Shown: piece by piece, positions 1 through 23,038 of the stretch
Layout of the letters: each line of letters opens with the position of its first letter
How positions within the stretch are numbered: position 1 is the first letter of the stretch
DNA from: a virus
Length of the DNA: 23,038 nucleotides
Virus record (IMG/VR): IMGVR_UViG_3300042879_001480
Location: 1-23,038 of that record
Strand: one strand, 5' to 3'
Program-made: the position numbers and the translations under genes
Notes under the pieces: model-generated
Told to the model about the DNA's origin: nothing
Seen by the model: only the letters and a program-made list of their open reading frames with translations
Databases searched by the model: none

Positions 1-2
1 AC

Positions 3-1907
3 AACCTGACCGTGGAGCAACAAGCCCGGTTCATCAAGTTTTTCGACGGAATGTCCAGCACCGAGGACTTGAACGACATCACGGAGAAACTGGTCTTGGA
101 CTTGGAGATTTTCAACGGCTTTGCGGTCGCAGTTACTTGGTCCAAACTTGGGACCATCGCCAAGATGGAGCACGTTCCGTTTGAAAAAATCAGGGTTGAC
201 AAGGAAGAGAAGATGTTTCAAGTCGCTGACTGGTACAACGACGACATGATGCAGTTGTTCCCGAAGGTGGGCGACATCGAGAAGATTCCTGCCTTCGACC
301 CGGAGAATCGCCTCGGTAAGCAGTTATTCTACTATCGTGTTTACGCAGCAGGCGTTAAGCACTACCCGCTCCCAGAATACATCGGGGGGAACGCTTGGAT
401 TGAGGCAGATGTGCAAGTGGCTAACTTCCACAACAACAATCTTCGCAACAATTTTTGGGGCGGTTACTTGATTAATTTCAACAACGGCATCCCGACCCCC
501 GAAGAACAGGGCGACATCGAAAGGCAGATTAAACGCAAGTTTTCGGGAACCGACAACGCTGGTCGCTTCGTTGTAACCTTCAACGATGAAGCAGCGAATG
601 CCCCGACACTTGAACCGCTCACTCCATCGGACATGGATAAGCAGTTCGAGGTATTAAACAAATCAATCCAGCAAGAGATATTCATTGCCCACCGTGTAAC
701 CAACCCCATGCTTTTCGGAGTCAAGACCGAAGGCCAATTGGGTGGACGCAACGAATTGGTCGAGGCCTACGAACTATTCAAGGCGACCTACGTCAACGAC
801 CGGGTCCGCAAAGTGGAGCGGATGATTAATTACCTCGGCTCGTTCAACGGAGTCGAAGGGATGGAACTTATCCCCGTTGAGCCTATCACGGAGCGACTAA
901 GCGAACAAGCCCTGTTGCAGATAATGACCCAAGACGAACTGCGTGAGAAAGCAGGTCTGCAACCCTTGGAGAAACCTGCCGATGTTGTTGGACCTAACCC
1001 CCAACCCGACGAGCAACCGCAAGCCGTGGAGCAGTTGTCGAGCAACGACAACATCAAGAAGTTGTCGGGCCGTGAGTATCAAAACCTGATGCGAATCGTG
1101 CGTCAGTATATGCAGGAGAAAATCACGTTGGAAATGGCTCGGACCATGCTATCAGCAGGATTCGGTTTGTCTGCCCAAGAGATTGACACGATGCTGGGCG
1201 TTCAGTCCCAAGAGTTTAGCGAACCGACTTGGGGCGAAGAAGACGACGAAGACTACGGATGGGGCGATGAAGAGTTTAAGGTCTTGGAGGTGGTTGCAAG
1301 TAAGTTCGGATGCCATGCAGACGATTACCATGTGATGCACTCCAAGCCAATGCGGTTCGACACCGATTTAGACGACCAAGTGCGACAGGCTTTTGCTGAA
1401 CTGGGCGAAGAAGAAGTCGAACTGGACAAGAAGATTGAAGCGTATCGCAAGAAGAACCGGGACGCATCGGTTGAAGAAATGGCAAAGGAGTTCGGGGTCA
1501 GCAAGGCCAAGGTCGCCAAACGTGTCGCCTACTTGATAACCAAGGACCGCTACCCAATCAGCCGGGCCGTGGACAAGATTGCCGAGCAGAACCTGCCCAA
1601 GAATGTCAAGGAGGTCGCAGAGCCTGTATTGGAGGTGCGCTACAAATACGCATGGGCCACGGGTTTCAGCAACAAAGACAAAGGCTCCAGCCGTGAGTTC
1701 TGCAAGGTCATGCTTGACTTGGCTGGGCAAGGCAAGGTTTACACAAGGGAGGACATCGACGGGATTTCTGCGATAATGGGCTACTCCGTATGGAATCGCA
1801 GGGGCGGTTGGTATCACACGCCCAGCGGAGTGAACAGGCCCCAATGTCGCCATGTATGGGAGCAGCAACTCGTTATCCGTAAAGGCAATAAAATCAGCAA
1901 GGCATGA
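3..1907 (+). CDS. Phage portal protein, 5' end outside window, with long C-terminal extension
   Basis: Portal proteins form the dodecameric ring at one capsid vertex through which DNA is packaged and to which the tail attaches. The frame is open to the window edge; an in-frame GTG at 12 exists but the true start is probably upstream. The first ~300 residues match portals of Bacteroidetes phages as I know them: a PLPEYIGG...ANFHNNNLRNNFWGG segment, then QEIFIAHRVTNPMLFG and GGRNELVEAYELF in the helical clip/stem part. Residues ~330-420 are acidic and low in complexity. The last ~200 residues are an extra region: a short helix-turn-helix-like stretch (EEMAKEFGVSKAKVAKR) and a compact end with SREFCKVMLDLA, YSVWNRRGGWYH and CRHVW. 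This end resembles a minor-head-type domain but I cannot assign it. The stop overlaps the next start (ATGA). Portal call firm; extension function unknown. Confidence 0.85.
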   Translation, partial: NLTVEQQARFIKFFDGMSSTEDLNDITEKLVLDLEIFNGFAVAVTWSKLGTIAKMEHVPFEKIRVDKEEKMFQVADWYNDDMMQLFPKVGDIEKIPAFDPENRLGKQLFYYRVYAAGVKHYPLPEYIGGNAWIEADVQVANFHNNNLRNNFWGGYLINFNNGIPTPEEQGDIERQIKRKFSGTDNAGRFVVTFNDEAANAPTLEPLTPSDMDKQFEVLNKSIQQEIFIAHRVTNPMLFGVKTEGQLGGRNELVEAYELFKATYVNDRVRKVERMINYLGSFNGVEGMELIPVEPITERLSEQALLQIMTQDELREKAGLQPLEKPADVVGPNPQPDEQPQAVEQLSSNDNIKKLSGREYQNLMRIVRQYMQEKITLEMARTMLSAGFGLSAQEIDTMLGVQSQEFSEPTWGEEDDEDYGWGDEEFKVLEVVASKFGCHADDYHVMHSKPMRFDTDLDDQVRQAFAELGEEEVELDKKIEAYRKKNRDASVEEMAKEFGVSKAKVAKRVAYLITKDRYPISRAVDKIAEQNLPKNVKEVAEPVLEVRYKYAWATGFSNKDKGSSREFCKVMLDLAGQGKVYTREDIDGISAIMGYSVWNRRGGWYHTPSGVNRPQCRHVWEQQLVIRKGNKISKA

Positions 1908-2485
1908 AGGCACTATTCATAAGCGAAGAAACGCTACTGGACAATAGCATCATCAACGAGAACGTATCCTACACGCAAATCCGTCCAACGGTCATCAAGG
2001 TCCAAGAGATGCGGATTCAGCCCATCGTCGGCTCTCCGTTGTACGGGGAATTGGTTACGCAGGTGGTCAGCGGTTCAACGTCTGCACTCAACCAAACGCT
2101 GCTGGAGGACTACATCCAGCCTGCAATGATTCAATGGCTCTACTACGAATTACCGATGGTGTTGGCGTTCAAATACATGAACAAGGGGATGGTCCGTAGA
2201 ACAAGCGAAGAGTCTTCCCAAATGAGCATGGAAGAAATCACACGGCTAACCGATAAAGTCAAGAACGATGCCGAGTGGTACTCCGAACGCATAACTCGCT
2301 ACCTCATGGAAAACCGCAACTCTTATCCCTTGTGGAACTCGCCTCCGTCTGCTTTGGATACCATCTACCCGAACGCAACCAACTATCGCACCGGGATGGT
2401 CTTGGACCGCAACAGGAGGATGGGAATCAGCAACCTTGACTACCCCTACCCCTACGGTCAATTCGGGGCGTGTAATGACTGCTGA
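1904..2485 (+). CDS. Head-tail connector/adaptor-like protein (DUF6712-like)
   Basis: This 193-aa protein starts inside the stop of the portal gene (ATGA), so the two are probably translationally coupled. It opens with a segment typical of Bacteroidetes phage connector proteins (SEETLLDNSIINENVSYTQIRPTVIKVQEMRIQPIVGS is split here as SEETLLDNSI, then QIRPTVIKVQE, then IQPIVGSPLYGEL). A helical core follows (IQPAMIQWLYYELPMVLAFKY), then an amphipathic helix with WYSERITRYL and a proline/tyrosine-rich tail ending in two cysteines. Length, helical content and place directly after the portal fit a gp6/gp15-type adaptor that sits under the portal ring. The family name is from memory; the structural role is inferred mainly from context. 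Confidence 0.65.
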   Translation: MKALFISEETLLDNSIINENVSYTQIRPTVIKVQEMRIQPIVGSPLYGELVTQVVSGSTSALNQTLLEDYIQPAMIQWLYYELPMVLAFKYMNKGMVRRTSEESSQMSMEEITRLTDKVKNDAEWYSERITRYLMENRNSYPLWNSPPSALDTIYPNATNYRTGMVLDRNRRMGISNLDYPYPYGQFGACNDC

Positions 2486-2527
2486 CGATGGGAGCGCACA
2501 AAAAGAACATACTGAAATTGCAAAACT

Positions 2528-3031
2528 ATGTCTTGGATAAAAATCAAGCAGGCTCTCTTGGACCTTGCAAATGCTCATCCACAGGTCAACTCCTTCGGGA
2601 CGGGCGACCCTCTTGCGGTAGGCACGGACAACACCATCAACCTGCGAACCCCAAGCCGTGAACGCATCGTCTATCCGCTCGTTTTTGCGGACGTTCAGTC
2701 AGCAAGTACTGACGCTGGTACTTTGGACTTGGTGGTTGGGGTTTACTTTTCTGACCGTGTTGAATCCATCAAACCGATGGGCGGAGTGGTTTCGGGCAGC
2801 CCTACGCTGGGCTGGCAGGACAACGAAGATGAGGTCCTAAGCGACCAACTACAAATCGCACAGGACTTCATTTCAAGCCTTACAAACGACCCGAACGAGG
2901 ACTGGACCCTTTCATCCAGCGTGAGCCTTACACGCTTTGTAGAGAGCCGGGACGACCGCACCGCAGGGTGGCAGGCGACGATGACTTTTGAAATCCCTTA
3001 CGGACACTCGGTTTGTGAAATTCCAGTCTAA
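2528..3031 (+). CDS. Tail terminator/tail completion-like protein
   Basis: The 167-aa product has one N-terminal amphipathic helix (IKIKQALLDLANAHPQ) followed by alternating beta strands, and ends with SLTRFVESRDDRTAGWQATM and a short strand before the final VCEIPV. This plan (helix, beta sheet, helix around FISSL, beta hairpin) matches tail terminator proteins that cap the tail tube and join it to the connector, and the gene follows portal and connector as expected. The start at 2528 is preferred because the segment NSFGTGDPLAVGTDNTINL, which reads as conserved, lies close to it; the leader is A-rich with no Shine-Dalgarno site. A 57-codon ORF starting at 2488 overlaps it in another frame and is probably spurious. 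Confidence 0.6.
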   Translation: MSWIKIKQALLDLANAHPQVNSFGTGDPLAVGTDNTINLRTPSRERIVYPLVFADVQSASTDAGTLDLVVGVYFSDRVESIKPMGGVVSGSPTLGWQDNEDEVLSDQLQIAQDFISSLTNDPNEDWTLSSSVSLTRFVESRDDRTAGWQATMTFEIPYGHSVCEIPV

Positions 3032-3041
3032 TCTACATTTA
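3012..3041 (+). promoter_or_regulatory. Candidate Bacteroidetes-type promoter (TTTG-N18-TACATTTA)
   Basis: TTTG at 3012-3015 is followed after 18 bases by TACATTTA at 3034-3041, one mismatch from the Bacteroidetes -7 consensus TAnnTTTG. The predicted start of transcription (~3045) would give a short leader of about 13 bases before the ATG at 3058. It overlaps the 3' end of the tail terminator gene and could raise expression of the small virion proteins downstream. Confidence 0.4.
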
Positions 3042-3057
3042 CAATTAAACGCTAAAA

Positions 3058-3333
3058 ATGCCTACACCCATATTGCAACAAATGCTCGGTCAGGGCGGTA
3101 CAATGGAGTTCGTTGACGGAACCGTTACCGGCAAAAACTACGACTTCTTGATAGTCAATACCGCAGCCACATTCACAACTTTAACAGGAACTGGAAGCGA
3201 GAACCTTCTAAGTGCTTACAACTTTAGTGGCAAGTCCCTTTCCGCTGGCATCGTGATTTCAGGACGCAACGGTGGTAAGATTACGGCCGTTACTCCAAGC
3301 GTCGGTTCGGTTATCGGTTTTACATTCCTGTAA
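3058..3333 (+). CDS. Small virion-associated protein, beta-rich
   Basis: This 91-aa protein is rich in Gly, Thr, Ser and Val and has the look of a small beta-sandwich: alternating hydrophobic strands (DFLIVNTAATFTTL, GIVISGRNGGKITAV, GSVIGFTFL) with no charged core and no signal peptide. Such proteins in Bacteroidetes phages are found among head-fibre or tail-fibre genes. It lies between the tail terminator and fibre genes with only 3 bases to the next start, so it is part of the same operon. I do not recognise a named family. A candidate promoter lies just upstream (3012-3041), which would suit a virion component needed in many copies. Confidence 0.6.
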   Translation: MPTPILQQMLGQGGTMEFVDGTVTGKNYDFLIVNTAATFTTLTGTGSENLLSAYNFSGKSLSAGIVISGRNGGKITAVTPSVGSVIGFTFL

Positions 3334-3336
3334 GCA

Positions 3337-3636
3337 ATGCTGATAGGTTACGGCTACGGCTATCCAACCAACCAACTGCTTGGCGGTGGTAATCCGTTTT
3401 GGCTCGCCTTCAACCAACGTGCAGATGCTGACGGGGCTTTGCCTGCGGAGGCTGCGGTCAATGGATGCCTCCAAACCCGATTCATCAACTCGTTCCAATC
3501 CTACGCTTTCTTCGTCTTTTATTCCAACTCTTGGCAGCCGTTTATGCAACGGGCGAATACGGACTCGGCTGACGCTGCGGAGGTTCGCTTCATCAACTGC
3601 CTCGAAGTCCGAATGTATAATCTCTTAAACGCATAG
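3337..3636 (+). CDS. Small structural protein with internal 33-residue duplication
   Basis: The 99-aa product opens with a Gly/Tyr-rich stretch (MLIGYGYGYP) and then contains the same module twice without gaps: residues 21-53 and 65-97 align as W..F.QRA..D.A..AE.....CL..R..N, about 13 of 33 positions identical. Short motifs of the RxxADGxxxE...C type recur in small virion proteins of Bacteroidetes phages as I remember them, so a structural role as a fibre-associated or trimerising piece is plausible, but no function is established. It sits 3 bases after the preceding gene and 3 bases before the fibre gene, clearly one operon. Confidence 0.6.
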   Translation: MLIGYGYGYPTNQLLGGGNPFWLAFNQRADADGALPAEAAVNGCLQTRFINSFQSYAFFVFYSNSWQPFMQRANTDSADAAEVRFINCLEVRMYNLLNA

Positions 3637-3639
3637 CAG

Positions 3640-4944
3640 ATGCCTGCAAGCCCATCTTTACTCATCGTCCCTGCTCGTTTTAAGACGGGGAAACTCTACA
3701 CACAAATCGCTACGACTTCGGCTGGGGTTGTCTTGGCAAGTTCGGGGGACTTCAACGTTACCCGTGCAACGACTGCGACCCGATTCAATTCGGCTGGTTT
3801 GATTGAGAGCGTTGCAAGCGGTGTGCCTCGCTTGGATTACTACACCAGCGGTGGAACGGCTGGCTGCCCTGCTCTCTTGGTGGAGGCGAGTGGGACCAAC
3901 GGAATCCTTAACTCGCAGGACACCGCAACGAGTTGGATTTTGGGTGCAAACCTGTCAGGCGGTTATACTGACGTAATTGGTGTGAGCGGTAACAACTTGA
4001 CCGTGGCGGTTAGTGGTTCGGGCATTGGCTCAGATGCTGGTGTTTTGCGCAGGACTCCCAATAACGTAGCCCTCGCAAGTGGCAGCACCTACACGCTTTC
4101 ATTTTTCTTAAAGAAAACAGGAGCGCACACGATTGGCGGATATTATGCAGTTATAACTGGCGCAGGAGGAGGCAACCTTGGTGGGGGATTTAATGTCAGT
4201 GGTTCTTTTAGCAGCGGTCAAATTTATAATTCCGCATTCACAACAAACCGAATACGCAGGGTTGAACAATGGGGAACGGACGTTTATCGATGCTCCGAAA
4301 CCTTCACTATGACTGCAAGTGGAACGCTGACTCAATTAGGATTAGGACCAACTACTGCAGTAAACAATCCATTGCATCCAGCATTCGGTCTTGGCATTGC
4401 CTTCGCTGCCCCACAAATCGAACTCGGTTCGGTTCCTACCACGTTCATCCCCACAACTACCACAAGCGCAACCCGCAACGCAGAGGTGATTAACCTATCA
4501 GGCGCAGTCAGCGGATGCATCGGGCAAACCGAGGGGACGATTTATTTGGAAACAAATGCACTTGTTAGCGGGGCAAGTGATTTATTTTGCTTTGCAAGGG
4601 CTACAACGAATACTGTATCGATAAGCAAGAATTCTACCAATATAATTCAAGCCATCGTATACACATCTGGCCCATCGCCAGCTTTTTTTATAGCAGCATC
4701 AGGCACCGTGTCAGGAAATCTGAAAATAGCGTTTGCATACAAGACTGGCGAAAGCGCTTTGTATATTAATGGGGTTCCAATTGGGACGAGTTCAACCGCA
4801 TTCTCTTTTGCTGCTGCATTATCTGAGATTAACATAAACTCGACTGGATTTTTTGAGGGGAACGGCAACCAAAGGATTAGAACCTTATCCCTCTACACCA
4901 CTCGCTTAACCAACGCAGAACTCGCTGCCCTTACAACCCTCTAA
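3640..4944 (+). CDS. Receptor-binding tail fibre/spike with lectin-like domains
   Basis: The 434-aa product has the layout of a phage adhesion protein. Residues ~30-70 carry a short attachment-like module (GDFNVTRATTATRFNSAGLIE), residues ~75-110 the frequent LLVEASGTNGILNSQD signature, residues ~90-280 a carbohydrate-binding-module-like jelly roll (TYTLSFFLKKTGAHT, VYRCSETFTMTASGT, APQIELGSVPTTFIPT), and residues ~290-434 a LamG/concanavalin-like domain (TEGTIYLET, ALYINGVPIG) ending in a TLSLYTTRLTNAELAALTTL-type tail common in fibre proteins. It would bind a surface glycan of the host. The part encoded at about 4100-4860 looks more A/T-rich than its flanks, as expected for a fast-exchanging host-range region. 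No sign of a variable repeat of a diversity-generating retroelement. Confidence 0.7.
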   Translation: MPASPSLLIVPARFKTGKLYTQIATTSAGVVLASSGDFNVTRATTATRFNSAGLIESVASGVPRLDYYTSGGTAGCPALLVEASGTNGILNSQDTATSWILGANLSGGYTDVIGVSGNNLTVAVSGSGIGSDAGVLRRTPNNVALASGSTYTLSFFLKKTGAHTIGGYYAVITGAGGGNLGGGFNVSGSFSSGQIYNSAFTTNRIRRVEQWGTDVYRCSETFTMTASGTLTQLGLGPTTAVNNPLHPAFGLGIAFAAPQIELGSVPTTFIPTTTTSATRNAEVINLSGAVSGCIGQTEGTIYLETNALVSGASDLFCFARATTNTVSISKNSTNIIQAIVYTSGPSPAFFIAASGTVSGNLKIAFAYKTGESALYINGVPIGTSSTAFSFAAALSEININSTGFFEGNGNQRIRTLSLYTTRLTNAELAALTTL

Positions 4945-4946
4945 CG

Positions 4947-5201
4947 ATGGCTACCTTCCGCAAGTATATCTTTCCCAAGCAGGCCGACGCTGACAAGGTG
5001 CTGGATCTATGCACAGGCACGACCGCTCCCGTTGACCTCGGAGTCTTAAATGGATTCATCGCCTACGACATCCTTTGGGAGGGCGACGCTCCCGAAGAGG
5101 CTACCCAGTACGAAACTTGGCCCGAACCCGTCGGAATCCACACCTTCGCAGGATGGGACGAGCAGTACACGGAGGACTACAACCAACACAAATCCCTATG
5201 A
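4947..5201 (+). CDS. Small fibre-associated hypothetical protein
   Basis: This 84-aa acidic protein starts two bases after the fibre gene stop and its own stop overlaps the holin start (ATGA). It begins MATFRKYIFPKQADADKVLD and is rich in Trp, Glu and Asp toward the C-terminus. No membrane segment, signal peptide or known catalytic motif is seen. Small proteins in this place can be fibre chaperones or accessory virion proteins; I do not recognise the family and the role is inferred only from position. Confidence 0.55.
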   Translation: MATFRKYIFPKQADADKVLDLCTGTTAPVDLGVLNGFIAYDILWEGDAPEEATQYETWPEPVGIHTFAGWDEQYTEDYNQHKSL

Positions 5202-5422
5202 GATTATTCCGCAAACGCAACCCCGAAACCCCTAAACTCCCAATAATGAAATCAGCCGTCATCGCTTTACTTCGCCACCTTCTCACCTTCATCGGTGGAA
5301 CCCTTGTTGCTAAAGGTATCATTGATTCAGCGACCCTTACCGAAATCATCGGTTCCATATTGACCTTGCTTTCAGTTGGTTGGATGGCCTTGGATAAAAC
5401 AAAGGGCGAGCCGAACAAGTAA
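5198..5422 (+). CDS. Phage holin (Pam3-gp28-like)
   Basis: Holins form lesions in the inner membrane at the end of infection so that the endolysin reaches the cell wall. The 74-aa product has two hydrophobic segments (about residues 22-39, LLRHLLTFIGGTLVAKGI, and 44-63, LTEIIGSILTLLSVGWMALD) separated by a short polar turn, then a basic tail (KTKGEPNK). The RHLLTxxGGxLVAKG pattern is that of the Pam3-gp28 holin group. The start at 5198 overlaps the upstream stop (ATGA). A second in-frame ATG at 5246 would remove a basic 16-residue N-terminus (MRLFRKRNPETPKLPI), like the dual-start holin/antiholin arrangement. Its stop shares a base with the next start (TAATG). Confidence 0.7.
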   Translation: MRLFRKRNPETPKLPIMKSAVIALLRHLLTFIGGTLVAKGIIDSATLTEIIGSILTLLSVGWMALDKTKGEPNK

Positions 5423-5697
5423 TGAACCTGATAGAAACCACCATCGTCGGGAGCGTTGCAGCAATCGTCGGTGGAGCGGTCGCTTGGTTCACCAAGGGCC
5501 GTGTTGAATCGGACTCCCTGCAAGTCAGGCAAGCCCAAGCGGTCCTCGCTATGTGGCAGGCTACCAGCGAGTCACAAAACAAAGAATTAACACAACTTCG
5601 TAACGAGGTGGTAAGTTTGCGTCAACGACTTGAGGAAATGGAGCATACCATCCATGAACTCCAGTCCGAGAATGCCAAACTTAAAAACCTCGTATGA
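5422..5697 (+). CDS. Membrane-anchored coiled-coil protein, candidate inner-membrane spanin
   Basis: The 91-aa product has one N-terminal membrane helix (about residues 6-23, TIVGSVAAIVGGAVAWF) and a long heptad-patterned helix (about residues 50-90, ELTQLRNEVVSLRQRLEEME onward). One anchor plus a periplasmic coiled coil is the plan of i-spanins, which help disrupt the outer membrane in Gram-negative hosts. It lies between the holin and the phosphoesterase, with 1- and 4-base overlaps to each. An outer-membrane partner is not adjacent; the 14044 lipoprotein is far away and may have another job. The spanin role is inferred from topology and place. Confidence 0.5.
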   Translation: MNLIETTIVGSVAAIVGGAVAWFTKGRVESDSLQVRQAQAVLAMWQATSESQNKELTQLRNEVVSLRQRLEEMEHTIHELQSENAKLKNLV

Positions 5698-6584
5698 AAG
5701 TTACTAAGCATTCCAAAAACGTCCACGCCATTGAGTGCGGACGTACCCAAGAATTCCTGCTGCTCTCCGACCTGCACTGGGACAACCCTAAGTGCGACAG
5801 GGCCTTGTTAACCAACCACCTCGAAGAAGCCAAGCGCAGGGGTGCGAAAGTCCTCGTAAATGGGGACTTTTTTTGTTTGATGAATGGGCGTGGAGACCCT
5901 CGCAGGAGTAAGGACGACATCCGTCCCGAACACAACAACGGGCGTTACTTGGATTCCATCGTTGACACGGCCGTCGAATGGTTCCGACCCTATGCGGACC
6001 TCCTGCTGGTCCTCGGATACGGGAACCACGAAACCTCCATCATCCAACACCAAGAAACGGACATCCTGCTCCGCTTCGCAACAATCCTCAACCACACCTG
6101 CAAGACCGACATTCAAGTCGGGGGCTATGGCGGGGTCATAGACTTCAAGATGATTTACGACCCGGACCATCGCTGCAACTTCATTATGCACTACTATCAC
6201 GGCTCCGGGGGCGGTGGACCCGTAACCAAGGGAGTCATCCAAGACCAGCGCATCCTTGCAAGCATTGAAGGCTACGACTGCACTTGGCAGGGCCACGTTC
6301 ACGAACTATACTATCACCAAAACATCGTCAACCGATATGTGCGTACGACTCACCAAATTCTTCAAAAGCCCGTGCATCAAGTCCGCACGGCAACGTACAA
6401 AGAAGAATGGGCAGACGGTTATATGGGCTTTCACGTTGAGCGAGGCCGAGGCCCGAAGCCTTTGGGCGGATATTGGATGACCCTCGAAGCAGGACGCTTT
6501 GTAGGCAAGGACCGAAGAGGTCCCGAATTACAGGTCTTTGCTTCCTTCGCCCCCTGCGACCGATTCTACACCGCTGGCAGTTAG
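5694..6584 (+). CDS. Calcineurin-like metallophosphoesterase
   Basis: The 296-aa protein carries the full metal-binding signature of the calcineurin-like superfamily: D26 and H28 in LSDLHWD, D58 in NGDFF, N111-H112-E113 in GYGNHE, H166/H169 in MHYYHG, and H201-V-H203 in WQGHVHE. These residues bind two metal ions and hydrolyse phosphate esters. The substrate is unknown: nucleotide, nucleic acid end or protein phosphate are all possible. The start overlaps the upstream stop (ATGA), so it is co-translated with the lysis genes, although no lysis function is known for the family. Its last 57 bases overlap the 3' end of the amidase gene on the opposite strand. Confidence 0.8.
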   Translation: MKVTKHSKNVHAIECGRTQEFLLLSDLHWDNPKCDRALLTNHLEEAKRRGAKVLVNGDFFCLMNGRGDPRRSKDDIRPEHNNGRYLDSIVDTAVEWFRPYADLLLVLGYGNHETSIIQHQETDILLRFATILNHTCKTDIQVGGYGGVIDFKMIYDPDHRCNFIMHYYHGSGGGGPVTKGVIQDQRILASIEGYDCTWQGHVHELYYHQNIVNRYVRTTHQILQKPVHQVRTATYKEEWADGYMGFHVERGRGPKPLGGYWMTLEAGRFVGKDRRGPELQVFASFAPCDRFYTAGS

Positions 6585-6983
6585 GTACAGGTAGCCGTAC
6601 TCTTTCTCGGCATTAAACTGCGGACAGGCTTTCGTAACGCCCGGAAAGTCCCTGTGTCCGCATATCCTTGCGGTAGGGTACTTCTTGAGCCAATCGAGAA
6701 GCACCACGGCAATCGCTTGACGCTGCCCGATAGTTCGGTCATCTTTGTCCTTGCCTCCAATGTAGGAAACGTGGAGGCTTGTAGCGTTATGCCCCTGCAC
6801 TCCGTTGGTGATGGCACTATCAGGAGCCAAGACCGTTACATTCCCGGTTGCGTCAATTATCCGATGATAGCCAACGGACTTCCATCCAAGGGCTTCCTTC
6901 CAATGCTTGCGGATTGAGGCGATAGTCGTATGCTTGGGCGTTGCCGTGCAATGGACAACGAGGTGGGTGATAGTGCGATTCAT
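6528..6983 (-). CDS. N-acetylmuramoyl-L-alanine amidase (Amidase_2, T7 lysozyme-like endolysin)
   Basis: This 151-aa enzyme would cut the amide bond between muramic acid and the stem peptide of peptidoglycan and act as the endolysin. Zinc ligands are visible: H11 (LVVHCTAT), H110 (CGHRDF) and C120 (KACPQF); Y39 in VGYHRIID and K118 match the catalytic Tyr and Lys of T7 lysozyme. There is no signal peptide, so export needs the holin. A longer frame to 7076 exists, but the ATG at 6983 is chosen because it overlaps the stop of the upstream gene (ATGA) and puts the first strand, THLVVHC, at the usual place. It lies convergent to the phosphoesterase with a 57-base 3' overlap. It is one of only two minus-strand genes here. 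Confidence 0.85.
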   Translation of the reverse strand: MNRTITHLVVHCTATPKHTTIASIRKHWKEALGWKSVGYHRIIDATGNVTVLAPDSAITNGVQGHNATSLHVSYIGGKDKDDRTIGQRQAIAVVLLDWLKKYPTARICGHRDFPGVTKACPQFNAEKEYGYLYLTASGVESVAGGEGSKDL

Positions 6984-7237
6984 TCTTCGGGATTTAGTTT
7001 GTGAAAGTAGTTGACCCGCACTTCGTCTGCGAGGTTCTGCTGGCTTGCAAGGTGGACCTCCTTGGTCCCTGCCCATTGAGCCATAGCCGGGTCATACCCC
7101 AGCAACTCGCAGGCTTTCCGGTATTCCAGCAGCAGGGCGTGGTTGCCTTCAAGGTCAGCGTTGTCGATGGCTATCATGAGCCGTTCCAAGGCGTTTGTGA
7201 GGGCCTTGGCAGGTCGGAGGGAGTGGTATTCGGGCAT
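6980..7237 (-). CDS. Small helical hypothetical protein in the endolysin operon
   Basis: An 85-aa, mainly helical soluble protein with no recognised motif (helices about residues 9-30, ALTNALERLMIAIDNADLEG, and 32-46). It is the first gene of a two-gene minus-strand operon; its stop overlaps the amidase start by ATGA, so the two are translationally coupled. A promoter-like sequence lies just upstream (7252-7282). Coupling to the amidase suggests a role around lysis, but there is no direct evidence and I do not recognise a family. Confidence 0.6.
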   Translation of the reverse strand: MPEYHSLRPAKALTNALERLMIAIDNADLEGNHALLLEYRKACELLGYDPAMAQWAGTKEVHLASQQNLADEVRVNYFHKLNPEE

Positions 7238-7251
7238 GGGTTAGGTTTGTA

Positions 7252-7282
7252 CAAATGTATGGAAATAGCCCTAAATCGCAAT
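7252..7282 (-). promoter_or_regulatory. Bacteroidetes-type promoter for the amidase operon
   Basis: Read on the minus strand, ATTG (7282-7279) is followed after exactly 19 bases by TACATTTG (7259-7252), which matches the Bacteroidetes -7 box TAnnTTTG fully and the -33 box TTTG with one mismatch. The expected start of transcription is about 10 bases before the ATG at 7237. It is the best two-box match I found in the window and explains how the isolated minus-strand pair is expressed. Confidence 0.6.
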
Positions 7283-7341
7283 AAAACGGGGGATGAATAA
7301 TTTTTTTGCTACGAGGTGGCACAAAATGGATTGGACTGCAT

Positions 7342-7349
7342 TATCTTTG
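7342..7349 (+). promoter_or_regulatory. Candidate -7 box (TATCTTTG) for the early rightward operon
   Basis: TATCTTTG fits TAnnTTTG and stands 31 bases before the first start codon (7381) of the rightward early/replication genes. No good TTTG is seen at the usual -33 distance, so it may depend on an activator or be chance. The region 7238-7380 is the divergent gap between the amidase operon and this operon, so a promoter is expected here. Confidence 0.35.
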
Positions 7350-7368
7350 CTTTACAAACCAACCACAA

Positions 7369-7383
7369 AACCTCAAAACCATG
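7369..7383 (+). repeat. Identical translation leader AACCTCAAAACC+ATG, copy 1
   Basis: The 15 bases AACCTCAAAACCATG occur three times exactly (7369-7383, 7643-7657, 7774-7788), each time ending in the start codon of a gene. There is no Shine-Dalgarno sequence, as is usual in Bacteroidetes, so the shared leader is probably a translation enhancer or target of common control. Confidence 0.6.
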
Positions 7384-7596
7384 AAAATCACAACCGAAAC
7401 AAAATCAGCAACCCTTCAAGCAGAAATTAGCAAACTTGATTCAAAGGTGCAAATCTGCAAAACCGAAGACGAATTAAAGGCGATGATGAAAAGCGAACTA
7501 AACGCTGACCTATTCTTTTACGGATGCGGAGGCCATCACATGTGGATTCACGCTAAGGCCGAGCCAAATCAAAGAATCGCCATTATCCACTTCTAA
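7381..7596 (+). CDS. Small hypothetical protein
   Basis: The 71-aa product begins at the ATG that follows the repeated leader AACCTCAAAACC; an in-frame upstream start at 7306 is less likely because it would swallow that leader and the promoter-like box. The sequence has a Lys/Glu-rich N-terminal helix and a C-terminal part with YGCGGHHMWIHAKAEP, whose Cys and His residues could bind metal, ending in a strand (RIAIIHF). No family recognised. It is the first gene of the rightward early region and looks more A/T-rich than the replication genes. Confidence 0.55.
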   Translation: MKITTETKSATLQAEISKLDSKVQICKTEDELKAMMKSELNADLFFYGCGGHHMWIHAKAEPNQRIAIIHF

Positions 7597-7642
7597 CCCA
7601 ACCGAGGGGTGCGACTCGCCAACGCACATTCTTTTAACCTCA

Positions 7643-7657
7643 AACCTCAAAACCATG
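7643..7657 (+). repeat. Identical translation leader, copy 2
   Basis: Second exact copy of AACCTCAAAACCATG, before the 39-aa membrane protein. It is preceded by a partial extra unit (AACCTCA at 7637-7643), so the leader itself is locally repeated. Confidence 0.6.
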
Positions 7658-7774
7658 AACCACGAAACCAAAGCCAAAATCGAAGCAGCCCTCGCAACGG
7701 GCTACATCCTGCTGACCGCCTGCCTCGGCATCGCCTTCTTCGGCAGATTCATCTTCGCACTCATCACCAACTAA
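7655..7774 (+). CDS. 39-aa single-pass membrane protein
   Basis: A short ORF opens with a Lys/Glu helix (MNHETKAKIEAALATG) followed by one membrane helix of ~23 residues (about YILLTACLGIAFFGRFIF) and ends ALITN. It starts directly after an exact copy of the leader AACCTCAAAACC, found before the genes at 7381 and 7786 too, and its stop codon overlaps the leader of the next gene. That context makes it a real gene although it is short. Function unknown; early small membrane proteins of phages often act on the host envelope or block superinfection, which is only a guess here. Confidence 0.55.
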   Translation: MNHETKAKIEAALATGYILLTACLGIAFFGRFIFALITN

Positions 7775-7788
7775 ACCTCAAAACCATG
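7774..7788 (+). repeat. Identical translation leader, copy 3
   Basis: Third exact copy of AACCTCAAAACCATG, before the putative ssDNA-annealing protein. Its first base is the last base of the upstream stop codon. Confidence 0.6.
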
Positions 7789-8343
7789 CACAAGTTTAAA
7801 ACCACCAACATCAAAGGGAAGGAATACGTTGAAGTTAATCAACGCCTCCTGTACTTCCGCAACGAACAAGCCTACGCTGGCTGGTCGTTGGAATCCGAAA
7901 TCTTTGACCTGCAACCCGACCGCTGCTGCGTCCGTGCGGTTATCCGGGACAACGAGGGTCGCATCCGTGCTACGGGCCACGCCTCCGAGGACCGAACCTC
8001 CAGCATGATTAATAAGACGAGTTACGTCGAGAACTGCGAAACCTCTGCTTGGGGCCGTGCCTTGGCCTGCATCGGTATCGGAATCGAAACGAGCATCGCA
8101 TCGTCCAACGAGGTGCAGATGGCTATTGCCCAGCAGAACCTTGGGGACCTCAACGACAAACTCGGACTGGTCCCTTCCTACGACGAACTGACCACCGCAA
8201 CCCTTAAGGCCGACTTCCTTGCATTGCTTGACAAACTACCAAAGGAGCAACAGGCGAAGTTTATGAAGGACATTGACCACATGACCCCTGCACGATTCGA
8301 GAAAGGCATCCAATTCATCCAAAACCAACTTGCGAAATCATGA
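7786..8343 (+). CDS. Putative ssDNA-annealing/recombination protein (Erf/Rad52-like, uncertain)
   Basis: The 185-aa product has an N-terminal beta-rich half (KEYVEVNQRLLYFRNE, GWSLESEIFDL, CCVRAVIRDNEGRIRATGHA) and then the stretch KTSYVENCETSAWGRALACIGIG followed by SNEVQMAI. A T/SxxENCETSAxGRALxxxGIG core of this kind occurs in phage proteins placed among single-strand annealing proteins (Erf/Sak-like), which pair complementary strands in phage recombination. A C-terminal helical part (residues ~125-185) follows. The longer frame from 7609 is not used because the ATG at 7786 has the repeated leader. Genes just downstream are coupled by ATGA overlaps. The annealing role is a likely but unproven call. 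Confidence 0.5.
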   Translation: MHKFKTTNIKGKEYVEVNQRLLYFRNEQAYAGWSLESEIFDLQPDRCCVRAVIRDNEGRIRATGHASEDRTSSMINKTSYVENCETSAWGRALACIGIGIETSIASSNEVQMAIAQQNLGDLNDKLGLVPSYDELTTATLKADFLALLDKLPKEQQAKFMKDIDHMTPARFEKGIQFIQNQLAKS

Positions 8344-8561
8344 ACCTACTTGAACAAATGAACGCATCGGAGTACAAGAAACTACTTGAGTACAAAGAGA
8401 AGTACCCGACCATTGGCCTTGACTTGGTAAGGGCCTTGAGGGAGAAAACCGTGCCCATCCAACTGACCCTTGGCGAGTGCATCGACCTGTCCAATGCGGT
8501 CGGTATTCGATACGGCCAGTACTGCAACCAAATCTTTGACGCTTTTAAATCCAAACCATGA
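8340..8561 (+). CDS. Small helical hypothetical protein
   Basis: A 73-aa protein of three or four helices (MNLLEQMNASEYKKLLEYKE; DLVRALREKTVPIQLTLGEC) without known motif. Both ends overlap the neighbours by ATGA, tying it to the putative annealing protein and to the next gene. It may be an accessory factor of the recombination genes; no family recognised. Confidence 0.6.
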   Translation: MNLLEQMNASEYKKLLEYKEKYPTIGLDLVRALREKTVPIQLTLGECIDLSNAVGIRYGQYCNQIFDAFKSKP

Positions 8562-9007
8562 CCTACCCGACTCTAATTACCATCCCCAAGAGCGACATCT
8601 GCAAGGCAGAAATCGCCCAAATCGCCCAGCAATTGACCGACCGAATCAATGACGGAGAGGTCAACCCCATCGAGGCCCACATCAAACTAAAGGCCATCGT
8701 CAAGGCTCTTGAAGCCACCATCAAGGCCACCGAGCAGACCGTAGCCGATGAAGCCTCCAAGCACGGCAAGACCTTCTCTGCCTTTGGCGCAGAGATTACC
8801 CTCAAGGAAGGGAGCCTCACGCCTAACTACGAGGAAGACGAAGTTTATGCCGACCTTAAATCGCAAATCAAAGCGAGGGAGGAACTGCTGAAGATGGCGT
8901 TCAGGCAAGCAGGCAAGACCGCTATCTTTGACGAATCCACAGGCGAGCAGGTTCCAGTCTGCACCGCCAAGGCCACGAAAGCGTCCATAGCCGTTAGTTT
9001 CCGATGA
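8558..9007 (+). CDS. Coiled-coil hypothetical protein of the recombination region
   Basis: The 149-aa product has a long helical N-terminal half (about residues 14-72: ICKAEIAQIAQQLTDRI, then KLKAIVKALEATIKATEQTV), a short beta turn (TFSAFGAEITLKEG), another helix around KSQIKAREELLKMAFRQAG and a final strand-rich tail. Proteins of this shape often accompany phage annealing proteins, where some inhibit host exonuclease (Gam-type) or act as partners, but sequence alone does not show this. ATGA junctions at both ends. Confidence 0.55.
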   Translation: MTYPTLITIPKSDICKAEIAQIAQQLTDRINDGEVNPIEAHIKLKAIVKALEATIKATEQTVADEASKHGKTFSAFGAEITLKEGSLTPNYEEDEVYADLKSQIKAREELLKMAFRQAGKTAIFDESTGEQVPVCTAKATKASIAVSFR

Positions 9008-9201
9008 AGCAAGTAATAAATACCATCAAGGCTTTGCGGTTATTGTCGCAGAAGCCTCTAAGAGCCTCACAGTTGCAAGATATTCTTGGAACGAGCAAAG
9101 GGGCCACCTACCGAATCATAAGGGATTTACGAGCCTCAGGAGAGGTCGTAGAGAGAACCCTTTGCACTTACTCAATTAAAACCAAAACCCAAGAACAATG
9201 A
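9004..9201 (+). CDS. Small winged-helix DNA-binding protein
   Basis: The 65-aa product is almost entirely one winged helix-turn-helix: helix 1 INTIKALRLLSQK, helix 2 RASQLQDILGTS, recognition helix KGATYRIIRDLRASG, then the wing EVVERTLCTYSIKTK. This matches the IclR/MarR-type fold in which LRASGEVVER forms the helix end and wing. It probably regulates phage genes by binding DNA; the target is unknown. Starts and ends with ATGA overlaps, so it is made together with the recombination genes. Confidence 0.65.
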   Translation: MKQVINTIKALRLLSQKPLRASQLQDILGTSKGATYRIIRDLRASGEVVERTLCTYSIKTKTQEQ

Positions 9202-9443
9202 AAGACGGACAAACACTCGGCCAATGGCTGAACTGGGACTTTAAGACCAATGGGGACCTTGAAATTATAGACAAAAATAACCATCGTGTCTATGGTGAAG
9301 ATTCAAGTGGATATTGGTTTAAATCCAAATTTGATTTTTATGGCGATGTCATCTACTTTGAGGATTCAGTTGGTGCAATCGTTGACAACCGCCCTCCCCA
9401 AATCATTGAACACAACGGACGTAAATATCAACTAATCTACTAA
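9198..9443 (+). CDS. Small beta-rich hypothetical protein
   Basis: An 81-aa protein with many aromatic and acidic residues (QWLNWDFKTNGDLEIIDKNN; GYWFKSKFDFYGDVIYFEDS), which suggests a compact beta sheet. No catalytic motif. The gene looks more A/T-rich than its neighbours, a sign that it may have been gained recently. It overlaps the winged-helix gene by ATGA. Confidence 0.55.
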   Translation: MKDGQTLGQWLNWDFKTNGDLEIIDKNNHRVYGEDSSGYWFKSKFDFYGDVIYFEDSVGAIVDNRPPQIIEHNGRKYQLIY

Positions 9444-9459
9444 ACCAAAATTAAAACCC

Positions 9460-9699
9460 ATGAGTTACACCCCCCAACCCAACACCTTCACCCTATTCGC
9501 TAACGACAAGGGCGACAACCCTAAGCGTCCAGATTATCGGGGCGACGTGGTCCTCCCTGACGGGACCAAGATGCGCCTATCCGGGTGGGTCAAGGAATCA
9601 GCCAACGGCAAGCGATTCCTATCCGGCAAAATGGAGCCGATGCAGCAGCAGACCAGCGGTGGAAATCTTGCACCCCAAGACGGTGATATGCCGTTTTAG
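9460..9699 (+). CDS. Miniature SSB-like protein with acidic C-terminal tip
   Basis: The 79-aa product reads as a short OB-like beta barrel (TFTLFANDKGDN; YRGDVVLPDGTKMRLSGWVK; GKRFLSGKMEP), followed by a Gln/Gly linker and the C-terminal end DGDMPF. Bacterial SSB proteins end in DDDIPF, the tip that binds partner proteins, so this end is a strong hint of SSB-like function. The body resembles DUF736-type proteins (DYRG...G...RLSGW.K...G..FLSG). The gene lies just ahead of the primase-helicase. It is about half the length of a normal SSB. Cellular role as ssDNA binder is inferred. Confidence 0.5.
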   Translation: MSYTPQPNTFTLFANDKGDNPKRPDYRGDVVLPDGTKMRLSGWVKESANGKRFLSGKMEPMQQQTSGGNLAPQDGDMPF

Positions 9700-9701
9700 T
9701 G

Positions 9702-9709
9702 TAAATTTG
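9702..9709 (+). promoter_or_regulatory. Candidate -7 box (TAAATTTG) for the primase leader
   Basis: TAAATTTG matches TAnnTTTG and begins 2 bases after the stop of the SSB-like gene. No TTTG is seen at -33. GTAAAT at 9701-9706 and ATTTAC at 9722-9727 form an inverted repeat around the predicted start of transcription and could be an operator. A second candidate -7 box, TACATTTA, lies at 9719-9726. Confidence 0.4.
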
Positions 9710-9792
9710 CAGGCGTACTACATTTACCAATAGACGCATTGCTTGTATAGCAGCCAAGTGATGCTACCGATAAAGGGTCATGCTTGAACCCC

Positions 9793-9828
9793 TACCCCGG
9801 CTGCTGCTATCAGTCGGGGTATTTTTTT
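9793..9828 (+). terminator. Strong intrinsic terminator in the primase leader (possible attenuator)
   Basis: TACCCCGGCTG (9793-9803) pairs with CAGTCGGGGTA (9811-9821) over 11 positions with a single G-U pair and a 7-base loop, followed at once by seven T's (9822-9828). It ends 8 bases before the ATG of the primase-helicase. AGCAGCC at 9749-9755 can pair with GGCTGCT (9799-9805) in the terminator's 5' arm, so an alternative fold could open the hairpin. Confidence 0.75.
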
Positions 9829-9836
9829 CTTATCCT

Positions 9837-12071
9837 ATGGCAGAAATATCAATGTTCAAAGCGTCCACCAATGGCGGTGTGCGAAACAATGTCCCCGAAG
9901 ACCACATGCCGTTTGTGCAGTACATCCAGGACATCAAAGATGGCATCTACTACACGGAGGTCATGGCCTACCGCAAAGCCAAGACCGAAGAAACCAAACG
10001 GAGGCTTTCAGCCGTAACGCCCAGCGGTAAGTTTAAGAAGCAAGGCAAGGAAGGCCTCGAAACGCATTCGGGAATTATCTGCATTGACATCGATGCCAAG
10101 GACAACGAGGGCGTTGACGTGCTTGCAATTCGCCAAGACGAACACCTCTACGCCTTACACCAAAGCACCGGGGGCCAAGGGTATGCAGCCTACTACCGCA
10201 TCGAGCCGGACCGACACCTGGACGCTTTCTATGCTTTGGAGAAACGCCTCGCAGACCGTTACCACATCATTGTTGACCCCGCTTGCAAAGACGTAAGCCG
10301 TTTGCGGTTCGTGAGTTTTGACCCGGACGCATTCATCACCGACAAACCTGTTCCGGTATTTAAGACCTACCTACCCAAGGCCAAGGCTGCACCAGCCCCA
10401 AAGTTCTACCCACACGGTGAACACGATGTCGAACACATTCTCCAGCAAATCGAAGCCAAGCGATTAGACCTGACGGATTCCTATGCCGATTGGGTCAAGA
10501 TTGGCTTTGCCATTGCTGCAAAATACCACGAGCCAGGTGCAGACCTGTTCCACCGGGTTAGTGCTATGTCCCCCAAGTACAACCCGGAAGCCTGCGACCG
10601 CAAGTACAAGCAACTCTGCAACTCAAAGCACAACCAAGTGACCTTTGCTTCGTTCATGTGGCTTGCTAAGAATGCAGGGGTAGAGATTCAAACCAAGACC
10701 ACCAAGCACATCGTGTCCACAACCAAGTCCCACCGCATGCGTGTCGGGACCAATGGCGGTCCCAAGGACATCAACGCAGCAACCGAAGCAGCGGTCCGTG
10801 TACTTCGGGAGATAGACAACATCGACATCGATGGCCTTGAAGAAATCGTTGCCAACACGATGGCACTCGATACCACTGAACTAAAGTCCGCTGATACCGA
10901 GGACACACCAATCAAGCAGATAAAGGCTTTCTTACGTTCATTCGACCTAAAACGCAATGCAGTAACCCGTTGCATTGAATACAAAGGCCAACCCATTACC
11001 GACGTGGACCTGAACAACATTTACGTTGACTGCCTCGAAGCCTTTGGCAAGAAGGAGGTCAACATGCAACTGGTCGGGGCCATAGTGGATTCGGACTTCA
11101 CACCGACCTACAATCCATTCACCCAGTTCTTTGCCCGGCACGGCCATCGCAATCCTACCGGGTGCATCGAGGCCCTGACCAATACCATCCGAACAACCAA
11201 CCAGGATCATACGTTTGTGCAACTCTGCATCACCAAATGGCTCTGCTCGGTCATCGCAAGTATGCACGGGGAATACTCTCTTTCAATACTGGTGCTTTGT
11301 GGCGACCAGGGTATCGGCAAGACCAACTTCTTTCGTAATCTACTGCCCGATGAACTTCGGGCCTATTACGGGGAATCCAAACTGGATGCCGGCAAGGACG
11401 ATGAAATTCTCATGTGCAAGAAGATCATCCTTTGCGATGACGAGTTTGGTGGCAAATCCAAACAGGAAGCCAAGAAACTCAAGGAACTATCCTCCAAGCA
11501 AACCTTTAGCATCCGCAAGCCCTACGGCCGGGTCCATGAGGAACTTAACCGGTATGCGGTCCTTTGCGGTACAAGCAACGACGAGGAAGTCATCAACGAC
11601 CCAACGGGTAACCGTAGGATCCTGCCCATTGTGATCAGCGAGATTGACTGGGATGCCTATGCAGCCATCGACAAAATTGACCTGTTCATTGAAGCCCTCC
11701 ATTCCTTTAAATTGAACGGAGCCGATGCCTGGCAACTATCCAAGGCCGAAATCAAGATGCTGAACAATCACACCATGCACAACGTGCAGCCGGCTATCGA
11801 GAAAGAAATGCTCCTAAACCTGTTTACCATCCCGATGGATTATAGTGACCCCTACGGCAAGTGGATGAGCAATACCGAAATCAAAGACCTCATCGAAACC
11901 TGCACCAAGCAGCACATCAGTTCGCACAAACTCGGAGCGGTCCTAAAGTCCCTTGGCTGTAAGAAAATGACACGACGGGAGCGGAATTTTCTTCCTTGCT
12001 ACTTTTTGGTGAAAAATGCCGATAAAAGTGACTACGCCCAAAAGGTTGATAATAAGCGACATCCGTTTTAG
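9837..12071 (+). CDS. Replicative primase-helicase (BT4734-like primase, PriCT_2, VirE helicase)
   Basis: The 744-aa protein joins primer synthesis and DNA unwinding. Residues ~40-190 resemble the BT4734-type primase domain (GIICIDIDAKDN, STGGQGYAAYYRIEP, CKDVSRLRFVSFDPDAF). Residues ~205-290 resemble PriCT_2 (YADWVKIGFAIAAKY, ASFMWLAKNAG). Residues ~400-690 are a VirE-type superfamily 3-like ATPase: Walker A GDQGIGKT at 489-496, acidic Walker B IILCDDEFGG near 530, and an arginine-finger/sensor segment NDPTGNRRILP near 590. A C-terminal helical part follows. Start at 9837 is preferred over the ATG at 9780, which would put the terminator inside the coding region. The final codons carry one copy of the origin-like repeat. 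It is the main replication protein in view. Confidence 0.85.
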   Translation: MAEISMFKASTNGGVRNNVPEDHMPFVQYIQDIKDGIYYTEVMAYRKAKTEETKRRLSAVTPSGKFKKQGKEGLETHSGIICIDIDAKDNEGVDVLAIRQDEHLYALHQSTGGQGYAAYYRIEPDRHLDAFYALEKRLADRYHIIVDPACKDVSRLRFVSFDPDAFITDKPVPVFKTYLPKAKAAPAPKFYPHGEHDVEHILQQIEAKRLDLTDSYADWVKIGFAIAAKYHEPGADLFHRVSAMSPKYNPEACDRKYKQLCNSKHNQVTFASFMWLAKNAGVEIQTKTTKHIVSTTKSHRMRVGTNGGPKDINAATEAAVRVLREIDNIDIDGLEEIVANTMALDTTELKSADTEDTPIKQIKAFLRSFDLKRNAVTRCIEYKGQPITDVDLNNIYVDCLEAFGKKEVNMQLVGAIVDSDFTPTYNPFTQFFARHGHRNPTGCIEALTNTIRTTNQDHTFVQLCITKWLCSVIASMHGEYSLSILVLCGDQGIGKTNFFRNLLPDELRAYYGESKLDAGKDDEILMCKKIILCDDEFGGKSKQEAKKLKELSSKQTFSIRKPYGRVHEELNRYAVLCGTSNDEEVINDPTGNRRILPIVISEIDWDAYAAIDKIDLFIEALHSFKLNGADAWQLSKAEIKMLNNHTMHNVQPAIEKEMLLNLFTIPMDYSDPYGKWMSNTEIKDLIETCTKQHISSHKLGAVLKSLGCKKMTRRERNFLPCYFLVKNADKSDYAQKVDNKRHPF

Positions 12072-12275
12072 TGTAGTCACTTAGTCACTTAAAATGCGTT
12101 TTTTCTTTAGGGGCTTATATGTGCATGTGTGTGTGTGTGTGTGTGCATATAATATATACTCTAAAGAAAGTAGTAACTAAAGTGACTACACTGACTACAA
12201 CACCCTTCACGCTATCAAAAACGCAGATTTTGGTAGTCACTTCATCCAAACTTAAAGTAACTACAAGTGACCACA
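12025..12275 (+). other. Candidate replication origin: iteron-like repeats around a (TG)10 tract
   Basis: At least eight copies of a motif near AAAGTGACTACA are present: exact or near-exact at 12025-12035 (+), 12072-12082 (-), 12081-12090 (-), 12179-12190 (+), 12192-12199 (+) and 12233-12242 (-); one-mismatch copies at 12170-12179 (-), 12254-12265 (+) and 12265-12275 (+). The inner part is symmetric: pairs of repeats at 12072-12090 and 12179-12199, and the inverted arms TTTCTTTAG (12102-12110) and CTAAAGAAA (12161-12169), all centre on about 12135.5, the middle of the (TG)10 tract. An AT-rich stretch (12146-12158) follows. It lies between primase-helicase and helicase genes. The origin role is inferred; an operator array is the alternative. 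Confidence 0.6.
12126..12145 (+). repeat. (TG)10 dinucleotide tract
   Basis: Ten TG units form the exact centre of the symmetric region. Alternating purine-pyrimidine tracts can adopt Z-DNA and ease strand opening. Such a long pure dinucleotide tract is rare in compact phage genomes. Confidence 0.95.
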
Positions 12276-13700
12276 CTTAGACCCTACCAACAAACCGCTA
12301 TTGACCAAATGCGGACAAGCATTGCCGAGGGCAAAAGACGCTTGATACTATGCTCCCCAACAGGGAGCGGTAAGACGGTCATGTTCACCTACATGGTGGC
12401 ACGGGCCTTAGAGAAAGGCAAGCAGGCCATCATCTTCACGGACCGGGTTGAACTGCTCCGGCAATCCAACGGAGCCTTGGACCAGTTCGGAATCAAGCCG
12501 ACGCTGATTGAGGCCAACCGAACCCGGCTCGATGTTTCCGGCAACTGTTTCATTGCCATGGCCCAAACATTCAGCCGAAGGAAGGACTCTGCCCAATACA
12601 CGGACCTCTTGGCCCGTATGGACCTGGTGATCATTGACGAAGCCCACAAGCAGACATTCAACCCCCTGCTGCCATACATAAACCCCAAGGCCGTGGTCAT
12701 CGGTGCGACCGCAACGCCATTCCGGAGGGGAAAGCAGGAATGCCTCTCCAAGTTCTACAAAGCACTCCATGCACCGGTTCAGGTGCAGGAACTAATCAGC
12801 CAAGGTTACCTGGCCGAACCAACGACCTACGGGATGACGCAGGACCTTTCCGGAATCCGAATGAAGGGCGATGATTACGACACCGAGCAGATGGCACAAC
12901 GATTCAGCGAGCGGAAGGTCTTTGCCGGAGTGGTGCAGAACTACGCCAAGGTCTGCCCAGGCAAGAAGGCGATCGTATTTGCGAGCAACATCGCATCAAG
13001 CAAGGAGGTTTGCGAGGCTTTGCAGGGTGCAGGGTTCAACGCCCGGCACGTTGACGGAGAGATGCCAAAGTCCTTACGAGCCGAAACCCTTGCGTGGTTT
13101 AAGCATTCCACCAATGGGATCCTTTGCAACTGCGACCTGATGACCACGGGCTTTGATGAACCAAGCATCGAGGTGGTCATCCTTTACCGGGCGACTGCGA
13201 GCCTACCCCTGTTCATGCAGATGGTTGGCCGAGGCTCCAGGGTAACGCCTACCAAGACACGGTTCACGGTGCTGGATTTCGGGAACAACGTGCAGACCCA
13301 TGGCTTTTGGGAAACGAACCGGGAATGGTCGTTGAAGAAGAAACGCAAACGGGAATCCGCTGGCGTTGGTGGGGTGAAGAACTGCAAGAAGTGCGAGGCC
13401 ATTATCCCGGTGGCTGCCATGGAGTGCAAGAATTGCGGGTTTGAATACGAGCGAAAGCCAAAGCCTCCAGGTGAAGTCGTAAGTTTGCAGATGCTGACCA
13501 AGGCCCAAGGCATGGAAATGGCAAAGCAAAGCACGATGTACCAAAAGGCTCAACTGGCAAAGGCCAAGGTCATCAGCCCGTTTTGGGTGCTTCACAACTG
13601 CAAGACCAGGGCAGAGGCCGAAGAGTTTGTCAGTTACATGGGATGGCGGAGGGGTTGGCTTTACCACAACGCAAAACGATTCAAAGTCTTTCAATCATGA
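12267..13700 (+). CDS. SF2 DEAD/DEAH-box helicase with C-terminal zinc ribbon
   Basis: The 477-aa protein has all main SF2 motifs: Q-like LRPYQ at residues 4-8, Walker A SPTGSGKT (30-37), DEAH (124-127), GATATPFRR (146-154), and motif VI QMVGRGSR near 320. After the helicase core a zinc ribbon is visible with Cys pairs C373/C376 and C387/C390. The end (residues ~440-477, EEFVSYMGWRRGWLYHNAKRF) is a small extra domain. The start is GTG at 12267; an in-frame stop lies 9 bases upstream, and starting later would lose the LRPYQ motif. The start region overlaps a repeat of the candidate origin. The protein likely unwinds or remodels replication forks or branched DNA, together with the nuclease that overlaps its stop by ATGA. 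Confidence 0.85.
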   Translation: MTTLRPYQQTAIDQMRTSIAEGKRRLILCSPTGSGKTVMFTYMVARALEKGKQAIIFTDRVELLRQSNGALDQFGIKPTLIEANRTRLDVSGNCFIAMAQTFSRRKDSAQYTDLLARMDLVIIDEAHKQTFNPLLPYINPKAVVIGATATPFRRGKQECLSKFYKALHAPVQVQELISQGYLAEPTTYGMTQDLSGIRMKGDDYDTEQMAQRFSERKVFAGVVQNYAKVCPGKKAIVFASNIASSKEVCEALQGAGFNARHVDGEMPKSLRAETLAWFKHSTNGILCNCDLMTTGFDEPSIEVVILYRATASLPLFMQMVGRGSRVTPTKTRFTVLDFGNNVQTHGFWETNREWSLKKKRKRESAGVGGVKNCKKCEAIIPVAAMECKNCGFEYERKPKPPGEVVSLQMLTKAQGMEMAKQSTMYQKAQLAKAKVISPFWVLHNCKTRAEAEEFVSYMGWRRGWLYHNAKRFKVFQS

Positions 13701-14026
13701 TGTCCGAGTTCAAACTTCAAGCCGAATGCTTCCAGTGGCACTGGAACAACTTTCCCAACGACCGGGGCCGATTGTTCACGGTCAACAACAACGCACCGAA
13801 TGCCTATGCCGGCAGCGTGATGAAGGCCATGGGCGTGGTCGCAGGGGTCAGCGACATGATATGGCTCTCGCCAACCGGTGCGGTGATGCTGGAGTTCAAA
13901 GCCGAGAAAGGCAAGCAGTCCCTTTCCCAAAAGTGGTGGCAGTCAGTTGTTCAGGAGGCAGGGTACAGGTACGAGGTCATCCGAAGCGTTGAGGATTTTC
14001 AAAGAGTGTTCGCAAGTGTGGAATAG
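13697..14026 (+). CDS. VRR-NUC family nuclease (probable Holliday junction resolvase)
   Basis: The 109-aa product is a minimal VRR-NUC domain, a PD-(D/E)XK type nuclease often able to cut branched DNA. Visible residues: E10 near the N-terminus, D53 in AGVSDM, E66-F-K68 in LEFKAEKGKQS, and Q78 in the following helix; the C-terminal strand YEVIRSVEDF is typical. The ATG at 13697 overlaps the helicase stop (ATGA), so the two are co-translated and probably act in the same pathway of fork or junction processing. The longer frame from 13583 lies inside the helicase gene and is not used. Confidence 0.8.
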   Translation: MMSEFKLQAECFQWHWNNFPNDRGRLFTVNNNAPNAYAGSVMKAMGVVAGVSDMIWLSPTGAVMLEFKAEKGKQSLSQKWWQSVVQEAGYRYEVIRSVEDFQRVFASVE

Positions 14027-14039
14027 ATGTGTAGATTTG
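14009..14039 (+). promoter_or_regulatory. Bacteroidetes-type promoter directly before the lipoprotein start
   Basis: TTCG (14009-14012, one mismatch from TTTG) is followed after 19 bases by TAGATTTG (14032-14039), a full match to TAnnTTTG. The lipoprotein ATG at 14044 lies where transcription would be expected to start, so the mRNA may be leaderless. Confidence 0.45.
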
Positions 14040-14043
14040 TGGT

Positions 14044-14241
14044 ATGCGATACCTGCTCCTGCTGCTTCTGCTGACCGCTTGCACCAACGACCGCCCTTGG
14101 AAGGTGATTGAGGTGCGGGCCAACGGGGATGCCTGCGAGTATGTTCTATCCCGAAGCAACGGATTTGGACCGCAGGTCAAGACCCTGACCGATTCGTGTG
14201 GGAGGTATCAGTTGTTTGAAACTATACGCAATCGGATATAA
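14044..14241 (+). CDS. Small phage-encoded lipoprotein
   Basis: The 65-aa product starts with a short basic end and a leucine run (MRYLLLLLLLTAC) that forms a clear lipoprotein signal with lipobox LTAC; the lipid-bearing Cys is residue 13. The mature part is about 53 residues, contains two further Cys (CEY and DSCG) that may form a disulfide, and has no enzyme motif. Phage lipoproteins can be outer-membrane spanins or superinfection-exclusion factors; distance from the lysis genes and place among early-type genes slightly favour the latter. Its last codons overlap the first copy of a tandem repeat. Confidence 0.65.
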   Translation: MRYLLLLLLLTACTNDRPWKVIEVRANGDACEYVLSRSNGFGPQVKTLTDSCGRYQLFETIRNRI

Positions 14242-14340
14242 TTTATAGAAAAACTTAAAATTTATACGCAATCGGGTATAATGAATGATAAATCGGTCAA
14301 TAAGCACCCTTATCGCATATAATGAATGATAAATCCGTCA
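14223..14340 (+). repeat. Tandem ~40-bp repeats with operator-like inverted arms
   Basis: TATACGCAATCGG(A/G)TATAAT occurs at 14223-14242 and 14263-14282, exactly 40 bases apart. A second unit, TATAATGAATGATAAATC followed by (G/C)GTCA, occurs at 14277-14299 and 14318-14340, 41 bases apart. A shortened first unit (TATCGCATATAAT) precedes the last copy. TATAC...GTATA makes short inverted arms in the second copy. The array spans the junction between the lipoprotein and the next gene. Confidence 0.8.
14281..14322 (+). CDS. 13-codon leader peptide coupled to the downstream gene
   Basis: The first copy of the second repeat unit contains ATG and 13 codons (MNDKSVNKHPYRI) and ends in TAA, whose last base is the first base of the next gene's ATG (TAATG at 14320-14324). 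The next gene starts with the same six residues, MNDKSV. It may be a true leader peptide or a remnant of a local duplication. Confidence 0.35.
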   Translation: MNDKSVNKHPYRI

Positions 14341-14555
14341 TCCCATACATGAAAACGATATACTTTCAACCCAAGGGAATAAACCCAAAATTTTGCGAAG
14401 CAGGTGTCATTCACGAAAGCGACAATGAATCTATCTGCTACTTAGGTGAACCTTGCAAAATATCAATTAATGATGTAAAAATCATACCAAACGAGAGCGT
14501 CGCTTATGATGAAAAAAATGGGTTATATCTTGTTCGGGAAAGTACTCATTCGTGA
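14322..14555 (+). CDS. Small A/T-rich hypothetical protein
   Basis: A 77-aa product with a start inside the repeat array (MNDKSV...); an in-frame ATG at 14349 (MKTIYFQPKG, 68 aa) is the alternative and may be the original start before the duplication. The body is beta-rich (EAGVIHESDNESICYLGEPC, ISINDVKIIPNE, GLYLVRE) without known motif. It looks clearly more A/T-rich than its neighbours, suggesting a different origin. After its stop, 76 bases with no feature lead to the next small gene. Confidence 0.5.
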   Translation: MNDKSVIPYMKTIYFQPKGINPKFCEAGVIHESDNESICYLGEPCKISINDVKIIPNESVAYDEKNGLYLVRESTHS

Positions 14556-14631
14556 ACAAATCGTCAGCCTCTGTTCTTACCAAACCTCCCCCAGCGTCAG
14601 CCTATAACCTTACCACCCAAACCCCAACCCC

Positions 14632-14784
14632 ATGAAAACCACACCCACCGATTTCCGACGCTGGCAGATTCACATCCGCAAGGAGTGCGTCAACTGCAAC
14701 CGCCCCGACAAATCCGAAACCATCAAGGCTTGGTCCGTCAACTGGACCCTGCTCGGTCGTATCCTACAAGCCAAAAACGCTTAG
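14632..14784 (+). CDS. 50-aa hypothetical protein with CxxC
   Basis: A short ORF, basic and Trp-rich (FRRWQIHIRKECVNCNRPD, then ETIKAWSVNWTLLGRIL). The single CVNC pair could bind metal with a partner, or form a disulfide. It has a C/A-rich leader like other starts here (CCCAACCCCATG) and ends two bases before the next ATG. Function unknown. Confidence 0.5.
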   Translation: MKTTPTDFRRWQIHIRKECVNCNRPDKSETIKAWSVNWTLLGRILQAKNA

Positions 14785-14786
14785 TC

Positions 14787-14966
14787 ATGGAATGGGTAAA
14801 ATGCTTGGACCGGATGCCGGAACCTTACGAGCCAGTCCTGATTTTTACGACCGACATGAATCAGGCCTACGCATGGCTCGGAGATGGACGCTGGTACTAC
14901 GAGCATCAAACGTGGTTCCTAATCGAAGTGAGCCATTGGATGCCCCTACCCCCAAACCCGTTTTAA
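14787..14966 (+). CDS. DUF551-like small protein
   Basis: The 59-aa product has the plan of DUF551: an N-terminal W...LDRMPEPYEPVLIF segment and a C-terminal VSHWMPLPPNPF end. DUF551 proteins are common in phages and prophages and have no known function. The start at 14787 is chosen over the longer frame from 14685 because it lies two bases after the previous stop and gives the normal DUF551 length. It is followed one base later by the DnaA-like gene. Confidence 0.65.
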   Translation: MEWVKCLDRMPEPYEPVLIFTTDMNQAYAWLGDGRWYYEHQTWFLIEVSHWMPLPPNPF

Positions 14967-14967
14967 C

Positions 14968-15267
14968 ATGGACCTAATCTCACGAACCATCCTTGGCTAC
15001 ACGGCAGAGGTTGTCGGAGTCAGCCCCGATGACATCTTGAGCGAAGTCAAGACCCGTGAACTGGTCCTTGCTCGGTCCATCTTCGCAGACATCGCCTACT
15101 CGGAATACCTCTACACCTACTGCCAAATCGGGCGTATCATCAAGAGGAACCACGCAACGGTCATGCACAACCTTGAAATCCTTGCGATAAACATGAGAGC
15201 AAGACCCGACATTAAATTCCTTCGTACACAAGTTTTAAACAGGACGAGAGATTTTTTGCAACATTAG
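14968..15267 (+). CDS. DnaA domain IV-like DNA-binding protein
   Basis: The 99-aa product resembles only the C-terminal DNA-binding domain of the bacterial initiator DnaA: TAEVVGVSPDDILSE, then TRELVLARSIFADIAY and the signature IGRIIKRNHATVMHN (residues 54-68), where HATV and the second His contact DnaA boxes in true DnaA. There is no AAA+ ATPase part. It may bind the phage origin or host DnaA boxes, either helping phage initiation or blocking host initiation. Bacteroidetes phages often carry such stand-alone domains; the function is not settled. Confidence 0.65.
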   Translation: MDLISRTILGYTAEVVGVSPDDILSEVKTRELVLARSIFADIAYSEYLYTYCQIGRIIKRNHATVMHNLEILAINMRARPDIKFLRTQVLNRTRDFLQH

Positions 15268-15293
15268 GAAGAACCCCCGCCATCTTTGCGTGA

Positions 15294-15842
15294 GTGTACG
15301 CAGAGTCAATCATCCTCGAACTCTACCGCAGCGGTGAAATCCGCAGGGCTTGCCTCACCATTACGGGGGGCAATCCGCTTTGGAAGGACCTCGAACAAGA
15401 GGTCGTCCTCATTCTGCTCGAAAAAGACCCCGACAAGATCACCAAGATGCAGGTGCAGGGTTACCTGCGTTTCTACATCGTCCGTTTGATAATGAACCTG
15501 TACCGGGGCAACAACAACCAATTTGCGAAGAAGTACCGTCATCACGACGAGCGGGTCGAGGTGGATCCCGAAACCCAAGAACTAAGCAAGGACTACGACT
15601 CCCTGCTTGATGACCTTTGGGCCATCGCCCAGCAAGAGATGGACTCTTGGGCCAAGGACGGAGCGTTCCCATACGACAAAGAATTACTGAACTTGCTCAT
15701 GCAAACGGGGAACATGAAGGCGATGTCCCGGGAAACGGGCATCCCGTACCGCTCCATCATCTACTCCATCGAACAGGCCAAGGCCAAAATCAAAACCGCA
15801 ATCGAGTCCAATGGATATACTGGTTTTTCCAATCCTGATTAG
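15294..15842 (+). CDS. Sigma-70-like transcription regulator
   Basis: The 182-aa product has the layout of an ECF-type sigma factor. Residues ~1-60 (ILELYRSGEIRRACLTITGG, LWKDLEQEVVLILLE, YLRFYIVRLIMNLYR) resemble region 2, with the DLEQEV core. Residues ~135-175 (NLLMQTGNMKAMSRETGIPY, SIIYSIEQAKAKIKTAI) resemble the helix-turn-helix of region 4. An acidic linker lies between. The start is GTG at 15294, only five bases after CATCTTTG (15281-15288), a -7-like box, so the mRNA could be leaderless. It may direct host RNA polymerase to late promoters, fitting its place just before the packaging genes. It overlaps the next gene by 32 bases. Confidence 0.55.
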   Translation: MYAESIILELYRSGEIRRACLTITGGNPLWKDLEQEVVLILLEKDPDKITKMQVQGYLRFYIVRLIMNLYRGNNNQFAKKYRHHDERVEVDPETQELSKDYDSLLDDLWAIAQQEMDSWAKDGAFPYDKELLNLLMQTGNMKAMSRETGIPYRSIIYSIEQAKAKIKTAIESNGYTGFSNPD

Positions 15843-16062
15843 TGCGCTTGCGACCCTTGCGGTCGTGGAGTTCCGGGTCCTGCCGGGATGGTTCTACGCT
15901 TTGCCCTTTGCGAAGCGGAAGCCGTTTTCGTGCATGACCTGCTTTGGGTTTTGGCTTGGCTTTGCCCTGACCCTGCCAACGTGCCAGTGGTACTTGGCCC
16001 CTATCCTTGGCCTCGCATCTTCAGCCACCGCAATCCTACTCCGAGAATGGACCTTCAAATGA
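15811..16062 (+). CDS. Membrane protein with SCxxCFGFW motif
   Basis: The 83-aa product has an N-terminal membrane helix (ILVFPILISALATLAVVEF), a cytoplasmic or periplasmic basic loop with FSCMTCFGFWLGF (residues ~40-52), and one or two further hydrophobic helices (FALTL; APILGLASSATAILL). A CxxC next to a GFW is typical of DUF1360-like small membrane proteins; the role is unknown. It starts inside the sigma-like gene and its stop overlaps the next start by ATGA. Confidence 0.6.
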   Translation: MDILVFPILISALATLAVVEFRVLPGWFYALPFAKRKPFSCMTCFGFWLGFALTLPTCQWYLAPILGLASSATAILLREWTFK

Positions 16063-16328
16063 CCAACGACCAATTCATCGTGGCCCAAAAGCATCGCAAG
16101 TATTGGGACCAATATGTGGCATCCCTAACGATGCGACTCCCACCCGATGCGGTTGGTGAACTGCAAGCCATCCTGACCGCTCACGGCCGACCTCCCACAA
16201 ATTGGTGGTGCGCTGACTGCGTAAAATCAGCCCTCCAATACATTTACCTTCAAGCGGACTTGTTCCTCGAAGTCAACCAAAACACCATAAACCACTCCCT
16301 GAATGCCCCTACCAATTCCGAAGTATAA
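16059..16328 (+). CDS. Small hypothetical protein with WWCxxC
   Basis: The 89-aa product (MTNDQFIVAQKHRKYWDQYV...) is helical, with NWWCADCVKSALQYIYLQAD in the middle; the two Cys could bind zinc. The ATG at 16059 (ATGA with the upstream stop) is preferred over the longer frame from 15888, which lies within the membrane protein gene. The last 26 bases overlap the next gene. No family recognised. Confidence 0.55.
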   Translation: MTNDQFIVAQKHRKYWDQYVASLTMRLPPDAVGELQAILTAHGRPPTNWWCADCVKSALQYIYLQADLFLEVNQNTINHSLNAPTNSEV

Positions 16329-16767
16329 CGAAAGCAAGGAAGGCTTCATCGGTCGTTGTATGTCCAACAACGAGGCCAATGCAGAGTTCCCTGATACGGC
16401 TCAACGATTGGCCGTTTGTGGCTCAACTTGGGAGAATCACAAGAGGCAGCAGTTCGAGTCTTATTCGGATTACGGCCAAGAGATTCGGTCGAATGCCAAG
16501 CGAGGGATAGAACTCAACGAGCGAAACGGCAACAAGTGTGCCACCCAGACGGGCAAGGTCAGGGCAGCCACTTTGTCCAAGGGCGAACCCATCTCGGTGG
16601 AAACCATCAAGCGGATGCATTCCTACCTATCCCGTGCTGAAACCTACTACGACAACGCAGACGACACCAGCGACTGCGGTTACATCAGTTATCTCCTGTG
16701 GGGAGGCAAGTCGGCTCTCTCTTGGAGCAGAAACAAACTTCGGGAACTTAACGAACTCGAAGGCTAA
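16303..16767 (+). CDS. Two-part head-associated-like protein upstream of terminase
   Basis: The 154-aa product begins PIPKYNESKEGFIGRCMSNN...EFPDTAQRLAVCGSTWE, a short module often seen at the ends of phage head proteins and proteases (PxxxE..FI.RCM....EFPD..QR.AVC...W). Residues ~60-150 form a second module (AKRGIELNERNGNKCATQTG, SVETIKRMHSYLSRAETYYD, YISYLLWGGKSALSWSRNKL) resembling a small phage domain with a conserved LLWGG...W. Both occur in virion-associated proteins, but function is unknown. It stands just before the small gene and terS. Confidence 0.55.
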   Translation: MPLPIPKYNESKEGFIGRCMSNNEANAEFPDTAQRLAVCGSTWENHKRQQFESYSDYGQEIRSNAKRGIELNERNGNKCATQTGKVRAATLSKGEPISVETIKRMHSYLSRAETYYDNADDTSDCGYISYLLWGGKSALSWSRNKLRELNELEG

Positions 16768-16795
16768 GGATGACGAGGCACAGGTGCAGGCTCGG

Positions 16796-16936
16796 ATGGA
16801 CTCGTTGATGATGGTGATCACGACCCTCTGCGACTGCATCGGAGCGGTGGACGATTCCAATGCCCCGAACCAGTACGAAGTGAAAATGAAAATCGTAAAC
16901 AAGATAAGCGACCTAATAGACAAAATCGAATACTAA
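16796..16936 (+). CDS. Small hypothetical protein upstream of terS
   Basis: A 46-aa helical product (MDSLMMVITTLCDCIGAV, then KMKIVNKISDLIDKIEY) whose stop shares a base with the terS start (TAATG). The frame stays open upstream, so a GTG at 16784 (50 aa) or an earlier start is possible; the ATG at 16796 is the conservative choice. Its position and TAATG coupling suggest that it is translated with terS. No known motif. Confidence 0.45.
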   Translation: MDSLMMVITTLCDCIGAVDDSNAPNQYEVKMKIVNKISDLIDKIEY

Positions 16937-17352
16937 TGGGAACCAGCAGAGGACACGGCAAATACATTGAAACTCCCGAAAAGATGTGGGAGTACTTTGA
17001 GGCATACCGGGCAGGGGTCAAGGCAAACCCTCGGACCAAGACGGTGTTCCCCGGCAAGGATGCTATCCCCCAGCATGAGCCTTTGGAGCGACCCTTGACC
17101 TTGGAAGGCTTTGAGAACTGGTGTGCAGATGCAGGTATCATTGATGGCCTTGAACACTACTTTGCCAACACGAAGGGCAACTACTCCGACTATTTAAGTA
17201 TCTGTTCACGCATAAAGCGAGTCATCCGCCAAGACCAAATCGAAGGGGGTATGGTCGGTCAGTACAACGCAAGCATCACCCAACGGCTGAACTCTTTGGT
17301 AGATAAGCAGGAGAATCAGGTCTTTATTGAACAATGGACCGAAGATGATTGA
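16936..17352 (+). CDS. terS: Terminase small subunit
   Basis: The 138-aa product matches small terminase subunits (DNA-packaging proteins) of Bacteroidetes phages: KYIETPEKMWEYFEAYRAGV at the N-terminus, then PLTLEGFENWCADAGII, a region with HYFANTKGNYSDYLSICSRI, and QDQIEGGMVGQYNASITQRL before the acidic tail. These form a helix-turn-helix and an oligomerisation core that recognises phage DNA for packaging. The stop and the terL start overlap (TGATG). Confidence 0.75.
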   Translation: MGTSRGHGKYIETPEKMWEYFEAYRAGVKANPRTKTVFPGKDAIPQHEPLERPLTLEGFENWCADAGIIDGLEHYFANTKGNYSDYLSICSRIKRVIRQDQIEGGMVGQYNASITQRLNSLVDKQENQVFIEQWTEDD

Positions 17353-18527
17353 TGAAGGTCATAAACACCACCGCCAAGCGGAAGATTGAATCGCTGACCC
17401 ATCGTAAACGGGTCATCCAAGGAGGGACCTCGGCCTCCAAGACCTTCAGCATTCTTTGCGTCCTCATCAAGCAAGCCTGCACGAAGAAGACCGAAATCAG
17501 CATTGTTGGGGAAACCGTGCCTCACCTTCGGAGGGGTGCGATTCGGGACTTCATCAAGATAATGATTGCCAAGGGCATCTTCGTTCCGGCAAGGTGGAAC
17601 AAGACCTTGCTGACCTACCAGTTCGCTAACCGTAGCACTATTGAGTTTTTCTCGGCTGACCAAGAGGCAAGGCTCCGGGGTGCAAGGAGGCAGGTGCTAT
17701 TCATCAACGAGGCGAACAACATCGACTTTGAATCTTACTATCAACTCGCCATCCGTACAAGCGAGGCCATCTACATCGACTTCAACCCAACTCACGAATT
17801 TTGGGCGCATACCGAGGTCTTGCGTGAGGACGATTCCGAACTGCTCATCCTAACCTACAACGACAACGAGGCTCTGCCTGATACCATCAAGAGGGACATT
17901 GAACTGAACCGCACCAAAGCCGAAACATCTGCCTATTGGGCGAACTGGTGGAAGGTGTACGGCCTTGGTCAGGTCGGGACGCTTCAGGGAGCCATCTACG
18001 AGGACTTCGAGGTGGTGGAGGGTATCGATGTCAGCCGTGCGAAATTCGTCGCCCTTGGGCTTGACTGGGGCTTTAGCAACGACCCAACCGCACTCGTAGC
18101 AATATATCGCCAAGGGGACTGCCTGCTCATCCAAGAACTACTGTACTCCACGGGCCTTACCAACCAAGACATCGCAGACAAGTTGCGGACGCTGGGCATC
18201 ACCCGGGCTTGGGAGATAGTGGCCGATTCAGCCGAACCCAAGTCCATCGAGGAAATCTACCGATTGGGGTTCAACATCAAGCCAGCGGAGAAAGGCCCCG
18301 ACTCGGTTCGGAACGGGATAGACATCCTGAAACGCTTTAAATTGCAGGTGACCAAGGACTCCACCAACCTTATCAAGGAACTACGCTCCTACACTTGGGC
18401 GACCGACAAGGAGGGCAAGAACACAGGGGTTCCGATTGACTCGTTCAACCACGCCTGCGATGCGATGCGGTATGTGGCACTCAACAAGTTAAGGGTCAGT
18501 AATTCAGGAAAGTATGTTGTTGTGTAA
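17352..18527 (+). CDS. terL: Terminase large subunit (packaging ATPase/nuclease)
   Basis: The 391-aa motor protein has an N-terminal ATPase with Walker A QGGTSASKT (residues 23-31) and Walker B VLFINEANN (E120), and a C-terminal RNase H-like nuclease with D238 (LGLDWGFSND), D292 (VADSAEP) and D370 (HACDAMRY). It translocates DNA into the procapsid and cuts it. The start ATG at 17352 overlaps the terS stop; a TTG three bases upstream is in frame but unnecessary. At 391 aa it is short but complete for this PBSX-like group. Its stop lies inside a TAACTTTG box just before a small membrane gene. Confidence 0.9.
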   Translation: MKVINTTAKRKIESLTHRKRVIQGGTSASKTFSILCVLIKQACTKKTEISIVGETVPHLRRGAIRDFIKIMIAKGIFVPARWNKTLLTYQFANRSTIEFFSADQEARLRGARRQVLFINEANNIDFESYYQLAIRTSEAIYIDFNPTHEFWAHTEVLREDDSELLILTYNDNEALPDTIKRDIELNRTKAETSAYWANWWKVYGLGQVGTLQGAIYEDFEVVEGIDVSRAKFVALGLDWGFSNDPTALVAIYRQGDCLLIQELLYSTGLTNQDIADKLRTLGITRAWEIVADSAEPKSIEEIYRLGFNIKPAEKGPDSVRNGIDILKRFKLQVTKDSTNLIKELRSYTWATDKEGKNTGVPIDSFNHACDAMRYVALNKLRVSNSGKYVVV

Positions 18528-18532
18528 CTTTG
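18525..18532 (+). promoter_or_regulatory. Candidate -7 box (TAACTTTG) before the glycosyltransferase cassette
   Basis: TAACTTTG matches TAnnTTTG, overlaps the terL stop and stands four bases before the ATG of the small membrane gene at 18537. No clear -33 box is seen. If used, it would give a leaderless mRNA for the cassette. Confidence 0.35.
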
Positions 18533-18536
18533 CCCC

Positions 18537-18638
18537 ATGAACCCCGAACGCATCCTTGACCTGCTAATCGAAATCGGGAAGACGGTTGCAGCCATTTTCT
18601 TCATCATCACCCTTCTAACCCTCCTTTGGACTTTATGA
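18537..18638 (+). CDS. 33-aa single-pass membrane protein
   Basis: MNPERILDLLIEIGKTV followed by a membrane helix (AAIFFIITLLTLLWTL). It is placed between terL and the first glycosyltransferase, whose start overlaps its stop (ATGA), which supports a true coupled gene. It may anchor or recruit the cassette enzymes at the membrane; this is only a suggestion from position. Confidence 0.5.
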   Translation: MNPERILDLLIEIGKTVAAIFFIITLLTLLWTL

Positions 18639-19288
18639 AAGTCGTCCACTACTACCACATCTATTGCGGAGGGAACTGGCAGTTGATACTCAACCAGCAC
18701 ATGATGGCGGTCTGCAACTACGGCCTCATCGAGGTCTTGGACGAAATCCGTGTAGGCATTGTCGGTCCACCCGAACAACGCAAAGCGGTCAAGGAGGTGC
18801 TGGAAGGTTCAATGGTGGCTGATAAGGTCAAGGTCGTAGTAACACGGACCAACGCTTGGGAGCAGGCGACGCTTACCGAGATGTACCGGGCGAGCCAAGA
18901 AGAGGAAGCCGTGTACCTGTACGCCCATACGAAGGGGGCAAGCGACCCGTCCCTCATCAACCAACTTTGGAATCGCAGCATGACTTTCTTTAACGTCGTG
19001 GCATGGGAACGCTGCCTGCAACTGCTCGAAGGCGTGGATGCGGTCGGATGCCATTGGATAACCAAGGAGCAGTTCCCTCACATGGCAGACGCAAACAACC
19101 CCGAAGGCTACCCCTACTTTGGTGGAACCTATTGGTGGGCCAAGTCATCCCACATCAAGGAACTTGGTGAACCAGTACGGGACCACCGTTGGCAGGCAGA
19201 ACATTGGATTGGAAAGAAACCCGATACCAAGGTCCACGACACCAACCCCGGATGGCCGGGTCCCGAAAAATTTGTAATCACGTTTTAG
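18635..19288 (+). CDS. Glycosyltransferase-like protein
   Basis: The 217-aa product starts at the ATGA junction (a TTG 9 bases upstream is in frame but not needed). It resembles small glycosyltransferase-related proteins with VVHYYHIYCGGNW at the N-terminus, a YLYAHTKGASDPS segment (residues ~94-106), a W...M..F....WE.CL helix and a DAVGCHW...YFGGTYWWAKSSHI acceptor-side region. No DxD is obvious. It is followed after one base by a GT-A enzyme, so it probably acts in the same glycosylation route. Activity is inferred from resemblance and context. Confidence 0.6.
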   Translation: MKVVHYYHIYCGGNWQLILNQHMMAVCNYGLIEVLDEIRVGIVGPPEQRKAVKEVLEGSMVADKVKVVVTRTNAWEQATLTEMYRASQEEEAVYLYAHTKGASDPSLINQLWNRSMTFFNVVAWERCLQLLEGVDAVGCHWITKEQFPHMADANNPEGYPYFGGTYWWAKSSHIKELGEPVRDHRWQAEHWIGKKPDTKVHDTNPGWPGPEKFVITF

Positions 19289-19289
19289 C

Positions 19290-20033
19290 ATGAAGGTCCC
19301 TATCCTCATTACCAACTTTAATCTTTTCACTTGGCCCAAGGCAATGGTCAAGGAACTGCAACGGATGAAGGACTGCGGTCCTATCATTATCATTGACAAC
19401 GGTTCAACTTACCGCCCGACCTTGGAGTGGTACGATTCGCTAAAGGGGAATGAGGACGTTTCGGTAGTTCGTACCGGGCAGAACTTGGGACATCTTGTGG
19501 CATGGAGGCTCGGATTTGACAAACGCATCAAAGCCGATTTTAACTATCCAGACTACATCGTAACCGACCCCGACCTCGACCTTTCGGGATGCCCTGACGA
19601 CACCATCGTACGGATGCGTGAACTTTGGTACGATTCGCCTTCCTACCCCTACTTCTACCGGGACGAAGAAGGCAAGGAATTTAACGGGGTGGAGTTCAAC
19701 GTCAAGGACAAGATTGGCCTTGGCATTTGTGTTGACGATGTTCCCGAAAACGCCCTATTCTTCCAACCTGGTGAACATCGCTACCACAAGCAACCGACCT
19801 ATGGCAACCTTCGCTTGGCTCCAGTTGATACGACCTTCGCCTTCTACCATGCCGACACCTATCAGGTCTGCATTAGCGGTGCGAGGACGATGACCCCCTA
19901 CGAGGTCAGGCATCTGCCCTACTACATTACCCCCTTAGATATGGAGTCGGACTGGGAGTTTCGGCAGTACCTTGACAAAGCAAACCACTCCAGCACGGCT
20001 AAAAAAATAGCCGATGGACTTCAAATAGGATAA
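19290..20033 (+). CDS. GT-A (family 2-like) glycosyltransferase
   Basis: The 247-aa product has GT-A features: first strand PILITNFNLFTWPKAMV, nucleotide-binding IIIIDNGSTYRPTLEWY, RTGQNLGHLVAW, and the metal/donor-binding VTDPDLDL (DPD). A later APVDTTFAFYHADTY segment is shared with its paralogue at 20527. Such enzymes transfer a sugar from a nucleotide-sugar donor. Possible targets are virion proteins, host surface glycans or DNA; nothing in the sequence decides. It sits between the first glycosyltransferase-like gene and the methyltransferase. Confidence 0.75.
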   Translation: MKVPILITNFNLFTWPKAMVKELQRMKDCGPIIIIDNGSTYRPTLEWYDSLKGNEDVSVVRTGQNLGHLVAWRLGFDKRIKADFNYPDYIVTDPDLDLSGCPDDTIVRMRELWYDSPSYPYFYRDEEGKEFNGVEFNVKDKIGLGICVDDVPENALFFQPGEHRYHKQPTYGNLRLAPVDTTFAFYHADTYQVCISGARTMTPYEVRHLPYYITPLDMESDWEFRQYLDKANHSSTAKKIADGLQIG

Positions 20034-20034
20034 T

Positions 20035-20523
20035 ATGCCATACTCACACCCGTTCCACAAGGACTTTGTTGGCAACCATATCCGCTCGGTTCTAACCGAA
20101 TCCGACCGGGTTCTTGACGTTGGTTGCGGTTGCGGAACTTACGCCCTACTGCTTCCCGACATCAAAATGGATGGCATCGAGATTCACGAGCCGTATGTCA
20201 GCCGATTCGGTTTGCAGGACCTTTACCAAACCCTGCATATTGGGGATATTCGTGAATTTGATTTTTCGGCCTACACCTACCTGATTATGGGCGATGTCTT
20301 TGAGCATTTAACCTTTAACGAGGCGAGGCGCCTGCTTACCCGAATGAATGGCAAGAGGGTCATGATTGCCGTGCCTTATATGTACAGGCAGGGCGAATGG
20401 GAAGGGAATGTGTACGAAACGCATTGGCAACCCGACCTGACCCCCGAAGTGATGGCGTTGAGATACCCCGAACTGAAATTGCTCGTTGGGGATGCGGTAT
20501 ACGGCTACTACATAAACTACTGA
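20035..20523 (+). CDS. Class I SAM-dependent methyltransferase
   Basis: The 162-aa protein has the SAM-binding motif I VLDVGCGCGTYALLLP (residues ~23-38), an acidic end of strand 2 (GIEIHEPYV), GDIREFDF and motif IV-like LIMGDVFEHLTFNEA. It is a small Rossmann methyltransferase. Placed between two glycosyltransferases one base and three bases away, it most likely methylates a sugar, but a DNA or protein substrate cannot be excluded; there is no DPPY/NPPY motif of an amino-DNA methylase. Confidence 0.75.
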   Translation: MPYSHPFHKDFVGNHIRSVLTESDRVLDVGCGCGTYALLLPDIKMDGIEIHEPYVSRFGLQDLYQTLHIGDIREFDFSAYTYLIMGDVFEHLTFNEARRLLTRMNGKRVMIAVPYMYRQGEWEGNVYETHWQPDLTPEVMALRYPELKLLVGDAVYGYYINY

Positions 20524-20526
20524 CCT

Positions 20527-20576
20527 ATGAAACTCCAAGACCTGACCATCAACCAGTTCCAGCGTATTGGAGCCAT
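20527..20576 (+). repeat. Direct repeat of the chaperone gene 5' end (copy 1)
   Basis: Fifty bases from the ATG to GGAGCCAT repeat those at 21222-21271 with four mismatches, three of them silent. The match stops at the internal ATG (20575) that would be the original glycosyltransferase start. Confidence 0.9.
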
Positions 20577-21225
20577 GGGCATCCCCGTCATCATCAACAA
20601 CCGCAACCTGCTGACGTGGCCCAAAGCGATGGTCAGGGACTTGAGCAAGTGGGAGGGGATTGGGGACATCTACATCGTTGACAACGGTTCAACCTACGAA
20701 CCTTTGCTGGAGTGGTACGCCACCACCCCCTGCAAGGTCGTAATGCTTGGCGAAAACTTGGGCCATCAAGCCCCATGGACTTCGGGCTTGGTGCAACAAC
20801 TGGGAGAGCCTTACTATGCAGTCACGGACCCGGACCTTGACCTTTACAAGACCAGCAAGAGGACGATTCCCATGTGCTTGGAGTGGTTGCAACAATTCCC
20901 CCAAGCAGGCAAGGTCGGCCTGTCGCTACGATGGGATGACGTGCCTCCAAGGTCGTCGTACTACACCCATGTGAACAACTACGAGGCGACCCGTCAGCGT
21001 AATTCAAGGGTTATCATGGCAGCAAGGGTTGACGTGCCTATCGACACGACCTTTGCCGTTTACAATCGGCAGGAGTACTTCATCGGTGGGGTTTCGTTGC
21101 TTGAGTCAGCGAGGCACATTCCTTGGTACTATTCGGAGAAAGAACGCAAGGCTGATAAGGAGTTCAGCCAGTACCTTGCATCGGCATCGTCGGCATCGTC
21201 CTACAAAACCTTCTTGAAACTATGA
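20527..21225 (+). CDS. GT-A glycosyltransferase fused to the chaperone N-terminal tag
   Basis: A 232-aa paralogue of the 19290 enzyme sharing LLTWPKAMV, DNGSTYEPLLEWY, GENLGH, VTDPDLDL, DDVP and PIDTTFAVYNR. Unlike that enzyme it begins with 16 extra residues, MKLQDLTINQFQRIGA, that match the first 16 residues of the next gene except N9/D9. The paralogue's start corresponds to the internal Met at 20575 (MGIPVIINN), so the tag was joined in frame to a complete enzyme. At the DNA level 46 of the first 50 bases are the same as at 21222. The stop overlaps the next start (ATGA). Function as a glycosyltransferase is likely; the tag's role is unknown. Confidence 0.75.
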   Translation: MKLQDLTINQFQRIGAMGIPVIINNRNLLTWPKAMVRDLSKWEGIGDIYIVDNGSTYEPLLEWYATTPCKVVMLGENLGHQAPWTSGLVQQLGEPYYAVTDPDLDLYKTSKRTIPMCLEWLQQFPQAGKVGLSLRWDDVPPRSSYYTHVNNYEATRQRNSRVIMAARVDVPIDTTFAVYNRQEYFIGGVSLLESARHIPWYYSEKERKADKEFSQYLASASSASSYKTFLKL

Positions 21226-21271
21226 AACTCCAAGACCTGACCATCGACCAGTTCCAACGCATCGGAGCCAT
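21222..21271 (+). repeat. Direct repeat of the chaperone gene 5' end (copy 2)
   Basis: Second copy, at the start of the tail assembly chaperone gene, 695 bases downstream of the first. The two copies flank the second glycosyltransferase exactly. Confidence 0.9.
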
Positions 21272-21791
21272 TGAGTTCTCCAGCGTCCTTGGGGACTACG
21301 ACAAGCGTGCAGGAGTCGTCGCAATCGTTGAGGGGGTCAATATATCACTCGTCCGAGAGATGCCCGCCAAGAGCGTCCTAAAGCGTTACAAGGCCATTAT
21401 CAGCGAGTGGAACGCATTACCTGCCTTGGGTTACAAGCGGAAGTTCAAAGCCGGGGGCAAGTGGTGGATTCCGACGGTGTTCACGGATGAGTTGACTGCT
21501 GGGCAGTTGATTGAACTCATGGACGCAAACACCACGGACGAAAAGCAACTGCTCCAAAACCTCCACCGAATTATGGCGACCTTGTGCCGGGAAGGCGGTC
21601 TATTCGGATTCTTTCCGAAAAAGTACGACGGGGCTGCCCATGCCGAGCGAGCCGAACTGATGAAGAAACACGCCAAGGTGGGCGACGTTTGGGGGGTTGT
21701 TAGTTTTTTTTTGTTAAGTTCCGAATCCTACTTGAAAGTTTTGACCGACTATTCCAAGCACCTGATGACGAAAGCAGGGGAGTTGACGTAA
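21222..21791 (+). CDS. Tail assembly chaperone, short form
   Basis: The 189-aa product is the unshifted form of a tail assembly chaperone (G-like). Its N-terminus MKLQDLTIDQFQRIGAI and the core around VLKRYKAIISEWNALP, GGKWWIPTVFTDELTAGQ and LHRIMATLCREGG match Bacteroidetes phage proteins of this type. Chaperones of this kind bind the tape measure protein while tail tube subunits assemble. The short form continues after the nine-T run as VSFFLLSSESYLKVLTDYSK. It directly precedes tail genes and its start overlaps the preceding glycosyltransferase stop. Confidence 0.7.
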   Translation: MKLQDLTIDQFQRIGAIEFSSVLGDYDKRAGVVAIVEGVNISLVREMPAKSVLKRYKAIISEWNALPALGYKRKFKAGGKWWIPTVFTDELTAGQLIELMDANTTDEKQLLQNLHRIMATLCREGGLFGFFPKKYDGAAHAERAELMKKHAKVGDVWGVVSFFLLSSESYLKVLTDYSKHLMTKAGELT

Positions 21792-21967
21792 GCCCTCTTG
21801 CCGGGTACGGATGGCTGATGGTCGTCTGGAGGATGGCTAACAAGGACGTACTGAAATTTGACGCCATCTTTGCGATGAAGGCGGTAGAGTTTCTCAATTA
21901 CGCACTCTTGATTCACGACATCTTGGAAGCCGAACGGATGGAAGCGGAGCGAGCGAGGCGCAGATAG
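21222..21967 (+). CDS. Tail assembly chaperone, -1 frameshift extended form (G-T-like)
   Basis: A -1 shift on the T run at 21704-21712 joins the first ~164 codons to a second frame that is open from 21713 to the TAG at 21965-21967, giving about 248 residues. The added ~84 residues read PDDESRGVDVSPLAGYGWLM (part), VVWRMANKDVLKFDAIFAM and HDILEAERMEAERARRR, similar to the T parts of other chaperones, which contain a YGWL..ixRLA..D core. The T part is expected to contact tail tube protein. Short and long forms made in a fixed ratio are conserved in long-tailed phages. Confidence 0.75.
21704..21713 (+). other. Programmed -1 ribosomal frameshift site (T9G)
   Basis: Nine T's followed by G contain the in-phase slippery heptamers T TTT TTT (21704-21710) and T TTT TTG (21707-21713). 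Shifting back one base here leads into the open downstream frame of the chaperone. A homopolymer sequencing error is the alternative but is unlikely given the gene's type and position. Confidence 0.75.
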
Positions 21968-21998
21968 ACACTATCCGGCACGGGGGACATTTACCCAC

Positions 21999-22646
21999 AT
22001 GGAAACAACCATTCTCGCCAATGGGCAACCAGTAGGTAAGTTCGGTAGCGGTTCGATGAAAGGCATCGACCAAACCGCCTTGGAGGGCATTGGTTCAATC
22101 GTTGGACCCAAGGGTGGAGGCAAGTCGCCAACCCATGATGTCTTGGTCAAGTGGATAGAACGGGTCATCGAACTTGCGAAGAAAAACCTCGAAGCAGCCA
22201 ACGCAAATGCAGGGGGAACGCTCTCCGCATCTATCGTGCCGGAGGACATCGAACTATCGGCAAAGCAAATCGTCGTGGCTATCATGGCCAACCCCTATTG
22301 GAAGTACGTAGACCAAGGGGTGCGAGGCAAAACGTCAAGCCTAAAGGCTCCGAGGTCGCCATTCCAATACAGGGACAAGTTCCCACCCGCTCAAGCAATG
22401 GCCGATTGGATAGCCAACAAGGAAAAACTTGTTGTGCCGACCTATTCGCGTGAACTCAAGCGGATGCGGACGAAGCAGGAGCAAGGGTTGGTGGATGGCA
22501 GGTCGGTTGCCTATTGGGTATTCCAGCGAGGAACACGGGCCACGAACTTCATGTCTAACGCCCTATCCCCCGAAATGATAGAGGTCCTTACCGAAAATAT
22601 CGCAGAGGCCCTTGGCAAATCCATAAGCGTAGCAACCAAACTATAA
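21999..22646 (+). CDS. Tail-associated/HK97 gp10-like protein
   Basis: The 215-aa product has a long N-terminal helix (VKWIERVIELAKKNLEAANA), a short beta region (TLSASIVPEDIEL, QIVVAIMANPYWKYVDQGVRG) and a C-terminal helical part with PFQYRDKFPPAQAMADWI and SVAYWVFQRGT. The pattern YWKYVDQGVRG followed by PF.YRDK.PP and an AY-type helix is seen in neck or tail completion proteins of the HK97 gp10 kind. It follows the tail assembly chaperone by 31 bases and precedes another structural gene by 1 base. Role inferred from pattern and context. Confidence 0.55.
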   Translation: METTILANGQPVGKFGSGSMKGIDQTALEGIGSIVGPKGGGKSPTHDVLVKWIERVIELAKKNLEAANANAGGTLSASIVPEDIELSAKQIVVAIMANPYWKYVDQGVRGKTSSLKAPRSPFQYRDKFPPAQAMADWIANKEKLVVPTYSRELKRMRTKQEQGLVDGRSVAYWVFQRGTRATNFMSNALSPEMIEVLTENIAEALGKSISVATKL

Positions 22647-22647
22647 A

Positions 22648-23038
22648 ATGGCAACAACCGTCCTTTCCGGGTCGCCCCAAGTGGCTACACCCGTTTACAA
22701 CAAGATGCTCTTCAAGGTCAGCGGTTCGCTGATTGCTCAACCCAATTACAGGTACGTCTGCGATGTCAAGAACCCAGCAGGGACCACCCTTGCCCGGCTC
22801 AAGTGCGACAAACTTCCAACCACCAACTTCGGATTCTTTGACGTTGCCAAGGTTGTGGAAACGCTGATCGCACCGACTAAGCCATCGCTGACCCAAACGG
22901 GATTCGTGGATCATGCCGGGTATTATTCGGGGTATCGCCTTGACTTCATGGAGGAATACGGAAACACCCCAGTCGTGCAGACAGGAACCGTTACCACCGT
23001 GTCGGGCCGTGTTGCCTTTGCAGGAAACTTGGAGCAGT
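22648..23038 (+). CDS. Tail/baseplate structural protein, 3' end outside window
   Basis: The frame starts at the ATG at 22648 (one base after the previous stop) and remains open to the window end, giving 130 residues. The visible part is beta-rich: MATTVLSGSPQVATPVYNKM, LFKVSGSLIAQPNYRYVCDV, GTTLARLKCDK, then FGFFDVAKVVETLI and a VVQTGTVTTVSGRVAF strand pair. An opening SPQ...TPVYN...F followed by YRYVCDV and a FDV...V helix occurs in Bacteroidetes phage tail proteins near the tape measure gene. Exact role unknown. Confidence 0.6.
   Translation, partial: MATTVLSGSPQVATPVYNKMLFKVSGSLIAQPNYRYVCDVKNPAGTTLARLKCDKLPTTNFGFFDVAKVVETLIAPTKPSLTQTGFVDHAGYYSGYRLDFMEEYGNTPVVQTGTVTTVSGRVAFAGNLEQ

Follow-up and report, generated by a model that had tools for sequence, protein, structure and literature searches.

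The gene for a VapE-type primase-helicase in this virus record is followed by a cluster of short repeats on both strands. The locus raises the question of whether these repeats (iterons) form a replication origin, and which protein reads them. We analysed the whole stretch of 23,038 nucleotides (the window), a linear virus record with portal, tail, and small and large terminase genes, which stems from a full-sized tailed phage, probably of a Bacteroidota host. In our assessment, positions 12025–12275 are very probably a phage replication origin with the VapE C-terminal domain (CTD) as the iteron reader. The region is read in this way because, in dozens of relatives, the iterons covary with the C-terminal end of the primase-helicase encoded next to them.

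The array and its gene neighbourhood

VapE consists of a BT4734-like N-terminal part, PriCT-2, the VapE AAA+ domain, and a putative C-terminal winged helix. PF05272 scored 103 bits, beside PF08707 and PF08800. Among solved structures, PriRep1 (PDB 7pds, 'Similar to D. nodosus vapE') comes nearest by both sequence (E = 3.9e-11) and fold (Foldseek E = 1.6e-12); it was solved with dsDNA. The sequence match is confined to the AAA+ part (profile positions 400–653), with none over the CTD. The VapE stop codon occupies 12069–12071, the SF2 helicase gene downstream starts with a GTG at 12267, and the gene at 9460 encodes a small ssDNA-binding protein.

Between and across these two gene borders, eight or nine iterons with the core GTGACTAC surround a (TG)10 tract. 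Eight copies match AAAGTGACTACA with at most three mismatches (Table 1). The unbiased 9-mer cluster search ranked the array first in the window and returned nine copies, including a weaker one at 12170. At one mismatch or fewer, GTGACTAC has nine matches inside 255 bp, and 100 dinucleotide shuffles of the window reached three at most; the clustering is far beyond chance. The array extends into both neighbouring genes, with the first iteron in the end of the VapE reading frame and the last over the helicase GTG. The first-pass annotation had described at least eight copies on both strands within about 250 bases and a dyad about 12135.5, and its count and coordinates were reproduced. The (TG)10 tract, the arms TTTCTTTAG and CTAAAGAAA, and the outer iteron pair are all centred at 12135.5, and the inner pair at 12135.

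An Rfam scan of the window gave no RNA family, and a search for the Bacteroidota-type promoter (TTTG-N18-22-TANNTTTG) gave none of note. Comparing the origin by nucleotide search with phages yielded chance-level matches only, and with plasmids no match. A lone iteron-like CAAGTGGCTACA at 22678–22689, near the start of the last open reading frame (22648), is probably due to chance.

Table 1. Features of the candidate origin and the adjoining genes (window coordinates)
Feature	Position	Strand	Basis
VapE-type primase-helicase, proposed initiator	9780..12071	+	Pfam PF08800, PF08707, PF05272; PDB 7pds match; AlphaFold model
VapE CTD, residues ~660–763, proposed iteron reader	11757..12068	+	Winged-helix order in models; covaries with iterons
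Codons of residues 713–716 (ISSH), start of putative recognition helix, varies with iteron type	11916..11927	+	
Codons of residues 728–737 (KKMTRRERNF), putative wing, varies with iteron type	11961..11990	+	
Iteron 1, within the 3' end of the VapE coding sequence	12025..12036	+	AAAGTGACTACA match
Iteron 2, left outer copy	12072..12083	-	AAAGTGACTACA match
Iteron 3, left inner copy	12080..12091	-	AAAGTGACTACA match
Inverted arm TTTCTTTAG, weakly conserved	12102..12110	+	Sequence
Alternating pyrimidine-purine tract, 36 nt, candidate unwinding element; contains (TG)10 at 12126–12145	12116..12151	.	Sequence
AT-rich box ATATAATATATACTCT, still identifiable in distant relatives	12147..12162	+	Sequence, relatives
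Inverted arm CTAAAGAAA	12161..12169	+	Sequence
Weak ninth iteron copy (GTTACTAC core)	12170..12178	-	Cluster search
Iteron, right inner copy	12179..12190	+	AAAGTGACTACA match
Iteron, right outer copy	12188..12199	+	AAAGTGACTACA match
Iteron	12232..12243	-	AAAGTGACTACA match
Iteron	12254..12265	+	AAAGTGACTACA match
Iteron over the SF2 helicase start codon	12264..12275	+	AAAGTGACTACA match
SF2 (ResIII/Helicase_C) helicase gene, downstream of the origin	12267..13700	+	Pfam
DnaA domain IV-like protein, stand-alone	14968-15267		PF08299 Bac_DnaA_C, 43.7 bits

Conservation of the array among relatives

The VapE query retrieved 79 loci and later scans added more, leaving 83 once identical regions were removed. 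Nearly all of them carry the array between VapE and the helicase, with the copies oriented alike: the first lies in the VapE end, the next two face left, two more face right, another faces left, and the last two, at the helicase start, face right. The left copy next to the stop codon lies 107–113 bp from the right copy. Place, orientation, and spacing are kept down to about 50% VapE identity. The first-pass annotation had proposed a comparison of related phages for co-conservation of motif and symmetry. The array proved to be co-conserved in about 80 distinct loci; of the symmetry, the iterons, their orientation, and the spacing of about 110 bp were retained, and neither the 9-nt arms nor an uninterrupted (TG)n tract was general.

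The sequence of the iterons changes between lineages, and all copies in an array switch together (GTGACTAC, GTGACTAT, GTAACCAC, GTTACCAC). GTGACTAC is the iteron of two clades, those of the window and of L037/L052, and GTGACTAT/GTAACTAT iterons occur in L020–L036 and L059. L062 and L075 have GTAACCAC, L070 has CTAACCAT, L078 has TTACTAC, and L239/L270 have TTACCAC. Even the iteron inside the VapE coding sequence changes with the lineage, reading AGTGACTAC, AGTAACTAT or AGTGACTAT, or AGTAACCAC. In L090 and L091, a second repeat type, GTGAATAC, replaces the ordinary iterons in the right half of the array.

Several related contigs map as circles of about 32–39 kb because their ends overlap. In one of these circular-mapping relatives, the detrended GC-skew minimum was found 0.9 kb from the array and the maximum nearly opposite; in three others, the minimum was 4–8 kb off the array. 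The skew, a check suggested by the first-pass annotation, is thus mixed; the lack of a consistent switch at the array weighs against the origin reading. The contig IMGVR_UViG_2222084011_000057 (L065/L072, 40220 b) was omitted from this comparison because it carries two different VapE-origin modules, one with GTGACTAC iterons at about 5.1 kb and one with GTGACTAT iterons and a broken VapE reading frame at about 38.3 kb. This contig is probably a chimera or a joined assembly; alternatively, it may be a two-replicon phage.

The VapE C-terminal domain as the putative iteron reader

Iteron distance followed CTD distance with a Mantel r of 0.889, and with a partial r of 0.82 given the VapE core (p = 0.001; 45 loci, phylogeny being ignored by the permutation). 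The partial correlation of the iterons with the VapE core given the CTD was -0.10 for the same 45 loci, again ignoring phylogeny. Locus pairs with a near-identical VapE core had an iteron distance of 0.012 if their CTDs matched and 0.168 if they differed.

Two contrasts are cleaner than these correlations. The VapE proteins of L020–L024 share 77–100% identity (mostly above 85%) with the window protein up to residue 660, then 52% and 44%. Beyond this residue, they are 81–87% and 63–65% identical to the other iteron class. At the DNA level, L022 and the window mostly share 88–96% identity ahead of the CTD, except for two lower 120-bp segments. Identity falls to 59–74% between about -380 and +200 relative to the VapE stop, where L022 is nearer to the other iteron class, and returns to 93–96% over about 360 bp at the helicase 5' end. 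The block would correspond to a natural exchange, or a joint divergence, of exactly the CTD and the origin. The second contrast is the L062/L063 pair, in which the VapE proteins are 96–100% identical until the last 43 residues, where identity is 77%. Their wings read KKHNRREKGF (L062) and KKVARREKNF (L063), and their iterons are mainly GTAACCAC and GTGACTAC, respectively.

Comparison of the relatives thus shows the iterons as one coevolving set directly 3' of VapE, with a sequence that follows its CTD. The result supports the iteron-origin reading of the first-pass annotation. What such covariation can demonstrate is an iteron reader and not initiation itself.

In the AlphaFold models, the helices and strands of the CTD come in winged-helix order. 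VIA-align superposed the CTD on winged helices with Z values of 6–8.6, near the level of common arrangements, which supports the modelled fold and does not prove it. Foldseek with the CTD alone returned no significant match.

We tentatively suggest, as a possibility we would not call probable, that the VapE CTD and the iteron array form a swappable specificity cassette, recombined as a unit between phages and giving rise to replicon-compatibility types. Such a cassette would possibly let phages evade satellites or plasmids that make use of their origin. It would also imply a protein-to-DNA code, in which a recognition-helix H or F would go with GTGACTAC, N with GTGACTAT, Y with CCAC or CCAT, and the wing KKHNRxxxG with GTAACCA.

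The centre of the array

In the arrays of many relatives, pyrimidines and purines alternate over 20–46 nt at the centre, in TG, CG, and TA steps. The alternating run measures 8–18 nt in the L061, L078, L090, L168, and L239 classes, and we rejected (TG)n as a generally defining element. The first-pass annotation had given the tract the central place in the design; it is short or absent in relatives with an identical iteron layout, and the comparison indicates that the (TG)n centre is lineage-specific. The AT-rich box on the right side of the centre (ATAAT..TACTC) is more general among the relatives. We conjecture that the alternating tract may ease melting or adopt Z-DNA. Transitions were mildly enriched in it (44:32 vs 88:120, p = 0.02, with an uncertain alignment), and because of this mildness and uncertainty we do not claim selection on the alternation. 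The 9-nt arms are poorly kept in other classes and were rejected as a conserved cruciform.

Proposed mechanism and alternative functions

According to the proposed mechanism, VapE would assemble on the inverted iteron pairs through its CTD. The AT-rich or alternating pyrimidine-purine centre between the pairs would then melt, and VapE itself would unwind and prime from there. The flanking SF2 helicase and the small ssDNA-binding protein are likely helpers. Functionally, the origin would resemble the rep-ori replicon of SaPIs and PICIs as well as the origin of SCCmec Cch2.

The same iterons, bound by VapE, might instead serve mainly as an operator for the downstream helicase gene, with replication starting elsewhere. 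Three of the copies (12232–12275) adjoin or overlap the helicase start, and in the phage mumin one copy also directly precedes the next ATG. However, an operator would not explain two inverted sets about 110 bp apart around an AT-rich core, nor the copy inside the upstream gene. Moreover, lotta8-1, mumin, and phi17:1 keep the layout ahead of genes other than the SF2 helicase, and the putative reader is a domain of a helicase-primase. We regard the operator function as improbable; autoregulation by VapE could be compatible with origin function.

The first-pass annotation had named two possible binders, the primase-helicase and the DnaA domain IV-like protein. The former is supported by the covariation of the iterons with its CTD. 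The latter would bind the iterons and recruit host or phage machinery, as its Bac_DnaA_C match and the conservation of its gene nearby in many relatives might suggest. However, different iteron types stand beside near-identical copies of this protein: window-type proteins (196–206 bits) accompany both GTGACTAC (L006) and GTGACTAT (L021–L024) arrays. Its Mantel r with the iteron distance was 0.25 and turned negative once the CTD was controlled for, and a search within 5 kb of the L062, L063, L070, and L075 arrays yielded no homologue. The window also has no excess of DnaA boxes, with 11 one-mismatch matches to TTATNCACA against 15 expected, none exact, and no cluster of the kind that marks an oriC-like origin. 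Being decoupled from the iteron type across relatives, the DnaA-like protein was rejected as the reader; this role is very unlikely.

The least credible reading, and one hardly to be expected, is a site of the kind used by host RecA, integrases, or packaging (att, cos, pac), or another structural repeat without origin function. Inverted arms and clustered repeats occur at such sites too, but the array lies between replication genes, away from the terminase genes (16936–18527), and its sequence follows the VapE CTD.

Other VapE phages and satellites

The unbiased cluster search was also run on other VapE loci. Directly 3' of VapE, we found nine copies of TTGGAACA in Flavobacterium phage lotta8-1, eight of TGTCGCACTT in a Saprospiraceae contig (L329), and a TCCTACCA cluster in Streptococcus satellite phage Javan376. 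Flavobacterium phage mumin carries a GGTAACC cluster past a nuclease gene, with inverted pairs about 114 bp apart and an AT-rich core. Several GTGACCA copies 3' of VapE in Cellulophaga phi17:1 were found by eye, and a weaker GTTACATT cluster 3' of VapE in phage P12024L was missed by the unbiased search. There was no iteron cluster 3' of VapE in phi46:1, Bacteroidia contig L330, phi38:2, Leuconostoc 1-A4, or Xanthomonas FoX5; these counter-examples weigh against the origin reading. A search of bacterial genomes gave two distant relatives only.

Three further loci are worth describing. In Flavobacterium phage mumin6-4 (L087), a PF10544-annotated nuclease gene (6184–6747) separates VapE from the array; iteron pairs border it on both sides, which gives the impression of an insertion into the origin region. 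In Cellulophaga phage phi38:2 (L331, 5459–5727), AGTAGCTAA recurs about 17 times within a 300-bp stretch, roughly 1.4 kb downstream of VirE; the copies overlap an annotated hypothetical gene and may be an origin, a coding repeat, or something else. In Cellulophaga phage phi46:1, which has VapE and a DnaA-like gene, a helix-turn-helix gene is accompanied by six TTAACGTTT-like repeats (L086, 178–323), which are likely operator sites.

Comparison with known replicons

The literature searched, which left out most subscription journals, contains no description of such an origin for Bacteroidota phages. The concerted iteron change, the swap of CTD plus origin, and the near-identical pair with different wings provide a data set on origin choice by self-loading helicases.

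The alpha protein of satellite phage P4 unites primase, helicase, and origin binding in one protein, and reads repeats through its C-terminal part. P4 differs from the window in being a satellite with two separate sites (ori and crr). A comparison with P4 is also made in PMC6092414.

The SCCmec Cch2 protein is likewise a primase-helicase operon protein with iterons directly downstream of its gene, and its isolated CTD binds these iterons, with the published core AAGTG (PMC7581432). The window iterons begin with AAGTG too, which may be chance. Unlike the window, the Cch2 origin has only three iterons and lies in a chromosomal cassette.

In SaPIs, the Rep CTD recognises iterons directly downstream of the rep gene (PMC7581432). 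The origins of PICIs, the phage-inducible chromosomal islands of Gram-positive and Gram-negative bacteria, invariably place an AT-rich region between two sets of iterons 3' of rep, a layout which the authors stated in 2018 to be shared by no other known bacterial replicon (PMC6092414). The window VapE is such an initiator, a primase-helicase with a D5/VapE-type AAA+ domain. The array directly follows and spans the stop codon of its gene, as in the relatives, and its left (12072–12091) and right (12179–12275) sets flank the AT box. The CTD is the published reader in Rep and the presumed one in VapE. Unlike SaPI/PICI, many relatives of the window have a long alternating TG/CG/TA centre, and the window type has paired inverted iterons, a near-fixed spacing of about 110 bp, and iterons running into both neighbouring genes. 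SaPIs and PICIs are satellites, whereas a PICI's lack of a full set of virion and packaging genes does not apply here: the window type belongs to full-sized phages with their own portal and large terminase genes. For this reason the window element is not a PICI, though its replicon is of the PICI kind. A replicon layout that had been reported chiefly for parasitic satellites thus occurs in full-sized phages, including the cultured Flavobacterium phages lotta8-1 and mumin and Cellulophaga phi17:1. Because the PICI-type layout is found in such phages, the satellite and the phage replicon may share ancestry.

Follow-up and report, generated by a model that had tools for sequence, protein, structure and literature searches.

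Phage recombinases are held to drive the formation of mosaics at short or diverged homology (PMC3945230), and RecET-mediated recombination has been described for stretches of 5-13 bp, as cited in PMC2327257. The gene of the lambda tail assembly chaperone gpG/gpGT contains a slippery run at which a -1 frameshift occurs (PMC5009743). Phage-encoded glycosyltransferase genes have been annotated in mycobacteriophages (e.g. PMC11256854). Such enzymes are usually suggested to modify virion proteins.

We analysed a stretch of 23,038 nucleotides from a virus (IMG/VR record IMGVR_UViG_3300042879_001480), below referred to as the window, where a glycosyltransferase gene is joined in-frame to the beginning of a candidate chaperone gene. 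Like described phage mosaics (PMC2327257, PMC3945230), the locus has sharp module borders (about 99% vs. about 90% identity), conserved synteny and joints at gene borders, together with a possible microhomology of a few bases. Unlike these mosaics, the joint of the window lies 16 codons inside a gene and has produced an in-frame fusion while a second copy stays intact, and no recombinase could be named in the window. Like lambda gpG/gpGT (PMC5009743), the chaperone gene adjoins structural genes and has a conserved 3' run of T with an overlapping -1 frame. However, it has no annotated family match (Pfam, PHROGs), it is situated close behind the terminase gene and the cassette. Moreover, none of the genes in the window was recognised as a tape measure gene. 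The glycosyltransferases resemble those of mycobacteriophages (e.g. PMC11256854) in being accessory genes near structural genes. In contrast to the latter, the cassette content here varies between close relatives.

All features of the region are on the + strand. The gene of the terminase large subunit (17349-18527), identified by Pfam and PHROGs, is followed by the conserved gene GTa (18635-19288), which forms the left edge of a variable cassette region. Then come the glycosyltransferase paralogue GT1 (19290-20033), the methyltransferase-like gene MT (20035-20523), the glycosyltransferase gene GT2 proper (20575-21225) and a complete gpG-like tail assembly chaperone gene of 189 codons (21222-21791). 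The next gene (21999-22646) belongs to phrog_29822, whose function class is unknown in PHROGs. The similarity of GT1 and GT2 to Pfam Glycos_transf_2 stays below the cut-off. The two have in common an invariant DPDLDL motif, and a search with a poor structure model of GT2 (pLDDT 53) found nucleotide-sugar enzymes and EXTL2/exostosin as weak fold matches. Both are likely to be GT-A glycosyltransferases. The structure model of the chaperone is poor as well (pLDDT 49). A slippery run of nine T (21704-21712) near the 3' end of the chaperone gene is retained in nearly all relatives, and a -1 shift at this run leads into a frame that is open to the stop at 21965-21967, as in the gpGT extension. This combination is the hallmark of gpG/gpGT (PMC5009743), and thus the name given to the gene in an earlier sequence-only reading is reasonable; a programmed frameshift of this type is probable in a family that lacks annotation. 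The nearest matches of the terminase are in Flavobacterium phages (49%), those of the portal protein in Nonlabens phages (about 30%), and the host probably belongs to Bacteroidota. No relatives of the chaperone or of GT2 were found in annotated phage records, and no relatives of the chaperone in bacterial genomes. Elsewhere in the window, near single-strand-binding and primase genes, the interval 7786-8343 encodes a protein of 185 amino acids with the motif ETSAWGRALA. It was considered as a recombinase and rejected, having no named match and falling only into PHROG families of unknown function (phrog_11717, E 1e-32).

A direct repeat of 52 nt (20525-20576 and 21220-21271), longer than any other in the region, has 48 of the 52 bases equal (92%). 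Its two copies border GT2 exactly, and the stop codon TGA of GT2 (21223-21225) overlaps the start codon ATG of the chaperone gene at 21222, whose first 48 nt are the second copy. The 48 coding bases differ between the copies at four positions, three of them silent. Codon 9 is AAC in the first copy and GAC in the second one (N/D), and the silent changes are in codons 12, 13 and 14. The first copy (20527-20574; MKLQDLTINQFQRIGA) corresponds to the first 16 codons of a chaperone allele and is continued in-frame by GT2; below we call it the tag. The open frame 20527-21225 has 232 codons. Its residue 17 is the methionine at 20575, which is aligned to the first methionine of GT1 at 19290 (39% identity between the paralogues). 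In all these details, namely the repeat with its mismatches, the exact bordering and the alignment of the internal methionine, the sequence-only reading was correct.

The same joint is present in three IMG/VR contigs besides the window, found both by a search with the joint and by a search with the peptide, and this recurrence excludes a chance origin. One of the three (L001/L157) matches the window at 100% identity and could thus represent the same virus; the three contigs and the window were treated as one event. The contigs come from metagenomes of a highly mosaic group, and the shared chaperone start is a possible switch point for an assembler. However, a repeat created by the erroneous assembly of two strains is hardly credible, as the identical joint occurs in contigs from three metagenome identifiers with different surrounding alleles, and it does not coincide with a long shared sequence.

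Scans of IMG/VR yielded 107 relatives of GT2 and 422 relatives of the chaperone, of which the best 80 of each were retained. No further loci were added when a profile was used to look for more distant relatives of GT2. The following contig counts are approximate, duplicates having been removed by the sequence near the chaperone start. The order terminase-GTa-X-GT2-chaperone, with an untagged GT2, was observed in 51 distinct contigs (and five incomplete ones), the order terminase-GTa-GT1-MT-chaperone, without GT2, in 15 distinct contigs, and terminase-GTa followed by other genes and the chaperone in 80 distinct contigs. GT1-MT and GT2 occur together in only four cases of this tally: the window with L001/L157, L002, L003/L158, and L028/L177. 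In nearly all retained GT2 loci, the untagged gene starts at the equivalent of Met17, 1-3 bases past the stop codon of an unrelated upstream gene, and its end overlaps the chaperone start in the same way as that of GT2 in the window.

In general, the stretch from GTa to the chaperone is variable, with at least ten gene combinations swapping among close relatives (L087, L091, L096, L113, L189, L004), and by eye several of these genes are methyltransferase- or glycosyltransferase-like. The GT1-MT and X-GT2 cassettes are of near-equal size (1242 and 1240 nt). One copy of GT1 (L107:1974-2710) is split by a frame change, with residues 1-176 and 168-247 in separate frames; the gene may be decaying, or the split may stem from faulty assembly.

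The left half of the joint can be traced to the arrangement without GT2. Compared with L117, the window shows about 90% identity in GTa, which rises abruptly to about 99% at 19290 and remains so up to the tag; GT1 and MT form a sharply bounded module. In about 15 relatives the stop codon of MT is directly followed by the chaperone start. The seam between MT and the chaperone in L117 (CTACTACATAAACTACTGACCTATGAAACTCCAAGACCTGACCATC) coincides with the seam of the window letter for letter, from the MT stop codon through the next three bases to base 24 of the chaperone gene. The chaperone alleles nearest to the tag have two (L052) or three (L101, L067, L028, L046) differences, and the tag codons 12-14 (CAG CGT ATT) co-occur in the alleles of L052 and L046.

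The sequence-only reading had proposed that GT2 entered an intact chaperone gene at codon 17 and that the 5' part was copied in the process. Part of this stands: the tag is a chaperone 5' end, the joint lies at codon 16/17, and neither gene has lost its start. Repeats bordering GT2 exactly are also the geometry expected of an insertion with target duplication. However, an untagged GT2 is commonly found immediately before the chaperone gene (about 55 contigs), and the left flank and the seam match the MT-chaperone genomes, the left copy having come with the GT1-MT module of another lineage. Moreover, there is no integrase, transposase or homing nuclease between the repeats. The insertion is disfavoured, and we consider it very improbable.

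The same reading took the mainly silent differences between the copies as a sign of selection on the peptide. All three silent bases that separate the copies are present in natural chaperone alleles. They are ordinary chaperone polymorphism and therefore give no sign of selection on the tag; judging by these alleles, they predate the fusion. The sole change private to the tag is a replacement, D9N. Asparagine at position 9 is absent from 152 chaperone sequences (a count that includes duplicate loci), and aspartate is invariant in a family alignment reaching down to 79% identity.

The joint lies at 20568-20576, and its right half can be traced to the genomes in which an untagged GT2 precedes the chaperone. 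The chaperone sequence at this position is GGAGCCATTGAG. One upstream context of untagged GT2 (L020, L021, L031) is TATTGAGCCATGGGC, which has GAGCCAT (20570-20576) in common with chaperone codons 15-17, and the commoner context TTCTAACCATGGGC shares CCAT. The microhomology would therefore measure 4-7 bp, according to the GT2 context of the parent, and on this comparison the crossover point cannot be placed exactly within the shared bases.

Hence the tagged GT2 is very probably a recombination scar left by module exchange between two virus arrangements. One parent would have had the order GTa-GT1-MT-chaperone, with a chaperone allele carrying AAC in codon 9 and CAG CGT ATT directly after MT. 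The other would have had GTa-X-GT2-chaperone, with an untagged GT2 that has GAGCCATGGGC and otherwise a window-like sequence. A crossover at a few shared bases, presumably by a microhomology mechanism, would have left the chaperone gene of the first parent after codon 16 and continued at the GT2 start codon of the second parent. Placed at GAGCCAT or CCAT, it would yield the window sequence exactly, with the frame kept by chance. The product would contain both modules, a 48-nt chaperone stub in-frame to GT2 and one complete chaperone gene. The evidence bearing directly on this exchange consists of the two parental orders, each found without the joint, the identical left seam, the untagged GT2 start and a different scar elsewhere. 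However, the actual parents are not among the contigs compared: N9 is missing from every chaperone allele, and besides the L020 type, which offers the best microhomology, there are other GT2 contexts.

The other scar is in L028/L177, the only contig besides the tagged ones with both modules. Here MT is followed by the first nine codons of the chaperone gene, which lead into part of a third cassette gene and then into the last codons of X (L028:3930-4012); GT2 comes next, at its normal start. The third-cassette piece encodes IDYHSGNNRVD, as in L106 and L113, and CCATCGAC is shared at that joint. Thus both lineages that combine the modules keep a chaperone stub between them, with different lengths and joints, the second scar being known from a single contig.

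The tag peptide is not a general gene start, an idea rejected after a degenerate search for the 16 residues followed by methionine gave matches in the three tagged contigs only. Among the 287 chaperone-like starts listed, many of which repeat the same contigs, the two scars are the only ones with non-chaperone continuations. This was the check suggested by the sequence-only reading, a search for the peptide in front of unrelated genes, and there are none among the matches listed; the peptide belongs to the chaperone.

The joint most likely arose once, since the three tagged types share it together with the private N9; independent origins were rejected for the same reason. A Fisher test of scar against module combination was not counted as evidence, as the tagged contigs share one event. 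The GT1-MT-tag parts of the three types differ little. The GT2 cores are 28-38 bases apart and mostly closer to untagged GT2 than to each other. This pattern of differences is most simply read as homologous recombination within GT2 that, after the single fusion, swapped the right half with other GT2 alleles. Between the tagged genomes, dN of GT2 is about 0.006-0.014 compared with dS of 0.20-0.26, and thus the enzyme is still under purifying selection and seems to tolerate whatever the tag does.

Translation is likely to start at 20527, which would give a protein with 16 extra residues, because the chaperone start context is intact and that of Met17 is altered. The 20 nt before the ATG at 20527 are the same as the 20 nt before the chaperone ATG in L117 and L111, and near Met17 the neighbouring stop codon has been lost. 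The predicted unpaired fraction at positions -20 to -1 is 0.39 for Met17 vs. 0.51-0.76 in five of six untagged starts; the sixth (L061), at 0.29, is as paired as Met17, and the folding differences are modest. One possibility is that the stub has been kept as a translation start for GT2, the peptide itself having no role. The authentic chaperone context at 20527 and the predicted lower accessibility of GT2's own start, now without a neighbouring stop, are in line with this. However, the same observations are compatible with a recombination scar, and there is no sign of an advantage over the ancestral coupled start. We regard such a leader role as unlikely, although less so than the other alternatives.

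Another suggestion is that the 16 residues are under selection because they recruit GT2 to the tail assembly complex, where the enzyme might, for instance, glycosylate tail subunits during assembly. The frame has been retained, the tag is identical or one silent base apart in three divergent tagged contigs, and the protein whose N-terminus it represents is a plausible partner of tail proteins. AlphaFold predicts a helix for the peptide, with pLDDT below 50. However, the same enzyme is maintained by selection at the same position in about 55 relatives that lack the tag, the tag carries D9N, at a position invariant in the chaperone family, and the silent differences from the neighbouring gene predate the fusion. 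A single silent change among the carriers is too little to show selection on the tag. A selected tag is thus given little credence, and the idea that it delivers the enzyme to the tail is unsupported and equally doubtful. It is just as improbable that a chance fusion was later co-opted, with a chaperone-derived helix docking GT2 to tail proteins and altering the set of glycosylated virion proteins, so that the joint spread in divergent viruses.

The tag is a truncated chaperone 5' end and looks like a harmless leftover of module exchange, whose 16 residues would be translated from 20527 and tolerated by the enzyme. The event seems to be a genuine and good specimen of a known kind, an in-frame fusion made by module exchange. 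It is a warning that an N-terminal copy of a neighbouring gene, or mostly silent differences between such copies, need not mean a selected targeting tag. Module exchange makes chimeric proteins, and here both parental orders, the joint and a second, differing scar are visible in environmental viruses. If it is true that the extra residues alter the target of the enzyme, the locus would show how scars become new protein parts.
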